A DNA stretch of 64,000 nt. Origin: Phycisphaeraceae bacterium (GTDB lineage Bacteria; Planctomycetota; Phycisphaerae; Phycisphaerales; UBA1924). Under the pieces are notes generated by a model, which had not been told where the DNA came from, did not search any database, and saw only the letters and a program-made list of their open reading frames with translations. A program made the translations under genes and the position numbers. Shown piece by piece: positions 1 through 64,000 of this stretch. The number at the start of each line of letters is the position of its first letter. Position 1 is the first letter of the stretch. The stretch is taken from positions 103,253 through 167,252 of the forward strand of contig JAHBWW010000006.1 in the NCBI GenBank assembly GCA_019636795.1. The letters are read 5' to 3'.

Positions 1-219
1 GGCTGAGTCCATTTTGGTCAGCGTCGATGTAGCCGTGGCCATGCTGGGCTGTGCTCCGATGAACGTGTGGGGGCGGATCTCTTGCGGGCGAGTGCCCGGG
101 CTTGATCCACCTGGGCGGGCACTACATCGAAGCCGGGCGGCTGGATGATGTGCTGGAGGTGCTGACAAGGCCGGGTATACTCCCCGACGTTTCAACACCC
201 CCAACAGGGAGCATCCTGC

Positions 220-438
220 ATGGCAAAGAAGACAGCAAAGAAGCGTGTGGCCAAGGCAAAGCGGTTCCGCGCGCTGCGCGACAATGCAAGTATCGGCTCG
301 GCTGAGAAGACCATTGCGCAGAACATGGGCCTTCCGCCCGGAAGTGTGAGGCTGTCCCTTCCGAGCAAGGGCGGCAAGTTCCGCAAGGCTCGGGTCGATT
401 CGACCGTGGCCAACCTGAGAGCGGCTTGGGACAAGTAG
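220..438 (+). CDS. small basic hypothetical protein
   Basis: A 72-residue protein that I do not recognise. The N-terminus (MAKKTAKKRVAKAKRFRAL) is rich in Lys, Arg and Ala, like the tails of nucleic-acid-binding proteins; the rest has no motif I can name. The ATG follows an AGGGAG ribosome-binding site at about the right distance, which is the main reason for accepting the gene. It stands alone: no partner gene lies to the left, and a structured non-coding stretch follows. Nucleic-acid binding is only an inference from composition. Confidence 0.5.
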   Translation: MAKKTAKKRVAKAKRFRALRDNASIGSAEKTIAQNMGLPPGSVRLSLPSKGGKFRKARVDSTVANLRAAWDK

Positions 439-606
439 TTATACGAACGCACTAGTTGCCGTTCGTGCAACTAGTACCGTCTGTGCCGCCATGCTGACAC
501 CGTGAAGGTGAACAAGGCAGAGGCCCGAAGAAACTTGGCCGTCTGAACCCCGACTTTGTGACCCCGTAGTGACCCACCACACGCACCAGTGACCCATCGG
601 TCCAAT

Positions 607-640
607 AAAAACGCCCCCGGCATCGTGCCAGAGGCGTTTT
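607..640 (-). terminator. Rho-independent terminator, minus strand
   Basis: Inverted repeat AAAACGCC/GGCGTTTT with an inner GGCA/TGCC stem and a TCG loop. Read on the minus strand the stem is followed by a T-run (GGCGTTTTTATT). It lies immediately downstream of the tRNA-like 3' end on the same strand, as expected for the terminator of a small RNA gene. Confidence 0.75.
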
Positions 641-645
641 CAAGC

Positions 646-718
<73 letters not shown>

Positions 719-1071
719 AAGCCGACAAACCGCGTTCTGACAAGGCCTTAGACGAATCGACCGGGAACAGTCGGGAGCCAGTTGGGGACGGTTTTGGGGC
801 TGGTCAAGACGCATTTTTGGACGCACCGGCGCAGGAAGAAGACGCACCGCCTGTCGGCTTCTCCTGCTTCTGCTCGTCATGTCACAGGGTGGGCTTCTCG
901 AGGGAGCCCGGCCATGTTTGCCCGGGATGCGGCAGCCAGAAGACGAACTCAACGCCCCTGTGGGCATGGTCCGGCCGGTAACGCTCAGCGAACGCATAAG
1001 TTGCTGTTGAGACCGTAGCCCCAGGCTCTCCAGGGAATAGCTACTGGTCCAAGTCGGTATAGTATTGGTAC
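719..1071. other. no gene supported
   Basis: About 350 bases with only weak ORFs. One plus-strand frame contains two CxxC-like pairs, but it can start only by reading back through the terminator and the tRNA-like element, so I do not call it. A TATAGT box at 1058-1063, nine bases before the next start codon, could be the -10 element of the metal operon; no convincing -35 box was seen. Confidence 0.4.
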
Positions 1072-1482
1072 ATGCCCTTCCGCTTCCTGCTCATTCTGGC
1101 CATCGCGTGGCAACCGCTTGCCCTTTGGGGTGCGGCCGGGCATGCGGCGCCGGCTGAGGTGTGCACGGCAACATCGTGCTGCACGACCGTCGAGCGGGTT
1201 TCGTGCTGCGGCGAGCGCATCGTCGAGCAGATATGCGGCAAATCGGGTGGGGCGTGCCACTGCGCATCGGCTCCTACCGATACTCCCGATCCTCGACCGG
1301 AAGCACCCCAGCCGCGCACCGAGCGGGAGACTCTCGTCGCGGTGCCTTCGCCTCCGGTGCATAGTGTCGTGTACACAGACGCTGACGGGAATCTCCGACC
1401 GCCGTTCGCGGCGGGCGAGTCACGACTCGCCGGCAAGACCCACAACGAAATCCAAGCCCTCTTGGGAATCTGGCGAACGTAG
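1072..1482 (+). CDS. exported Cys-rich small protein
   Basis: A 136-residue protein with a clear signal peptide (hydrophobic residues 4-25, Ala-X-Ala-like cleavage near 25). It then has a cysteine cluster (CTATSCCTTVERVSCCGER, further Cys at about 55 and 62-64) and a Pro-rich linker. Paired cysteines at the head of a heavy-metal efflux operon suggest periplasmic metal binding, which is inferred. The downstream neighbour is the CusC-like gene, 99 bases away. I do not recognise a named family; similar short secreted proteins are common ahead of cus-type operons. Confidence 0.65.
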   Translation: MPFRFLLILAIAWQPLALWGAAGHAAPAEVCTATSCCTTVERVSCCGERIVEQICGKSGGACHCASAPTDTPDPRPEAPQPRTERETLVAVPSPPVHSVVYTDADGNLRPPFAAGESRLAGKTHNEIQALLGIWRT

Positions 1483-1508
1483 CCGCCAGGCTCCGTAGGG
1501 ATGCTGCG

Positions 1509-1524
1509 CGCCGACAAGTCGGCG
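1509..1524. repeat. short inverted repeat before cusC
   Basis: CGCCGAC-AA-GTCGGCG, a 7-base-arm palindrome between the Cys-rich gene and the CusC-like gene. There is no T-run. It could be an operator or a small RNA structure, or could have arisen by chance in GC-rich DNA. Confidence 0.3.
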
Positions 1525-1581
1525 ATACACCGCCCTGCCAGTTGCTTGGACCTGTTCATTTCAGATTCCCAGGAGACCGCT

Positions 1582-3021
1582 ATGGCGTCGCGAATCCTCG
1601 CGTGCGCGGCGTGTGCCGTTGCACCGCTAATGGTGGCGGGATGCTCTTCCCCGTTCGACCAGAGGCCAGACTTATCAAGGTCGTTCGAGCGCACCGCGCC
1701 AGAGGGTGTTCGGGATGCTCCGCCTTCTCGGTATCGAGACAACACCGAAAGCGCGGCGGCAGCGCCAGAGCTCTCCGAAATCGCTTCGCCTGAGGAGTAC
1801 ATTCGGTACGCCCTCTACCACAGCCCGGAGGTCGAAGCCGCGTTCCAGCGCTGGCGGGCGGCTTCGGAGCGCCTGCCGCAGGTGTCTGCGCTCCCTGACC
1901 CGAGGCTAGCATTCGGGTACTACATCGAAGAAGTGCAGACTCGCACCGGGCCGCAGGAAGCGCGCATCGGCGTCGAGCAGACGTTCCCGTGGCTGGGCAC
2001 GCTGCAAGACCGTGAGGACGCCGCGGCGAAGGCGGCCATGGCCGCGTGGCGTGAGTTCGAAGCGATCCGGCTGAAGGTGGCCGAGCGAGTGGTCATCACG
2101 CTCCACGACCTCGCGTACCTGGACGGGACGATCGCGATCACCCGCGAGAATCTTGAGTTGCTCCGGTCGTTCGAGGGTGTGATGCGTGCTCGGTACCGCG
2201 TCGGGTCTGGCTCCCATCCCGAGCTTATTCGTGTCCAGGTCGAACTCGGGCAGGTCGAAGACCGAGTGACGCAGCTCGAAGCCATGCGGCCGCCGTACGT
2301 CGCCGAACTGAACGCGGCGCTCAACCGTCCAATGGACGCCGAAGTGCCGCGGGCTGTCCACATCGAAGGACGTGTTGCGAGCGTCGATGCAGCCGAGCTC
2401 TCCGAGATTGCCCGCCGCCGAAACCCGGTACTGCTCGCACTCGACGAGGAGATCGAGCAGCAGCGCTACTTGGGTGACGTTGCGCGGAAGGAAGGGCTTC
2501 CCGACTTGACCGTCGGCCTCGACTACGTCTTCACGGGCGATGCGATCAATCCCATGACTCCCGGAAGCGGCGACGACCCGATTCTCTTGCGCTTCGGCAT
2601 CAACGTTCCGCTCTGGCGGGACAAGTACGACGCCGGCGTGCGTGAGGCGATGGCGCGTCGTCTCGCGGTCGCGCACGAGCGCGCCGACCGAGCCAACCGG
2701 ATCGCGGCGGGGATTCAGCGTGCATGGTTCGAGCACACGGACGCCAACCGGCGCGTCGGCCTTTACGAGAACACGTTGATTCCCAAGGCAGAGGAATCCC
2801 TCCGCGCATCGCTCGCCGGTTTCCGAGCCGGTGATGCCAGCTTCCTCGATCTGCTTGACACGGAGCGCACGCTGCTGGAGTTCGCGGTCGCCGCCGAACG
2901 CGCTCGGGCCGACCGAGGCAAGGCGCTCGCACGGTTGAACACGCTCGTGGGTGAGCCGGTGCCGACGACGCCAGCTCAGAACGTAGCTACACCGATCGAC
3001 GCCAACGAGGTGGAACCATGA
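1582..3021 (+). CDS. cusC: CusC-like outer-membrane efflux lipoprotein
   Basis: A 479-residue TolC/OprM-family protein forming the outer-membrane channel of a tripartite metal efflux pump. I chose the ATG at 1582 over one at 1501 because it has an AGGAGA ribosome-binding site and begins a lipoprotein signal (MASRILACAACAVAPLMVAGC) with lipobox VAGC. Two outer-membrane-efflux repeats follow, with the family's alternating coiled-coil pattern (residues about 75-280 and 290-465). The stop overlaps the start of the next gene by four bases, so translation is probably coupled. The context of CusB- and CusA-like genes indicates Cu/Ag export. Confidence 0.9.
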   Translation: MASRILACAACAVAPLMVAGCSSPFDQRPDLSRSFERTAPEGVRDAPPSRYRDNTESAAAAPELSEIASPEEYIRYALYHSPEVEAAFQRWRAASERLPQVSALPDPRLAFGYYIEEVQTRTGPQEARIGVEQTFPWLGTLQDREDAAAKAAMAAWREFEAIRLKVAERVVITLHDLAYLDGTIAITRENLELLRSFEGVMRARYRVGSGSHPELIRVQVELGQVEDRVTQLEAMRPPYVAELNAALNRPMDAEVPRAVHIEGRVASVDAAELSEIARRRNPVLLALDEEIEQQRYLGDVARKEGLPDLTVGLDYVFTGDAINPMTPGSGDDPILLRFGINVPLWRDKYDAGVREAMARRLAVAHERADRANRIAAGIQRAWFEHTDANRRVGLYENTLIPKAEESLRASLAGFRAGDASFLDLLDTERTLLEFAVAAERARADRGKALARLNTLVGEPVPTTPAQNVATPIDANEVEP

Positions 3022-5060
3022 ATCGAATCGCACAGAGAGCTCGCGGTGTGCTGGCGTGGGTGTGGAAGCACACCGCCGCGAGCGTCGCCGTCATCTTGAT
3101 CGTCGCAGCATTGGTCATCGGGTATCGGCTCGGCCGTCCCGCGCCGGAGCCGAAGCCGGAGACCGCTCAGGCCGGCGCTGATGCCCAGACCGGCCAGCCG
3201 CAGGTGTACACATGCTCGATGCACCCGTCGGTGCGGCTCCTCGACCCGAACGCCAAATGCCCGATCTGCTTCATGGACCTGATCCCCGTCACTGACGACG
3301 GCGGGGAGGGCAACGAGCTTCGGGTCACGATGAGCGAATCCGCGGCCGCGACGAGTCGAATCGAGACGGCAACAGTCGGCCGATTCTTTCCGACGGCATC
3401 GACGCGTCTCTACGGAAAGGTGACATACGACGAGACCTTGGTCGCCCGCCTGACAGCCTACTTCCCCGGTCGGATCGAACGGCTCTTCGTCAACTACATT
3501 GGGGTGCCGGTCACGAAGGGTGACCACATGGCCGAACTCTACAGCCCCGACCTGCTCGCGGCGTTCGAAGAACTCCGTCAGGCGATGGCCTCGGCTCGGG
3601 ACATCAGGGGAACGAGTGAACTCGTCCGTTCCGCCACACAGGACACCCTCGTCGCGTCTAGGGAAAAACTCCGGCTGTTCGGGCTCACAGCGGATCAGAT
3701 CGCTTCAGTCGAGGACGGCTCGTTCAGCTCAGACAGGCTGACGATCTTCGCACCCATCGGTGGAGTCGTCACCCATCTGGCGGTTCGCGAGGGTGATTAT
3801 CTCCAAACCGGATCTCCGATTGCAACCATCGCGGATCTCTCCAGACTGTGGCTCGACATGGAAGCGTACGAATCGCAGCTTCCACTGCTTCGCTGGGGTC
3901 AGCGGGTCACATTCACGGTCGAAGCACACCCCGGGGAGACTTTCGAGGGGCACATCTCGTTCATCGAACCAATGGTCGATGAGCGAACCCGGACCGCGGC
4001 GGTCCGCGTGGCGGTTGACAACTCGAACGAGAGACTCAAGCCGGGAATGTTCGTCTCGGCGGTTGCTCGTACGCGAGTCGCCGAAGGCGGCGCGGTCGTC
4101 AACGACGAACTCGCCGGACGGTGGGTCAGCCCGATGCACCCGACGATCGTCAAGGACGAACCGGGCACCTGTGACATATGCGGGATGGACCTCGTGTCCG
4201 CCGAATCGCTCGGAGTCGTGGGCGACCCGGCGGAGGTTCGAGAGCCATTGGTGATACCGCGTTCGGCCGTGCTGTTCACCGGCACGCGTTCGGTGGTCTA
4301 TGTCGCCGTGCCGGATGCCGAGAAGCCGACCTACGAAGGTCGGGAAGTGCTGCTGGGGCCGAGGACGGGCGACTTCTACCTCGTCCGCGAGGGGCTCCGC
4401 GAGGGTGAGCGCGTCGTGGTCAACGGCGCGTTCCGCATCGACAGCGCCATGCAGATCGCGGCGAAGCCGAGCATGATGACGCCCGGCGGTGGCGGCGGCG
4501 GCAACCCGCACGCGGGGCACGGCGAGATGGCGGGCGGATCCATGCCCGCGATGCCTGAGCGTGTCACAGTACCGGACAGCTTTGTGTTCGCGCTCAAACC
4601 GATCTACGCGGCCTATCTGGATGCGCAAGAATCTCTCGCGGCCGACGATCTGGGCGGGTTCGCCCAGGCGGCTGCTGACCTGCGGACCGCACTTGGTTTC
4701 GTCGAGGAGGCCGGGCTCGTGGGCGAGCCGCTCGGCGCGTGGCGTCGGGCCGCGGCCAAACTCCGCGTAACGGACGCAATCACCGACATCGCGGTCGCAC
4801 GGACCCGATTCGAGGACATGAGCGAAGCCGTAGTCGCGTTGCAACGTCGCTTCGGTCATCGGGGCAGCGAGTCTTGGAATCTCGCCCACTGTCCGATGGC
4901 ATTCGACAACAAGGGCGCGGACTGGCTCCAGCGCGGCACGCAGATCAACAACCCGTATTTCGGGGCGTCTATGCTCCGTTGCGGCGAGATTCGAGAAACA
5001 TTCTTGCCGGTCGACCAGATCCCAGTGAATGGCAACATGGAGGGTCACGACCATGAGTGA
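3018..5060 (+). CDS. cusB: CusB-like periplasmic adaptor with two metal-binding domains
   Basis: A 680-residue membrane-fusion protein linking the inner-membrane RND pump to the outer-membrane channel. Residues about 20-41 are a membrane anchor. A heavy-metal-binding domain follows at about 63-92 (YTCSMHP...CPICFMDL). The adaptor's lipoyl/barrel core spans about 95-365, and a second metal-binding domain sits at about 368-395 (SPMHP...CDICGMDL). Residues about 515-680 are a DUF3347-type domain ending in a conserved Cys/Met region. Two metal-binding domains plus DUF3347 make it longer than E. coli CusB (about 400). Its stop overlaps the ATG of cusA. Confidence 0.92.
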   Translation: MNRIAQRARGVLAWVWKHTAASVAVILIVAALVIGYRLGRPAPEPKPETAQAGADAQTGQPQVYTCSMHPSVRLLDPNAKCPICFMDLIPVTDDGGEGNELRVTMSESAAATSRIETATVGRFFPTASTRLYGKVTYDETLVARLTAYFPGRIERLFVNYIGVPVTKGDHMAELYSPDLLAAFEELRQAMASARDIRGTSELVRSATQDTLVASREKLRLFGLTADQIASVEDGSFSSDRLTIFAPIGGVVTHLAVREGDYLQTGSPIATIADLSRLWLDMEAYESQLPLLRWGQRVTFTVEAHPGETFEGHISFIEPMVDERTRTAAVRVAVDNSNERLKPGMFVSAVARTRVAEGGAVVNDELAGRWVSPMHPTIVKDEPGTCDICGMDLVSAESLGVVGDPAEVREPLVIPRSAVLFTGTRSVVYVAVPDAEKPTYEGREVLLGPRTGDFYLVREGLREGERVVVNGAFRIDSAMQIAAKPSMMTPGGGGGGNPHAGHGEMAGGSMPAMPERVTVPDSFVFALKPIYAAYLDAQESLAADDLGGFAQAAADLRTALGFVEEAGLVGEPLGAWRRAAAKLRVTDAITDIAVARTRFEDMSEAVVALQRRFGHRGSESWNLAHCPMAFDNKGADWLQRGTQINNPYFGASMLRCGEIRETFLPVDQIPVNGNMEGHDHE

Positions 5061-8000
5061 CCGTCCGTCAACCGCGCCACCAACGCCCCCACGCGGGCCG
5101 CTCAACAGCCTGATCCGGTTCTGCCTTGAGCAGAAGCTTGTAGTCGCGATCGTGCTCTTCGGCACGCTCTTCTGGGGCGTGCTCGTGGCCCCGTTCGACT
5201 GGGACCTCGGCGGACTTGCACGTGACCCGGTGCCGGTCGATGCCATCCCGGACATTGGCGAGAACCAGCAGATTGTGTTTACCGAGTGGCCCGGGCGGAG
5301 CCCGCAGGATATCGACGACCAGATCAGTTACCCGATGACGGTCGCGATGCTGGGCATCCCGGGTGTAAAGGACATTCGCAGCTACTCGGTGTTCGGCTTT
5401 TCCACGATCTACATCGTCTTCGAGGACGGCATCGACTTCTATTGGTCTCGCTCGCGCGTGCTGGAGAAGCTCAACTCGCTGCCCGCAGGTACGTTGCCAC
5501 CTGGCGTCTCGCCGGCGCTCGGACCCGACGCGACGGCGCTCGGCCAGGTCTTCTGGTACACGATCGAAGGGCGGGACGCTGAGGGCAACCCCAACGGCGG
5601 CTGGGACCCGCATGAACTCCGATCGATTCAGGACTTCATCGTCAAGTACAAACTCGCCGGCGTCGAGGGTGTCTCCGAGGTCGCTTCGATCGGTGGCTTC
5701 GTGCAAGAGTATCAAGTCGATGTAGACCCCGATGCGATGCGCGCGGCTGGCATCTCGCTCCAGCAGGTCATCGGTGCGGTCCGCCAAAGCAATCTCGATG
5801 TCGGGGCGCGAACGATCGAAGTGAACCGGGCCGAGTACATCGTCCGGGGCCTTGGTTTCATCGAGAGTGTTGAAGACCTCGAACAGGCCGCGATCACCGC
5901 ACGGGACGGTCAGCCCATTCTGATCAGCGATATCGCAAGGGTCTCGCTCGGGCCCGCGCTCCGGCGAGGCGTGCTCACCAAAGCGGGCGTCGAGGCCGTG
6001 GGCGGTGTGGTCGTCGTCCGCTACGGCGAGAACCCGATGGCGACGATTCAGCGAGTGAAGGACAAGATTGCCGACATCGCGTCCGGTCTGCCGACCAAAG
6101 TGCTCGCCGACGGCACCGAGAGCCGCGTCACCATCGTGCCGTTCTACGACCGATCGGGGCTCATCCGCGAGACGCTCGAAACGCTGAACTCGGCAATCAG
6201 CCAACAGGTGCTCGTCACAATCATCGTCGTCGTGCTGATGGTGATGCACCTGCGCAGCAGCCTGCTCATCGGGGCGATGCTGCCGATCACAGTGCTGATG
6301 ACCTTCATCGGCATGAAGACCTTCGGTGTGGACGCGAACATCGTGGCGCTGTCTGGTATCGCTATCGCGATTGGCACGATCGTGGACATGGGCATCGTGC
6401 TGAGTGAGAACATCCTGCGCAGGCTCGAGGAGTCGGAGAAGGCGCAAAGCACCGAGCCGATTCTCGAAGTGATCTACCGAGCGACGTGCGAGGTCGGCGG
6501 CGCGGTGCTGACCGCTGTCGCCACGACCGTCGTCGGCTTTCTCCCCGTCTTCACGATGGAGGCCGCCGAGGGCAAGCTGTTCAAGCCGCTCGCGTACACC
6601 AAGACCTTCGCCCTCATCGCCTCGATCATCATCGCGCTGACGATCCTTCCCGCGGCCGCGCACATGCTCATGGGCTTCCGCCCCAAGGCAAAGCTGATAC
6701 GGGGCGCCGGCGCGGTCGCACTTACTGTCTCTGGTCTCGCGATCGCAATCTGGTTGCACACGCTCGGCGGGCTGATCGTCACAGCGTTCGGCGCGTTCTA
6801 CATCGTGAAGCTGTGGCTGCCGACGCTCGTGGTCCGAGGATTGCAGTGGTCGGCGAATCTCATCGCCGTCCTTGTGGTGCTCGTCGTGCTCGCGGGAGCG
6901 TGGGAACCGCTCGGCCCGGAACCTGGCGTTGTCGGCAACGCTGTCTTCATCGGGACCATCGTCGGTGGACTTCTGCTCGCCTTCTGGCTCGTGCGTCTCG
7001 CATTTCCATACATCCTCGCGTGGGCGCTCCGCCACAAGCTTGTCAGCCTTTCACCTGCGCTTCTTGTCGTGCTCTTCGGTGCGACGGTGTGGCTCGGATT
7101 CGATCGCATCTGGGGCTGGCTTCCCGAGTCAGTCAGACAGCGGGAACTCATGGTTGAGGTCGCCCACGCCTTCCCAGGGCTCGGAAGCGAGTTCATGCCG
7201 TCGCTCGATGAGGGCTCGTTCCTCTACATGCCCACGACGATGACGCACGCATCGATCGGCGAGGCGACCGACATCCTTAAGGAACTCGATTCCCGCATCA
7301 TGGGCGTGCCCGAGGTGGAGCTTGCGGTCGGCAAGATCGGCCGGGTCGAGAGCCCGCTCGACCCGGCGCCGATCTCGATGATCGAAACAGTCATCCAGTA
7401 CAAAAGCGAGTACAGGACCGATGACGACGGACGCCGTCTGAACTTCCGCTATGACACCGCCACCGACGAGTTCGTCCGCGACGATGCCGGCAACCTGATC
7501 GAGGATCATGACGGCCGCCCGTTCCGCCAGTGGCGCGACGAGATCGAGTCGAACCAAGACATTTGGGACGCGATCATCGCTGCTGCGGACATGCCGGGCG
7601 TCACCAGCGCTCCAAAACTCCAACCAATCGAGACGCGCATCGTCATGCTCCAATCGGGATTCAGGGCGCCGATGGGCGTCAAAGTCTACGGCCCCGATCT
7701 GGAGACGATCGAGTCGTTTGGGCTTGAACTCGAACGCCTGCTCAAGCAAGTGCCAAGCGTGCAGCCAGCGGCGGTGTTCGCCGACCGCGTCGTTGGCAAA
7801 CCGTACCTTGAGATCGACATCGACCGCGAGAAGATCGCCCGCTACGGCCTCACGATTGCAGCCGTTCAAGAGGTCATTGAGGTTGCCATCGGCGGCAAGC
7901 CGCTGACCATGACCGTCGAAGGCCGCGAACGATATCCCGTGCGTGTCCGATACCTCCGTGAACTTCGCGATCAACCAGAGACCCTCGGCGACATCCTTAT

Positions 8001-8898
8001 GCCCACACCGATGGGCGCGCAGATCCCGCTGCGCGAACTCGCGACGCTCGAATACCGACGCGGGCCGCAGATGGTCAAGAGTGAAGACACATTCCTCGTC
8101 GCGTATGTCCTGTTCGACAAGCTCCCCGGCTATGCAGAGGTCACGGTCGTGCGGGACTCCCAGCGGCTCATCCAGGACGCGATTGACGCTGGCGACATAA
8201 TTGTCCCCGCCGGCGTCAGCTACGAGTTCTCCGGGTCTTACAAGAATCAGGTCCGCGCAGCCAAGCGAATGAGCATCGTGCTGCCATTGGCGCTCGCAGT
8301 GATCTTCCTGCTCCTCTACTTCCAGTTTCGCAAGGTCGGTGTCACATTGATGGTCTTCAGCGGCGTCTTCGTCGCCTGGGGCGGGGGGTTCCTGATGCTG
8401 TGGCTCTATGCGCAGCCCTGGTTCCTTGACACGCACTTGCTCGGAACCAACCTGCGGGATCTGTTCCAGATTGAGCCGTTCAACTTGAGCGTCGCGGTCT
8501 GGGTCGGGTTTCTCGCGCTTTTTGGCATCGCCACCGACGATGGCGTTATCATGGCGACCCGCATCGAGCAGTCGATGGCCGAGGAGAAGCCGGACTCGAT
8601 CGAAGCGATACGCAAGACTGTCGTTGAAGGCGGGCAACTCCGCATCCGGGCGGCCGTGATGACAAGCGCGACCACTATCCTCGCGCTGCTCCCCGTGCTC
8701 ACTAGCACCGGCCGCGGTTCGGACATCATGGTCCCCATGGCCATCCCTTCGTTCGGCGGCATGGCCGTCGCATCCATCACCTGGTTCGTCGTGCCCATTC
8801 TGTACTGCTGGGGTGCAGAGTGGAAGCTCCGTCTGTCACATGCCCAGCGCAACTCTGATCCTCACACCGTGCCTTCGGCACAAGGAGATTCTCTATGA
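5053..8898 (+). CDS. cusA: CusA-like RND metal efflux pump, enlarged
   Basis: A 1281-residue heavy-metal-exporting RND transporter, the proton-driven inner-membrane part of the pump. The start at 5053 follows a GGAGGG site; an in-frame ATG at 5029 lacks one. Family marks include the first periplasmic segment (VDAIPDIGENQQI), TM4 with GIAIAIGTIVDMGIVLSEN carrying the proton-relay Asp, and the C-terminal ATDDGVIMATRI region. E. coli CusA is about 1050 residues. The extra length lies mainly at residues about 545-690, which adds hydrophobic helices, and about 790-835, a charged insert. The gene overlaps its neighbours at both ends. Confidence 0.93.
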   Translation: MSDRPSTAPPTPPRGPLNSLIRFCLEQKLVVAIVLFGTLFWGVLVAPFDWDLGGLARDPVPVDAIPDIGENQQIVFTEWPGRSPQDIDDQISYPMTVAMLGIPGVKDIRSYSVFGFSTIYIVFEDGIDFYWSRSRVLEKLNSLPAGTLPPGVSPALGPDATALGQVFWYTIEGRDAEGNPNGGWDPHELRSIQDFIVKYKLAGVEGVSEVASIGGFVQEYQVDVDPDAMRAAGISLQQVIGAVRQSNLDVGARTIEVNRAEYIVRGLGFIESVEDLEQAAITARDGQPILISDIARVSLGPALRRGVLTKAGVEAVGGVVVVRYGENPMATIQRVKDKIADIASGLPTKVLADGTESRVTIVPFYDRSGLIRETLETLNSAISQQVLVTIIVVVLMVMHLRSSLLIGAMLPITVLMTFIGMKTFGVDANIVALSGIAIAIGTIVDMGIVLSENILRRLEESEKAQSTEPILEVIYRATCEVGGAVLTAVATTVVGFLPVFTMEAAEGKLFKPLAYTKTFALIASIIIALTILPAAAHMLMGFRPKAKLIRGAGAVALTVSGLAIAIWLHTLGGLIVTAFGAFYIVKLWLPTLVVRGLQWSANLIAVLVVLVVLAGAWEPLGPEPGVVGNAVFIGTIVGGLLLAFWLVRLAFPYILAWALRHKLVSLSPALLVVLFGATVWLGFDRIWGWLPESVRQRELMVEVAHAFPGLGSEFMPSLDEGSFLYMPTTMTHASIGEATDILKELDSRIMGVPEVELAVGKIGRVESPLDPAPISMIETVIQYKSEYRTDDDGRRLNFRYDTATDEFVRDDAGNLIEDHDGRPFRQWRDEIESNQDIWDAIIAAADMPGVTSAPKLQPIETRIVMLQSGFRAPMGVKVYGPDLETIESFGLELERLLKQVPSVQPAAVFADRVVGKPYLEIDIDREKIARYGLTIAAVQEVIEVAIGGKPLTMTVEGRERYPVRVRYLRELRDQPETLGDILMPTPMGAQIPLRELATLEYRRGPQMVKSEDTFLVAYVLFDKLPGYAEVTVVRDSQRLIQDAIDAGDIIVPAGVSYEFSGSYKNQVRAAKRMSIVLPLALAVIFLLLYFQFRKVGVTLMVFSGVFVAWGGGFLMLWLYAQPWFLDTHLLGTNLRDLFQIEPFNLSVAVWVGFLALFGIATDDGVIMATRIEQSMAEEKPDSIEAIRKTVVEGGQLRIRAAVMTSATTILALLPVLTSTGRGSDIMVPMAIPSFGGMAVASITWFVVPILYCWGAEWKLRLSHAQRNSDPHTVPSAQGDSL

Positions 8899-9908
8899 GA
8901 ACACTCATCATCTGTGGCGCCCTGACATGTGGCGCTCTCGCCGGCACGCCTGCCTTCGCGCAGGAGGGCGGCTCACAGCACACGCAGGCGGAAATCAAAC
9001 CAGTCAACGCAATGTGCCCCGTCGGCAAGGAACCGATCGTGCCAAGCGCGGGGACAGTCGAGTACAAGGGCAAGACCATCGGCATCTGCTGCCCGGGCTG
9101 CGGCAAACAGTTCCTTGCCTGGGACGAGACCCGCAAGGACGAGTTTGTCGCGCTCGCCGTCGCCCATCGCGAGCCGGGCATGGAAGGCCACGCGGACCAG
9201 GACATGGAGAAGCCGGCAGACACAGCGGCAATAACCGACGCCAGTTGGACCGAGCCATATGCGCTCAACACGTGCCCTGTGTCCGGTCAGAAGCTCGGCT
9301 CGATGGGCGACCCCATCGTCGCGATGTACGACGGGCGCGAAGTCCGCTTCTGCTGTGGCGGGTGCATCGACAAGTTCGAAGCCAACCAGGCCAAGTATTG
9401 GAAGGCGATCGACGAGCAGATCATCAAGGAACAGCTTCCTTACTACCCGGTTGAGACGTGCATTGTTTCTGGAGAACCGCTCACAGAGCACGGAGAGGAC
9501 ATTGCCAACAACATGGTCTACGGCAACCGCCTCCTCCGACTCTGCTGCAAGATGTGCGAGCGAGAGTTCAAGGCTGACCCGAAGAAATTCATCGAGAAGC
9601 TCGACAGCGCGACGGCAGACGCGCAGCGCAAGGACTATCCGTTCGACACCTGCGTCGTGGCCGGCGGCGAGCTCGGCTCGATGGGCGAGCCCGCGGAGAT
9701 AGTCGTCGCTGGCCGGCTGATGCGGTTCTGCTGCGCTGGGTGCAAGCCCAAGGTGGAAGCGGACCCCGCGAAGTACACCAAGCTCATCGACGAGGCGTGG
9801 CAGGCACAGGGCAAGTTCTTGCCCATGGAGCACGACGCGGAGCATGATGCCGATCACGGCGATGGCCATGGAACAGATGGCCACGGTGATCACGACCACG
9901 GCGGCTAA
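8895..9908 (+). CDS. exported protein with four YHS-type domains
   Basis: A 337-residue protein with a signal peptide (residues 1-22, ending AFAQ). It has four consecutive YHS-like units at about 36-73, 124-165, 187-228 and 251-293, each with a Cys-Pro or Cys-Val start and a late Cys-x-x-Cys (ICCPGCGKQF, FCCGGCIDKF, LCCKMCEREF, FCCAGCKPKV). The tail is His/Asp-rich (HGDGHGTDGHGDHDHGG). YHS domains occur in metal-handling proteins, so a periplasmic Cu/Ag sponge or chaperone is the likely role (inference). The ATG overlaps the cusA stop (ATGA), placing it in the cus operon. Confidence 0.85.
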   Translation: MRTLIICGALTCGALAGTPAFAQEGGSQHTQAEIKPVNAMCPVGKEPIVPSAGTVEYKGKTIGICCPGCGKQFLAWDETRKDEFVALAVAHREPGMEGHADQDMEKPADTAAITDASWTEPYALNTCPVSGQKLGSMGDPIVAMYDGREVRFCCGGCIDKFEANQAKYWKAIDEQIIKEQLPYYPVETCIVSGEPLTEHGEDIANNMVYGNRLLRLCCKMCEREFKADPKKFIEKLDSATADAQRKDYPFDTCVVAGGELGSMGEPAEIVVAGRLMRFCCAGCKPKVEADPAKYTKLIDEAWQAQGKFLPMEHDAEHDADHGDGHGTDGHGDHDHGG

Positions 9909-9945
9909 TCACACTCTCTGCTTACCCATTTCCGGAGAACGCCAG

Positions 9946-10863
9946 ATGACCACCCTCTTGCAACAACTCCGTTGTATCCCCGTTCTTGTCGTGCTTGCTC
10001 TGGCTGTTCTCGCGCATACGGCTTTGGCGCAGTCCCCCTCCCTGGATTCAGCCGGGGAGGGGGTGGCCCCCGTGAACGCGATGTGCCCGGTCATGACCGA
10101 CGAGCCGGTCGATACAAGGTTCACCGCAGAGTATGAAGGGACAACCGTTGGGCTGTGCTGCAGGAAATGCCTCACGAAGTTTGAAGCAGATCCGGAGCTG
10201 TATCTCGCGAGTATCCCCGAGTTGTTGGCCGTTGCATCTAGCGAGCCCACTATTCAACATGACACAGACGGCCATGAAGACCAACATGCTGATCACGAAC
10301 ACGAGCCACAGGCGGCAGAGCATGCCAGCCACGACGGTGAGGAGCATCCGCATCCCGAAGAATCGGACACGGCTGCATCATCTTCCAACGACGACGAGCA
10401 TGACCACGCGACTGATCACGAATCAGGCTCGAAGCTCGTCGCATGGATCGGCAAGCTCCATCCTCCCGCGACCCACCTCCCTATTGGTCTGCTGATCGGA
10501 GCGGCGGTTGCTGAAGGACTCTTGATCTTCACGCGTCGCGATCTATTCAAGCATGCCTCGGCGTTTTGTATTGCACTCGCCTCTATCGGTGCCGTCACTG
10601 CGGCAACACTGGGTTGGTTCAATGCCGGCCTCGTCCTGGTCGATGCCGATTGGGTCCAACTGACACACCGTTGGCTTGGCACAACAACCGCTGTGCTGTC
10701 GCTCGTGACGCTCGTGTTATTGCTCAGAGCATCTCGTTCCGCCACCGAGCCAGTCTCTCGAAGCGCGCTTCGGATATCGCTGTTCGTGACCGCGGGCCTC
10801 GTCGGCGCAACGGGTTTTTTCGGCGGCGCTCTCGTCTATGGGATCAACCACTACGCCTGGTAG
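9946..10863 (+). CDS. YHS plus DUF2231 membrane protein
   Basis: A 305-residue protein. I chose the ATG at 9946 because of the GGAGAA site and because it starts a signal peptide (MTTLLQQLRCIPVLVVLALA). A YHS-like domain (NAMCPVMTD...LCCRKCLTKF) covers about 38-80, followed by a His/Glu-rich stretch at about 100-165. A four-helix DUF2231 membrane domain (LHPPATHLPIGLLIG onward) occupies about 165-300. DUF2231 has no settled function but often occurs with cytochromes and metal genes. It lies 37 bases after the four-YHS gene. A membrane-bound metal-binding role is inferred. Confidence 0.8.
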   Translation: MTTLLQQLRCIPVLVVLALAVLAHTALAQSPSLDSAGEGVAPVNAMCPVMTDEPVDTRFTAEYEGTTVGLCCRKCLTKFEADPELYLASIPELLAVASSEPTIQHDTDGHEDQHADHEHEPQAAEHASHDGEEHPHPEESDTAASSSNDDEHDHATDHESGSKLVAWIGKLHPPATHLPIGLLIGAAVAEGLLIFTRRDLFKHASAFCIALASIGAVTAATLGWFNAGLVLVDADWVQLTHRWLGTTTAVLSLVTLVLLLRASRSATEPVSRSALRISLFVTAGLVGATGFFGGALVYGINHYAW

Positions 10864-10935
10864 CAATCTGATGACGTGGAACCTGCGACCATCCATCCGC
10901 ATCCGTTTCGATCCGCAACTACCAACCGGGTGCCG

Positions 10936-11385
10936 TCACCGCTCGCGCCCGCGTCGTGCCCGGCGAGCAGCCTTCTTGAGCCTGGGCTCCATCGTCTCTG
11001 CGACATCCTGCACGCTTGTCGCCTTGAGATACTCCAACTGCTTCGCATGTTGTGCAACGCAAATGCAGCCGGGCGGGCACGGACCCTCCTCGGCGCAATG
11101 TCCGAAGCCGAACGAACAATGGCATTCGATCACGGGGTCGTCGAATGCGACGCAAAGGTCGTACAGCGACACTTGTTCGCCAGCCCGCGACAGCCGAACG
11201 CCTCCACCCACGCCGCGTTGGGTTCTGACTAACTTCTTGCGAGCCAGAGCGTTGATGATCTTGCCGAGCGTTGGCCGGGATATCCCCGTCAGTTTCACGA
11301 GGTCGGGGATCTGTAAGCCCTCCGGACCGGCCCGTTCAATCAGGCCCATCGAAACCGCAGCCATGGCAACTTGTCGTGAGATCAT
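10936..11385 (-). CDS. Rrf2-family transcriptional regulator with Cys cluster
   Basis: A 149-residue Rrf2-type protein. The N-terminal winged helix-turn-helix (IPDLVKLTGISRPTLGKIINAL, residues about 25-46) is followed by the family's GGVRLSRAGEQVSLYDL wing and helix. A cysteine-rich segment (CHCSFGFGHC...CPPGCIC, about 87-111) fits Fe-S or metal sensing, as in IscR and NsrR, which use three cysteines. It is transcribed away from the Met-rich protein gene at 11584 and is the only regulator recognised in the metal block, so it probably controls the flanking genes (inference). Confidence 0.82.
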   Translation of the reverse strand: MISRQVAMAAVSMGLIERAGPEGLQIPDLVKLTGISRPTLGKIINALARKKLVRTQRGVGGGVRLSRAGEQVSLYDLCVAFDDPVIECHCSFGFGHCAEEGPCPPGCICVAQHAKQLEYLKATSVQDVAETMEPRLKKAARRARRGRER

Positions 11386-11484
11386 CTCTTCCTTCCGACT
11401 CCAACTGACGCAGGTTCCGACCTTGGTTCAATCAGAATACACGGCGGTGAACAAGGAGCGGAGGATTATGGGCAAGATCGTGGA

Positions 11485-11516
11485 ATACATGCAAAGATGC
11501 TATGCTTTGCATGTAT
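11485..11516. promoter_or_regulatory. palindromic operator candidate
   Basis: A perfect 12-base inverted repeat, ATACATGCAAAG/CTTTGCATGTAT, around an 8-base centre. It is the most A/T-rich stretch nearby and lies between the Rrf2-like regulator and the Met-rich protein gene that are transcribed apart. It lacks a following T-run, so an operator is more likely than a terminator. Rrf2 proteins bind dyads, which makes this the best candidate site for the neighbouring regulator. Confidence 0.55.
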
Positions 11517-11583
11517 ACGAGCCCCCGGCGTATCCAAGCGGCGGGCGCCGGTTACCCCGAAGACCAGCGGAAAGGAACAAGCC

Positions 11584-12477
11584 ATGAATCGCGGAACAAT
11601 CCAGACGCGCCTCCTCGTCCTCGCAGGCTGGGCGGTCATCGCCGTAGCTTCGCCGGTGCTGGCACAGCAAGACGCAAATAGCGCTCATGCGAAGCACAGC
11701 GAGCATGCACCCTCGCCAGCACACGAATCGTCCGACGTCCTCACCGAGATTGCGGCGTTGCGTGCCCAAGTTGCTCAGTTGCAGGCCATGCTCCAACGGG
11801 GGCACGGTGAGCAGGCACCGAGCGACACGTCGGCGATGGGCAGCGCCGATCGAATGATGAGTGGCATGGGTGACAAGAAACGCATGAAGAGTGGGATGGG
11901 TGGTGGTGGTGGTGAAATGAAGGGCATGTCCGGCGGTGGCATGCAAGGTATGGGCGACATGAATCGCATGATGAGCGGGATGGGTGGTGATGGGATGAAG
12001 GGCATGTCGGGTGGCGGCATGCAAGGAATGATGGGCAAGGGGCCAGCACCGATGGCGGTTGCCAGTGACTCCGGGGAGCTGGCAGTGCGCTCCGACCTGC
12101 CCGGCTTTCCCGGCGCATCGCACATTTACCACATTGGTGCAACCGGATTCTTTCTCGACCACCCAGAGCACATCGACCTGTCCACTGAGCAGATCACGCG
12201 CCTGAACGAGATGAAGACAGCCGCCATGCTTGAGCAATCCGGTATGGACCGACGCATCGAAGAGCAAGAAGAGGTCATCTGGTCGCTCACCGGCGCCGCG
12301 GCTCCGAACATTGGGCGCATCGAAGAAGAACTGCTCACAGTCGGACGGCTCCGCGCCGGAAAACGCCTCGCGTTTATTCGTGCCGTTGGTGAGGCCGCGC
12401 AAGTTCTCACACAAGAGCAACGAGATCAACTCATTGGCCTCGGTTCAGGCGACATGCCCGGTCAGACTCCCAGATGA
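11584..12477 (+). CDS. periplasmic Met/Gly-rich Spy/CpxP-like protein
   Basis: A 297-residue protein with signal peptide (residues 1-27, ending VLAQ) and a His-rich start (HAKHSEHAPSPAHE). A coiled segment at about 45-70 leads to a repeat region at about 85-155 built from MSGMG and MKGMSGGGMQGM units with many Met. The C-terminal helical domain (LSTEQITRLNEMK... LTQEQRDQLIGL) carries the LTxxQ pattern of Spy/CpxP chaperones. Met clusters bind Cu(I), so periplasmic copper sequestration or chaperoning is likely. AAGGAAC precedes the ATG, and the palindrome at 11485 lies 67 bases upstream. Confidence 0.75.
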   Translation: MNRGTIQTRLLVLAGWAVIAVASPVLAQQDANSAHAKHSEHAPSPAHESSDVLTEIAALRAQVAQLQAMLQRGHGEQAPSDTSAMGSADRMMSGMGDKKRMKSGMGGGGGEMKGMSGGGMQGMGDMNRMMSGMGGDGMKGMSGGGMQGMMGKGPAPMAVASDSGELAVRSDLPGFPGASHIYHIGATGFFLDHPEHIDLSTEQITRLNEMKTAAMLEQSGMDRRIEEQEEVIWSLTGAAAPNIGRIEEELLTVGRLRAGKRLAFIRAVGEAAQVLTQEQRDQLIGLGSGDMPGQTPR

Positions 12478-12511
12478 CCTGTTCACGCCCATACAAGAAA
12501 AGGAGCGCACA

Positions 12512-12835
12512 ATGGCAAAGCATGCAACACAGAAGCCGAGAGTCCGTGTCACCCTCCGTGCGCCGGACGCCGGGACGGTGTTCATCGCCGGGTGCTTCAA
12601 CGACTGGAGCACGACAAGCCATCCGATGACAAAGTCCGAGACGGGCGAGTGGACCGTCTCGCTCGACCTCCCTCCCGGAACCTACGAGTACAAGTTCATC
12701 GTTGACGGGCAGTGGTGTTGTGAGGTCGGGTGTGATGAGCCACACAGCGGATGCCCCAACTGCCTACCAAATGCCTTTGGCAGCATGAATCGCGTGCTTC
12801 TTGTGAGCAATGATGGCCAGGCAATACAGCCTTGA
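12512..12835 (+). CDS. small CBM48 / glycogen-binding-like domain protein
   Basis: A 107-residue protein that is almost entirely one E-set/CBM48-type domain like those in AMPK beta and branching enzymes (VFIAGCFNDWS, GEWTVSLDLPPGTYEYKFIVDG). A C-terminal Cys-rich extension (WCCEVGCDEPHSGCPNC) is unusual for CBM48 and may bind metal. No signal peptide is visible. An AAGGAG site precedes the ATG. It lies 34 bases after the Met-rich gene and just before the HD-GYP gene, so it probably shares their transcript. Its role in a metal cluster is unknown. Confidence 0.75.
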   Translation: MAKHATQKPRVRVTLRAPDAGTVFIAGCFNDWSTTSHPMTKSETGEWTVSLDLPPGTYEYKFIVDGQWCCEVGCDEPHSGCPNCLPNAFGSMNRVLLVSNDGQAIQP

Positions 12836-12850
12836 TGGCGAGACGATACG

Positions 12851-13840
12851 ATGAGTGTTGGTAGAGTGGCACAACTGCGTCGTGTGACAGTGTGGACGGT
12901 GATCATTACCGTCCTGCACTTCCTATTGACCACGCAGTCTCACTCGCTTCACTGGCTTCATATCCTTCTCGCTGGATTGTTCCTTGTTCCTGTTTTGATT
13001 GCGGCAGTCGCGTTTGAGACAAGGGGCGGGATTATCGCTGCGGCGGCGGTAAGTATCGTGTATCTCTTGCATCTGCTCTGGTCATGGCGGGACTCGCCGC
13101 TGGCCAATCCCGATCAATACGCATGGCTCGCGATCTATCCAATTGTCGGGGTCGTTGCGGGTGATCTTGTCCGTGTCGCCAACGAGCGGCAGCGGCAGCG
13201 CGACGAGGCTCTCATCAAATCACGGCAGACCGAGATGATCAACGGGATCACCGGCCTGCTGACTGCGGTGAACGTGCGTGATGAGGCGACCGTCGTGCAT
13301 TCGCACCGAGTCGCAGATCTGGCAACGTCGATCGGCAGCAAAATTGGCTTTGACGGAAGGACTCTGTCCGACCTGCACCTTGCCGCACTTGTCCATGACA
13401 TCGGCAAGGCTGGCATCCCGGATGTGATCCTGTTCAAGCACGGGCCGCTCGATGATGAGCAGATGGCGACGATGCGTGAGCATGTGGATATTGCTGTCTC
13501 CATGCTCCAGAAGATACCCGGCACGGATGCGATCGCCCGCCTTGTCGCCCAGCACCACGAGAGCCCCGATGGCAACGGATATCCGTGTGGTTTGACTACG
13601 GACGAGATAGACCCTGCCGCCGCCGTGCTTCGGGTGGCGGATGTGTACGCGGCGCTGACAGAAGAGCGCCCGTACCACCGGGCGATGTCACCGGAGGAGG
13701 CTCTTGGCGCGATGGTAAACCTCGCGGGCACAAAGCTGGAAGCGGGCGCCCTCGCTGCCTTGGGCACGATCGTGCAGGGTGGGCCAGCCGAGAGCCCTGT
13801 CGGTGACAGATGCGAGCGCATACCGGAGGCATCATCATGA
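12851..13840 (+). CDS. membrane HD-GYP domain phosphodiesterase
   Basis: A 329-residue protein. Residues about 15-110 hold three or four membrane segments, followed by a short linker helix (NERQRQRDEALIKSRQTEM). The HD-GYP domain at about 130-320 has the metal-binding HD (LVHDIGKAGIPD), HHESPDGNGYP in place of the usual HHE..DGxGYP, and DVYAALTEERPYH. HD-GYP proteins hydrolyse cyclic di-GMP or related dinucleotides; the substrate here is not known. The stop overlaps the next ATG by four bases, tying it to the redox genes. Confidence 0.87.
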   Translation: MSVGRVAQLRRVTVWTVIITVLHFLLTTQSHSLHWLHILLAGLFLVPVLIAAVAFETRGGIIAAAAVSIVYLLHLLWSWRDSPLANPDQYAWLAIYPIVGVVAGDLVRVANERQRQRDEALIKSRQTEMINGITGLLTAVNVRDEATVVHSHRVADLATSIGSKIGFDGRTLSDLHLAALVHDIGKAGIPDVILFKHGPLDDEQMATMREHVDIAVSMLQKIPGTDAIARLVAQHHESPDGNGYPCGLTTDEIDPAAAVLRVADVYAALTEERPYHRAMSPEEALGAMVNLAGTKLEAGALAALGTIVQGGPAESPVGDRCERIPEASS

Positions 13841-15663
13841 AACGACGCGGTCTCCACCTGATATCGAGCATTGCGATGCTGTTGCACGCCGGTACGACAT
13901 GGGCACAGGTCTCGCCCGAAGAGCACGCGCAACATCATCCGGAAGCCGCAACTGGCGAAGCGAACCCCGAACCCCAAGCCCCGAACGGCATGGCGGGCAT
14001 GGGAGAGATGATGAGCCGCATGGGAGTTCCGCCTCCTAAGCAGATTTACCCTCGGCTCATGGATCTTCCATCCATGACCCTTGAGGAGCGTGATGAACTT
14101 GAGCGCCTCGGGCACGAGCGGATGCAGAGCGGGACGGCGCTGATGGGCGAGGGGTTTGACGACCTGCTCCGAGTTACAACAACAAACGACTTTGCCGCGA
14201 TGCAGGCCGCCATCGCGAAGCTCCGTGAGGGTGTTTCACGTTACGACAGCGGGCTTGCCGCTCATAGGGCTCTGGCGGAAGGGGTTGCTCCTGACCGAAT
14301 CGCGATGGATTGGTTCAAGCGAGAAATGAACCTCCAAGGCGCCATCGCTGCGCCGGCGACATCAGGGCCCATGGGTTTGTCGTGGCCCCATCTCATCGGG
14401 ATGTCGTTGCTCGCGATGTTCGCGGCCGTGATGATCGGTCTGTACTACGTGAAGATGCGGAGAGCAACCGGATTGCTCACGCAACTCGCCGAGAGTCCAA
14501 TTGTGCTGCCGCCGGACACGGAGCGCAAGCCCGGAAGGGCAAGTGCCGCCCCCGCCGTCCATTCTCAACCGACGGCGCCGGCGCCGACGGCGGTTCCACC
14601 TGCTGCCAGTGCATCACGGCGGTGGACCGGTGAGCTGCGTCTTGATGCTGTGTTCGAGGAAACAACGGACATATCAACATTTCGGCTCGTGAATCCTGGC
14701 GGTGGCATGGTCCCATTTGAGTATGTGCCTGGGCAGTTCTTAACGCTCAACCTCGATATCGATGGCACACAGATCAAACGCTCCTACACGATCGCCTCGT
14801 CACCCACGCGGCCGGCGTCGATTGAGATCAGCGTCAAGCGCGAGGAGCACGGCGTCGTTAGCCGATTCTTGCACGACTCGTGCGGGGTCGGCGACCTGCT
14901 CAGCGTGTCCGCGCCGTCAGGAGCATTTACATTCGATGGAGATGGGGAAGAGAGCATCGTGCTTATCAGCGGGGGCGTCGGCATTACTCCCATGATGAGC
15001 GTGATTCGCTACCTCACGGACACCTCATGGCACGGACACATCTATCTGCTGCATTGCTGTCGAACGACAGACGACTTCTGTTTCCGCCACGAACTGGAGT
15101 TGCTCCAACGCAGACACCCACGGCTCAACGTCACCGCAACGATGACGCGTGCCCGGGGCAGTTCGTGGGTCGGTGCGACGGGCCGTCTGTCAGCCGGGCT
15201 TATTCAGGAATGCGTGCCTGATATCGCAAGCAAGCTGGTGCATCTCTGTGGACCACCCGGCATGATGGACGCGCTCAAACAGACGCTGCAGGGCTTCGGC
15301 GTGCCCGCAAATCGGATCAAGACAGAAGCTTTCGGGCCTGCCGTGCAAAAGCCGGCGAGCGCCCCCGCAGCGATCACGGACTCGGAGGTGCCCGGTCCGT
15401 CCGATGCGACGGTTCGCTTCACGGTGTCTCAAAAGGAGGCGCCACTTGCGCCCGAGGCTACGGTCCTCGAAGCTGCTGAGTCTGTGGGCGTGGAAATTGA
15501 CAACTCCTGCCGCGCGGGGACCTGCGGCACTTGCAAGGTGCGGCTCCTCAAGGGAGTGGTCCAGATGGATGTCGAAGATGCGCTCGACGACAGCGATCGG
15601 CGCGACGGCATCATTCTCGCGTGCCAGGCGAAGTCAGAGGACGATCTGGAAGTCGAGGCGTAA
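13837..15663 (+). CDS. membrane-anchored FAD/NAD(P)H reductase with 2Fe-2S domain
   Basis: A 608-residue electron-transfer protein. The start at 13837 has a GGAGG site and opens a signal-like segment (residues 1-24). A Met/His-containing domain reaches about 175, a TM helix covers about 181-206, and a Pro/Ala linker follows. An FNR-type FAD domain (KRSYTIASSP) is at about 265-370, and an NAD(P)H domain (LISGGVGITPMMS, HLCGPPGMMDA) at about 375-505. The C-terminal plant-type ferredoxin domain has Cys ligands in CRAGTCGTC plus a later ILACQ. It probably passes electrons from NAD(P)H to the membrane b-type protein encoded next. Confidence 0.88.
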   Translation: MKRRGLHLISSIAMLLHAGTTWAQVSPEEHAQHHPEAATGEANPEPQAPNGMAGMGEMMSRMGVPPPKQIYPRLMDLPSMTLEERDELERLGHERMQSGTALMGEGFDDLLRVTTTNDFAAMQAAIAKLREGVSRYDSGLAAHRALAEGVAPDRIAMDWFKREMNLQGAIAAPATSGPMGLSWPHLIGMSLLAMFAAVMIGLYYVKMRRATGLLTQLAESPIVLPPDTERKPGRASAAPAVHSQPTAPAPTAVPPAASASRRWTGELRLDAVFEETTDISTFRLVNPGGGMVPFEYVPGQFLTLNLDIDGTQIKRSYTIASSPTRPASIEISVKREEHGVVSRFLHDSCGVGDLLSVSAPSGAFTFDGDGEESIVLISGGVGITPMMSVIRYLTDTSWHGHIYLLHCCRTTDDFCFRHELELLQRRHPRLNVTATMTRARGSSWVGATGRLSAGLIQECVPDIASKLVHLCGPPGMMDALKQTLQGFGVPANRIKTEAFGPAVQKPASAPAAITDSEVPGPSDATVRFTVSQKEAPLAPEATVLEAAESVGVEIDNSCRAGTCGTCKVRLLKGVVQMDVEDALDDSDRRDGIILACQAKSEDDLEVEA

Positions 15664-16418
15664 TGATGCAGGAGCGCCAGAAAGTCATTGTGACCGGGCT
15701 CGTCGTGCTTCTCGCTGTGTTGACACTCGGGTTCTTCATGCACCGCGGCCCACGCTTTGCGGGGAGTCTCATGGGTGGTGTGCTGGGCGTCTCTGCCGCG
15801 GCCCTGATGCTGGTGCCTCTCGCCTACCTGATTGTCAAGCGCGTGCCGTGGCTCAAGCGCCGAGTCACACCCCGGGTCTCGATGCGTTCGCTTCTCTCGG
15901 TCCATATCTACAGCGGAGTCCTGGCTCCGATCCTTGCCATACTGCACACGGGACACAAGTTTCAGAGCCCGCTCGGAATCGCACTGACGCTGATGATGCT
16001 GATCGTCGTCTTCAGCGGGTATGTCGGGCGCTATTTGCTCGGGCAACTCTCAACCGACCTGCGAACCAAGCGAGCCGACCTCGCCAGGCTGCGGCAGGCG
16101 TATGACCTCCTGCCCAACGAGATTGCGGCTGATCCATCAGCCCAAGCGATCCTGCGGGCACAATCCACGCTCGGCGGACGAATTGCCTCCTTCTTTCTAA
16201 CTCGCGGTTCGCCCGCAACGGCAACGCCGGCAACCCGCGCTCTGAGGCTTGCCGAATCTATCTCCGATTTGGAACTCGCCATACGGACTCACGCGACGGC
16301 GAAAGACCTCTTCCGGCGGTGGCTCGTGAGCCACATCATTATCGCGATCATTCTGTATCTGCTCTTGTTCATCCATATCTGGTCCGCGTGGTACTTCGGC
16401 ATTCGGTGGCTTCCATGA
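15663..16418 (+). CDS. b-type cytochrome-like membrane protein
   Basis: A 251-residue membrane protein starting inside the previous stop codon (TAATG). About five membrane helices are visible, at roughly 5-25, 32-58, 75-100, 108-128 and 220-245, with a charged soluble stretch at about 130-215. Paired histidines in the third (SVHIY...LHTGHKF) and last (WLVSHIII...FIHIW) helices fit axial ligands for b hemes. No exact family is recognised. Between a flavo-iron-sulfur reductase and a multiheme cytochrome it would carry electrons across or along the membrane (inference). Confidence 0.7.
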   Translation: MMQERQKVIVTGLVVLLAVLTLGFFMHRGPRFAGSLMGGVLGVSAAALMLVPLAYLIVKRVPWLKRRVTPRVSMRSLLSVHIYSGVLAPILAILHTGHKFQSPLGIALTLMMLIVVFSGYVGRYLLGQLSTDLRTKRADLARLRQAYDLLPNEIAADPSAQAILRAQSTLGGRIASFFLTRGSPATATPATRALRLAESISDLELAIRTHATAKDLFRRWLVSHIIIAIILYLLLFIHIWSAWYFGIRWLP

Positions 16419-17200
16419 AGAAGTTGGAAATCTTCTACGGAATTGCAACGGTCGGTGCACTCGGCTTCGGGTTTGGGCTGCCATTCCTGGTGCATCGGGG
16501 CGGCACCGATGCGCCGCCTGGGTGGGTTGAGTTCGTCACTCCCGGGCCGCTCTCAGATGCCCATGCATTCATCGGTAACGACTGTGCCGCGTGTCACACA
16601 CCTCATACCGGAGTCGCAACCCAGAAGTGCGTGTCCTGCCATGCCAACAGCGAGCACCTCCTTTCGACGCCGGCAACGGCATTTCACGCCACAGTTGGTT
16701 CGTGCACCGGATGTCACATCGAACATGATCCCCAGGGCGTCGCGGTATCAAGAATGGACCACGGCTTGCTCGTTGCGATCGCCCGGGACGCGGGGCTCGC
16801 AGGGGACGGCACCAACGATGCCACCTGGATCACGCGATCTCTCATCCACGCGCGGCTGGCCGGCCGTCCACACGAACGCGCGACTATCGCAGAGATGACG
16901 CTGGACTGCGCCAAGTGCCATGCAAGCGAAGAACCACATCGCACGCTCTTCGGGTCCGACTGCTTGTCCTGCCATTCAACCACCACGTGGACGGTTCCGG
17001 AGTTTGTGCATCCCTCCCCGCGCTCCATGGACTGCGCTCAGTGTCACGTGGCGCCACCGAGCCACTATATGGGGCACTTCAACATGGTGTCGAAGCGCGT
17101 CGCGGGCATTGAGCACGCCGATGTGACCCAGTGCTTCCTGTGTCATCGAACCAACTCCTGGAACGAGATCCCAAAGGTCGGGTGGTACAAGCACCACTAA
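16415..17200 (+). CDS. seven-heme c-type cytochrome
   Basis: A 261-residue protein with an N-terminal signal or anchor helix (residues about 8-26) and seven CxxCH heme-attachment motifs: CAACH, CVSCH, CTGCH, CAKCH, CLSCH, CAQCH and CFLCH. It resembles periplasmic cytochrome c3/c7-type electron carriers. ATGA overlap with the upstream membrane protein points to a fixed stoichiometry. It is probably the periplasmic end of the NAD(P)H-flavin-2Fe2S-heme b chain; the terminal acceptor is not evident, and the nearby multicopper oxidase is one possibility. Confidence 0.88.
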   Translation: MKKLEIFYGIATVGALGFGFGLPFLVHRGGTDAPPGWVEFVTPGPLSDAHAFIGNDCAACHTPHTGVATQKCVSCHANSEHLLSTPATAFHATVGSCTGCHIEHDPQGVAVSRMDHGLLVAIARDAGLAGDGTNDATWITRSLIHARLAGRPHERATIAEMTLDCAKCHASEEPHRTLFGSDCLSCHSTTTWTVPEFVHPSPRSMDCAQCHVAPPSHYMGHFNMVSKRVAGIEHADVTQCFLCHRTNSWNEIPKVGWYKHH

Positions 17201-17222
17201 GAGAGGCGGGAAGTCACACACA

Positions 17223-17561
17223 ATGCTCGAACAGGTCATCACCATCACCGTGCAGTTCATCGAGGGTGTTGCCGCCCTGATGATCGCCGGCTCGGTTCTG
17301 GCCGGTGCGGTTGAGCTCGGAAATGCCGCATGGCGCAGGCAACTGGCACACCGCACTACCGCAGTGCGGCTCCGGCTCGCGGAGCGCCTGGTGCTCTCTC
17401 TGGAGTTCCTGATTGCCGCGGACATACTCAAGACCGTTGTCACTCCCACACTCGAAGGCATGGCCGTGCTAGGCGCGGTCATCGTCATCCGAACGGTGTT
17501 GAGCCTGAGCATTGCCTATGAGCTACGTCGAGATGGCAATCAAAAGAAGGACGAACCATGA
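17223..17561 (+). CDS. DUF1622-family membrane protein
   Basis: A 112-residue protein with three predicted membrane helices (about 5-30, 55-78 and 80-102) and the LRLAERLVLSLEFLIAADIL segment typical of DUF1622. Function is unknown. A GGCGGGAAG stretch precedes the ATG. Its stop overlaps the start of the multicopper oxidase gene by four bases, so it is translated in the same unit as the redox and copper genes. Confidence 0.8.
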   Translation: MLEQVITITVQFIEGVAALMIAGSVLAGAVELGNAAWRRQLAHRTTAVRLRLAERLVLSLEFLIAADILKTVVTPTLEGMAVLGAVIVIRTVLSLSIAYELRRDGNQKKDEP

Positions 17562-19501
17562 ATCCAGAACCCGATCGAGCCAATGCCCACGTAAAGCGCA
17601 AGCCTGTCCGGAACTCGCAAGAGAGGCGCGAATCCGTGGATATCACCGATTGGTGCAATGTGAGCCGCCGCGGCTTCCTCGGCACCAGTGCGGCGGCGGC
17701 TCTGGCAGGCTACTCCATGATGAGCCCGGCATTGCGGGCTGCTGTTCTCACACTCCCTCGCGCTGGCGCGATCGGCGAACTCAGCACGGCTGATCCCAAT
17801 GGCATTGACCTGGTCGTGGAGCGACAGGTGGTCGTGGTCGATGGAAGCCCCAGTACAGCGATCACAATCAATGGCTCGATTCCGGGTCCCGTCATCCGCA
17901 TGCGTGAAGGCGAGGATGCCCTGATCCGGGTTCACAACCGGATGAAGGAAACAACCTCGGTTCATTGGCACGGCATTCTGCTCCCGTTCACGATGGATGG
18001 AGTGCCTGGAATCAGCTTCGAAGGCATCCCTCCCGGCGAGACATTCACCTACCGATTCCGTGTGCGGCAGAACGGAACCTATTGGTATCACAGCCATTCT
18101 GGACTCCAAGAGCAGCTCGGGCACTACGGACAACTCATCATCGAACCGGCGCAGCCCGACCCGGTCTCGTATGACGTGGAGTACTCGGTCGTCCTCTCTG
18201 ACTGGACCGACCAAGACCCTCACGTCGTCATGCGCAAGCTCAAGACCATGGAAGGGTATTACAACTTCCAGCGTCCAACAGTCGCGAATCTGGGCGACCA
18301 AATGGAAGCGACGGGTGACAGTCTGGTCGAAGTGCTCAGCAAGCGGCTTCAATGGCAATGGATGCGAATGGATCCCACCGACATCGCAGATGTCACTGGC
18401 GCTACCTACACATACCTCATGAACGGAAAGAGCGCAGGTGAGAATTGGACCGCCGTCGCGCGTTCGGGGCAGCGTGTTCGACTGCGACTCGTCAACGCCT
18501 CCGCCATGACCTACTTCGATTTCAGGATACCGGACCTGCCGATGACGGTGGTGCAAGCGGACGGCCAGAACATCAAGCCGGTCGAAACCGACGAGCTGCG
18601 CATCGCGGTCGCCGAGACCTATGACGTTCTCGTCAGCATCCCGGACGATCGCGCATACACGCTCTTTGCGGAGACAATGGACCGCAGCGGGTACACGCGC
18701 GGCACACTCGCGCCCCGCCAGGGCATGACCGCCGAGATCCCGGCGCGACGCAAACGTCCCATGCTCACCATGAAGGACATGGGCATGGTGCACGGCGGTA
18801 TGGAGATGGGCGATCACACCGGACACACCCCGGCCCCCAAGCATGCGCAGCATGGCAGTGAAGCAATGCAGGGCGAACGCGGTGAGCACGCCGGCCACAC
18901 CCAGGGCGGGACGCGCACGCTGCCAATCAGTAATCTGCCCGACAGCATCATGCACGGCCCCGACAAGCACGGGCCGGGCAGCGTCGCCATGGGGATGGTT
19001 GCTTATCGGCGGCTCGATGACCCCGGTGTGGGACTCGGAAACGACGAGCGACGTGTGCTCACCTACTCCCAACTGCGTTGTTTGAAGACGCCGCGAGACC
19101 GTCGCCCGCCCACTCGCCAGTTTGATCTGCACCTGACGGGCAACATGCAAAAGTATATCTGGGGCTTTGATGGTAAGAAGTGGTCTGAGTCTGACATGAT
19201 CAGGTTCCAATACGGCGAGCGGCTGCGGATCAACATGATCAATGACACGATGATGAATCATCCGATCCACCTTCACGGGATGTGGATGGACCTGTACGCA
19301 GGTGAGGACTACGCCCACAACCCGCGCAAGCACACTGTGAATGTGCAGCCATCGGAGCTTCTGACCGTGGACATCACTGCCGATGCGCCCGGCCAGTGGG
19401 CATTCCATTGCCACCTGCTCTACCACATGGACATGGGCATGTTCCGAACTATCGCGGTTGTGCGAACGTTAGACGGAGGGTCGATTGATGCGGACACCTG
19501 A
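17558..19501 (+). CDS. copA: CopA-type multicopper oxidase, TAT-exported
   Basis: A 647-residue periplasmic multicopper oxidase of the PcoA/CopA copper-resistance type, which oxidises Cu(I) and binds copper. A twin-arginine signal (SRRGFLGTSAAAALAGYSMM) lies at about 38-57. Four copper-ligand motifs are visible: HWHG, YHSHSG, HPIHLHG and HCHLLYHMDMGM, the last giving the type 1 Cys, His and axial Met. A Met/His-rich insert (residues about 400-460) resembles the copper-binding repeats of PcoA. It overlaps DUF1622 upstream and copB downstream. All ligands are present, so it should be active. Confidence 0.93.
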   Translation: MNPEPDRANAHVKRKPVRNSQERRESVDITDWCNVSRRGFLGTSAAAALAGYSMMSPALRAAVLTLPRAGAIGELSTADPNGIDLVVERQVVVVDGSPSTAITINGSIPGPVIRMREGEDALIRVHNRMKETTSVHWHGILLPFTMDGVPGISFEGIPPGETFTYRFRVRQNGTYWYHSHSGLQEQLGHYGQLIIEPAQPDPVSYDVEYSVVLSDWTDQDPHVVMRKLKTMEGYYNFQRPTVANLGDQMEATGDSLVEVLSKRLQWQWMRMDPTDIADVTGATYTYLMNGKSAGENWTAVARSGQRVRLRLVNASAMTYFDFRIPDLPMTVVQADGQNIKPVETDELRIAVAETYDVLVSIPDDRAYTLFAETMDRSGYTRGTLAPRQGMTAEIPARRKRPMLTMKDMGMVHGGMEMGDHTGHTPAPKHAQHGSEAMQGERGEHAGHTQGGTRTLPISNLPDSIMHGPDKHGPGSVAMGMVAYRRLDDPGVGLGNDERRVLTYSQLRCLKTPRDRRPPTRQFDLHLTGNMQKYIWGFDGKKWSESDMIRFQYGERLRINMINDTMMNHPIHLHGMWMDLYAGEDYAHNPRKHTVNVQPSELLTVDITADAPGQWAFHCHLLYHMDMGMFRTIAVVRTLDGGSIDADT

Positions 19502-20468
19502 TCGCTGCATGATGGCTCTTGCCGGGATGTTCTCTTGCTCGTGGCTTATTAACTCGGCTATCGCCCAGAGCCACGAGCATGAAGCTCCCCCCACGCATCA
19601 CGCCTCCACTGGACCGCACCATGCCGAGCCACATAAGGCGCATGAATCACAGCCGTCGGCGGCCGATCGACCCACGCACCATAAGACTGCAAACGACAAC
19701 GCCGACTCCGCAAACCAGCCCGACGACCCTTCGCTGCCCGAAGGAATGACGCTCGATGAGGTCCTGGATCGAGCGGCCAGTCCACCACCGGACCACTTCC
19801 CGAGTCCGGTTCCCGACAACGAACTGCGTTACTTCACGTTGATCGAGCAGCTCGAATACCGCATCGCTGATGAAGGAAAGGACGAGTTCGGATGGGATGC
19901 GCAGGGCTGGATAGGGTTTGACTATGACAAGTTCTGGTGGAAATCGGAAGGCGAAGCGGCATTCGACGGTATGAGCGAAGGCGAATCACAGACCGACTTC
20001 CTCTATTCTCGACTCATTACACCATTCTGGAACGCGCAGGTCGGGGTGCAGTATGCCAACGAGTGGGAGTCCGGTGAATACTCCGACCGATGGTCGGGCG
20101 TGCTGGCGCTTGAGGGGTTGACGCCTGGCCTGATCGAGCTCGACTCCTCTCTCTACATCTCCGAAGACGCCGATGTCACCCTGGAGTTGGAGGCGGAATA
20201 CGACCTGCGGATCACCCAAAGACTCGTGCTTCAACCGCGAGCAGAAGCGGGCTTCGCATTCCAGGATGTTCCGGATCGCCAACTCGGCGCTGGACTGACT
20301 GAAGTCAACCTCGACCTGAGGCTGCGCTACGAGGTCGAGCGCGAGTTTGCGCCGTATATCGGTGTTCGGTATGGATTCCTCGCCGGAGAAACCGCCAACA
20401 ACGCTGACGCCGCCGGGGTTGACACAGAGCAACTCTATTTCATCTTCGGTTTTCGCATCGCTTTCTGA
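19488..20468 (+). CDS. copB: CopB-type outer-membrane copper protein
   Basis: A 326-residue CopB/PcoB-family protein. The ATG at 19488 follows GGAGGG, lies 14 bases inside copA, and starts a signal peptide (to about residue 24). The N-terminal part of the mature protein is His-rich (about 25-75), followed by the conserved CopB beta-barrel from about 100, including FDYDKFWWKSEGEA, and ending in the aromatic C-terminus FRIAF expected of an outer-membrane barrel. It probably works with CopA to hold or export periplasmic copper. A stem-loop follows directly. Confidence 0.9.
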   Translation: MRTPDRCMMALAGMFSCSWLINSAIAQSHEHEAPPTHHASTGPHHAEPHKAHESQPSAADRPTHHKTANDNADSANQPDDPSLPEGMTLDEVLDRAASPPPDHFPSPVPDNELRYFTLIEQLEYRIADEGKDEFGWDAQGWIGFDYDKFWWKSEGEAAFDGMSEGESQTDFLYSRLITPFWNAQVGVQYANEWESGEYSDRWSGVLALEGLTPGLIELDSSLYISEDADVTLELEAEYDLRITQRLVLQPRAEAGFAFQDVPDRQLGAGLTEVNLDLRLRYEVEREFAPYIGVRYGFLAGETANNADAAGVDTEQLYFIFGFRIAF

Positions 20469-20472
20469 TGAA

Positions 20473-20495
20473 CGACGCCTCGATCAGAGGCGTCG
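20473..20495 (+). terminator. stem-loop after copB
   Basis: CGACGCCTC-GATCA-GAGGCGTCG, a perfect 9-base stem with a 5-base loop, five bases after the copB stop. There is no T-run, so it may be a weak terminator, an mRNA 3'-end stabiliser or an attenuator. It would sequester the AGAGG that precedes a GTG start at 20496, which matters for choosing the next gene's start. Confidence 0.45.
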
Positions 20496-20534
20496 GTGGA
20501 GATCGGTTTGTTCCTATCCAGACGAGTCATCACG

Positions 20535-21959
20535 ATGTTTCAAAGAGCACGACTGCGAACGCAGTTGCTGCTCGTGGTCAACGCATCATTGGGGCTCTTG
20601 TTGCTTGTGTTTGTGGTCATAGACTACCGGCTCGCGATGCAGTCTCATCTTCGTGAGAGGTCCATCGCTCTCAGCGAAGAGGCCAGGACCGTCGCCTCTG
20701 CCGTTGAGGCTCTTGCACCGGCCGGACACGACGCGATGCAGCGCCACGTTGATGCCACGTGCGACCTCATGAATGCAGAGGAATCACCCGGATATCGTAT
20801 CGCGGCACGTGTTGCCGACTCGCTCTTTGAATCACACGCCACCGAGCACACGAACGAGGCGTGTGATGTGGAGCACGCAGGCGTGGTTACCGGCACCTAC
20901 ACCTCAGGGGACATTGTCGTTGAGACCAGGGAGCTGCGTGCGCCACTCGTCGAGTTCACGCGCCGCGCCGAGTTTGGGCGCGTCTTCGCCATCGGGATTG
21001 GAGCTGTCATCGCAGCCGCGCTTCTCAACGGTCTTCTTCTCCATCTCGTGAGCCGTCCGCTTGAACGGACGGCCAGAACGATTCGAGAGATAGGAAGGGA
21101 CAATTTCGGGACCACCATCGCGAGCGCAGCAAACAAAGAATTGACCGCACTCGCAGACGAGGTCTCCGCGATGAGTAGCGAACTGGCCCGCCGAGACAGC
21201 GATCGTCGGGCGCAGCTCGACCGAGCGCGCCGCTTGCAAGACCATCTCCTGCCGGTGCTCCCAGTTGGCGGCGCCCACATTGCCGTCGAATACTACCCCG
21301 CACAGGAGATAGCCGGCGATTTCGTTGATGTCATCACCTGCGCGAATAGTGATACGGTCCTGTGCCTCGCCGATGTAGTCGGGCACGGGATTCATGCCGC
21401 AATGGGTTCTGCGGTGCTCAAGGCCCTCGTGCTTGCTTCTGACATAGAGACACTGACCCCCGCTGCGATGTTGCGATCAGTGAACCGGCGGTACTGTGAG
21501 CTCAGCCTGCCGGAAGACTTTGCTTCGATGACCGTGGTGCCGATGCAATCGGACCAATCCGGTGCGATGTACGCCAGTGCCGGGCATGAACCCGCGCTCA
21601 TTGCTCGTGCCTCGGGACCAATCGAGCGGTTGATCTCGACCGGGCTGCTTCTTGGCCTTGACCCCAAATCCGGCTTTGATCAAGTTCAACTGGACCTAGA
21701 GCCGGGCGACCGAATTGTGCTGCTCTCTGACGGAGTGAGCGAGGCAAGCAACGCCGACCATGAGCTGCTTGGGCGAGCGGCAATCGTCTCAGAAGCCGAG
21801 GCGAGCGGACCGGGCGATGCCGCGAGGCTTGCGTTCGCGATTATCCACGCGGCAGAACGGCACCGTGGCGACGCACCGGCGCAAGACGATGCGACGGTGC
21901 TCGTCTATTTGGCAGATCCGAATGCAGCCGCAACGAGGAGCCCCCAATGCATCACATGA
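20535..21959 (+). CDS. membrane SpoIIE/PP2C-type phosphatase with HAMP domain
   Basis: A 474-residue signalling protein. TM1 (residues about 9-30) and TM2 (about 155-180) enclose a periplasmic sensor region. A HAMP domain (SRPLERTARTIREIG) follows at about 180-235, then a SpoIIE/PPM serine phosphatase domain at about 245-470 with AGDFVDV, LADVVGHG, SAGHEPALI, LLSDGVSEA and AQDDATVL motifs. Members usually dephosphorylate anti-sigma antagonists or act on other phosphoproteins. I prefer the ATG at 20535; a GTG at 20496 is possible, but its ribosome-binding site sits inside a hairpin. A sensor role for metal stress is inferred. Confidence 0.85.
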   Translation: MFQRARLRTQLLLVVNASLGLLLLVFVVIDYRLAMQSHLRERSIALSEEARTVASAVEALAPAGHDAMQRHVDATCDLMNAEESPGYRIAARVADSLFESHATEHTNEACDVEHAGVVTGTYTSGDIVVETRELRAPLVEFTRRAEFGRVFAIGIGAVIAAALLNGLLLHLVSRPLERTARTIREIGRDNFGTTIASAANKELTALADEVSAMSSELARRDSDRRAQLDRARRLQDHLLPVLPVGGAHIAVEYYPAQEIAGDFVDVITCANSDTVLCLADVVGHGIHAAMGSAVLKALVLASDIETLTPAAMLRSVNRRYCELSLPEDFASMTVVPMQSDQSGAMYASAGHEPALIARASGPIERLISTGLLLGLDPKSGFDQVQLDLEPGDRIVLLSDGVSEASNADHELLGRAAIVSEAEASGPGDAARLAFAIIHAAERHRGDAPAQDDATVLVYLADPNAAATRSPQCIT

Positions 21960-22147
21960 AATGGCATGTACTTGGTTGCGCGACACCGCTGCTGGTCATC
22001 TTCCTGCTTCCACTCTTCGGGGTTGACAGCGGGATTGTCCTATTCATCTTCATCGTGCTCATGTTCGGGTGCCATCTCCTCATGATGATGCACGGGCACA
22101 CACACACTGATGCCAACGACAAAGGACACACTCATGAACACCATTAG
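21947..22147 (+). CDS. small two-TM His-tailed membrane protein (DUF2933-like)
   Basis: A 66-residue protein overlapping the phosphatase stop by 13 bases. Two membrane helices (about 10-24 and 28-48) are followed by a His-rich tail (HGHTHTDANDKGHTHEHH). Size and layout match the DUF2933 proteins found in copper-resistance clusters. The tail could bind metal at the membrane surface; function is inferred. Confidence 0.7.
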   Translation: MHHMKWHVLGCATPLLVIFLLPLFGVDSGIVLFIFIVLMFGCHLLMMMHGHTHTDANDKGHTHEHH

Positions 22148-22412
22148 CCCCAGGCGAGCGGGCATCGCTTTCGGCGGAGCCTGCGGTCTGATGTACCTCG
22201 GTTGCGTATTCGTGATGCTGACCGTGCCGGAGACCGCGGTCGTGAGATTCTTCAATAGCATCATCCACGGGATCAACGTGGAACCGATCATGCGATGGGA
22301 CATGCTCTGGTGGGAAGCCATCATCGGGTTCATCCAGTTCAGCATCCTGGGATGGCTGTTCGGAGCGCTCGTCGCTGTTCTGTACAACATCAGCTCTAGG
22401 CCAGACAAGTAG
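22134..22412 (+). CDS. DUF5676-like membrane protein
   Basis: A 92-residue protein starting 14 bases before the previous stop. Two hydrophobic helices (about 13-38 and 58-85) frame a FFNSIIHGINVEP loop, and the end (GWLFGALVAVLYNISS) matches the pattern of DUF5676 membrane proteins, which accompany copper and metal transport genes. Function unknown. It probably belongs to the same transcript as the copper ATPase 63 bases downstream. Confidence 0.72.
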   Translation: MNTISPRRAGIAFGGACGLMYLGCVFVMLTVPETAVVRFFNSIIHGINVEPIMRWDMLWWEAIIGFIQFSILGWLFGALVAVLYNISSRPDK

Positions 22413-22475
22413 CGTGTGCAGTTCAGTAGTAACGTCGAGCGCAATCGCGGACACATAGACTGGAGCCCAGCGACA

Positions 22476-24590
22476 ATGCAGAATCATACCAAGACACACG
22501 CCGAAGCCAGCCAACACGATGCGCATGCGAACCACAGTGCGCCCAACCACGAAGGTGTCGCACACGGTCATCACGACCATCATGCGCACATGGTGGCCGA
22601 CTTCAGAAGACGCTTCTGGGTATCGCTGATTCTTACTGTCCCGGTGGTGACGCTGGCGCCCATGATCCAATCGTTGCTTGGACTCGAAGAAGCAATGAGT
22701 TTCCCGGGCGACGCGATCATTCAGTTCGTGTTTGCGACAGTTGTCTACTTCTACGGTGGCTGGCCGTTCCTCAGCGGCCTACAGCGTGAGATCCACAAGA
22801 AGATGCCCGGGATGATGACTCTTATCGCCCTGGCGATATCTGTCGCGTATTTCTATTCCGCTGCTGTGGTCTTCGGGCTCGAAGGGGAAGTCTTTTTCTG
22901 GGAGCTGGCCACGCTCATCGACATCATGTTGCTCGGGCACTGGATCGAGATGAAGTCGGTGATGGGAGCTTCGGCAGCGCTGGAGAAGCTCGTCAAACTG
23001 ATGCCGTCCGATGCCCACCTCGTCCAGAGCGACGGAACAACACGAGATGTGCCGGTCACCGAGTTGACCCACGGAGTGCGTGTGCTCGTGAAGCCCGGTG
23101 AGAAGATCCCGACGGATGGAACCATCGTCGAGGGACGATCCACAATCAACGAGGCGATGCTCACTGGAGAGAGCAAGCCGGTGGAGAAATCCGAAGGAGA
23201 CCAGGTCATCGGCGGCTCGATCAACGGCGAGTCCGCATTCACGATCGAGGTTGAACGGACGGGCAATGAGACCTATCTCGCCCGCGTAATCGAAATGGTG
23301 CGAGAGGCCCAACAGTCCAAGTCGCGCACACAAGACCTCGCCAACCGCGCGGCTCTGTGGCTCACGATTATCGCGATCTCGGTTGGCACGCTGACACTGA
23401 TTACTTGGATTCTCATCGGCAAGCCATTCGACTTCTCGCTCGAACGCGCCGTCACAGTGATGATCATCGCCTGCCCGCACGCGCTGGGTCTGGCGGTCCC
23501 GCTTGTTGTGGCGGTGTCCACCGCGATATCCGCGAGCAACGGCCTGCTTATTCGAGACCGGACCGCGTTTGAACGCGGACGCGACATCGACGCGATCGTG
23601 TTCGACAAGACGGGCACGCTGACCGAGGGTCGCTTTGGCGTTACGGACGTTGTGTCTCTCGGCGACCACTCCGAGGAAGAGTTGCTCAGGTTGGCGGCGA
23701 GTCTTGAGAGCCAGTCGGAGCACCCGATCGCCGAGGGAGTCGTCCGAGGCGCCGAGGAGCGCGGCATCCAGGTTTCGCCGCCGAAGGAGTTCAGAGCGAT
23801 CCCAGGCAGGGGCGCCGAAGCGGTCGTCGATGGAGTTCGATTGCGGATTGTCAGCCCCGGCTTCCTCCGAGAGAACAAGCTCACCGTGAGCGATGATCGC
23901 GTGGAGCAGATCACTAAGCAAGGCAAGACGGTGGTGTATGCCGTGATCGATGACAAGATCGAGGGCGCTATCGCGCTCGCCGACATCATCCGGCCGGAAT
24001 CGCGCGAGGCCCTTCAGCGGCTGAAGGCGATGGGGATCCAGGTGATGATGCTCACCGGTGACGCAGAGGCCGTCGCGAAATGGGTTTCCGAGGAGCTCGG
24101 TCTTGACGACTACTTTGCCGAGGTCCTGCCGGACCAGAAGGCATCGAAGATCAAGGAGGTTCAATCGCGCGGGCTTGTAGTTGCGATGACCGGCGATGGT
24201 GTCAACGACGCCCCCGCGCTGACCCAGGCTGATGTAGGCATCGCGGTCGGCGCCGGGACAGATGTGGCAATCGAATCGGCGGACATCATTCTCGTTCGTT
24301 CAGACCCACGTGACGTGACGGCGATCGTCGAGTTGTCGCGGGCGACGTATCGCAAGATGGTGCAGAACCTCTGGTGGGCCACTGGCTACAACGCGTTTGC
24401 CATCCCGGCGGCTGCGGGTGTGCTCTATCCGCTGGGGATCGTGCTATCGCCAGCGGTTGGGGCCGTGTTTATGTCGCTCTCTACGGTGATCGTTGCGATC
24501 AACGCTCGGTTCCTAAGAATTGAACGGACGGACGATGGGTCCCGGCACGGTCGAGCACCTATCTCAGAAGAGCGAAGAACGACATCGTGA
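22476..24590 (+). CDS. CPH-type copper P1B-ATPase
   Basis: A 704-residue heavy-metal P-type ATPase that exports copper from the cytoplasm. The N-terminus is His-rich (about 5-45) rather than having a Cys-x-x-Cys domain. The actuator has LTGESKPVEK, the metal-binding helix has ACPHALG, the phosphorylation site is DKTGTLTEG, the SEHP motif is present, and the hinge is TGDGVNDAPAL. The CPH motif and His-rich tail mark the CopB-like (P1B-3) subgroup, linked to Cu(II)/Cu(I)/Ag(I). The ATG at 22476 follows a GGAGC stretch. All catalytic motifs are intact. Confidence 0.93.
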   Translation: MQNHTKTHAEASQHDAHANHSAPNHEGVAHGHHDHHAHMVADFRRRFWVSLILTVPVVTLAPMIQSLLGLEEAMSFPGDAIIQFVFATVVYFYGGWPFLSGLQREIHKKMPGMMTLIALAISVAYFYSAAVVFGLEGEVFFWELATLIDIMLLGHWIEMKSVMGASAALEKLVKLMPSDAHLVQSDGTTRDVPVTELTHGVRVLVKPGEKIPTDGTIVEGRSTINEAMLTGESKPVEKSEGDQVIGGSINGESAFTIEVERTGNETYLARVIEMVREAQQSKSRTQDLANRAALWLTIIAISVGTLTLITWILIGKPFDFSLERAVTVMIIACPHALGLAVPLVVAVSTAISASNGLLIRDRTAFERGRDIDAIVFDKTGTLTEGRFGVTDVVSLGDHSEEELLRLAASLESQSEHPIAEGVVRGAEERGIQVSPPKEFRAIPGRGAEAVVDGVRLRIVSPGFLRENKLTVSDDRVEQITKQGKTVVYAVIDDKIEGAIALADIIRPESREALQRLKAMGIQVMMLTGDAEAVAKWVSEELGLDDYFAEVLPDQKASKIKEVQSRGLVVAMTGDGVNDAPALTQADVGIAVGAGTDVAIESADIILVRSDPRDVTAIVELSRATYRKMVQNLWWATGYNAFAIPAAAGVLYPLGIVLSPAVGAVFMSLSTVIVAINARFLRIERTDDGSRHGRAPISEERRTTS

Positions 24591-24644
24591 GTCTTCGAGT
24601 GAATCAGAAGAGCCCGTCGGGAGTGATCGAAAGGAGTATTCACA

Positions 24645-24995
24645 ATGACATATGTCAAGATTGCGCCGATCACGTGTGTAAGACTTCCAGTCTTTGTTGA
24701 ATGCTCTGCAGTGCCTACACAGACGGAGCGGGCACACGGAGCTGTATGCCCGAAATGCGAGACTGTGTGGATAGAGCGACCGAATATGAATGATCCCTAC
24801 ATGATGTCGACTGTTCAGAAACGGGACTTGGCCTGCCCTGACTGCGAGTCTGCGGTCAAGAGATTCTTCAAGACAGGGCATCTTGAGCATTATTGCTCAT
24901 CGTGCGAGGGCACTTTGTGGTATTGCACGACCGAACCCGAGCTCGCAGCGCAACGTGGGGCGGATGAGCCCGCCGGTCGGATTACTAGCCCGTGA
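24645..24995 (+). CDS. zinc-ribbon protein
   Basis: A 116-residue protein preceded by AAAGGAG. Three Cys pairs are visible: CPKC (about 35-38), CPDC (about 65-68) and YCSSC (about 83-87). The first could pair with the second, or the second with the third, to bind zinc. No enzymatic motif is seen. It lies 54 bases downstream of the copper ATPase and may be co-transcribed. Family not recognised. Confidence 0.65.
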   Translation: MTYVKIAPITCVRLPVFVECSAVPTQTERAHGAVCPKCETVWIERPNMNDPYMMSTVQKRDLACPDCESAVKRFFKTGHLEHYCSSCEGTLWYCTTEPELAAQRGADEPAGRITSP

Positions 24996-25056
24996 ATGAC
25001 TGCCACATTTGAGACAAGCAACAACGCCTCCACGAGGCACCGAAAGGAGACTACTC

Positions 25057-25536
25057 ATGGCCGCACACAAACACCGCTGGATCGCAGCCCTGTCCATGGT
25101 AGCGATCGTCCTCGCAGCCGCGTTCGGCTTCGCGAGCGCCGCCGCCGAGCAACCCGACAACAACCCCACGCCGGCGGCCGGAACAGACGAATCCGCCACC
25201 CAGTCATCCAGGGCGAGAGCGGAGGACAAGCTCACGGCCGCCGAGCGTGTCTGCAAGATGTTCCACGACCGAGAGAGCGGAGCTCCGCGCGGCATCGCCG
25301 GTGCCGAGGCCAACTACTTGTGGTCGAAGCGACGCATGACGGCAGAGCTTGAGCTGATCGGACTCAAGCCAGAGCACGGCACCAAGGCGGCTGCGATTGA
25401 GCGCCACCTCAACTGGATGCGCGCATGGCACGAGACCGTGGTCGAGTCCGGCGCCTTTTCGCAATACGAGATTGCAACAACGGAGTACTACATTGCAGAG
25501 GCCGAAGCGCTCCTTGCGGCGGTAACGGGTCCGTGA
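25057..25536 (+). CDS. exported small helical protein
   Basis: A 159-residue protein with a good AAAGGAG site and a signal peptide (MAAHKHRWIAALSMVAIVLA, cleavage near residue 30). The mature part is mostly helical and charged (LTAAERVCKMFHDRESGAP ... YEIATTEYYIAEAEALLA). No named domain is recognised. The stop overlaps the GTG of the channel gene by four bases. Confidence 0.65.
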   Translation: MAAHKHRWIAALSMVAIVLAAAFGFASAAAEQPDNNPTPAAGTDESATQSSRARAEDKLTAAERVCKMFHDRESGAPRGIAGAEANYLWSKRRMTAELELIGLKPEHGTKAAAIERHLNWMRAWHETVVESGAFSQYEIATTEYYIAEAEALLAAVTGP

Positions 25537-25982
25537 CAGCGATCGTGCTCATCAGCGCCGCGCTCGTGTTGCTTACGACCGCGCTGCACTTGGCGTACTT
25601 TTCTGTCGTTGCGCGACGACGAAGCCCGCACATGCGCCTGGGGCACCTGCGCTTCTACGCACTGATGATTGGTCTCTTCGCGATCCATGTCATGGACATC
25701 GCCCTGTACGCGGTCGGGTTCTACATTGCGTCGGATGTTCTTGGGCTCGGAGATCTCCGGGGTGAGGGAGCAGCCGGCGCGCTCGGCCATTTCTACACCT
25801 CTGCTGTGATCTACACGACGCTCGGCTTCGGAGATGTCTTGCCGAGCGACCACCTGCGGTGCCTCACCGCGACCGAAGCTCTCAACGGCCTCCTATTCAT
25901 TGCGTGGTCGACCGCATTCATTTTCGCCACCATGTCCCGCTTCTGGGCCGACCATGGCAACAAGGAGAGCTCCGATGGATAA
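25533..25982 (+). CDS. small K+-channel-like membrane protein
   Basis: A 149-residue protein. I chose the GTG at 25533 because it overlaps the previous stop (GTGA). Three hydrophobic helices are seen (about 2-25, 40-65 and 120-143). Before the last comes a pore-like loop, YTTLGFGDVLP, close to the TVGYGD potassium selectivity filter, which suggests an Ion_trans_2-type channel. The filter is GFGD, as in several potassium channels. No cytosolic regulatory domain is present. Selectivity is inferred. Confidence 0.7.
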   Translation: MTAIVLISAALVLLTTALHLAYFSVVARRRSPHMRLGHLRFYALMIGLFAIHVMDIALYAVGFYIASDVLGLGDLRGEGAAGALGHFYTSAVIYTTLGFGDVLPSDHLRCLTATEALNGLLFIAWSTAFIFATMSRFWADHGNKESSDG

Positions 25983-26604
25983 TGCAGTCTCACTCGTTCA
26001 GGCGTATCTGCGGGTCAATGGGTACTTCACAGTCACCGAACTCCCGGTGATTGAGGCGATGCGCGGTGGAGGCTACAGGACCGCAACCGATATCGATGTG
26101 CTCGCGTTCCGCTTCCCGCGCGCCGGGCGGCTTGTCCCCAGGCACGGCGCCTCTCGATCGAGGGACCGCGCCAACCACGACGTCGATCCAGAACTCGGTA
26201 TTGATGGTGAATCAGCAGACATGCTGATTGGTGAGGTGAAGGAGGGAAAGGCAGAACTCAACCGCGGCGCCCGCGAGCCGGCAGTAATAAGAGCTGCGCT
26301 GACACGGTTCGGATGCTGCAGCCCTGAGCGCGCAGAATCCATCGCCCAAGAACTCGTTCGTCGTGGCCACGCTGAGACAGACCACGGGCATCGTGTGCGT
26401 CTGGTTGCGTTTGGATCGACCACGGGAGATGGCGCTGCTCCCAACTACCACATCATCCGGTTCGCTCGTGTGGTGAGTTTTCTTGAGAGCCATCTCAGTC
26501 ACAACTGGGACACCCTCCGACAGGCGGAGTTCAAAGAGCCGGGGCTCGCGTTCCTCGGCCTTCTTCACAAAGCTGGCGTTCACCTTCGCACTCCAATGAG
26601 TTAG
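25975..26604 (+). CDS. PD-(D/E)XK-like hypothetical protein
   Basis: A 209-residue protein overlapping the channel gene by 8 bases. Residues about 30-95 hold a nuclease-like pattern: an ATDIDVLAFRFP strand with an Asp, then ADMLIGEVKEGKAEL with the E-x-K pair, as in PD-(D/E)XK folds. The C-terminal half (REPAVIRAALTRFGCCSPER... NYHIIRFARVVSFLESHL) looks like a helical accessory region. I do not recognise the family. Nuclease activity is a structural guess; it could instead be a non-catalytic binding domain. Confidence 0.6.
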   Translation: MDNAVSLVQAYLRVNGYFTVTELPVIEAMRGGGYRTATDIDVLAFRFPRAGRLVPRHGASRSRDRANHDVDPELGIDGESADMLIGEVKEGKAELNRGAREPAVIRAALTRFGCCSPERAESIAQELVRRGHAETDHGHRVRLVAFGSTTGDGAAPNYHIIRFARVVSFLESHLSHNWDTLRQAEFKEPGLAFLGLLHKAGVHLRTPMS

Positions 26605-26646
26605 GCGCCGATCCGAGCCCGTGGTCGGCAGTGTGCGAGCGCTCGC

Positions 26647-27999
26647 TCAGTAGGCCGGGGGCACAAGCTCCGTGTGAATCGCATCGACGTGGCGCTTCGA
26701 GAGTCTGTGTCGCGTTCGATAGGACAGTTCTCGGCAGGGACGCTGCGCCGCTGCGCACTCAGCCGAGTCCAGTCGAGTCGCATACCAGCGCGCCAGCGGC
26801 GCGGATGTCGCACCGTGAAGCATCACACTGAGCACCACGGTGAGCATGACGACCGCGAACAACAAATCAGAATGCGGCACCGTCAATCCTTCGAGCAGCA
26901 GAAGGCCGAACAACGCCGACGCCAGCCCGCGGGGACCGAACCATCCCAAGAAGATCCGAGTCTCCAACGATGTTCTCAGCCCGAGGAGACTCACCGATAC
27001 GGCGATCATTCGTACGCCCACGAGAGACAGCACCGCGTATATCGCGATTTCCCAGGTGACAGACGCGAGGGCCTCCTCCACAAACATGACACCAACAAGG
27101 AAGAAGGTCAGCAGCATCAGCAGTATGCCCTCGGGCTCCGCAAAATCGGCCATCGTTTCCGTTGAACGTCGCGAAAGATTGCCGAAGGTGAGGCCACCAA
27201 CATAAGCCGCAATGAAAGCGTTGCCACCAAGATGTTCCGCCCCGATCGCGGCGAGGAGCGCTAACGACACGCCTGATAGCGCGCAGAACGCGCCGTCAAT
27301 CCACTCCCGCCGAATAGAGTGGTCGAGGCACTTTGCACCCAGCCCGCCGATAGCGACGCCCGCGATCAGCCCGAGCAGTAATTGCAGTGACGCAAACCGC
27401 ATCGCGCCGGGGAATGAGTGGTACGGTGAATCTGGCATGCTCTCGGGACCAGCAACGCTTGCCATCCATGCAAAGAACAAGATGAGCGGGACCGCCAGAC
27501 CATCATTGAGACCACTCTCGACGCAGAGTGCCTGCCGGACGCGGAGCGGCACCACATCGCTTGACACCACTGCGTGACTGAGCGCTGCGTCTGTGGGCGC
27601 GAGGATTGCAGCAAGAAGTGCGAGTTCCCACACACCAAACTGTGGAAAGAGGAGCCACGCAGCGGTCATACCAATCGCGATCATCAAGGGCATGCCGATG
27701 CCGAGCATCCTGGCTGGCATCGCAAGGTCCCGACGCAACGCCCTCAAGTCGATCCGGGCGGCATCCGTGAAGAGCAGGACAATGAGCGCAATCTCACCAA
27801 AGACGCGTACAAGTAAATCGACCCCGACTGTGGACGAGAGCGTTATCTGGTTTGTGCGCTCTGCCACAAATCCAAACGCAAGCCCCGCGCCAAGGAAAAC
27901 CATCTGCCCGGTTACAATCCCTCGCGAGAGAAGACGCGAGAACAACCCGTACGCGAGCAGCAATGCCGATATGACGATGAGCCCGTGTTGCTCAAGCAT
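26647..27999 (-). CDS. CPA1-type Na+/H+ antiporter
   Basis: A 450-residue NhaP-like cation/proton antiporter with about 12 membrane helices spread over residues 5-410. The family's TDAALSHAVVSSDVVP and ESGLNDGLAVPLILFF motifs, including the Asn-Asp pair, are present. It would exchange Na+ or K+ for protons at the inner membrane. It is transcribed toward the PD-(D/E)XK-like gene, and a 12-base palindrome (GCGAGCGCTCGC) lies right at its stop. The C-terminal tail from about 415 is short and hydrophilic. No operon partner is visible. Confidence 0.88.
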   Translation of the reverse strand: MLEQHGLIVISALLLAYGLFSRLLSRGIVTGQMVFLGAGLAFGFVAERTNQITLSSTVGVDLLVRVFGEIALIVLLFTDAARIDLRALRRDLAMPARMLGIGMPLMIAIGMTAAWLLFPQFGVWELALLAAILAPTDAALSHAVVSSDVVPLRVRQALCVESGLNDGLAVPLILFFAWMASVAGPESMPDSPYHSFPGAMRFASLQLLLGLIAGVAIGGLGAKCLDHSIRREWIDGAFCALSGVSLALLAAIGAEHLGGNAFIAAYVGGLTFGNLSRRSTETMADFAEPEGILLMLLTFFLVGVMFVEEALASVTWEIAIYAVLSLVGVRMIAVSVSLLGLRTSLETRIFLGWFGPRGLASALFGLLLLEGLTVPHSDLLFAVVMLTVVLSVMLHGATSAPLARWYATRLDSAECAAAQRPCRELSYRTRHRLSKRHVDAIHTELVPPAY

Positions 28000-28535
28000 G
28001 CGTCGCTCCGGACGGCAGCGGTCGAGACCTCACAGAGTCTAACGGAGGGCCGCGGCCGGGTGCTTGGGCGACGAAGCTCCTTCACTGTCTGTCAGCTCCC
28101 TGAGCGCGAGCCGATGAGTACACATCAGAGACCAGGAACACCCCGCCTTTCGGATGCTGCGACTGCGCGAGGATCGATTTGGCAACTATTGCGTGAGCAG
28201 CTTGGGTGCCCGCGGGATGTCGGCTGTTTGGCCACCCTGCGCCGCGACCACCCCACCCGCAATGGAAAAAGCCACCGCGGCCTGAGTAAGCCACGATGTC
28301 GCGGACTCTCCCCCTTATCATGGTCGAATCTCCTCGTGGTGTGCGCCGGCCCTCGCGATGCAACGATCATACCGATACTCCCCTGGTCGACTCCACGTGG
28401 AGAGCGGACGGGGGGCCGTCCGGCGAAGCGGCGACGACGTTCGATGGGAGTCGCAGCCCTGAGCATGAGTTGTAACTGTGACGATCGGGACTACTTGCAA
28501 CTGCGGCCCGGGAACGCTCCGAATAAGGTGACACA
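28000..28535. other. intergenic stretch, no gene supported
   Basis: About 535 bases between the antiporter and the PepSY gene. One minus-strand frame around 28200-28310 would encode a signal-like Ala/Val/Gly-rich run, but its upstream frame is stopped at once and the GGAG-ATG pair there is in a different frame. A decayed small exported protein is possible. I call nothing here. Confidence 0.4.
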
Positions 28536-29288
28536 ATGAAGCCGAGAAAAGCGATCTATCGTGTCCACCGCTGGATTGGCTTGATCGTTAGCCTCCAACT
28601 CCTTGCCTGGAGCACCGGAGGATTCCTCTTCAGCATTCTCTCGCTGGACAACGTGCGTGGAGAGCGCGACATCGCAGCGACACCGTACGAGCCCATGCCC
28701 GCAAGTGCCGTTGCGGCTCTGCCAGAGCACATTCGACCTCACGTGGCGTTGCTCAAGTCGCAGCACCCGAACTTGGCGACTGTCGCGCTCCGCGACAGAG
28801 GGTGCGGAACCGCTTGGGAAGTACACGCCACTGACGGCAAGTTCATCGCACGGCTTGACGACGTCACGGGTCAGCCACTCCCGGACCTCACGGAAGACGA
28901 TGCTCTTTCTATTGCCGTTCGAGACTTCGCCCACACGGCAGCAGTCAAGAGTATCGACTTGATCGCATCGAACCCACCTATCGAGTATCGGAAGGGCGCC
29001 CTTCCCGCGTACGTCGTCACACTCGACCATCCGAAGCGCCCGCACATCTATATCGATGCGCGCACAGGCGAAGTCACGGCACGACGCAATCGCTCGTGGC
29101 GTGTCTTCGACTTCTTCTGGATGCTGCACACCATGGACTACGCCGGAAGGGACGACTTCAATCATCCGCTGCTCACGGGGTTCAGCGTGCTCGCCATCGC
29201 CACGTCAGGTTCAGGGCTGGTTCTTTGGGGCTGGCGGGTCCTGCCCCGACACCGCTCGGTACGCCCCGGCGAGCCGACTGGACTCTGA
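28536..29288 (+). CDS. PepSY-domain membrane protein
   Basis: A 250-residue PepSY-associated protein: TM1 at about 12-38 (RWIGLIVSLQLLAWSTGGFLF), an extracytoplasmic PepSY part at about 75-190 (VTLDHPKRPHIYIDARTGEV), and TM2 at about 205-232. The HRWIG start and DFFWMLHTMDY motif match membrane PepSY proteins linked to iron or copper reductases. It may belong functionally to the metal block, although 535 bases separate it from that block's end. The mechanism is not known. Confidence 0.8.
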   Translation: MKPRKAIYRVHRWIGLIVSLQLLAWSTGGFLFSILSLDNVRGERDIAATPYEPMPASAVAALPEHIRPHVALLKSQHPNLATVALRDRGCGTAWEVHATDGKFIARLDDVTGQPLPDLTEDDALSIAVRDFAHTAAVKSIDLIASNPPIEYRKGALPAYVVTLDHPKRPHIYIDARTGEVTARRNRSWRVFDFFWMLHTMDYAGRDDFNHPLLTGFSVLAIATSGSGLVLWGWRVLPRHRSVRPGEPTGL

Positions 29289-29426
29289 CTTTGACGACCG
29301 GGAACCGCCAATCGGTGGGATTGCGGCCGGCTAGGCGGCTGCTCCGCTTTGGTCTGGACACGCGAGACCCGATGGGTATACTGAAACTGCGATATGGCCC
29401 ACTCCGTCTAGGATATTGCGTAACGG

Positions 29427-30233
29427 ATGTACCCAATGGCCGATGGCATCGAGTCCAATAACCGCGACTTGCTGGAGCGCCTCCACCGCTCTTTCGAGGG
29501 TCCGTTCACCCCCGCCGATGCGGCCGCGGTGCTGAGCCTAGAGCAGCCGCGAGCGCGCCGCCTGTTGGCCTACCTCGCGTCGCGGGGATGGCTCTCCCGC
29601 GTGAGGAGGGGGCTCTATACAACGGTCCCACTCGGGGCGACCTCACCTTCTGATTGGCGAGAGGACCCGTGGATTGTCGCCGCGAGCACGTTCGCGCCGT
29701 GCTACATCGGTGGGTGGAGCGCGTGCGAGCACTGGGGGCTTACCGAGCAGGTCTTCCGCGACATCGTCGTAATCACGGCGCGCGCGGTCCGCAGCACCAT
29801 GCAGACCGTGCAGGGCACACCGTTCCTGATCAAACAGCGAGCAGAACAACTTCACTTCGGCACACGGACCATCTGGCGGAACCGGCTGCGTCTCCTCGTC
29901 TCAGACCCCAGCCGAACGGTCGCGGACATCCTTGACGACCCATCGCTCGGAGGCGGCCTCCGTCACATCACCGAGGTCATCGGTGAGTACCTTGATGGTG
30001 AGCACCGCGACACGGACACGCTCCTCAAGTATCTCGAACGCCAGGGCAACCGCACAGCGTTCAAGCGGCTGGGTTACATCCTCGAGACCACGCGCCGCGA
30101 GCCGAAATTTGCGGAACTCTGCCGCGAGCGCATCAGCACGGGGCTCTCGGCGCTCGACCCTTCGGTCAAGCGCAAGGGCACGATCTCCAAGCGCTGGAAC
30201 CTCCGCGTCAACGTCGGACTTGACGCCTCCTGA
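29427..30233 (+). CDS. abiEi: AbiEi-type antitoxin of a type IV TA pair
   Basis: A 268-residue protein of the AbiEi family, the antitoxin and autorepressor of AbiE toxin-antitoxin and phage-resistance systems. The N-terminal winged helix (residues about 15-60: LEQPRARRLLAYLASRGWLSRVRRGLY) is followed by the AbiEi core (YIGGWSACEHWGLTEQ; DPSRTVADILDDP). Start at 29427, with a second ATG three codons later. A TATACT box at 29377-29382 with CTGGAC 17 bases upstream is a possible promoter. The toxin gene begins 9 bases downstream, the usual order. Confidence 0.85.
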   Translation: MYPMADGIESNNRDLLERLHRSFEGPFTPADAAAVLSLEQPRARRLLAYLASRGWLSRVRRGLYTTVPLGATSPSDWREDPWIVAASTFAPCYIGGWSACEHWGLTEQVFRDIVVITARAVRSTMQTVQGTPFLIKQRAEQLHFGTRTIWRNRLRLLVSDPSRTVADILDDPSLGGGLRHITEVIGEYLDGEHRDTDTLLKYLERQGNRTAFKRLGYILETTRREPKFAELCRERISTGLSALDPSVKRKGTISKRWNLRVNVGLDAS

Positions 30234-30242
30234 AAGCCACGC

Positions 30243-31631
30243 ATGATCTCACGCATCCACATCGATGAGCGTGTGCGCGAATGGGGCCTGCGCGAGGACG
30301 TGATCGAGAAGGATTACGTGCTCGGGTGGCTGCTCTGGGGAATCGGGACCGAGCCAGAACTCGCCGAGCAGTGGGCATTCAAGGGGGGAACCTGTCTCAA
30401 GAAGTGCTACCTTGAGACGTACCGTTTCTCGGAAGACCTCGACTTCACCATCGTCCCCGGCGGTCCGATCAACGCGGAGGATGTTGAGCCCGTCCTGCTC
30501 CGGATGCTCGACCGTGTTGGGCAAGAGTCGGGCATCAACTTCGCGCAGCAGGCGCCCCGGTTGCGGACGGCCGCACCGGGACGCTACACCGAGGGGCGCA
30601 TCTACTACATCGGACCGCGCCAGAGTCCCACTGTCGCCCGTGTGAAGCTCGACCTGAGCGGCAGCGAAGTCATCGCACGCCCGACCGCTGTGCGGCCCAT
30701 CTCCCACCCGTACCCCGATGACCTGCCCGACCCGGGCGCGGTTCGGTGCTATGCGTTCGAGGAGGTCTTTGCGGAGAAGATCAGGGCGATGGGGGAGCGC
30801 GGTCGCCCGCGCGACCTCTACGACATCGTCAACCTCTACCGGCGCGAGGACCTGCACGGCCAACGTGACCTCATCGTCACGGTCCTGCGCGAGAAGTGCC
30901 ACACCAAAGGAATTCCGGTCCCGACCTTCCGCGCAATTGAGCAGGCGCAGGCACGGGCCGAACTTGAGGCCGAGTGGCAGAACATGCTCGGGCATCAGCT
31001 CCCCGTCACGCCGCCCTTCGAGGCGTTCTGGTCGGAGCTTGCCGCGCTATTCGAGTGGCTCGAAGGCGTCAGAGAGCCCGTCGTTCAAGACCGCATCAGC
31101 GTTGCCAGTGCCGGTGCCGAGGACGCATCCTGGACGCCGCCGCGAACCGTCACCACCTGGGGTGGGGCTGCACCCATGGAATCGGTGCGCTTCGCCGCGG
31201 CGAATCGGCTCTGCGTCGAGCTTCGCTACAACGGTACGACGCGCCTGATCGAGCCCTATTCCCTCCGGCGTTCGCAGGCGGGAAACCTCCTGCTTTACGC
31301 CATCCGCACGGACTCTCGGGAGCCGCGCGCATACCGCGTGGACCGCATCCAGGGGGTCCGGGTCATGGACCGCGTCTTCACGCCTGTCTACCGAGTCGAG
31401 ATCGGCGCCGCAGGCCCGCTCTCGGCCCCGCCGGTCACGGATGTCAGGCAATCGGTGCACCGCGCGCGGCCGTCAAGCTCTGAACCCGTCTACATCATCC
31501 AATGCCCGTCCTGCGGCAAGCAGTTCCGCAGGAAGACGCGAGACATGACGCTCAGGAGTCACAAGACGCCGGACGGGTACCAGTGTCACGGTGGAGGACG
31601 AGGCTCTCTTGTCGATACACGATACGGGTGA
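30243..31631 (+). CDS. abiEii: AbiEii-like nucleotidyltransferase toxin fused to WYL-like and zinc-finger domains
   Basis: A 462-residue protein. Residues about 10-225 are the AbiEii nucleotidyltransferase: FKGGTCLKKCY and FSEDLDFTI carry the G-G/S and DxD features, and FAEKIRAMGERGRPRDLYDI is the conserved later motif. AbiEii-type toxins are usually about 300 residues. Here residues about 310-395 look like a WYL domain (LCVELRYNGTTRLIEPYSL...VDRIQGVRVMD). The C-terminus has a Cys/His finger (CPSCGKQF...HKTPDGYQC). The extension may sense a ligand or nucleic acid. Co-transcription with AbiEi is very likely. Confidence 0.82.
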   Translation: MISRIHIDERVREWGLREDVIEKDYVLGWLLWGIGTEPELAEQWAFKGGTCLKKCYLETYRFSEDLDFTIVPGGPINAEDVEPVLLRMLDRVGQESGINFAQQAPRLRTAAPGRYTEGRIYYIGPRQSPTVARVKLDLSGSEVIARPTAVRPISHPYPDDLPDPGAVRCYAFEEVFAEKIRAMGERGRPRDLYDIVNLYRREDLHGQRDLIVTVLREKCHTKGIPVPTFRAIEQAQARAELEAEWQNMLGHQLPVTPPFEAFWSELAALFEWLEGVREPVVQDRISVASAGAEDASWTPPRTVTTWGGAAPMESVRFAAANRLCVELRYNGTTRLIEPYSLRRSQAGNLLLYAIRTDSREPRAYRVDRIQGVRVMDRVFTPVYRVEIGAAGPLSAPPVTDVRQSVHRARPSSSEPVYIIQCPSCGKQFRRKTRDMTLRSHKTPDGYQCHGGGRGSLVDTRYG

Positions 31632-31671
31632 GCGCCGAGTGTACCCATGGGATAAACCGGCGCGATTGAGC

Positions 31672-33018
31672 ATGACCGACCACGACCGGCACGACCACGG
31701 ATCTGATTACGAGAAGGGCAGCGTCACGCTGACCGGCTCGATCGCGATGGGCACCGGCGTCATGATCGGCGCCGGCATCTTCGCCCTCACCGGGCAAGTC
31801 GCCGAGCTCGCCGGCGGCCTCTTCCCGGTGGCCTTCATCGCCGCGGCGGTCGTCGTCGCGTTCAGCGCGTACTCGTATGTCAAGGTATGCAACGAATACC
31901 CATCCGCCGGCGGGATCGCGATGATTCTCAAGAAGGCGTACGGGCCGGGCGTCGTCACCGCCGGGTGCTCGCTGCTCATGTACTTCTCGATGGTCATCAA
32001 CGAGAGTCTGGTCGCCCGAACGTTCGGCACGTACACGATGCGGATCTTCGGCGAAGGCTCCGATTCGTGGCTCGCGCCGGCGCTCGGTGTCGGGTTGATC
32101 GTTGCCGCCTTCGTCGTCAATCTGCTCGGCAATCAGGTGATCGGCGGACTGAGCAAGATCACCGCCATCATCAAGATCGGCGGAATCGCCGTGTTCGCGG
32201 GCATCGGCCTGTGGGTGTCGGGACTCTCCTCCGGCACGCTCATCGGAGACGGCTCACCGTCCGAGGCCGAGGGTGGTGCCGCGGGTTTCCTCGCGGCGGT
32301 CGCGCTCTCGATCCTCGCCTACAAGGGCTTCACAACCATCACGAACAGCGGTGACGAGATCAAGAAGCCCAAGAAGAACGTCGGCCGTTCCATCATCTTT
32401 AGTCTGCTCATCTGCACCGGGCTCTACCTGCTCGTCACGCTCGCGGTCGCCGGCAACCTGTCGGTCGATCAGATTATCACCGCTCGGGACTCTTCCCTCG
32501 CCGAAGCCGCTCGCCCCGCAGTCGGACGATGGGGTGAGTGGCTCACCATCGGGCTTGCGATTATCGCGACGATCTCCGGCATTATCGCCAGCATGTTCGC
32601 CGTGTCGCGGATGCTCGCGATGCTCACCGACATGGAGCTCGTTCCGCATCGCCACTTCGGCATGCCCGGGCGCATCCAGAAGCACACGCTGGTCTACACC
32701 GCTGTTATTGCACTCGCGCTGACGGTCTTCTTTGACCTCAGCCGCATTGCATCGCTCGGCGCGATCTTCTACATCGTCATGGACATGGCGATCCACTGGG
32801 GCGTGTTCAAGCACCTGCGGCGCGAGTTGGGCGCCCGCGGTTGGGTTCTGCTCACGGCACTCGCGCTCGACGCCGTCGTGCTCGGCGCATTCCTGTACAT
32901 CAAGCTCACGAACGACCCTCTGGTCGTCGGCGTCTCCGTCGGCGGCATGGCCCTGATCTTTGGCGCCGAGTGGTGGTTCCTGCGGAAGGAGGCTGCATCC
33001 CGTGACGCAGAAGACTGA
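31672..33018 (+). CDS. APC-family amino-acid permease
   Basis: A 448-residue transporter with about 12 membrane helices. The first helix has the APC signature (GTGVMIGAGIFALTGQ). The His/Asp-rich start (MTDHDRHDHGSDYEKG) is hydrophilic. I chose the ATG at 31672; a GTG at 31591 with the same frame would overlap the toxin gene by 41 bases and add 27 residues without a helix. It imports or exchanges amino acids or related amines; the substrate cannot be read from the sequence. The 3' end overlaps the start of a broken metal ATPase gene. Confidence 0.85.
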   Translation: MTDHDRHDHGSDYEKGSVTLTGSIAMGTGVMIGAGIFALTGQVAELAGGLFPVAFIAAAVVVAFSAYSYVKVCNEYPSAGGIAMILKKAYGPGVVTAGCSLLMYFSMVINESLVARTFGTYTMRIFGEGSDSWLAPALGVGLIVAAFVVNLLGNQVIGGLSKITAIIKIGGIAVFAGIGLWVSGLSSGTLIGDGSPSEAEGGAAGFLAAVALSILAYKGFTTITNSGDEIKKPKKNVGRSIIFSLLICTGLYLLVTLAVAGNLSVDQIITARDSSLAEAARPAVGRWGEWLTIGLAIIATISGIIASMFAVSRMLAMLTDMELVPHRHFGMPGRIQKHTLVYTAVIALALTVFFDLSRIASLGAIFYIVMDMAIHWGVFKHLRRELGARGWVLLTALALDAVVLGAFLYIKLTNDPLVVGVSVGGMALIFGAEWWFLRKEAASRDAED

Positions 33019-33840
33019 ATCCCGAATCGACCCAGTCTGGCATGAAGGTCTCCCCCGGCAACGCGGCAGACCGCTTCGAGCACGACGGCACCGAGCACCT
33101 CTTCTGCTCGACGAGCTGTGCAGAGAAGTTCCGCGCCGATCCGGCCCGCTACCTGGAGAACCAAGACGAGGGTGCGGACCACGGCGACCACTCCTGCAGC
33201 GATCACGAAGCGAAGGCCGACTCAGCAGCAAGGCGCGAAGGGTCCAAGGACGCCATCTACACCTGCCCCATGCATCCCGAGGTCCGCCAGGTCGGCCCCG
33301 GTGACTGCCCGAAGTGCGGCATGGCGCTCGAACCCGTTGACGCGACCGCGGAGCAGGACGATACCGAGCTCCGCGACATGACCCGCCGATTCTGGATCGC
33401 GACCGCCTTTACGGCGCCGCTGCTCGTCCATGTCATGGGAAACATGCTCTTCGGTCATGTGTTCGAGTCGTGGATCGGTCCCGCCGCGGGTCAATGGGCC
33501 GAACTCGCGCTGGCGACCCCCGTGGTGCTCTGGTGCGCGTGGCCGTTCTTCGTCCGGGGTGCCCGCTCGATCCGGACCGTGCAACCGAACATGTGGACGC
33601 TCATCTCTATCGGCGTCGCGATCGCGTACGTCTTTAGCGTCATCGCAACGATCGCGTCGGGCTTGTTCCCCGAAGCGCTGCGCGGCGATGATGGCCGAGT
33701 CGGCGTCTACTTCGAGGCCGCTGCGGCCATTGTCACGCTCGTGCTCCTCGGCCAGGTCAAGGAACTCCGCGCCCGCCGCCAGACCGGCGGCGCATCCGCG
33801 AACTCCTCGAACTCGCACCGCGAGTGCGGTTGAACAGAAG
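33002..33840 (+). pseudogene. remnant of a heavy-metal P-type ATPase (YHS + HMBD N-terminus)
   Basis: The N-terminal third of a CopA/SilP-type ATPase. A GTG at 33002 with a GGAGG site begins a frame reading RIDPV. The expected CGMKV Cys motif is broken by a two-base loss, and the frame resumes at ATG 33042 as MKVSPGNAADRF. A YHS domain (FCSTSCAEKF), a heavy-metal-binding domain (YTCPMHPEV...CPKCGMAL) and the first membrane helices follow. At about 33790 (RARRQTGGA) a one-base loss shifts the frame; the old frame would read IRELLELAPRVRLN. Nothing after about 33836 matches, so the actuator, CPx, DKTGT and nucleotide domains are missing. Confidence 0.8.
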
Positions 33841-33994
33841 CCCGATCCATGGGCGGATGGGGCCCTCCCCTTGAACACCGCGACAACGGCAGGCCAATCC
33901 CATCACCGGCGCGGGCAAATCATGCCCCCAATTCTCGGCTGAGATGGAGTAAACTCTTGGACTCGGCTCTGCTCAACTGTTCCGGAATCATCAC

Positions 33995-34627
33995 ATGAGC
34001 ACGCAAGTCCCTATCCCAAATGGAGATGGCGCAGACCCGGGACTCTCGGAGGCGACCCTAACGCCAGCCGAGATCGCCCTGGCGCTGGAGACCTACTATC
34101 CTCGCTTGAAGGGGCTTGTTTGGGCCCAAATGGTCAAGCTGACCGGTCGGAGCCCAGACCAGTTCACCGAAACTCCCACCGTTCACACCAACGACCTCTG
34201 CATGGCCCTGCTCAATCAGCGGAAGCCCTTCCGTGACGCGGAGCACCTGATGGCGGTGGCCTCGATCCGGTGCACGCGGATCGTCGTTGACTATTTGCGC
34301 AAGCGTGGTCGAGCAAAGCGCGGGGGCGGCAACCGTGGCGTGCCGCTCGCGACCGACACCCCGGACGGCCGCCCCGGCCCCGAGGCCTGGCTCATGCGTG
34401 ATGGGATCGAGGATGCCCTGACGCGGTTCGCAGAGGAGCACCCAAGGAAGTCACAGGCGCTCATGCTGCGGGCGTTCATGGGACGCTCGACAGCAGACAT
34501 CTCGGAGATGCTCGGTATCTCCACCGCCACGGTTGAACGCGAACTGAAAGCAGCCAGAGCGTACCTCCAAGCATCATTGAGTGATTGGAATGAGTCGATC
34601 GATGAACGATCCGCCACCCACAAGTGA
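33995..34627 (+). CDS. ECF sigma factor, planctomycete type
   Basis: A 210-residue sigma-70-family protein of the ECF group common in Planctomycetes (TIGR02999-like). Region 2 is at about 30-105 (YYPRLKGLVWAQM...DAEHLMAVASIRCTRIVVDYLRKR), and region 4 at about 140-195, with a helix-turn-helix ISEMLGISTATVERELKAARAYL. It would direct RNA polymerase to its own promoter class. The kinase gene overlaps its 3' end by tens of bases. In such pairs the kinase often controls the sigma factor, which is inferred here. Confidence 0.87.
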   Translation: MSTQVPIPNGDGADPGLSEATLTPAEIALALETYYPRLKGLVWAQMVKLTGRSPDQFTETPTVHTNDLCMALLNQRKPFRDAEHLMAVASIRCTRIVVDYLRKRGRAKRGGGNRGVPLATDTPDGRPGPEAWLMRDGIEDALTRFAEEHPRKSQALMLRAFMGRSTADISEMLGISTATVERELKAARAYLQASLSDWNESIDERSATHK

Positions 34628-37238
34628 CCGCCAGCGTCTTGCGGCATTAGCGGTGAAGGTGATCGAGGCAGACCCGGGCGAGCGTGACGCGCTCATCGCA
34701 GAGGCGACCGCGAACCGACCCGACCTGCAAGACAAACTCGTGCGCATTATCGAGGAGTCCTCTTCGCCCGACGCGGGGGATCCGCTCGATGCTCTGGGCG
34801 AGATCTTCCGACTGGCAGTCGCTGATATGCCGAGCGAGCCGTTCGACCAGAGCGGAACGCAGATCGACCGCTACAGGTTGGTGCGGCTCCTCGGCGCCGG
34901 TGCATATGGCGCGGTGTACCTTGCTGAACAAGAGCAGCCGGTGCGCCGGTCAGTCGCGATCAAGGTCATCAAGCTCGGCATGGACTCCGCATCAGTGCTC
35001 GCTCGCTTCGAGCAGGAGCGGCAGGTTCTGGCTCTCATGGATCACCCGGGCGTTGCTCGGATTCTTGACGGCGGGGCCACGACCCAGGGGACACCGTACT
35101 TTGTCATGGAGTATGTGGACGGCGACCCGATCACCGTGTTTTGCGACCGGAACCGGCTCGGCGTCAAGAACCGTCTCAGCCTGTTTGCCTCGGTATGCGA
35201 GGCCGTCCAGCACGCGCATATGAGGGGGGTGATCCACCGCGACCTAAAGCCCAGCAACATTCTGGTCCATGAAGGGGAAGACAATACACCCCGGGCAAAG
35301 GTCATCGACTTCGGGATTGCCAAAGCGGTACTCGGGCCGACAACACCGGCGGCGACACTCACGCAACGCGACGAGCTTGTCGGAACGTTGGAGTACATGA
35401 GCCCCGAGCAGGCTCGCGGCGGATCTCTCGGAGTCGATGTTCGAGCCGACGTCTATTCTCTCGGCGCCGTGCTGTACGAGTTGCTCGCGGGGCAGCTTCC
35501 ATTCGACCCGAAAGATCTGCGCGCACGGGGGACTGCGGGCGCTTGCGAACTGATCAGCACCAAGGATCCCCTCAGGCCGAGCGCACGCCTTGCCGCCGCC
35601 GGTGAAGCGGCTGGCACGATCGCTGGTGACCGATCGATGTCGGTGTCGACGCTCACCGACTCTCTGCGACGCGAACTGGAGTGGATCCCTCTGTACGCGA
35701 TGCGGAAGGACCGCGAGCACCGTTATCAATCCGTACAGCAACTGGGCGACGACATCCGCGCCTACTTGCGCGGGCACGCACTGGTTGCCGGTCCGGAGAG
35801 CACCACATATAGGGTGCGCAAGTTCGCCAGAAGGCATCGCACGGGGGTTGCGGTCGGCGTCGCGATCATGGCCGCGCTCGGACTCGGCGCCTTCGGGCTG
35901 ACGGCCGGGCTGCTCCGAGCGAATGCCGCGCTCCGTATCGCAGACGCACGAGCTGACCAACTCGACCGGCTGTCCGCGTTCCTTGAGCAAACCATCGGCG
36001 GCGTCGACCCTGTCATTGCGCAGGGGATGGACCGGCAGTTGTTCGTGCGGGTGCTTCAATCGTCCGAGGCCGCGCTCGACGCGACATCCTTTGACGCACC
36101 GCGGGAGTTTCGCGTACGGCTCATGCTGGCGCGCGCGTATCAGACGCTCGGCGAGCCGGAGCATGGGCGGCCGCACGTCCGTCGCCTAGAGGAGCTCCAA
36201 GACGCGGCGCAGCCCGACGCTCTAAGCGTCGCGCAGTTGCTTGAACATCGCTACTGGCTTCTCAAGCATGACAACGAGATGGCCGAGTCCGAGCTGCTGC
36301 TCAACGACATGATCGCCCACTGCGACGCTCGATTGGGTCGCACGAGCATCCAGGCGATCCACGCCGTCTGCTGGCTCGCGGACACGCATGCCGTTCGACG
36401 GGACGGTGTGCCGCAGCGGGAGGACGTCATCCGATCTCTGCTTGCAGATGCGGAGTCCCGCGCGGTTGAAGGCTTCGGCAAAGGCTCTGAGCAGCATGCC
36501 GATGTTCTCCACGCGGCGTCAACGGTGCTGCACTTTCTGGGCGCCGGCAGCAAAGAGGAGGCAGCCGAGTACGGATCACGCGCGGTGCAGATGTACGCAG
36601 ACGCTCTCGGCCCGGGCTCGGTGCAGTCAATCGCGGCAACCGCGCGACTCGCGTCGCATTTGCTGTTCGTGCCCGACTATGACGAGTGCATCCGTCTGTA
36701 TCGGAGCGTTGTCGAGTCGGCCCGACAAGTCCTGGGCGAACAGCACAGCGTGACGAGCAGCATTCATAGCGGGCTCGGCCGAGCGTTGCTGTGGCGAGAG
36801 AAGCCCGCGGACCTCTTGGACGCCATTGAACACCTGACCACGGCGGTTGACTTGTACCGTTCCGGCGGACCTCGGCATCGAGGCGCGTACCTCAGCAGCG
36901 CCAACTGGCTGGTCATCGCGTTGTCGAGGAACGGTCAGCTTCAGGCCGCGCTCGAACTCGCACGGGAGAGCAGTGAGGTCGCCGTGGAAGTGGCGCATGT
37001 TCCGGCGTTCGATGCCATTGTTGCGGTGGTATGCCAGCGAAGCGGTGAGGTGGATCAGGACGCGCTCGCAGAACAGCACCTGATCTCAATGTACAGCGCC
37101 GCATGCGCGCGTCATGGCGACGACACAGCGATCGCTCGCTCGACGGCCAAAGCCGTTGCTGCGTTCCACAAGCGCAAGGGCAATGAAGAGTCCGCACGGG
37201 AATGGGCCGCGCGCGGAAGTGTTCCCGTATCCCAATAA
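34590..37238 (+). CDS. Ser/Thr protein kinase with C-terminal TPR-like region
   Basis: An 882-residue membrane kinase. The kinase domain at about 92-395 has LGAGAYGAVYLAEQ, SVAIKVIKLG (catalytic Lys), VIHRDLKPSN, VIDFGIAK and GTLEYMSPEQARG. A membrane helix at about 425-447 precedes a large helical-repeat region (about 450-880) of TPR type. Catalytic residues are present, so it should be active. It overlaps the sigma-factor gene. Starts at 34590 or 34602 are both possible, neither with a strong ribosome-binding site. The target is probably the sigma factor or its partners. Confidence 0.88.
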   Translation: MSRSMNDPPPTSDRQRLAALAVKVIEADPGERDALIAEATANRPDLQDKLVRIIEESSSPDAGDPLDALGEIFRLAVADMPSEPFDQSGTQIDRYRLVRLLGAGAYGAVYLAEQEQPVRRSVAIKVIKLGMDSASVLARFEQERQVLALMDHPGVARILDGGATTQGTPYFVMEYVDGDPITVFCDRNRLGVKNRLSLFASVCEAVQHAHMRGVIHRDLKPSNILVHEGEDNTPRAKVIDFGIAKAVLGPTTPAATLTQRDELVGTLEYMSPEQARGGSLGVDVRADVYSLGAVLYELLAGQLPFDPKDLRARGTAGACELISTKDPLRPSARLAAAGEAAGTIAGDRSMSVSTLTDSLRRELEWIPLYAMRKDREHRYQSVQQLGDDIRAYLRGHALVAGPESTTYRVRKFARRHRTGVAVGVAIMAALGLGAFGLTAGLLRANAALRIADARADQLDRLSAFLEQTIGGVDPVIAQGMDRQLFVRVLQSSEAALDATSFDAPREFRVRLMLARAYQTLGEPEHGRPHVRRLEELQDAAQPDALSVAQLLEHRYWLLKHDNEMAESELLLNDMIAHCDARLGRTSIQAIHAVCWLADTHAVRRDGVPQREDVIRSLLADAESRAVEGFGKGSEQHADVLHAASTVLHFLGAGSKEEAAEYGSRAVQMYADALGPGSVQSIAATARLASHLLFVPDYDECIRLYRSVVESARQVLGEQHSVTSSIHSGLGRALLWREKPADLLDAIEHLTTAVDLYRSGGPRHRGAYLSSANWLVIALSRNGQLQAALELARESSEVAVEVAHVPAFDAIVAVVCQRSGEVDQDALAEQHLISMYSAACARHGDDTAIARSTAKAVAAFHKRKGNEESAREWAARGSVPVSQ

Positions 37239-37372
37239 TGAGTAGCCAGGGGACGCCTTCGATCGCACCGCGACGAGATCGCCGAGCCGTCGCACTTGAG
37301 CATGGTTCAAGAGGGGGCTTGACTGCCCGTCCGGCGCCTTTCACAGTCGGATTGTCCGGCTATGAAGAGCCC

Positions 37373-38623
37373 TCAGGCTCGGGCCGAGCCGGCAGGCGCG
37401 AAGTGCGGCGATCCCGCCGCCCGCGACCCTCCCCGCCGGGCCAGCGTGGGCGAGCCCGACGGTGACGGTCGCAGACGGCAGGCGAAGCCCATTGTGGACG
37501 GGGGTCCGGTGGGGTGACCCGGTCCAGGCGGTCCGGCCCTTGCAGACCCGTCACGAGCCATGATGACGCGAACGACTGTGAGTTCGCCCGGGGACCTGGG
37601 CTTCGATGCGGCCGCTCGCGCCGCGTCCTCATCGCGTTGGGCCGGTCGGTCCCAACGTCGGCCTCCCACGAGATACCGGAACAACCCCATCGGACTGCGC
37701 GTGCCGAGCCGTGCGGCGTACTGGGCGCACGCATGCACCGCGAGTCGGCTCGCCTCGCATCGAACAACAGTCCTCGATCTGACCAGATCCTCGAACTCCC
37801 GTTCCACAAACCCCCTGTCCCTCAGCCGCTCGCGCTGGATGCCCGGCTTGCGCGGCGACCGAGGCTCGCTCCTGGTTCTTGAATGACAGCGAAGCTGTTC
37901 CTGGTTCTTTGGGGGTGCCAATATGCGCCCACAGTGAGGGCGCGGGGGTGTCAAACCGCGACGGGCAATGCCACCCCCGGAGCGCACACGCATCACCGCT
38001 CCGTGCCGGTTGAGCACATGCTGGGGCGTGTCAATGCGTTCCAGCCAGCCGGCTGCCATCAGTTCGCGACGACCGCGGCGGATGCTCCGCAGGCTCACGC
38101 CCAGGCTCTCTGCCAACTCGCCCGCCTTGGCCGTTCCTCCGGAGACGCAGGACGGTCCGCGCCAGTACATGCAGCGGAGCAGGTGCCCCACCGCCGCGGC
38201 GATGCTCGCCCGCGACCCTTGCCCCGCCAGGAACCGAGCCAGCCGTCGCGGTACCGGCACACGTCTCCGGAGATTGCGGAAGTACCCGTCGTCGATGTGC
38301 GACTCCACGCGGCGCTGTTCGATGAGAGACTGCACTTGCGACAGCCGCGAGAGCTGGCGCGATGCGGCACGCTTCGAACCGGACAACTCGCGGAGCAGTT
38401 CGCCCGCTGCGGCGGTGGCTACCCCCTGCCGACCCGCGGCGTGCGCGGCTCGAAGCTCCAGGCCTGCCAACCACAACCGGAGATCGCGCAGCTCGATCGC
38501 CCGCTCCGCGTAGATGCTCCAGGCCGCGAGCAGTTCATCGGCCGTCACTGGTGTGAAACCGCCGGCGACTCGCGTCGAGACCAGCGCATGTCTGGGCCTG
38601 TAGCCCCTTCGTTGTGAATCCAT
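37373..38623 (-). CDS. HTH protein, candidate replication initiator or regulator
   Basis: A 416-residue basic protein. I chose the ATG at 38623, with GGGGGTG upstream; a longer frame exists but has no coding character. Residues about 195-245 form a clear helix-turn-helix (AGELAESLGVSLRSIRRGRRELMAAGWL) within a longer helical domain. The C-terminal 170 residues are Arg/Pro-rich. It is transcribed away from parA across a palindrome-rich 386-base leader, the layout of many rep/par regions. Replication initiation is inferred; a transcription factor is equally possible. Confidence 0.55.
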   Translation of the reverse strand: MDSQRRGYRPRHALVSTRVAGGFTPVTADELLAAWSIYAERAIELRDLRLWLAGLELRAAHAAGRQGVATAAAGELLRELSGSKRAASRQLSRLSQVQSLIEQRRVESHIDDGYFRNLRRRVPVPRRLARFLAGQGSRASIAAAVGHLLRCMYWRGPSCVSGGTAKAGELAESLGVSLRSIRRGRRELMAAGWLERIDTPQHVLNRHGAVMRVRSGGGIARRGLTPPRPHCGRILAPPKNQEQLRCHSRTRSEPRSPRKPGIQRERLRDRGFVEREFEDLVRSRTVVRCEASRLAVHACAQYAARLGTRSPMGLFRYLVGGRRWDRPAQRDEDAARAAASKPRSPGELTVVRVIMARDGSARAGPPGPGHPTGPPSTMGFACRLRPSPSGSPTLARRGGSRAAGSPHFAPAGSARA

Positions 38624-38873
38624 ACACCCCCATTTCACAAGCGACGCGGACGGAAGAGGTCGTCCGGCACAGCCGCCGACGATGCGGGGATTGACGGCGC
38701 AGGCCAACCTGTGGCAGGCTTGCCGTGAAAGAACACCCACACAGCGTCGGACGGGTGGCCAGACCCGCTCCGAACGCGACTCACACACCATCCACTCCAA
38801 CAGAAGACGATGCCCCCTCACCTTACGGATGCGCCGGGCATCGCGCAAGATCCGAAAATCCGCACGCCAGGTT

Positions 38874-38992
38874 GCGGGCATGCCCGCTTGCGGCTGTCCG
38901 CAAGCGCTCGGGCAATTGCACTTTCGTGTTGCATCAAGCGGGCACAGTGCGCTATGTGTGGTGCATGCCCGCCGGCGCGAAGGCGCGCCGGC
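38874..38992. repeat. cluster of palindromes upstream of parA
   Basis: Three inverted repeats in about 120 bases: GCGGGCATGCCCGC (38874-38887, perfect), GCTTGCGG-CTGT-CCGCAAGC (38886-38905), and GCCGGCGCG-AAGG-CGCGCCGGC (38971-38992). GCATGCCCGC occurs twice (38878 and 38963). The cluster sits between divergent genes just before the parA ribosome-binding site. It is a candidate parS site, ParA operator or replication origin element. The rest of the 38624-39009 gap shows no gene. Confidence 0.5.
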
Positions 38993-39009
38993 CATCGCAC
39001 AGGAGGACT

Positions 39010-39921
39010 ATGGCTGAACATCACCACCAGCGGACCCCGACCGTCATTGGAGTCGGCAACCAGAAGGGCGGGGTCGGCAAGACCACCACCGCCGTGAATC
39101 TCGCCGCCGCCCTCGGGGAGCGCGGCAGGCGCGTCCTGCTCATTGATCTGGACCCCGCGGCCGGAGCGACCCGGCATCTGGGCATCGACGGCGTCGAGTT
39201 CGAGGGCACGCTCGAACTGCTCTGTGGCGACTCAACGCTTGAGCCGCTGGCGATCACGGACGGGATGCCGTCGGGCGTCGCGCTCGTCCCCGCGCGGCAT
39301 GACCTCGCATCGCTTCACAAGCGACTACCCAAGTTCACCGACCCCGCGGCATTGCTCGCACCTGCCGTCACTCAGGGTGCTGGGTACGACTACATCTTGC
39401 TTGACACCAGCCCGCACCCCGCGGACATCGCAACGATCGCGGCCTACGGCGCGTCACACTGGTTTGTGCTCACCGCATTGCCGCACTTTCTGTCGCTGGC
39501 GGGACTCACGGAGGCGTGTCGAGACATCGCTGACATTCGTCGTCTTCGGAACCCTCACTTGCAAGTGCTCGGCGTGCTGCTGTGTGCGGTCGATGAACGG
39601 GCGACTCGGGCGAGGTCCGAGATCGCGTCCCACGTGCGCCGAGCCATGCCGGGCCGCCTGTTCACCACCCGCATCGCCCAGGCAACGGCGGTTCAGGAGT
39701 GCGTTCTTGATGGCGTGTCGATTGTGAACCACCCAAAGCATCGCGACCATCCTGCAGCGCACGCGTTCCGCCGCCTGGCCGCGGAGGTTGAGCACCGGGT
39801 CGCCCACCCGAAAGCGTTCCTCTCGTGGTGCGACCGATGCTCAGGGCGCGGGGGTGAGAGCGAGGACTTCCAGAGTGAGTTCGAAGATGCGTCTACCCGC
39901 GTCGCTGCACAGGGAGCGTGA
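39010..39921 (+). CDS. parA: ParA-family partition ATPase
   Basis: A 303-residue ParA/Soj-type ATPase. An AGGAGG site precedes the ATG. The deviant Walker A is NQKGGVGKTTTAVNLA (residues about 17-32), with Walker A' LLIDLDPAAGATRHLG and Walker B YILLDTSPHPADI. There is no N-terminal DNA-binding domain, so it is the small type. It would segregate a plasmid or integrated element together with a centromere-binding partner, probably the next gene. The palindromes upstream may be its operator or centromere. Confidence 0.9.
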   Translation: MAEHHHQRTPTVIGVGNQKGGVGKTTTAVNLAAALGERGRRVLLIDLDPAAGATRHLGIDGVEFEGTLELLCGDSTLEPLAITDGMPSGVALVPARHDLASLHKRLPKFTDPAALLAPAVTQGAGYDYILLDTSPHPADIATIAAYGASHWFVLTALPHFLSLAGLTEACRDIADIRRLRNPHLQVLGVLLCAVDERATRARSEIASHVRRAMPGRLFTTRIAQATAVQECVLDGVSIVNHPKHRDHPAAHAFRRLAAEVEHRVAHPKAFLSWCDRCSGRGGESEDFQSEFEDASTRVAAQGA

Positions 39922-40337
39922 CGGTGGCGAGGCTACGCTCGACCGCAGAGAATCGCAGCGCCGTCGGCAGACTGCTCGATTCTGACGCCTTCGCCGCGGC
40001 GGCGCAGACAAGCCGTGATGCGCCGGCTGAGACCGTGCGCGTGGCGACTCGCTTCCGCAAGCGCCAAGTGATCCTCGATGACTCGGCAACCGACCGGCTC
40101 GAACGTCTTACCGACGGGCTACGCCGCGCGACGGGCACGCGTCTGACCACGAGCCATGCGCTCCGGGCGCTGCTCGCGCTCGTCGAGCCGGCCATCGATG
40201 AACTCGGCCTGATCAGATCACCGACAGAGGCGATGTACCTTCCCAACAACGCCCCGCGGTTCGATGGGGAACGCCGACGGTTCGAGCAATCCTTAGCAGG
40301 GATGATTCGTGCCGCGTGGTCCGCGCGGCGCGTCTGA
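39918..40337 (+). CDS. small protein coupled to parA, possible partition partner
   Basis: A 139-residue basic protein. I chose the GTG at 39918 because it overlaps the parA stop (GTGA) and follows GGGAGC. No named domain is recognised. The central part (RFRKRQVILDDSATDRLERLTDGLRRATGTRLTTSHALRALL) resembles a ribbon-helix-helix-like pattern with a strand followed by helices. Position and size suit a ParB-like or ParG-like centromere-binding protein (inference). Confidence 0.65.
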   Translation: MTVARLRSTAENRSAVGRLLDSDAFAAAAQTSRDAPAETVRVATRFRKRQVILDDSATDRLERLTDGLRRATGTRLTTSHALRALLALVEPAIDELGLIRSPTEAMYLPNNAPRFDGERRRFEQSLAGMIRAAWSARRV

Positions 40338-40520
40338 CCACGCCGCCGCCCACGGGCTCGCGTGCCGCTCCCCCTCGCCCCGGCTGCGGAGAGCGAGGGC
40401 CCGCCGTCTACCACCGCCACCCCAAAGGCCGCGGCCAGTCGCGGCTGCGCCGCTTGGTGTCACGCCCTTTGCCTTCGGTGCATCCGCCCCGACGGCGAGC
40501 CATCCCTCGCATCGCAAGAA

Positions 40521-40562
40521 CCTCAACCGGCCCTGCCTCTCTTACGAGAGGGCCGGTCGAGG
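40521..40562. repeat. long inverted repeat in the 40338-40651 gap
   Basis: CCTCAACCGGCCCT and AGGGCCGGTCGAGG form 14-base arms (13 matched) around a 14-base centre that itself contains CTCTC/GAGAG. There is no T-run after it. It may be an mRNA structure, an attenuator or an element of a transfer or replication origin. The rest of this 314-base gap is GC-rich with no supportable gene. Confidence 0.45.
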
Positions 40563-40651
40563 TTCCGTGTGGGGGACCCACCTAAGGCCTTTGAGACGAA
40601 CACGAGCGCCGGGGTGATTCGCGCCGACGCCGCAACAAAGTGGAGGAACAC

Positions 40652-41002
40652 ATGCTACTGATGACAGAAGAACTGCGGCGCAAGCTGCCGCCCCTATACA
40701 GTACGGAGCACTCGCCGGAAGTCGTCGCGCTCGCCAAATTCTTTACGCCGTGGTCCGACTGGACGTGGTACGCCGTCGAGTTTGACGGCATGGACACATT
40801 CTTTGGGCTCGTCGAGGGATTCGAGCGCGAGTGGGGATACTTCAGTCTGAGCGAGCTGGAGTCCACGCGCGGACCCGGGGGGTTCAGTATCCAGCGGGAC
40901 TACTTTTTCGAGCCCATGGTGCTCAGCAAGCGCTCCGGCGCTCTCGGCGGAGAGACCCCCGCTCAGCCGTTGACTTCGACCGACGGAGCGTGCGATGAGT
41001 AG
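40652..41002 (+). CDS. DUF2958-family protein
   Basis: A 116-residue protein with a GGAGG site before the ATG. The LPPLYSTE, YAVEFDG, FFGLVEGFEREWGYFSLSEL and IQRDYFFEP segments match DUF2958, a family of plasmid and conjugative-element proteins of unknown function. It overlaps the methylase-like gene by 8 bases, so the two are co-translated. It supports reading this block as a mobile element. Confidence 0.85.
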   Translation: MLLMTEELRRKLPPLYSTEHSPEVVALAKFFTPWSDWTWYAVEFDGMDTFFGLVEGFEREWGYFSLSELESTRGPGGFSIQRDYFFEPMVLSKRSGALGGETPAQPLTSTDGACDE

Positions 41003-41762
41003 CCGCGTCGACGCCCGGTGTGAGCTCGCCACTTCACACCAGCCCGAGCATCCACGCAGCAGCCTGCGGACCGCCGCGCAACGAGCCCGCATCCACGCGA
41101 AGGCGATGAGCTCGATGCTTTCGGTGCCGCTTCGGAATCCGGCATGGGGGAACGCGGGCTACCGCGGCAACTGCGATGGCACGCTCATCAAGAATCTCAT
41201 TCTTCGATATGACGGCGTGCGCTCCATCGCCGACCCGATGGAAGGCTCGGGCACGACACGCGACGTGGTCGCATGGCTCAACGGCCAGCTCGGGCTCGGA
41301 CTCACCTACTGGGGTGGAGACCTTCGCAGCGGGTTCAATCTGCTCAAGCGTTCATTGCCCGGCAAGTACGACCTGGTCTGGCTGCACCCACCGTATTGGG
41401 ACATCATTCGGTATTCCGACCATGCCGCTGACCTGAGCACGTCAGCCGACTACACCCTGTTCCTGACCCGGCTCCGGCGTTGCTTGGCACGATGCGCGGA
41501 GGCGGTTGCGCCCGGAGGTCGCCTCGCGGTCCTCGTGGGAGATGTCCGCAGGAATGGCCGGTACTACTGCCTGGCGCGGGACGTGATGAACATGGCCGGC
41601 GACCTCGGCGAGCTCTCGGCCGTCATCATCAAGGCCCAGCACAATGTGCGCTCCAACTCCAAGCACTACAGCGGGATGGTCGAGCCCCGCATCCAGCACG
41701 AAACCTGCGTTGTCTTCCGCAAGCCCTTGACCAGGGAACGATGGAGGCCAGCGGGGGGATGA
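40995..41762 (+). CDS. DNA methyltransferase-like protein
   Basis: A 255-residue protein. It has a SAM-binding-like IADPMEGSGTTRDVV (residues about 75-90) and a catalytic-like LVWLHPPYWDIIRYS (about 130-145), the order of motifs expected in N6-adenine or N4-cytosine DNA methylases. HPPYW replaces the usual DPPY/NPPY, so activity is uncertain but possible. No restriction partner is beside it; it overlaps the DUF2958 gene. It may be a solitary methylase protecting a mobile element. Confidence 0.75.
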   Translation: MSSRVDARCELATSHQPEHPRSSLRTAAQRARIHAKAMSSMLSVPLRNPAWGNAGYRGNCDGTLIKNLILRYDGVRSIADPMEGSGTTRDVVAWLNGQLGLGLTYWGGDLRSGFNLLKRSLPGKYDLVWLHPPYWDIIRYSDHAADLSTSADYTLFLTRLRRCLARCAEAVAPGGRLAVLVGDVRRNGRYYCLARDVMNMAGDLGELSAVIIKAQHNVRSNSKHYSGMVEPRIQHETCVVFRKPLTRERWRPAGG

Positions 41763-42095
41763 CCGCTCGCTCAGGCTGCGCCAGGGGGTGGGGGTGACTC
41801 CCCGCCGCCACACCGACGCGTCCCTCAACACAACCCAAACACTTCGGAGGCATGCTCCGCCCCCGCCAGAGCGCGTTCGCCACGAGGGGGTGGGTATGCG
41901 TGCGGGGGGTTTTTCTTCGCCGCGTGATGGAGCCGCCGCGCGTCTGACGCGGTCCTCGGTGCCCTGTGCATGCCCCTGAGCATGCCCTGCACCTCAGAGA
42001 CACCCTTTCAATCAGTTCCCGATCCCCGTTCATCGGCCTCCAGCCACGATTTCACCCACCCCAAAGCACCAGAGTGAACCCCCCGCAAGACAACA
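41763..42095. other. intergenic stretch with short direct repeats
   Basis: About 330 bases with runs of G and C (GGGGGTGGGGGTG, GGGGGGTTTTT) and GCATGCCC twice, 12 bases apart (41968 and 41980). The same 8-mer lies twice upstream of parA. It may be part of an origin or a transfer site, or chance. No gene is supported; an ORF starting at 41966 merely reads into the real gene at 42785. Confidence 0.35.
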
Positions 42096-42785
42096 ATGAG
42101 CAGGCTCACACCACGCTCCGAGTCCCCAGCGCTGCTCCGGCTGACCGACCGGGACGAGGAGGTTCTGGTCACGCTCGCCACCAAGGTGCGATTGATGACG
42201 CTGGACCAGATCGTGCGCACCTGGTGGGGGCGCACTCCAGCATCGACCGCCACGAGAACAGCGTCGCGACGCCTCTTGCGCCTCGTGTCATCGGGGCATC
42301 TCGCAACCATGCGCCGGCCGGCGAGATCCGAGTTGCGCCTCACAGCGCCTCTGGCCGTCTGGAAGCCGGGCCGCCCGAAGCCGGCCTTCGCTTCACTCGC
42401 GCAAGTGGGCCGGAGCCGACTCCGGGGTCCGGTCCGCTCCACGCGGATCTATCTCGCATCCCCCGGCACTGCCCGCCGGATCTGCGGCGTCACGACACGC
42501 CCCCCGCGCCTCGGCGAAGTCACGCACGACCTGCACGTCGCTACGGTGTTTCTGTACTTCCGATTGCACCGAGCCCCAGAGGCCGCCCGCTGGCGAGCCG
42601 AGTGGATGCCCGACCCCGCGCGGCTGGCCGGGAAGCGTCGCACGCCCACGGCAACCCCGGACGCGCTCATCGAGCGGGCGCGTCACCCCACGGCGATCGA
42701 GTTCGTCGGGCACTACACGCCCGACAAGCTGCTCCGCCTGCACGAGCACTGCGCCGCACGACACACCACGTACGAGCTCTGGTGA
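42096..42785 (+). CDS. winged-helix protein, replication-relaxation-like
   Basis: A 229-residue basic protein. An N-terminal winged helix (LTDRDEEVLVTLATKVRLMTLDQIVRTWW..., about 16-75) resembles the replication-relaxation/MobC-type proteins beside conjugation genes. The later part has HDLHVATVFLYFRLHR and a PTAIEFVGHYTPDKLL segment. It is a likely accessory protein for mobilisation or replication. The stop shares its last base with the next ATG (TGATG). Confidence 0.62.
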   Translation: MSRLTPRSESPALLRLTDRDEEVLVTLATKVRLMTLDQIVRTWWGRTPASTATRTASRRLLRLVSSGHLATMRRPARSELRLTAPLAVWKPGRPKPAFASLAQVGRSRLRGPVRSTRIYLASPGTARRICGVTTRPPRLGEVTHDLHVATVFLYFRLHRAPEAARWRAEWMPDPARLAGKRRTPTATPDALIERARHPTAIEFVGHYTPDKLLRLHEHCAARHTTYELW

Positions 42786-43483
42786 TGGACCATCACGACC
42801 GTGAACAACGCGTGCTCAAGCACATCGCCGCTTTCCGAGTGTCGTTGCGGGCGGTGATCGCACGGCTCTACTTCGACGATCGCAACAGCGCATGCCAGAA
42901 CGTGCTCAGTCGGTTGAAGTCGCGCGGCTGGCTTATGTCGCATCAATCGTTCACAGGGACTCGGCTGGCCTACTACCAGCTCGGCGTGCGCGGCGTGCGT
43001 CACTTTCGACTGCCTCGAAACCGCGCGGAGCACTACGACGAGCGTGCGCTCAACACGCACCTTTGCATCCTGTGGTGGAGCTGCATGAGCAACACGCTGC
43101 GCTACCGAGTCGAACCGGACCAGGTCGCCGCGGCCATCGGATGCGAGACCCTCACAGGCGAGCACTGCATGCAGCCGAGCGACCGGGGTCCACGCTTTGT
43201 CCGCGTGTTCGTCCTCGGGCCGGACTCGGACGACCAGACAGCACTGTATCGCATCAAGGAGCGAATGCGAGAGGCCGCAGCAACCGCTGTTCTCTGCGAC
43301 TGGGTGCGCCACTCACTCTACACGTTCGCCATTCTGACCGACTCCCCGCACCGGCTTCGTCGTCTGAAGGAGGCCGTCGCGAGCGATACGTTCGACCCCC
43401 CGGGACTCGTGCGCGTGTACCAGGCACCGGGCATCGCAACCCTGCCAAAGCACTTGGCGATGCGAGCCAGCAATCAGGAGTGA
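42785..43483 (+). CDS. second winged-helix protein of the mobility block
   Basis: A 232-residue protein coupled to the previous gene by TGATG and ending 3 bases before the coupling ATPase. The N-terminal 75 residues are a winged helix (REQRVLKHIAAFRVSLRAVIARLYF...YYQLGVRGVRHF). The rest (NTHLCILWWSCMSN...) is not recognised. The similar build of the two neighbours suggests a pair acting on DNA at a transfer or replication origin (inference). Confidence 0.6.
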   Translation: MDHHDREQRVLKHIAAFRVSLRAVIARLYFDDRNSACQNVLSRLKSRGWLMSHQSFTGTRLAYYQLGVRGVRHFRLPRNRAEHYDERALNTHLCILWWSCMSNTLRYRVEPDQVAAAIGCETLTGEHCMQPSDRGPRFVRVFVLGPDSDDQTALYRIKERMREAAATAVLCDWVRHSLYTFAILTDSPHRLRRLKEAVASDTFDPPGLVRVYQAPGIATLPKHLAMRASNQE

Positions 43484-43486
43484 CTC

Positions 43487-46400
43487 ATGAACGATTCACG
43501 CTTCGAGACGCCGCACGTACCTCCTGTCGGCGCTATGGTCATGAAACGCTTTCCGCTTGAATACGACCCCACGTCAGCGACGCAGCTCAATGCGTCTCGA
43601 CTTCCGCACCCGCTCAGCACCGCCGACATGTCGCTCGCGCACCGCTGCGAGCCATGGGAGGCCGACCGCGCGAAGCACGCGGTCGACATTCTGGGCTTGA
43701 TGCCCACCGGCATGCTCGTGATGCTCGTGCTCTCGATCTCGGTGACCCGCATCGCCCCCTTCTATGTCGCGATCGGATTAGCGGGCCTGGTTGCGACGCT
43801 CATGCTGGTGTTGCTCTTCCGGGCTGGCCTGCTCTCGCCTCGGTACCTCCTGATCGCGGTGCTCGCGCCGGCCATGGGCATCGCGTTTCTCTACGCGGTC
43901 TCCAGCGTGATCGACGACCGCCTGCTGGTGACAGCCGTGCTCGCGAGCATCGGCGCTGTCCTCTTCCGGCTGCTCGGCACAGGCCCAGTGTCCTTCTATC
44001 AGCAGTGGATCCTGACCCATCCGCGGCTCACACCGTCGACACGCAAGGCGCTCAGCGCTGAGCGTGCCCCCGCGCCGATGTTCTGGCCGCTGTACCTGAC
44101 CATGGTGATCGCCGTGCTTCTGCCGAGGTACTCCTCCGCGCTCGCGACCCTGCTGATCGCCGCGCTCAACACCGGCGTGGTGCTCTGGTGGCTCCGAGGC
44201 CGAGCGCCGCTTCGCGGAGCGCTCGATGCGCTCGGGCACTATCTCGCGTATGGGCGGGACGACGCCGGTGCTCCGGGCGTCTGGCGTCCGCGCGACCACC
44301 AGCGACGACGCCACTGGACCTTCGTGACTCTGCTTAGCACGATCTTCTTCACCCTCGGTCTCGGGCTCACCCTGTATGTGCCCGGCGATGTCGCACGCTT
44401 AGGGCTGTCGCGATTGCTGGTGACCGGCGCATCAGAATCGTTGCCGATCCGCAAGGTGTTTGACCATTCCACCGCTCCGGTGGACTGGGACAAGGCACCG
44501 CCCCCGCTCGTGCCCACGGTGAATCGACCGCAACTGCCGGAGATCGCACCGTCGGACACCCTTCGCGACTGGAAGATCGGCGCGAACGAGCGCGCCGCCC
44601 GCCTCAACGAACGGGTGCAACGAATCAGCAGTCAAGCGGACGCGGACGATGACCAGTTCCGTCGGCGGTATGTCGCGAGAGCGTTCCCATCGTTTATTCG
44701 CGACGAGATCGGAGACCGACCGCATACATGGCTCTTCGCGGTGCTCGCCGCGATCCTCCAGGGCCGGCTGCATTACGGGTGGCTCCTGCCGGTGTCCCTT
44801 CTGCTCGCCGCAACCCTGCCGAGTCTGGTTCTCCTTGCCGTCTACGCGCGGCCGCTCGCCTTCCTTATCGAGCTTCGTCAGCGGGTGGAAGGGAGTTCGG
44901 CGTCGCCAGGCCTGGACCACGCACCTGACCGGACGGAGTGGAACTGGCGCGTCGACCGCGTTGCTGAGTCGGTCCACACCGCGACCGAGCCCCTGTTTGG
45001 TTCGGCGGTCTATGAGGCCGACCACCTGTTCCTCGGAGTTGAGCCTTGCATGGGCTTCCCGGTGCTGCTCCACCGGCCGCTGTTGAATCAGCACTGCTAC
45101 ATCGTCGGCGAGACCGGTTCGGGCAAGACCAGCCTCGGCATCATGCCGATGCTGATCCAGCTCCTCCGTCAGCACATCGACCCCTCACGCGAAGACAGTG
45201 CGAGGAGCGAACCGCCCATCGTGATCCTTGACCTCAAGGGCGACCCTGCGCTGCTCCAGACCATCAAGGCAGAAGCCGACGCACGGCGAAAGCGTCACGG
45301 AGTGACGGACCCCAACGACCCACGCTACGCGTTCCGGCTCTTCACACCCGAGGTGGGTTCCGAATCGCATCATTTCAACCCGTTCGCGAGCATGGACTCC
45401 AAGCGCCGCTCACCGATGCAACTGTGCGAGCTCATCCTCGACTCGCTCGCCCTCTCACACGGCGAGGGATACGGCCGGAGCTACTACACCCGCCGCAACC
45501 GCATGATGCTCTACGAAGCCCTGCAGGACCCGGCCAAGCCTCGGTCGTTCGAGGAGCTCTATCAGGTGCTCGAACGCCTCGCTCGCCGCGAAGGCGCGGC
45601 CGATGTGTTCGAGCTGGCCGCCACCGTGCAGTCCCTGTCCCGCTACAAGAATCTCGCGTCGGACGGATCGGCGCTGCCCGAGTCGGCCACGATCCACTTG
45701 CCAACCGCGTTGGAGCACCGGCAGGTCGTGTACTTCTGGCTTCCCGCGGCGCTGGAAAGCGTGAGTGTGCGAGAGATCGCCAAGCTCGCGCTGTACTCGC
45801 TCCTCACCGCGGCCATCGACCGGCAGCGCGACGGAGCCCAGGACCGAGAGACCTACCTCTTCATCGACGAGTTTCAGCGCATCGCCGGCGAGAACTTCCG
45901 CATCATCCTGGAGCAGGCCCGCAGCTTCGGTGTCCGGGCCATCCTCGCCAACCAGAGCATCAGCGACCTCAAGACGCCCGACACCGACCTCCGGCCTGCC
46001 ATCCGGACCAACACGCGTGTGAAGATGCACTTCTCGGTCACGGACCCGGGCGAGATGGAGGACCTCTGCACGATCAGCGGAGAGGAGCTTGCGATCTCGC
46101 AGTCCGTGGCGTGGCGCTTCGACAGTGTCAAGTATCGGCGATTGGGGGATGGATCGAGGGAGACGATGCAAGTGCCGCGGTGGAGCCTTGCCGGCATGAC
46201 CGAGTCAACCACGCTGAAGTCGAGACTAACCAAGAGCGACATCATCCGCACTTCAGACCACCCGCAGGAGTTCATCCTGCACGTCTCTCAAGGGTCGGGC
46301 TACACCCAGTTCGGTGGCGTGCCGATCCCCGTTCAAACACGTTGGCCGATCCCGTTCAGCGTGTACAAGCGGCGAGCGATGGAGCCATGGCCAAATCTGG

Positions 46401-46564
46401 GTCGAGGCGTCGGCGTGAAGGCCGCCGTGCAGAAGCAATCCCCCCGGCAGATCGACGATGAGGCCCAGGTCGAGTTCCTGAAGCGAACGCGGCCGCTGGC
46501 AGAATCGGTCTACCGGGAACTCGAAAGGCAGTACGGACCCACGCCCGTCGAGGCTACGCCATGA
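43487..46564 (+). CDS. VirD4/TraD-like coupling ATPase
   Basis: A 1025-residue membrane ATPase. The first 450 residues hold about six membrane helices in two groups (about 65-165 and 200-300, with another pair at about 420-455). The motor domain begins at about 500: Walker A VGETGSGKTS, VILDLKGDPAL, and Walker B YLFIDEFQRI, followed by RAILANQSISDLK as in TraM-recognition/VirD4 proteins. It would feed DNA into a type IV secretion channel. VirD4 is usually 500-700 residues; this one has an enlarged membrane part. No other type IV genes are visible. Confidence 0.82.
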   Translation: MNDSRFETPHVPPVGAMVMKRFPLEYDPTSATQLNASRLPHPLSTADMSLAHRCEPWEADRAKHAVDILGLMPTGMLVMLVLSISVTRIAPFYVAIGLAGLVATLMLVLLFRAGLLSPRYLLIAVLAPAMGIAFLYAVSSVIDDRLLVTAVLASIGAVLFRLLGTGPVSFYQQWILTHPRLTPSTRKALSAERAPAPMFWPLYLTMVIAVLLPRYSSALATLLIAALNTGVVLWWLRGRAPLRGALDALGHYLAYGRDDAGAPGVWRPRDHQRRRHWTFVTLLSTIFFTLGLGLTLYVPGDVARLGLSRLLVTGASESLPIRKVFDHSTAPVDWDKAPPPLVPTVNRPQLPEIAPSDTLRDWKIGANERAARLNERVQRISSQADADDDQFRRRYVARAFPSFIRDEIGDRPHTWLFAVLAAILQGRLHYGWLLPVSLLLAATLPSLVLLAVYARPLAFLIELRQRVEGSSASPGLDHAPDRTEWNWRVDRVAESVHTATEPLFGSAVYEADHLFLGVEPCMGFPVLLHRPLLNQHCYIVGETGSGKTSLGIMPMLIQLLRQHIDPSREDSARSEPPIVILDLKGDPALLQTIKAEADARRKRHGVTDPNDPRYAFRLFTPEVGSESHHFNPFASMDSKRRSPMQLCELILDSLALSHGEGYGRSYYTRRNRMMLYEALQDPAKPRSFEELYQVLERLARREGAADVFELAATVQSLSRYKNLASDGSALPESATIHLPTALEHRQVVYFWLPAALESVSVREIAKLALYSLLTAAIDRQRDGAQDRETYLFIDEFQRIAGENFRIILEQARSFGVRAILANQSISDLKTPDTDLRPAIRTNTRVKMHFSVTDPGEMEDLCTISGEELAISQSVAWRFDSVKYRRLGDGSRETMQVPRWSLAGMTESTTLKSRLTKSDIIRTSDHPQEFILHVSQGSGYTQFGGVPIPVQTRWPIPFSVYKRRAMEPWPNLGRGVGVKAAVQKQSPRQIDDEAQVEFLKRTRPLAESVYRELERQYGPTPVEATP

Positions 46565-46575
46565 GCGGTCCAAAA

Positions 46576-46906
46576 AAGACAAAAGAGCCAGGCTCTCTTG
46601 TCTTCCCGCACGTCGCCGGACACACGGTCCGACCGGCCTGCCGCGTCGCTGCTCCAGAAGAGGAGCTCCACGGGCGCTCTGGCGTGCGGGTCACGAGTTA
46701 CAGGCGGGAGCACTGGGTCCCTTGCGGGTTGTCCCGCCTGCCGTTCCTCCTTCCCCAATCGGGGTTGCGGGAACGGGACGCAAAAAAAGAAGCCGGAGCT
46801 CCCGCCATCGCGGGACACACCGAGGCACCCTTGCCAAAGGCCATGGGCCTGTGGCAAGCTCACGAGCGCCGGGAAAGGGTGGACTTGTCTGTAAGGACAA
46901 GCCACC
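46576..46906. repeat. run of six stem-loops in one intergenic region
   Basis: Hairpins at 46576-46604 (AAGACAAAAGAGCC-A-GGCTCTCTTGTCTT, 13 of 14 paired, with a T-run on the minus strand), 46701-46740 (CAGGCGGGA/TCCCGCCTG), 46741-46776 (CCGTTCC/GGAACGG, inner CCCC/GGGG), 46800-46815 (TCCCGC/GCGGGA), 46830-46858 (CTTGCCA/TGGCAAG, inner AGGCC/GGCCT) and 46878-46906 (GGTGG-CTTGTC/GACAAG-CCACC). The first may end the coupling-protein transcript, and the last lies just after the minus-strand gene. No ORF explains the middle ones. Confidence 0.6.
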
Positions 46907-46911
46907 ACAAC

Positions 46912-47178
46912 CTATATCGCGAGGAACCGAACGGTAACCAGCAGAATCATGAGCAGAGATGCTCCGACGATGGCGCCGGAGAACACTGGTCTTCTGGCGA
47001 AACCGTACGGCAGGACGCGCGTGAGAGAGCGCGACTCTGCGCCGGTTCCATCAGAGAGGAACCAGACCTCTTCGCCGATGCGTTCGACGACCTCGGGCTT
47101 GCCCGGGGACATCTTCTGCACCACCGTGAAGTTCCTCGTGATCGGCCCCTTCTTTGTCTGTACGACGAGCTTTGCCAT
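46912..47178 (-). CDS. small membrane-tailed hypothetical protein
   Basis: An 88-residue protein with a strong AAAGGAG site. Residues 1-55 are soluble and basic (MAKLVVQTKKGPITRNFTVV), and residues about 65-86 form one membrane helix (VFSGAIVGASLLMILLVTV). A tail-anchored layout is likely. No family is recognised. It faces the coupling-protein gene across the hairpin run and is transcribed away from the ankyrin gene. Confidence 0.65.
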   Translation of the reverse strand: MAKLVVQTKKGPITRNFTVVQKMSPGKPEVVERIGEEVWFLSDGTGAESRSLTRVLPYGFARRPVFSGAIVGASLLMILLVTVRFLAI

Positions 47179-47436
47179 ACATGTTCTCCTTTGGTTGTGC
47201 GGCCTTGCGGCCGCGAGTTGATACACCACAGCCATTGGCTCTGGCCTATCCAACCGGGAGACTTGGGGCCTCAAACCGCCGAGCATTGCCCGGCACCTCC
47301 TTTCCCGTTCTGGGTACTCGACCAAGACAGAAGGGGAAAAAATGACTTGTTGATGCGCACACCGCGCAACCGCCGCTCGCAGCGTATCACCCGGCCGCGT
47401 CGTTTCAAGGGCGTCGCCGCATCATGGAGAACCGCC

Positions 47437-48948
47437 ATGACTCGCATCCTTGTGCTGATCGTTGCTCTGATGCTCTGTGCGCCTCTCACGCACGCGCAAG
47501 AAAATGTCTTGCCTGCCGTGCTCCAACTTCACGACGCGGTGAAGAGAGACAGCCGCGACCTCGTCGGGAAGATGCTCGACAGCAAGCCCGAGTTCGTGAA
47601 CGCTGTCGATGGCCAAGGCATCCCGCCGCTCGCTTATGCGCCGAGCCCCCAGATGGCCGAGTTCCTCCTCCGTCGCGGCGCGAACATGCACCTCGCAATT
47701 GCTCATAGCACGGGCGGCGCGTGGACACCGCTCACGCATCACAGCCAGCGGGGGAGCGCGTCGATGCAAGCGGTGCTGGGTCGATACAACGGGTTCGCGT
47801 TGTATGACGGCAAGGACTCCACGGCGGTTGAGCGGCTGATCAGAGAGGTGCCCGCCACCGTCGGGTTCCACGAGCACACCACGGGGCGCACACTCTTGGC
47901 TGTGGCGGCCGGCGTCGGAGACATGAACGCCATACAGATGCTCTTGGCCGCCGGCGCGGACCCCAACGCACCGGACGTGTCCGGGCACGGGCCGGTCACG
48001 CATGCGGCTGCAGGCGGGAGCCCGGCGGCATACAAAGCACTCCGTGCTGCGGGGGCGGAACCTGACCTGCTCGCCGCCGTGGTTTTCGACGACATCAAGG
48101 TGATTCGCGCGATGCTTGCGGGCAACCCTGACAGCGTGCACAGCAGGTGCGTCCGACGGTTGACGCCACTACACAACGCCGCACTCGCGTCACGCGCTGA
48201 CGTCGTTCGCTTGCTGATTGATTCAGGCGCCGATGTGAACGCGGGAAGCCACAGCAACTGGACGGCACTCCACGTCGCTTCCGAGCGAGGCGCGGAGGAT
48301 GTGGTGCGCCTCCTTCTCAAGGCGGGTGCGTCGCCCACGGTTCAGACCAAGAACGGAACCTCGCCGCTCATGGAAGCGTGCAGGGAGTCCGAGACAGGTA
48401 TTGCACGGATCTTGATCGCGGCGGCGCCTGAGACCGCGACGCAACGGGACAGCCGGGGGCTACTCCCGATCGCCTTCTTGAACATTGCGCCAGACCCGGC
48501 TCTGATGAGGCTGCTGATCGAGGCCGCCCCCAACGAAGCCGGCGGCGAGAGCTACTCGCGCGCGCTTGCGTTGGCGATACGCCACGGGCTTCATGACAGC
48601 GTTGACCTACTGCTTCGCGCCGGGGCCGACCCGCTCGGCACGGATAAGAACGGGAACACCGCGTTCCATGTGGCCGCGGAGTGGGGACGAGCCAGAATCA
48701 TGGCCCGCCTGCTGGAGGGGGAGTACAGGGATTATCCGAATGTGGAACGCCGGACTCCGTTGCATCTGGCGGCGGTAAGTAACGACTCCGTCATCGTCGC
48801 GCTGCTGGCCGATGCCGGGGCCGCGTTGGATGCACGGGACAGGTCGAACCACACGTCGCTCCAGGCGGCGGGCGGTGCGAACCGCCCGAACGCTGTCAGA
48901 ACCTTAGAGTCGATCGAGCGCTCGCGCGCTGCGAAGAGCGGACCGTGA
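47437..48948 (+). CDS. secreted ankyrin-repeat protein
   Basis: A 503-residue protein. The ATG at 47437 begins a signal peptide (MTRILVLIVALMLCAPLTHAQ). The rest is a chain of about ten ankyrin repeats, visible as RTLLAVAAGVGDMNAIQMLL, TPLHNAALASRADVVRLLI, TALHVASERGAEDVVRLLL, TAFHVAAEWGRARIMARLL and TPLHLAAVSNDSVIVALL. Ankyrin repeats bind proteins; the partner, in the periplasm or outside, is unknown. The upstream 258-base gap holds no gene. Confidence 0.85.
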   Translation: MTRILVLIVALMLCAPLTHAQENVLPAVLQLHDAVKRDSRDLVGKMLDSKPEFVNAVDGQGIPPLAYAPSPQMAEFLLRRGANMHLAIAHSTGGAWTPLTHHSQRGSASMQAVLGRYNGFALYDGKDSTAVERLIREVPATVGFHEHTTGRTLLAVAAGVGDMNAIQMLLAAGADPNAPDVSGHGPVTHAAAGGSPAAYKALRAAGAEPDLLAAVVFDDIKVIRAMLAGNPDSVHSRCVRRLTPLHNAALASRADVVRLLIDSGADVNAGSHSNWTALHVASERGAEDVVRLLLKAGASPTVQTKNGTSPLMEACRESETGIARILIAAAPETATQRDSRGLLPIAFLNIAPDPALMRLLIEAAPNEAGGESYSRALALAIRHGLHDSVDLLLRAGADPLGTDKNGNTAFHVAAEWGRARIMARLLEGEYRDYPNVERRTPLHLAAVSNDSVIVALLADAGAALDARDRSNHTSLQAAGGANRPNAVRTLESIERSRAAKSGP

Positions 48949-49047
48949 TCGGCCGGATTCGCCGGGCGTGGCGAATCCACAGCACATGACCCCCTAGGGC
49001 TCCGGTCGTCCGACAGGCCTGCGGCCGGGAGGCGATAAGCGTCGTCC

Positions 49048-49096
49048 CGCCATCGCCGCCGGGGCGGGGTCTGGGCGACCCCCGACGGCGATGGCG
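49048..49096. repeat. large GC-rich stem-loop
   Basis: Outer arms CGCCATCGCCG/CGGCGATGGCG (11 bases, perfect) and inner arms GGGGTC/GACCCC with loop TGGGC. It lies between the convergent ankyrin and ImmA-IrrE genes, so a bidirectional terminator is plausible, although there is no T-run. Confidence 0.5.
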
Positions 49097-49144
49097 AGCC
49101 GACAGGTGATAGGCCGACTGATAGAACCGCTCGCGCGCGTTCCG

Positions 49145-50026
49145 CTACTCGTCATCGTCCCAGAGTTCGTCCTCGGGGACCGAGAGCATCACGACCAGCG
49201 TGTCCATGACACGGACGGGTAGATACGACTCGGTGACCGGGAGACGAGCCCGTAGGTCATCGTTGTAAATCCGGAACCAATCCCGCGCCCAGCCTCCGCG
49301 GTCAGTCACCGAAGCTGCTCCGGCTTCGAACTCTCCCCATGCCTGCTGTGCGCTCTTCGAGCGGAGCGGTCCGCGTTCACCGGGATAGACCCCGCGCTCA
49401 ATGAGCGGAGCGCTGGGCTTGACCCAGATCACCTTGCCGTTCCGGACGGCGGCAACCGCCCCGAAGAAGTGCGAGCACTCGACAGCGCGGAGGGCCGCGC
49501 TGACAAACGATGTCTGAAACGTGCTGGCGACGAGGTCGATCAGTTCGACCGAAAGTTCCTCCTGATTGACCAGCGGTTTCACGAGCCGGTCGGGCATGAG
49601 GAGGTGCGCCGCGAAGCAGTCGGCCTGCCGCTCGACCGGTGTTGAAGCGACGAATTCACTGCGAGATGGGTGACTCTTCCCGCCGGAACGCAGGTACTCG
49701 TGATGGGCCTCGATAAAGAAGTGCCCGAGCTCGTGCGCGAGCGAGAACCTAGTTCGAGGCGCATGCCGTTGCTCACCCGGGCGGTCGTACTTGGTGTTGT
49801 AGAAGCAGAGGAACCGGTCCTTCGATGGGTGGTACTCCAGTCGGCCATCGAAAGAGGCCTTATAGTCGCCTGGGCACAGCCGGAGTATGCGCCTCTCTGT
49901 GGCGGCGATTGCGATGGGATCGATCGGGGTCTTACGGATGTCCAGGCGCTCGATGAGTGACTCGGCATCGCCACGCGCGATGTCGAGCCTGCGTTCAAAT
50001 GCAGTTTGCTCAGGTTTCTTGGGCAT
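49145..50026 (-). CDS. ImmA/IrrE-family metallopeptidase
   Basis: A 293-residue zinc protease of the ImmA/IrrE group, which cleaves repressors in mobile elements and stress responses. The zinc motif FSLAHELGHFFIEAH (HExxH) is at about residue 95, and the family's later ERQADCFAAHLLMP, supplying the third ligand region, is at about 130-145. The start MPKKPEQTAFERRLDIARGD at 50026 overlaps the upstream acidic gene by 17 bases. The C-terminal 140 residues are not recognised. Its operon partners are a sigma factor and an acidic protein, one of which may be its substrate. Confidence 0.85.
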   Translation of the reverse strand: MPKKPEQTAFERRLDIARGDAESLIERLDIRKTPIDPIAIAATERRILRLCPGDYKASFDGRLEYHPSKDRFLCFYNTKYDRPGEQRHAPRTRFSLAHELGHFFIEAHHEYLRSGGKSHPSRSEFVASTPVERQADCFAAHLLMPDRLVKPLVNQEELSVELIDLVASTFQTSFVSAALRAVECSHFFGAVAAVRNGKVIWVKPSAPLIERGVYPGERGPLRSKSAQQAWGEFEAGAASVTDRGGWARDWFRIYNDDLRARLPVTESYLPVRVMDTLVVMLSVPEDELWDDDE

Positions 50027-50399
50027 CCTCGTCACCGTCGGGGGGGTCTTTGTCCTCATCGTCCTGCAGCGCTTCCTCGCGCTGACGCCGCATTTCTTCC
50101 TCGACCTCCGGATCGAGCTCGCCCTCGTTGCGATGCAGGCCGAGCACCTCACCAACCTCCTGATCGATCTCGGCGCTCCCGGCCGGCGAACCGGTTCGCT
50201 CGGCGTAGCTCCGCTCCACGGGTACACGCGAACTGGCGAGCCGGACGGCCTCCTCGATTTCCGCGTCCGACATGGGGAGCTCGGGCGCCGCGTCGTACTC
50301 CGCGGCGGCCTCCTCATCGGTGAGCGGCTGAAGATGCATCGCACGCTGCATCTCGTCAGCCATCTCCCGCCAGAATCTGTTGTCTCTTGGGTCGGTCAT
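50010..50399 (-). CDS. acidic protein between sigma factor and protease
   Basis: A 129-residue, strongly acidic protein (ending EALQDDEDKDPPDGDEDAQET). No named domain or membrane helix is seen, and a helical SDAEIEEAVRLASSRVP segment lies in the middle. It overlaps the sigma-factor gene upstream by 4 bases and the ImmA/IrrE gene downstream by 17. The position suggests an anti-sigma factor or the protease target, by analogy with ImmR/ImmA pairs, but this is inference only. Confidence 0.7.
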   Translation of the reverse strand: MTDPRDNRFWREMADEMQRAMHLQPLTDEEAAAEYDAAPELPMSDAEIEEAVRLASSRVPVERSYAERTGSPAGSAEIDQEVGEVLGLHRNEGELDPEVEEEMRRQREEALQDDEDKDPPDGDEDAQET

Positions 50400-51025
50400 G
50401 GCCTGGTGTCCTCGCGATAAGCGCCGCGCCGAATCAATTCCTCCCTGAGCTTCTTCCTTGCCCGGTGACGGGCTTGATGAATGGCATTCTCAGTCGTGTC
50501 GCCCCACTCTGCGGCGAGGTCGCCTGCCGAGGCGACCTCATCGGGCGCCGTGTCCCCTCGCCAGAAAGCGAGGTCCGCCTCGATGACTCGCCGCCCCTTC
50601 GGCGGCAGGGCCGCGATGGCCTCGCGGATCTGCTCGGCGCGGCGTTCGGCCTCGCGCCGCTGCTTCGGGGCGGATGGCTGATTCGGCGGTCTCCTCTTGT
50701 CGTGGTCAATGTCTTCCTGCGCGGCCTCGCACGAGTGTCGGTTCTCTGCCCGCATCTCGGAGCAAGCGCACCGATGCGCGAGTTTCATGAACCAGACCCC
50801 CAGCGATCCCTTGTCCGGATCGAAGGAGTTGATCTTGTCCACTACACGGATCAGGGCGCGCTGCCATGCGTCCTCCCAGACGCGCGGGAACCGCTTCTCC
50901 AGATACCCCCGCACGCGCGGGCCGTGCTCCCGAATGAGCGCACGAATCCCGTCCTCCTCCCCGCAGGCGATCTGCAGGGCAATGTCATAGTCCGATTGCG
51001 TCGAGGCGTCTTCATCCATTTGCAC
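50396..51025 (-). CDS. sigma-70-family (ECF-like) sigma factor
   Basis: A 209-residue protein. Region 2 is at about 30-90 (WEDAWQRALIRVVDKINSFDPDKGSLGVWFMKLAHRCAC). A charged linker follows, and region 4 at about 130-195 has the EVASAGDLAAEWGDTTENAIHQARHRARKKL helix-turn-helix. It is the first gene of a three-gene minus-strand operon with the acidic protein and the protease. It differs clearly from the sigma factor at 33995. Confidence 0.85.
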   Translation of the reverse strand: MQMDEDASTQSDYDIALQIACGEEDGIRALIREHGPRVRGYLEKRFPRVWEDAWQRALIRVVDKINSFDPDKGSLGVWFMKLAHRCACSEMRAENRHSCEAAQEDIDHDKRRPPNQPSAPKQRREAERRAEQIREAIAALPPKGRRVIEADLAFWRGDTAPDEVASAGDLAAEWGDTTENAIHQARHRARKKLREELIRRGAYREDTRP

Positions 51026-51202
51026 GCTCGCTCGTTGTCCCGGCCGGCTCTGGAAGCAGTACGCCGGGCTCTTACGCCGCCCGCATTATTGCGATTCCGG
51101 CGGCCGTAAGGAGCCCACGTAGTCCATACAGAGGGGACGCAGTGTCCCCAGATCCCACGGAACGCTCCGCCGGAAGCCCCGGTGGACCAGGAGATTTCAG
51201 CT

Positions 51203-51436
51203 ATGGCCAAGGGAAAGAATGTCCACGTCGTGCCGAACGGCACCAACTGGCAGGTGAAGCCGGAGGGTGGCAAGCCGGTCTCGAACCACCGGACGCAGAC
51301 CGCAGCGACCAAAGCGGCGACGCCGATCGCGAAGCAGAACAAGGGTGAGGTCGTCATCCACCGCCCCAACGGGCAGATCCGGGACAAGGACTCCTACGGG
51401 AAGGACCCCAACCCGCCCAAGGACAAGAAGCACTGA
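51203..51436 (+). CDS. DUF2188-family small protein
   Basis: A 77-residue protein matching DUF2188: MAKGKNVHVVPNGTNWQVKPEGG, VVIHRPNGQIRDKDSYGKDP. The AGGAG site upstream fixes the ATG at 51203. The family is common on plasmids and genomic islands; its function is unknown. Confidence 0.85.
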   Translation: MAKGKNVHVVPNGTNWQVKPEGGKPVSNHRTQTAATKAATPIAKQNKGEVVIHRPNGQIRDKDSYGKDPNPPKDKKH

Positions 51437-51499
51437 GAAGCACGCGGCGAGGTCGCGGGGCGTGCCCGCGACTCTCAAGGCTTCAAGGAACAGAACGCC

Positions 51500-51655
51500 A
51501 TGATCAGATCCATCAACCATCCCCAAGTCCCACCGCGACCGGTCGTGCCGGAGATTCCCCGGCCTCGTCCAGTCCCGGAGCGTCCCTTCCCTCCGGCAAG
51601 CCCCCGGCCGTATCCCGCGCCTCCGCATCCCGGACGGCCGATCATCACGAAGTGA
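51500..51655 (+). CDS. small proline-rich peptide
   Basis: A 51-residue ORF with an AAGGAAC site. About one third of residues are Pro (PPRPVVPEIPRPRPVPERPF), and the end is RPIITK. The regular Pro-x-Pro pattern across the whole frame is suggestive, but the ORF is short and the DNA is GC-rich, so chance is possible. It lies between the DUF2188 gene and the DUF932-like gene; the rest of this 508-base gap shows no gene. Confidence 0.4.
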   Translation: MIRSINHPQVPPRPVVPEIPRPRPVPERPFPPASPRPYPAPPHPGRPIITK

Positions 51656-51944
51656 ACGCTCGCGCACCCGCTCCCGCCCCACCATGTGGTGGCGGTTTCT
51701 TTGCGCGCTGAAGGCGCTGGTTTGTCCGTCATGTAGGCGGCTCGATGTGCTCTTGACTTTCTCGACAAATTCTGGCGGTAATGAGCTTGGGCGCACCGCG
51801 CCCGCTCTTTGAACCCATGAGCCCGGGCAGATGTGAAGACCGACTCTCGCCGGACGGGTGTGCGTGCGCACTGCCCGCCGAGAGCCCGGTGGTGCAACAC
51901 CAAGGTTCACATACGCAGGTTCATCACACCAGAAAGGACATCCC

Positions 51945-52970
51945 ATGACGCAGACACTCACCGACGCGAGTCGGCAGCTTTTCGCGCGCTCACCGGACGA
52001 AGTACACGACAGCATGCAATCCCTGTGGGATGCGTGCGCCCTGTCTCGGTCCGAATCTAGAACACAGTGGGTCCATCCCGACGGGTTCGTACCCGACGGG
52101 CATGACACGCGGCTTCGTCTGGCGCTCGACGGCGTGCAGCACGACATGACTGATTGGAGCTTCGGCCAGCTCTGCCGGCTGGCCAACGTCTCCAAGGACA
52201 CTATCAATCGCCTGTCACCGAGGACCGCGTCGCATGCGCTCGCTGAGACGCTGCCCCGTGGCGGCAAGCCGCTGCAGGTGCTCGGCCGCGACCGCACCGT
52301 GCGGGCAATCCACCCGCCCAGCTACACGCGCGTGCACGACATCGACCTGCTGGCCATCGTCAAGGAGTTCGCGACCGACTTCGAGCCCCCACAGACGGGG
52401 CTCGGGGGCGCGACCGGGCTCTACCGCGGCGAGCAGGACATGTTCGTGTTCCTCATCGACCCGACAGGGTGGACGGAGATCGATGGCGAGGCGTTCGCGC
52501 CCGGCTTCTTTCTCTGGAACTCCGAGGTCGGCAAGCGGTCGCTCGGCGTCAAGACTTTCTGGTTCCAGGCGGTCTGCCAGAACCACATCGTCTGGGACGC
52601 GACCGAGGTCTTCGAGTACAGCCGCAAGCACACGGCGAGCGTCGAGGAGGCACTCCCGGAGATCCGGCGGCGCATCCACGCCCTTGTCGAGAAGCGCGAT
52701 GCGAGGCGCGATGGCTTTGTCGAGGTCATCCGCAAAGCGATGCGCGAGCGCATCGGCGATGACCAGGACGAGGCGCTCAAGCTGCTCCAGAAGTACGGCA
52801 TCCAGCGCACGCTTGCGAAAGACGCGCTGGGCATCGCCGAGTCGCAGGGACGCTTGACGATCTTCGCAGTCGTCGACGCCCTCACCAGATTGGCCGGCCG
52901 CATGCCCAACGCGGGCGACCGGACCGAGGTCGACGAGAAGGCGAGCTCGTTGCTCGCTCTGGCGGTCTGA
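51945..52970 (+). CDS. DUF932-like plasmid/phage protein
   Basis: A 341-residue protein. The DWSFGQLCRLANVSKDTINRLSP, GLYRGEQDMFVFLIDP and GFFLWNSEVGKRSLGVKTFWFQAVCQNHIVW segments follow the DUF932 pattern seen in plasmid and phage proteins of unclear role. I chose the ATG at 51945, with AAGGACA upstream. It sits among small island-type genes and has no signal peptide or membrane helix. Confidence 0.75.
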   Translation: MTQTLTDASRQLFARSPDEVHDSMQSLWDACALSRSESRTQWVHPDGFVPDGHDTRLRLALDGVQHDMTDWSFGQLCRLANVSKDTINRLSPRTASHALAETLPRGGKPLQVLGRDRTVRAIHPPSYTRVHDIDLLAIVKEFATDFEPPQTGLGGATGLYRGEQDMFVFLIDPTGWTEIDGEAFAPGFFLWNSEVGKRSLGVKTFWFQAVCQNHIVWDATEVFEYSRKHTASVEEALPEIRRRIHALVEKRDARRDGFVEVIRKAMRERIGDDQDEALKLLQKYGIQRTLAKDALGIAESQGRLTIFAVVDALTRLAGRMPNAGDRTEVDEKASSLLALAV

Positions 52971-53028
52971 GACCGCCGCGCGACCGGAATCGAGAGCGGC
53001 AGTTCAACCAACGAAAGGAGAACACACC

Positions 53029-53295
53029 ATGAGCAAGAACGACAACGGCAACGGAAAGAACAAGCCCGTCCACGAGATCAGGCTTGGCGCCATCAAGGCG
53101 GCGATCTGGGCCAACGAGACCCAGAACGGCCTCCGTCACAACGTCACCCTCAGCCGCCTCTACAAGGACGGCGAGGAGTGGAAGACGTCCGACAGCTTCG
53201 GACGCGACGACCTACCGATCGTCGCGAAGATCGCCGACATGGCCCACACCTGGATCCACCAGGAGGGCAAGAACGGCAAGCCGAATGGCTCCTGA
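53029..53295 (+). CDS. small conserved hypothetical protein
   Basis: An 88-residue protein with an AAAGGAG site. The pattern PVHEIRLGAIKAAIWANETQNG...VTLSRLYKDGEEWKTSDSFGRDDLPIVAKIADMAHTWIHQ is often seen in planctomycete islands; I know no function. It is 58 bases after the DUF932-like gene. Confidence 0.7.
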   Translation: MSKNDNGNGKNKPVHEIRLGAIKAAIWANETQNGLRHNVTLSRLYKDGEEWKTSDSFGRDDLPIVAKIADMAHTWIHQEGKNGKPNGS

Positions 53296-53384
53296 CCGAG
53301 CGGTTCACATCGAGGTTCAGTAGCACCACCGGGCCTCGACCAGCCCACTCATCATGAACTGACACCAACTGGTACTATTGGAGG

Positions 53385-53600
53385 ATGCCCAGTGCCGGCG
53401 CCTCCAAGCGAAAGGCCGACCCACCCGACGTGATGACCGTCGAGCAGCTCTGCGCCTATCTCCAGATCGCCAAGTCCACCCTCTACAAGCTCGCCCAAGA
53501 GGGAAAGGTGCCCGGCCAGAAGGTCGGGAAGCACTGGCGGTTCCGAAAGGACGCCATCGACCGCTGGCTCGAAGAGCACCCGGAGGGCAAGCGGCAATGA
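53385..53600 (+). CDS. excisionase-like helix-turn-helix protein
   Basis: A 71-residue MerR/excisionase-type DNA-binding protein: MTVEQLCAYLQIAKSTLYKLAQEG...VGKHWRFRKDAIDRWL covers nearly its full length. The stop overlaps the hsdR ATG by four bases. Such small proteins often head type I restriction operons and may repress them. A TACTAT box lies seven bases before the ATG, so the transcript may be nearly leaderless (inference). Confidence 0.8.
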   Translation: MPSAGASKRKADPPDVMTVEQLCAYLQIAKSTLYKLAQEGKVPGQKVGKHWRFRKDAIDRWLEEHPEGKRQ

Positions 53601-55996
53601 GTCCCAACTCCGAAGCAGATACTTGTCGCAAGTATGTCGTGCCGAAGCTCACCGATGCGGGCTGGGAGAGCGAACCGCACTCGATCGCCGAGCAGCGCAC
53701 GTTCACGGACGGTCGGATCATTGTCGCCGGGGGGAAGGTGCGTCGCGGCAAGCAGAAGCGAGCCGACTACCTCCTGCGATACACAAGGGACTTTCCGATC
53801 GCTGTTGTGGAAGCGAAGCCGGAGTACAAGACCCCATCCGCTGGACTCGGGCAGGCGAAGGACTACGCCCAGACACTCGGACTCAAGTTCGCGTACTCAA
53901 CCAATGGTCATGGGATCGTCGAGTTCGACTTCACAACGGGCGTGGAGCGAGACATCGGCACCTTTCCCGCCCCGCACGAGTTGTGGAACCGCCTCCGCAC
54001 CGTCGATGGCATTGCGGATGACCAAGCCGACCGGCTTCTTCAGGCGTACCACCTGATCCCCGACAAGCAGCCACGCTACTACCAGGACGTGGCGATTCAC
54101 CGCGTGGTTCAGTCGATCGTGCAGGGTAAGCGCCGCGTGCTCGTCACCATGGCGACGGGAACTGGCAAGACCGTCGTCGCGTTCCAGATCTGCTGGAAGC
54201 TCTGGGCCAGCCGCTGGAACCGCACGGGTGAGCACCGACGCCCCAAGATCCTCTATCTCGCGGACCGCAACATCTTGGTGGACGACCCGAAGGACAAGAC
54301 CTTCGTCCCGTTCGGCGATGCGCGCCACAAGATCGAGAACGGCGAGATTGTCAAGAGCCGGGAGATGTACTTCGCCATCTATCAGGCGATCGCCGAAGAT
54401 GAGCGCAGGCCGGGTCTCTACCGAGAGTTCGATCGAGACTTCTTCGACCTCGTGATCATCGATGAATGCCATCGCGGCTCGGCCCGAGCCGACAGCACCT
54501 GGAGGGAGATTCTCGAGTACTTCGAGCCTGCGGTGCAGTTTGGCATGACGGCCACCCCTCTGCGCGACGACAACCGCGACACCTACGAGTACTTCGGCAA
54601 TCCCATCTACACCTACTCCCTGAAGCAGGGCATCGAGGACGGCTTCCTTGCTCCCTACCGCGTGCATCGCATCGTCACGACGGTGGATGCGGCCGGTTGG
54701 CGCCCGACCAAAGGAGAGCTTGACAAGTACGGCCGCGAGATTCCGGACGAGGAATACCAGACCAAGGACTTCGAGAAGGTCGTCGCGCTCAAGAAGCGCA
54801 CCGAGGCGATCGCAGCACATATCACCCAGTTCTTGAAGAAGACCGACCGATTCGCGAAGACCATCGTGTTCTGCGTCGACCAGGAACACGCGGACGAGAT
54901 GCGCAAGGCGATCAACAACCTGAATGCAGACCTCGTCCAGAAGTATCCGGACTACGTGTGCCGCGTCACGGCCGACGAGGGCGGCATCGGCAAGGGCCAT
55001 CTCAGCAACTTCCAAGAGCTTGAAACTGTCACGCCCGTGGTGCTGACGACCTCGCAGCTTCTCACGACCGGCGTAGATGCCCCGATGGTCAAGAACGTCG
55101 CGCTCGTTCGGGTCGTCGGTTCGATCAGCGAGTTCAAACAGATCATCGGCCGCGGCACACGCGTCCGCGAGGACTACGGCAAGCTGTTCTTCAGCATCCT
55201 CGATTACACGGGTACAGCCACCCGCCACTTCGCCGATCCTGACTTCGACGGCGACCCCGAATTGATCACGGAGACCACCATCGACGACGACGGCAATGTC
55301 ATCGACGAAGAGGTCATCGAAGACGGTCCGCCCAGCGACGAACCGCCGGTTGACGAGGACGACGATGGGGAGGTGATCATCGACGGTGATGGCCCCGTCA
55401 TCGTTGACCCACCGCCACCGGAACGCCGCAAGTACTACATCGAGGGCGGGCACGTGGAGGTCGCCCACCAGGTCGTCTACGAGATGGACTCCAGCGGCAA
55501 CCAGCTCCGGGTCATCGAGTTCACCGACTATACGGCCGAGGCCGTCCGGTCCCTGTTCCGCGATGCCGACGAACTCCGAGACCAGTGGGCGACCCCGAGT
55601 CAGCGCGAGGAAGTTGCGGAGCGACTCGCTGAGCGAGGCATCGACTTCGACCACCTTGCCGAGGTGACCGGCAAGAAGGACGCGGACGCCTTCGACCTCC
55701 TCTGCCATCTTGCGTTCGACACCCCGCTCCGTACTCGCTGTGAACGAGCCGAGCGTCTTCGGACGAACAAGCAGGACCTCTTCGACGAGTATGGCCCCGA
55801 TGCGCGAGCAATCCTGGAGGACCTGCTCGACAAGTACGCCGAGCACGGCCTCGGGCAGTTCAAGCTCCCGGATGCCCTCCGGGTTCCCCCCATCAGCACA
55901 CGAGGGAACGTCAAGGAGATCATCGCGATCTTCGGCGGGGCCGACCAGCTCCGTTCCGCGGTCGAATCCCTCCAACGCGAGCTCTACGCCGCGTGA
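53597..55996 (+). CDS. hsdR: type I restriction enzyme, HsdR subunit
   Basis: A 799-residue restriction and translocation subunit. The N-terminal nuclease domain (about 45-100) has RADYLLRYTRDFPIAVVEAKPEYK with its E-x-K pair. The motor domain has Walker A MATGTGKTVVA, DECHRGSARAD (DECH box), FGMTATPLRDD and QIIGRGTRVREDYGK. An acidic linker at about 565-605 (DEEVIEDGPPSDEPPVDEDD) is unusual. The C-terminal domain would bind HsdM. ATGA overlap with the HTH gene gives coupling. All main motifs are present. Confidence 0.93.
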   Translation: MSPNSEADTCRKYVVPKLTDAGWESEPHSIAEQRTFTDGRIIVAGGKVRRGKQKRADYLLRYTRDFPIAVVEAKPEYKTPSAGLGQAKDYAQTLGLKFAYSTNGHGIVEFDFTTGVERDIGTFPAPHELWNRLRTVDGIADDQADRLLQAYHLIPDKQPRYYQDVAIHRVVQSIVQGKRRVLVTMATGTGKTVVAFQICWKLWASRWNRTGEHRRPKILYLADRNILVDDPKDKTFVPFGDARHKIENGEIVKSREMYFAIYQAIAEDERRPGLYREFDRDFFDLVIIDECHRGSARADSTWREILEYFEPAVQFGMTATPLRDDNRDTYEYFGNPIYTYSLKQGIEDGFLAPYRVHRIVTTVDAAGWRPTKGELDKYGREIPDEEYQTKDFEKVVALKKRTEAIAAHITQFLKKTDRFAKTIVFCVDQEHADEMRKAINNLNADLVQKYPDYVCRVTADEGGIGKGHLSNFQELETVTPVVLTTSQLLTTGVDAPMVKNVALVRVVGSISEFKQIIGRGTRVREDYGKLFFSILDYTGTATRHFADPDFDGDPELITETTIDDDGNVIDEEVIEDGPPSDEPPVDEDDDGEVIIDGDGPVIVDPPPPERRKYYIEGGHVEVAHQVVYEMDSSGNQLRVIEFTDYTAEAVRSLFRDADELRDQWATPSQREEVAERLAERGIDFDHLAEVTGKKDADAFDLLCHLAFDTPLRTRCERAERLRTNKQDLFDEYGPDARAILEDLLDKYAEHGLGQFKLPDALRVPPISTRGNVKEIIAIFGGADQLRSAVESLQRELYAA

Positions 55997-56010
55997 ATCA
56001 CGAGTAGTCC

Positions 56011-57672
56011 ATGCAGACCCTGTTCAGCGAAAACGAGCCAATGGCCAAGAAGACCACCAAGAAGAAGACAGCGAAGAAGACCATGGCGAAGAAACCTGGC
56101 CGCTCGAAGAAGGCCACTCCGCCGATGACCACCGCCCAGCAGCTCGGCTCGCTGATCAAGTCGGCCCGCGACATCATGCGCAAGGACAAGGGGCTCAACG
56201 GCGACCTCGACCGCCTCCCGATGCTCACCTGGATCATGTTCCTCAAGTTCCTCGACGACATGGAGCAGGTCGACGAGGAAGCGTCGAAGCTGGAGGGCAA
56301 GAAGTACAAGCCGGTCATCGAGTCACCGTCCCGCTGGCGTGACTGGGCCGCGAAGGCCGACGGCATCACCGGCGACGAGCTCATCGCATTCGTGAACCAG
56401 GAGGAAGCCGTCCGGCCCGATGGTTCCAAGGGCCCAGGTCTTCTCGCCTACCTCCGGTCGCTCCAGTCCTCCAACGGCAAGAACCGCCGCGACGTGGTCG
56501 CCCAGGTCTTCTCCGGCGTCGTCAACCGCATGATCAGCGGCTACCTGCTCCGCGATGTCATCAACAAGGTCGACGGCATCCACTTCAGCTCGTCCGAGGA
56601 GCTCCACACACTCGGCGCCCTCTACGAGTCGATGCTCCGCGAGATGCGGGACGCCGCCGGCGACTCCGGCGAGTTCTACACGCCCCGCCCGGTCGTCCAG
56701 TTCATGGTCGCCGTCACGAACCCGCAGCTCGGCGAGACCGTGCTCGATCCGGCCTGCGGTACCGGCGGCTTCCTCGCCGAGGCGTATGAGCACATCGCCA
56801 AGCAGGTCGAGACCACCAAGGACCGCCGGGTGCTCCAGGAGCAGTCGCTCTACGGTCAGGAGGCCAAGCCGCTGCCGTACATGCTCGGCCAGATGAGCCT
56901 GCTCCTCCACGGACTGGAATACCCGAGCATCGCCTACGGCAACACGCTCGCCCGCAAGGTCACCGAGATCGGCGACCGCGACCGCTTCGATGTCATCCTC
57001 ACCAACCCGCCCTTCGGCGGCGAGGAAGAGACCGGGATCAAGAACAACTTCCCGGCCGACAAGCAGACCTCCGAGACGGCCCTGCTGTTCCTCCAGCTCA
57101 TCATGCGTCTGCTCAAGCGGCCTGAGAAGAACAACGGCGTGCCTGGCCGAGCCGCGGTGGTCGTACCCAACGGCACGCTCTTCGGCGACGGCGTCTGCGC
57201 CCGCATCAAGGAGCAACTGCTCAAGGAGTTCAACCTCCACACGATCGTCCGTCTCCGAAAGGGTGTGTTTTCACCCTACACGGACATCCAGACCAACTTG
57301 CTCTTCTTTGACCGCGACGGACCCACCAAAGAGATCTGGTACTACGAGCTCCCACTGCCCGACGGGAGGAAGAACTACACCAAGACCAAGCCGATGCAGT
57401 TCGACGAGTTCGCCGACTGCATGAAGTGGTTCGGAAAGAAGCGACGAGACGAGAACGACTACGCGTGGAAGATCACCGCCAGCGAGCTGTTGAAGTATGA
57501 CGACAACGGCGACCTGATATCCGTGAACCTCGACATGAAGAACCCGAACAGCGTTGAGGCATTGGAGCATCTGTCGCCAAGCGACCTCGCCGCAGACATC
57601 ATCGAAAAGGAGAGGCAGATCCTCGGGCTCATGGAGGAGATTCGCACCGAGCTTGCCGAGGCTCGACCATGA
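56011..57672 (+). CDS. hsdM: type I DNA methyltransferase, HsdM subunit
   Basis: A 553-residue N6-adenine methylase subunit. The Lys-rich start (residues 11-35, KKTTKKKTAKKTMAKKPGRS) is an extra basic tail; an ATG at 56041 would shorten it by ten residues. The HsdM N-terminal domain (LGSLIKSARDIMRKDKGLNG) is followed by the SAM site VLDPACGTGGF and catalytic LTNPPFGG. The gene starts 14 bases after hsdR and overlaps hsdS by four bases. It methylates the host site and is part of the restriction complex. Confidence 0.93.
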   Translation: MQTLFSENEPMAKKTTKKKTAKKTMAKKPGRSKKATPPMTTAQQLGSLIKSARDIMRKDKGLNGDLDRLPMLTWIMFLKFLDDMEQVDEEASKLEGKKYKPVIESPSRWRDWAAKADGITGDELIAFVNQEEAVRPDGSKGPGLLAYLRSLQSSNGKNRRDVVAQVFSGVVNRMISGYLLRDVINKVDGIHFSSSEELHTLGALYESMLREMRDAAGDSGEFYTPRPVVQFMVAVTNPQLGETVLDPACGTGGFLAEAYEHIAKQVETTKDRRVLQEQSLYGQEAKPLPYMLGQMSLLLHGLEYPSIAYGNTLARKVTEIGDRDRFDVILTNPPFGGEEETGIKNNFPADKQTSETALLFLQLIMRLLKRPEKNNGVPGRAAVVVPNGTLFGDGVCARIKEQLLKEFNLHTIVRLRKGVFSPYTDIQTNLLFFDRDGPTKEIWYYELPLPDGRKNYTKTKPMQFDEFADCMKWFGKKRRDENDYAWKITASELLKYDDNGDLISVNLDMKNPNSVEALEHLSPSDLAADIIEKERQILGLMEEIRTELAEARP

Positions 57673-58910
57673 AAGCTACCGCCTTTGCTACAGAAGCACT
57701 CGCAATCAGTGGTAAGAGGATGCCTCTCCGCCCGCTCGGTGAAGTGCTCACCCGCTCGACGGATTGGATCACACTCGACTCCACCAAGGTCTACACCGAG
57801 GTGACCGTCCGACTCTGGGGAAAGGGTGTCATCGCACGCGGTGAGAAGTTGGGCGGAGAGATCGGAGGCAATCGACGACTTCGGGTCCATCCGCGTGAAT
57901 TCATCCTGTCCAGAATCGACGCCCGCAATGGGGCCTTCGGGCTCGTGCCTGCCGAGCTTGATGGGGCGGTTGTCAGCAATGACTTCCCGTGTTTCCGAGT
58001 GGATGAGTCGGCATTACTTCCAGAGTATCTGGGATGGCTGAGCTGGACGCGTTGGTTTTCGGAGGCCTGCAAGCAGGTCAGCGAAGGCACAACCAACCGC
58101 GTCCGCCTGAACGAGGAGAAGTTCCTCGCGATCCGTATTCCGCTACCGCCGGTGGATAAGCAGCGACGGCTCGTGGCGAAGATCGATCGCCTCGCCGCCA
58201 AGATCGACGAAGCACATGGATTGCGAGAAGCCGCGACTCGAATGGCTAGTGCGCTCCCCAGTCGAGCAGCAAAAGTCATCGACGAACTCGATGCCGACAC
58301 TCAGCCGTTAGGCACGCTGCTTCGCGAGAAATCCCGCAACGGACTCTCAGCTCGTCCATCTGATCAGCCGATCGGCCATCCGATTCTTCGAATCAGCGCA
58401 GGCACTTCGAGGTCTGATGGCGTCGTAGAGGAAAGTGACCACAAGTACCTCGATGTCACGGATCACGAACTCCAAGAGTACCGCTTGGAGTCGGGGGACC
58501 TGCTGGCATGCCGGTTTAACGGCAACCTTCACTATGTGGGCCGCTTCAGCCTGTACGCAGGCACGACAGGCCGAACGCATCTACACCCCGACAAGCTCAT
58601 TCGATTCCGTGTAGACATATCACGAGTGTCACCTGAATACATCCGGGCAGTGATGAATAGCCCGTATGGTCGGGAGCGGATCGAGTCCTTCTGCCAGACG
58701 ACCGCTGGCAACATCGGAATCAGCGCCAAGAATCTGAACACCATCCCTGTTCCAGTCCCGACGAAGCAAGAGCAGCATCGGATCGTGGTCTACCTTGACG
58801 CCCTTCAAGAAAAGGTCAAACGCCTCAAGATCCTCCAGCAGAAGACCGCCGCCGAACTCGACGCCCTCCTCCCATCCATCCTCGACAAGGCGTTCAAGGG
58901 GGAGCTGTGA
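57669..58910 (+). CDS. hsdS: type I specificity subunit, HsdS
   Basis: A 413-residue specificity protein with two target-recognition domains (about 15-170 and 215-370), each followed by a coiled segment: LPPVDKQRRLVAKIDRLAAKIDE and VPTKQEQHRIVVYLDALQEKVKRL. This is the usual HsdS arrangement, and the LLPSILDKAFKGEL end is typical. The site recognised cannot be read from the sequence. ATGA overlap with hsdM and TGATG with the next gene keep the operon continuous. Confidence 0.92.
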   Translation: MKATAFATEALAISGKRMPLRPLGEVLTRSTDWITLDSTKVYTEVTVRLWGKGVIARGEKLGGEIGGNRRLRVHPREFILSRIDARNGAFGLVPAELDGAVVSNDFPCFRVDESALLPEYLGWLSWTRWFSEACKQVSEGTTNRVRLNEEKFLAIRIPLPPVDKQRRLVAKIDRLAAKIDEAHGLREAATRMASALPSRAAKVIDELDADTQPLGTLLREKSRNGLSARPSDQPIGHPILRISAGTSRSDGVVEESDHKYLDVTDHELQEYRLESGDLLACRFNGNLHYVGRFSLYAGTTGRTHLHPDKLIRFRVDISRVSPEYIRAVMNSPYGRERIESFCQTTAGNIGISAKNLNTIPVPVPTKQEQHRIVVYLDALQEKVKRLKILQQKTAAELDALLPSILDKAFKGEL

Positions 58911-59716
58911 TGGCAGATGCCGGTGAACGCTTCTCCCGCCGCCTTGGCGTCCGTCCCCGCGGTGATGGCCCACTGATTCACCACGACGCGCCGGAGTCCC
59001 TGCGAGTGGGAACGATGTCACTGCTGCATGACAAGTTGAACAAGTCGCCGTCGTGGATCCGCGACGTCATCTGCGGCGTGCGGCGAGTTCGTCCCGATCC
59101 GAGCAACTGGTCGCCATACCCCAACATCTGGGGCGAAGCGCAGGACCTGGTCTACGGAGCCGAGTGGTTCGACTTCTACGACTTCGTGGAGGCGTGCGCG
59201 GACTCCCTTCGGCAGAGCAGAGAGCTCACCCGCTTTGAGTCAGCGATGAATCAGCTCTTTGAGGAAGAGCACATCGGCTGGCGTCTCGTTGACGGGGTCT
59301 TGGAGATCCACGGCGACGAACTCCTTGAGGATCTGATCGAGGAGTCGCACGAGGAGCTGGAGGCGTCGGGATTCAACGTGGCCTCCCAGGAACTGCGGGA
59401 GGCCCGGACCGATCTCTCGCGACGACCGGAGCCCGACCTCTCGGGCGCCGTCCACCACGCGATGGCCGCCCTGGAGGCCGTCGCGAGAGAGGTCACTGGC
59501 GAGTCGAAGAAGACGCTCGGCGACATCATCAAGCGCCATCCGGGGCTGCTCCCGCCGCCGGTGGATGATGCCGCCTCGAAGCTCTGGGGCTTCGCCTCCG
59601 AGCAGGGAAGACACGGCAGCGAGGCTCGCAACCTCGAATGGGCGGAGACGATGCTCGTCGTCGGCACCGCGGCGGCGTTGTGCTCCTACGTAATCGCAAA
59701 ACAAGAGGACATTTGA
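58910..59716 (+). CDS. AbiJ-like protein with HEPN-type C-terminal domain
   Basis: A 268-residue protein. The N-terminal part (FSRRLGVRPR..., then WFDFYDFVEACADSL and FESAMNQLFEEEHIGWRLVDGVLEIH) follows the AbiJ-NTD4 pattern. The C-terminal part (HHAMAALEAVAREVTGESKKTLGDII ... GRHGSEARNLEWAETMLVVGTAAALCSYV) looks like the HEPN-like domain of AbiJ. HEPN domains are often RNases activated in abortive infection; the canonical R-x4-6-H motif is not obvious, so activity is uncertain. TGATG coupling to hsdS suggests it backs up restriction. Confidence 0.72.
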   Translation: MADAGERFSRRLGVRPRGDGPLIHHDAPESLRVGTMSLLHDKLNKSPSWIRDVICGVRRVRPDPSNWSPYPNIWGEAQDLVYGAEWFDFYDFVEACADSLRQSRELTRFESAMNQLFEEEHIGWRLVDGVLEIHGDELLEDLIEESHEELEASGFNVASQELREARTDLSRRPEPDLSGAVHHAMAALEAVAREVTGESKKTLGDIIKRHPGLLPPPVDDAASKLWGFASEQGRHGSEARNLEWAETMLVVGTAAALCSYVIAKQEDI

Positions 59717-60600
59717 TGGGGCTCAAGCGACGCTGGATCGAGGTACATCGACTCACCATCTCCGGTCTTGAAGACGGGACCGCATACGGTTCGTTCTTGC
59801 GCGACACGCGAAACAAGATCAAGACACTGGAGAACACGGTACGAGACCAGGGCGGCAAGTCGCATGCGTTGTACGAGGCCAAGGTCATCAAGAGCCGGCT
59901 CCGGTTGCGGTTCTTCAGCTACACCACCGGCTATCGCCCTGACATCCTCAACACCGACGGCTACGCGATCGAGCCGAACCCTCTCGCGGACTCGCAGACC
60001 GGGGTGGAGTGGACGCACGTTCTCGGTGCTCGCGTCAATGGGCGGTACATCTTGCTTTGCGAGAAGGTGCAGTCGGGCATTTGGCCATCCAGCATCGAGA
60101 GCTATCTCCAGTGGATGATCGACAAGGTGCATGGCCAAGAGTGGGTTGGCGAGGACGACGACGATGAGAACATCACCGTCAGCCTTGAGCCTGAAGCCGG
60201 AGCCGCCTTTGTGAAACGAATCGATGATCTCACTCGCGTTCGTCTCGCGACCGTCCGCACGGTCCGGCCGAACCCCGGCTGGAAAGACCTTGAGAACGAG
60301 CTTGCAGGCGAGGCCGACGACTCCAAGGCTCACAAGGCAGATGTCACCATGACCGCCCGCCGCGAGGCGTCGCTCTCGAAGACCAAGGGCATTGTCGGTG
60401 CGATCAAGAGAATGTTCACCAGCAAAGAGCTGGACTACGCCGCGATCGAAGGCGAGCGAGAAGACGGGCAGAAAGACCACTTCACGACAAAGAACCTCGT
60501 CGAACGTAAACGGTTGTCTCTGAAACTTGATGAGGGCGGTCAAGTCGATCACAGCGACGCCTGGGCCAGGCTGGGCGAGATGATGGACCAGCAGGACTGA
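59716..60600 (+). CDS. unrecognised cytosolic protein in the defence operon
   Basis: A 294-residue protein that I do not recognise. Visible patterns: LEDGTAYGSFLRDTRNKIKT near residue 20, RYILLCEKVQSGIWPSSIESYLQWM near 115-140, and an acidic insert EWVGEDDDDENI. A long, mixed alpha/beta C-terminal half has conserved-looking ERKRLSLKLDEGGQ. No membrane helix or Walker motif is seen. The ATG overlaps the AbiJ-like stop (TGATG), and the next gene starts one base after its stop. It probably acts with the membrane protein that follows. Confidence 0.75.
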   Translation: MGLKRRWIEVHRLTISGLEDGTAYGSFLRDTRNKIKTLENTVRDQGGKSHALYEAKVIKSRLRLRFFSYTTGYRPDILNTDGYAIEPNPLADSQTGVEWTHVLGARVNGRYILLCEKVQSGIWPSSIESYLQWMIDKVHGQEWVGEDDDDENITVSLEPEAGAAFVKRIDDLTRVRLATVRTVRPNPGWKDLENELAGEADDSKAHKADVTMTARREASLSKTKGIVGAIKRMFTSKELDYAAIEGEREDGQKDHFTTKNLVERKRLSLKLDEGGQVDHSDAWARLGEMMDQQD

Positions 60601-60601
60601 C

Positions 60602-61168
60602 ATGTACCACGAGATTGGAGAATTTCTGTGGCACATGGGACGTCGCCAGAAGCTCTGGAAGGACGGCGAGCTATGGACTGCGCTCGTCCTCGGCGGATTG
60701 TCGGGATGGCTGTTCTACTGTGACCCGTCCACGGTCGATCTCGTCCGAGACAGATTCGGCGAGCTTCTCACCGTAGCGAGCATTGTCTTCGGCTTCGTGC
60801 TGACGACCCTATTTTTCTACATCCAGGCGGCTAGCGAATGGTCTCGCGATCCACGAGTCGGACGCATAGCCGAGAAACTCGTGGACTGGCACGTCTGGAC
60901 CGTGATGTGTCTGCTGGTGCTCGTCGGACTGATCGTTGTTCTTTGGGTTCTCGAGGGTTTCTTCACCGCGGGCACAATCCGTCCGGCCGTCTCGCACGCT
61001 CTCCTCGTGTTCCTCGCGGCCTATTGCAGCTTTCAGATCATCAACCACGTACTCACAGTGCGCTGGGCGTTCCGAACTCGCACTGTTCTAAAGGACGGTC
61101 CACAGTCAGCCGGCCGACGACAAGAGCGCCCGGAAGCAGACGGCAGCACAGAACCGGAGGTAGAGTGA
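60602..61168 (+). CDS. four-TM membrane protein in the defence operon
   Basis: A 188-residue protein. Four membrane helices are visible at about 26-42, 54-78, 94-118 and 126-146, with a polar, charged C-terminal tail (about 150-188). No family is recognised. It sits between the unrecognised cytosolic gene and the TIR-APAZ gene and overlaps the latter by four bases. By analogy with two-gene defence systems, it may be a membrane effector or an anchor for its cytosolic neighbour (inference). Confidence 0.72.
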   Translation: MYHEIGEFLWHMGRRQKLWKDGELWTALVLGGLSGWLFYCDPSTVDLVRDRFGELLTVASIVFGFVLTTLFFYIQAASEWSRDPRVGRIAEKLVDWHVWTVMCLLVLVGLIVVLWVLEGFFTAGTIRPAVSHALLVFLAAYCSFQIINHVLTVRWAFRTRTVLKDGPQSAGRRQERPEADGSTEPEVE

Positions 61169-62601
61169 GTTCAACTCTCCCGTCTATTCAAGCTCGTGAC
61201 GCAGTCTTTGTGAGTCACGCGAACCCTGAGGACAATGCCTTCGCGACTTGGCTCACCCTCCGCCTCACGCGCGAGGGATACCGGGTCTGGTGCGATGTCG
61301 TCAAGCTCCGCGGGGGGGACGATTTCTGGAAGAACATTGAAGCGGCTATTCGCCTACGCACCCGCCGCTTCATTTTCGTTACTTCGCGCATCTCGAACCA
61401 GAAGCCGGGGGCCTTGAAGGAGCTCGCGGTGGCTGAAGGTGTTGCGCGTGCCTTGGGGGAGGACCGCTTCATCGTCCCAATTAAGATCGACGATCTACCG
61501 TACAACGAGCACAACATCCAGATCAATCGCTTGAATGCTCTTGACTTCGCGAACGGATGGGCGACAGGACTCGCGGAACTGCTAAAGGCGCTCCGAGACG
61601 ATTCGATTCCCACGCCGGAAACTGCTGGCGCATCATGCGTCGCGTCCTGGTGGAACACAAATCGTCTCAATCACGAAATAGTAGAGCACAAGCCAGAAAC
61701 GCTCTGGACCAACTGGTTTCCGCTCCGGAAGCCTCCATCGAGAATGTGGGTATGGCGGATCCCCGAAGACGCAAAGCTGCCCCAATCCTTCCGCTACCCG
61801 ACCCATCGAGTGCGACATTTCCTCCTCTCATTCGCAGACGGCGAAGCACTGCTAGGACATCCCGGTTCTCCTACGGGCATGAAAGGGAAGTCCTTCCCAT
61901 TCAGTCTGCGTTCGTATCCACCGCCTTGGGCGGGTGTCTACCAGCATGAGGTTAAAACCGCGTTCAAGAAGATTATGTGGCAGACATGGGAATCGCTCGC
62001 GCTTGCCCGTGGTCTCCCGCTCTACGAGCTTTCGAGCCGACGGCGCTCGTTGTGGTTCCCGGGTAGAGCTCTCAACGGGGACATGGTCGCTTTTAACGGT
62101 GTAGATGGCCGCAGGAGCAGACGCGCGCTGGCGGGCTACAAGACGACGAAGCAGCCAACGGGCGAGATCAGAAAGCGCTATTGGCACTTTGGGCTTGAGG
62201 CGATACCGATTCTCTACCCGACGCCTGCTCTCTCGATGAAGACACACGTAGTGTTCACTCGTGACGGTGAAACACCGCTGGGTGATCCGAAGGGGCAGCA
62301 CCGGGCCCGACGGAGCCAATGCAAAGCGTGGTGGAATGACAAGTGGCGAGACATGACGCTCGCAGCCGTGACGTGGCTTGCGAATGGTGAGGATGAGATT
62401 GCGCTCCCGGTCTCTCCGACATGCAGCATAATGATGAGTGTTCGACCGATTTGTGGCCGGTCACCGGTCAGTTATCAGGATATCTCCGTACGAGAGTCGC
62501 CAGACGAGGCAACCCAGACTGCAGAGGATTTCGATGACTTCACAGAAGAAGACGAAACGGAATCGATCGACTCTGCCGTCCCTAGCGCCGATTCTGATTG
62601 A
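61165..62601 (+). CDS. TIR-APAZ protein of a SPARTA system
   Basis: A 478-residue protein. I chose the GTG at 61165 because GGAGG lies five bases upstream, it overlaps the previous stop, and the TIR domain starts just after it; a longer frame exists but has no TIR-like sequence. The TIR domain (about 11-150: AVFVSHANPEDNAFATWL, GYRVWCDVV, FWKNIEAAIR with a candidate catalytic Glu59) resembles the TIR of known SPARTA TIR-APAZ proteins. The C-terminal 300 residues fit APAZ, which binds the Argonaute partner. When activated, SPARTA TIRs hydrolyse NAD+. Confidence 0.88.
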   Translation: MSSTLPSIQARDAVFVSHANPEDNAFATWLTLRLTREGYRVWCDVVKLRGGDDFWKNIEAAIRLRTRRFIFVTSRISNQKPGALKELAVAEGVARALGEDRFIVPIKIDDLPYNEHNIQINRLNALDFANGWATGLAELLKALRDDSIPTPETAGASCVASWWNTNRLNHEIVEHKPETLWTNWFPLRKPPSRMWVWRIPEDAKLPQSFRYPTHRVRHFLLSFADGEALLGHPGSPTGMKGKSFPFSLRSYPPPWAGVYQHEVKTAFKKIMWQTWESLALARGLPLYELSSRRRSLWFPGRALNGDMVAFNGVDGRRSRRALAGYKTTKQPTGEIRKRYWHFGLEAIPILYPTPALSMKTHVVFTRDGETPLGDPKGQHRARRSQCKAWWNDKWRDMTLAAVTWLANGEDEIALPVSPTCSIMMSVRPICGRSPVSYQDISVRESPDEATQTAEDFDDFTEEDETESIDSAVPSADSD

Positions 62602-64000
62602 AGAGACGCGATTACTCTTCCATCACGAGCAAGCGACCGAGGACCCTCGAGATGGGCTTACTCTGTTCGGCCCGCTGGAGCCCGGGAAGCCATACGGTAT
62701 CAGGTACGGAGTGGTTGGCACTGCGGACGGTATCGACTACCTTCGCAAGTGGCTCGCAAGGGCTCAGCTTCCGATAGGGAATCCCGACGAGACGGCCCGG
62801 CCAAGCTATCCCGGTTTCGAGGCAGCCTTTGGGATCCCTTGGAAGCCACCTGCTCAGCACGAGGTGCGAATCGACGGCGATGAACTTCATCGCCGCATCA
62901 ACTACTCCGACCGGCATCATCGTGTCTACAAATCAGTCGAGCTGTACGAAGAAGCCATTCTGAATGTCCATCGATCTGAAGATGCGACCGTAGACCTGTG
63001 GTTTGTTGTCATCCCGGATGAGGTGTACAGGAATTGCCGGCCGCAGTCCTCAGTTGATTCTGAGAGCCGAGTTGATTCTACCGGCGGACTGACAAAGCTA
63101 GATGTGAAGGAAGCGGCCAAAGGCCAGAGTCACTTGTTCGCGTCGGACCTGTCGACCGAGCTCGCTCGGGCATACGACTTTGAGGTCAACTTTCACAATC
63201 AGCTGAAAGCCAAACTCTTGGAGCACCAAGTTGTTAGCCAAATTGTGAAGGAGAGCACAATCGCATTCCGCGATGTGTTAGCGCCAAATGGCAAGCCTCT
63301 CAGGGATTTGTCAAGGGTTGAACAAGATATTGCTTGGCATCTGGCTACGGCTGCCTTCTACAAGGCTGGAGGCCGCCCTTGGAAGATCAGCGGGATGCGA
63401 CCCGGCGTGTGCTATCTAGGTCTAGTGTTCAAGCATGTGGATCAGGCCGCCGAGCCGAATATGGCGTGTTGCGCGGCTCAAATGTTCCTGAACTCCGGTG
63501 ACGGCGTTGTGTTCAAGGGGCACAACGGCCCGTGGTATACCGGGCGGCGCGGTGAGTTTCACATCGATCGAAAGGCGGCGGCCGATCTTGTGCTGCAGGC
63601 GATCGCTGCGTTCCGAGCGAAGGATCCGGCCGGTACTCCTCCCAAAGAGTTGTTCATTCATGCCAAGACCAAGTTCAACGATGAAGAGTGGAGTGGATTT
63701 GTTGATGCTGCGGGTTCGAATACGAACGTCGTAGCCGTCCAGATACGCGAAGAGTATGACCTGAAACTGTACCGCCCCGGGAAGCATCCCGTCCTTCGAG
63801 GCACGGCAATTCCAATCGACGATCATCTCGGCTACCTATGGACGCGAGGTCTTGTGCCACGACTTCGCACGTACATTGGCCGAGAGACCCCGAATCCATT
63901 GAGCATAAAGATCTGTCGGGGGGCAGCTGAAGTGACAACTGTGCTATCTGACGTACTTGGCCTCACCAAGCTGAACTATAACGCTTGCCGCTTTGGAGAC
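62534..64000 (+). CDS. short prokaryotic Argonaute (SPARTA), cut by window end
   Basis: An open frame of 489 codons reaching the last base. The ATG at 62534 has AGAGG upstream and lies 68 bases inside the TIR-APAZ gene. The sequence resembles short pAgos of SPARTA systems, with MID and PIWI domains: LFGPLEPGKPYGIRYGVVGT, RPSYPGFEAAFG, FHNQLKAKLLEHQVV, FYKAGGRPWKI, GVCYLGLVFK and LTKLNYNACRFGD. The first PIWI strand (CYLGLVFK) lacks the catalytic Asp, as expected of inactive short pAgos. By comparison with about 500-residue relatives, only about 30 residues should be missing. Guide-directed binding of target DNA would activate the TIR partner. Confidence 0.9.
   Translation, partial: MTSQKKTKRNRSTLPSLAPILIEETRLLFHHEQATEDPRDGLTLFGPLEPGKPYGIRYGVVGTADGIDYLRKWLARAQLPIGNPDETARPSYPGFEAAFGIPWKPPAQHEVRIDGDELHRRINYSDRHHRVYKSVELYEEAILNVHRSEDATVDLWFVVIPDEVYRNCRPQSSVDSESRVDSTGGLTKLDVKEAAKGQSHLFASDLSTELARAYDFEVNFHNQLKAKLLEHQVVSQIVKESTIAFRDVLAPNGKPLRDLSRVEQDIAWHLATAAFYKAGGRPWKISGMRPGVCYLGLVFKHVDQAAEPNMACCAAQMFLNSGDGVVFKGHNGPWYTGRRGEFHIDRKAAADLVLQAIAAFRAKDPAGTPPKELFIHAKTKFNDEEWSGFVDAAGSNTNVVAVQIREEYDLKLYRPGKHPVLRGTAIPIDDHLGYLWTRGLVPRLRTYIGRETPNPLSIKICRGAAEVTTVLSDVLGLTKLNYNACRFGD

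Follow-up and report, generated by a model that had tools for sequence, protein, structure and literature searches.

A candidate structured RNA gene that converges on the coupling-protein gene of a putative mobilisation module in Planctomycetota

F-like plasmids encode FinP-type RNAs, which are small stem-loop RNAs that end in a terminator and are antisense to the traJ leader. The region described here would likewise specify a small stem-loop RNA with a terminator in an element of conjugative type; unlike FinP, this RNA converges on the 3′ end of a coupling-protein (T4CP) gene, and no antisense target stood out. One published study reportedly contains 104 candidate structured RNAs. Among the titles and abstract beginnings listed from open-licence PMC papers, none concerned an RNA of the present kind in Planctomycetota. 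The nearest precedent with experimental support is the sgm-sRNA of Salmonella Genomic Island 1 (SGI1), which experiments show to be required for mobilisation (PMC9299015). It lies between mpsA and oriT, in an element that uses tyrosine-recombinase-like Mps proteins, and is a 3′UTR-derived RNA whose parent transcript may double as a small-ORF mRNA and contains it in its 3′ part; its part in picking or docking the transferred DNA is a proposal only (PMC9299015). Compared with sgm-sRNA, the present case is alike in having an element-encoded RNA in a mobilisation module, a likeness of setting that is not sequence-based, and differs in that the RNA follows a T4CP gene, belongs to Planctomycetota and is known from sequence alone.

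The window is the whole stretch of 64,000 nucleotides that was analysed, from a Phycisphaeraceae bacterium. Between the T4CP stop codon (46562-46564) and the 3′ end of the minus-strand ORF 46912-47178 lies a gap of about 350 bases, and since both flanking genes end at it, it is a convergent intergenic region. Its features and neighbours are as follows.

42096-42785, plus strand: RR1, relaxase-like 'Replic_Relax' protein (PF13814, E 0.0015, 19.1 bits)
42785-43483, plus strand, frame 1: second small protein (MDHHDREQ...), between RR1 and T4CP
43487-46564, plus strand: T4CP, VirD4/TraG-like, 1025 aa (PF10412, E 2.6e-6; PF12696, E 1.6e-5)
46572-46577, minus strand: U6 tract of the terminator (AAAAAA on the plus strand), its last base 8 nt past the last T4CP stop base
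46578-46602, minus strand: terminator hairpin GACAAGAGAGCC-U-GGCUCUUUUGUC (z -4.9 for 46576-46604)
46605-46690, minus strand: multibranched domain whose consensus pairs the relative L016 also fits, some via compensatory change
46699-46742, minus strand: hairpin CAGGCGGGA/UCCCGCCUG of the 5′ part (z -3.1)
46736-46781, minus strand: hairpin with an inner stem (z -2.6)
46797-46818, minus strand: small hairpin CCCGC/GCGGG (z -3.0), with U7 (46782-46788) 12 nt further on
46828-46860, minus strand: hairpin with inner stem 46830-46842/46846-46858, also in the inverted-repeat list (z -3.2)
46876-46908, minus strand: hairpin that directly follows the stop codon of the small membrane-protein gene, with a counterpart in L016 (z -4.1)
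46912-47178, minus strand: small membrane-protein ORF, 88 aa (MAKLVVQ...), upstream of the RNA on the same strand

PF13814 relaxases combine a winged-helix N-terminus with a PD-(D/E)xK-like nuclease domain. RR1 of the window scores below the gathering score of this family (25.3 bits); 10 of 16 RR1 members match it at E <= 0.1, the best at 3.6e-5. RR1 relatives lie upstream of T4CP, and PD, E, K, H, C and YE.W are invariant in the 16 aligned. The predicted fold of RR1 (pLDDT 84) has winged-helix matches at Z of about 10, and Foldseek returned a weak match to Hjc resolvase (E 0.35) and none at E <= 0.001. The longer ORF 41966-43483, in the frame of the second small protein, has no Pfam match. 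A ParA gene is present in the window and in the related locus L123, and no T4SS channel gene was found among the proteins scanned, which were part of the ORFs. Given the T4CP, RR1 and ParA neighbours, a mobilisable or conjugative element is a plausible setting. PADLOC mad8, a defence-system ATPase, is a further match of the T4CP-like ATPases (E 1.5e-17 in the window, 1.3e-12 for L113:7525-9759), and the transfer role of the module is therefore not certain. Elsewhere the window encodes an AbiEi-like antitoxin and AbiEii toxin pair (type IV toxin-antitoxin, 29427-31631), a metal-efflux/copper cluster (1501-24590: OEP, CusB/HlyD, AcrB-type pump, multicopper oxidase, CopB and P-type ATPase), and, on the minus strand at 49145-51025, an IrrE-type peptidase (PADLOC capP, E 6.3e-43) adjoining a sigma-factor-like gene.

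The preliminary description had reported six hairpins in the gap, two of them with inner second stems, and both coordinates and folds agree with this: the inverted repeats are found at 46576-46604, 46736-46781, 46830-46858 and further places within the stated range, and the inner stems at 46741-46776 and 46830-46858. The gap holds six singly outstanding hairpins and one multibranched piece that adds two or three stems. Individual minus-strand folds give the six hairpins z-scores of -2.6 to -4.9, for segments picked after the hairpins had already been seen. In the multibranched domain, the closing helix CCCGCACG/CGUGCGGG pairs 46605-46612 with 46683-46690, and the inner helices are 46617-46621/46627-46631 and 46641-46645/46669-46673. 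Hairpin 46736-46781 consists of stems 46741-46747/46770-46776 and 46753-46756/46761-46764 around a 5x5 internal loop; by eye, its L016 counterpart has an equal shape with changed pairs, and this compensation was left uncounted because the hairpin is misaligned in alignment A7. Hairpin 46876-46908 is without a U tract. A genomic repeat was dismissed, the region being single-copy in the 3.49-Mb genome (the other 14 matches have E >= 0.58).

Read on the minus strand, the hairpin nearest to T4CP (hairpin 1) is a Rho-independent terminator. On that strand T6 directly follows the stem, while on the plus strand an A run precedes it. A script for a stem plus T run, applied to the 3 kb beyond the T4CP stop, shows one minus-strand terminator, which is hairpin 1, and its motif, GACA-N14-26-TGTCTTTTT, is found at no other place in the genome. 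A simple terminator scan found two sites against 1.1 expected; it missed hairpin 1 because the stem occupies part of the T run, listing instead a weak plus-strand site in the same hairpin, and it listed another short stem, 46803-46788, before a T run near hairpin 46797-46818. Compared with a plain intrinsic terminator, the hairpin and U6 are alike, and the GACA/TGTC ends of the stem are extra, as is the conserved domain next to it. One minus-strand G.U pair of the terminator hairpin is an A.C mismatch on the plus strand.

Folded whole, 46576-46906 has a minimum free energy of -165.2 (plus) and -172.0 (minus), with z-scores of -4.58 and -5.14, and none of 100 dinucleotide shuffles folds as well on either strand. 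Segment 46605-46690 (86 nt) alone reaches a z-score of only -1.2, a value equalled or bettered by 24 of 200 shuffles; its support is therefore comparative and not energetic. No match to Rfam release 15 (4227 families) was found at gathering score in the window; 46540-46940 gave four chance-level matches (best E 0.96), and ten related loci gave none up to E 0.5.

Comparative evidence for the window type comes from one close homologue. T4CP is present in 4 of 61 genomes (the own genome and 60 relatives), in 8 of 163 family genomes and, at E <= 1e-20, in 26 of 397 class genomes. Genome contigs supplied 67 loci, four of which (L016-L019) match over at least 500 residues. The closest, L016, is from Phycisphaerales OFTM186, has the same sequence as genome G250, and is one and the same sequence as L086 and L123. 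Its T4CP is 47% identical to that of the window, and right after the T4CP stop it has a homologous region with a related convergent ORF (28.8% identity over 52 aa between the membrane proteins, E 1e-5 in a two-sequence blastp). In an alignment made ignoring structure, all 33 consensus pairs of the core form in both sequences from which they were derived, four being double-changed and three single-changed. Wobble pairs in the core number two and three G.U in the two sequences and no A.C. The core consensus fold has a z-score of -6.4 on the minus strand, with none of 300 column shuffles as good, and -6.7 on the plus strand; for the whole region the values are -5.8 and -5.7. As core and whole-region energies are alike on both strands, energy picks no strand for the window, and its minus-strand assignment is made from the U tract and the five G.U cells. 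Support is lower for the 5′ part (46699-46908) than for the core, with a consensus z-score of -2.6 (3 of 300 shuffles as good) and -3.0 on the plus strand. Lack of conserved stems in related elements, or folding no better than shuffled sequence, had been set beforehand as grounds for refutation; both were checked, and neither was found.

Stops interrupt each of the six frames of the L016 stretch, which is therefore non-coding. Protein coding in the window was rejected as well: a plus-strand frame (46561-48948) runs for 795 codons without a stop, but the L016 counterpart is closed in every frame, and 46561-47424 differs from T4CP in codon-position GC (0.69/0.51/0.65 against 0.66/0.47/0.82). No sigma70-like promoter came up in a script search of the 700 nt that precede the window core, and the L016 core is preceded by only two, both weak, at distances of 234 and 501 nt. 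Covariance model R2, built from the window and L016, gave three matches in the 163 family genomes, of which one is the window and another has E 0.086. DNA-level relatives of the region were found neither in the 60 relatives nor in plasmids, and the exact pattern was not found in IMG/VR; T4CP relatives number two in IMG/VR, both weak, and four plasmid records with 23-32% identity.

Another group of T4CP loci, more distant from the window, encodes a better-documented RNA at the same place. At nine loci (L112-L120, seven genomes), one RNA of 125-133 nt has a common place and orientation beside T4CP. It comprises a closing helix GCGUGC/GCACGC, two inner hairpins and a terminator, and the two inner-hairpin loops, roughly 14-18 nt, resemble each other (near GACaAUcGaAAAACA). 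These loops are A-rich, with GACAAUCGAAAAACA in both in L119, and the pair may represent a double binding site. Six of the nine loci served as seeds for model R1, with which the three others score 96.6, 76.4 and 73.3 bits. In an alignment made to R1, which leans toward the structure of the model, 97.1% of 314 cells are paired and 14 of 35 pairs are double-changed; shuffles were as good in none of 500 cases on four of five measures and in 1 of 500 on the fifth, and the alifold z-score is -15.4. Read on the RNA strand, the cells are 282 Watson-Crick, 23 G.U, 3 A.C and 6 other. Single-sequence energies prefer the minus strand in eight of the nine loci, L114 preferring the plus strand.

A sigma70-like promoter sequence, TTGnnn-16/17-TAnnnT, 8-26 nt before the first helix, occurs in 8/9 loci against 249/54000 random positions, under a rule fixed after the nine sequences had been inspected; the ninth, L118, has TTGCCA-17-TAGGCT at 27 nt, just beyond the limit. 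A perfect GTTAGC-N6-GCTAAC dyad, a possible operator, overlaps the -10 element in L112, L114 and L119 and, with one mismatch, in L113, and the RNA may therefore be regulated. On 397 class genomes, R1 gave nine matches of at least 73 bits, all beside T4CP and six of them seeds, under strict filters by which weak matches can be lost. The next best, of 35 bits, lies in a genome (G162) without T4CP at E <= 1e-20 and was taken as chance. Fuller R1 scans of 17 and 27 genomes from two families gave no additional matches. In six of the nine loci a second minus-strand terminator, about 370-440 nt beyond the T4CP stop, separates the RNA from the ORF that comes next on that strand, and in L115-L117 the RNA terminator lies inside the last T4CP codons.

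In several of these loci a small ORF also stands divergent from the RNA gene. It encodes 45-51 aa with a single membrane helix (L113:9976-10131, plus strand; counterparts by eye in L112, L114, L115, L118 and L119) and has an apparent promoter of its own near the start codon. A type I toxin-antitoxin system was considered and rejected. The membrane ORF is present in six of the nine loci and none was seen in the window, and the best RNA-mRNA duplex near the ORF, taken as the best of about 11 segments, was 1.0-2.4 SD below the locus mean in eight loci (extremes -2.4 in L112 and -2.1 in L120) and never the best of its locus. In L116, where no such small ORF is visible, the best duplex site of the locus nonetheless fell there. 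The search for RNA-RNA pairing near the divergent small ORF gave no consistent antisense target.

Terminators of the window kind are more widely distributed. Other T4CP loci of the class have a minus-strand terminator with GACA/TGTC stem ends after the T4CP operon; among 23 loci the script found it in 14, including the variant forms GGCA in L123 and GAACA in L083, and two more were recognised by eye (L121, and L118 with a weak T run). The remaining seven are without such a terminator, L124 among them having a minus-strand terminator of other sequence. None of the 23 showed a plus-strand terminator at 150 nt or less from the T4CP stop, the nearest lying at 185. In L159, L083 and L084 the terminator is 0.7-1.1 kb past the stop. 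A looser pattern gave 75 rows in 28 T4CP genomes against 39 for a backwards-read control; in the hairpin comparison, which used 73 of the rows, strong hairpins accompanied 12 of 12 matches within 2.5 kb of T4CP (ten genomes) and 7 of 61 elsewhere. With the terminator removed, the 120 nt 5′ of it in RNA sense are unevenly folded across loci, with z-scores of 0.0 in the window, -4.9 in L123, -1.1 in L159, -2.4 in L083, -1.9 in L084, -3.2 in L121, -1.6 in L122, -1.9 in L119 and -2.1 in L115.

R1 matched neither the window nor L016 at E <= 5. Its weak matches at terminators (L122, E 0.0036; L083, 0.013; L019, 0.023) are equalled by opposite-strand matches in the same table. R2 matches at the expected place, mainly via the terminator, in L084 (E 0.0014), L121 (0.012) and L083 (0.018), in a table where chance-type matches start at E 0.025 to 0.16, and in the nine-locus family it reaches no better than E 3.9 (L119). 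With no significant cross-match between the models, the link between the two groups consists of position, strand, terminator ends and layout, a helix-closed domain shortly before the terminator being common to both. The membrane protein of the nine loci gives an hhalign probability of 0.7% with that of the window, no support for homology.

Taken together, the region is probably a minus-strand gene of a structured non-coding RNA in a mobilisation-type module. The RNA gene is well supported in the nine-locus family and moderately supported in the window, which has one close homologue and in which no promoter was seen. A structured RNA was one of three options offered in the preliminary description, and it has been strengthened by the minus-strand terminator, the pairing kept in L016, the one-strand wobbles and the promoters in the nine-locus relatives. 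Sequence comparison establishes the strand, the terminator and the conservation of the helices, and a promoter for the nine-locus relatives only. The module would run in the order relaxase-like RR1, small protein, T4CP, RNA and small membrane protein, and the RNA would consist of upstream hairpins (46699-46908), the core (46605-46690) and, at once, the terminator (46572-46602). Transcription in the window may start from an upstream promoter, possibly that of the small membrane-protein gene, and would proceed head-on toward the T4CP gene, ending just past its stop codon.

The principal alternative, possible though rather doubtful, is an ordinary structured 3′UTR of the small membrane-protein gene with an intrinsic terminator at its end and no separate RNA, in which the stems would protect the mRNA or block read-through. 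The membrane-protein ORF lies upstream on the same strand in the window and in L016, a strong hairpin directly follows it, and, as no promoter is near the window core, the window RNA may be a structured 3′UTR. Against this stand the promoters of their own in eight of the nine RNAs, the further terminator that separates the RNA from the next minus-strand ORF in six, and compensatory changes in the core that exceed what a terminator needs. The two readings can both hold, as sgm-sRNA is itself 3′UTR-derived (PMC9299015); the window RNA may be the 3′UTR of the membrane-protein mRNA or be cut from it.

An origin of transfer, in which the hairpins would be single-stranded DNA landmarks for the relaxase-like protein and T4CP and not RNA, is improbable. 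This option of the preliminary description keeps the T4CP and relaxase-like neighbours in its favour, PF13814 being classed as a MobC relaxase in PMC5357655, along with the inverted repeats and the loop word present twice in the nine-locus RNA. It loses ground to the promoters and terminators of the relatives, which point to RNA: in the window the U tract directly follows hairpin 1, and 8/9 relatives have promoters. The wobble pairs favour one strand by 23:3, though G.T in DNA could explain some, and RR1 is 3.8 kb away with no recognisable nic site. That a GC-rich gap merely folds well through its composition is very improbable; the core has 66% GC and the inner domain folds weakly alone, but the region-wide z-scores (-4.6 and -5.1 against dinucleotide shuffles), the compensatory changes in L016 and the nine-locus covariation speak against it. 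The attC boxes RYYYAAC and GTTRRRY flank the palindrome of such sites. A recombination-site array of this kind, the third option offered, or a REP-type repeat cluster would account for consecutive inverted repeats and is the least probable reading of all, as neither strand of 46560-46915 has either box, and there is no tandem unit and a single genomic copy.

On the reading as an RNA gene, this element-encoded RNA perhaps controls or assists transfer, a role suggested by its neighbours and by one precedent: like SGI1 sgm-sRNA, the small RNA may set or assist transfer or maintenance of the element. As it runs toward T4CP and stops just past the stop codon, it would be complementary to T4CP read-through. 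Possible modes are restraint of the T4CP operon in cis, loop pairing with another RNA, or binding of a module protein. It is unlikely, if conceivable, that the hairpin domain belongs to a fast-changing RNA family recognised by the relaxase-like protein or T4CP and helps to pick or dock DNA. A T4CP-linked family with a predicted promoter, a terminator and covariation provides concrete loci for the question of RNA in DNA transfer, namely whether such an RNA takes part in the transfer or may only regulate it.
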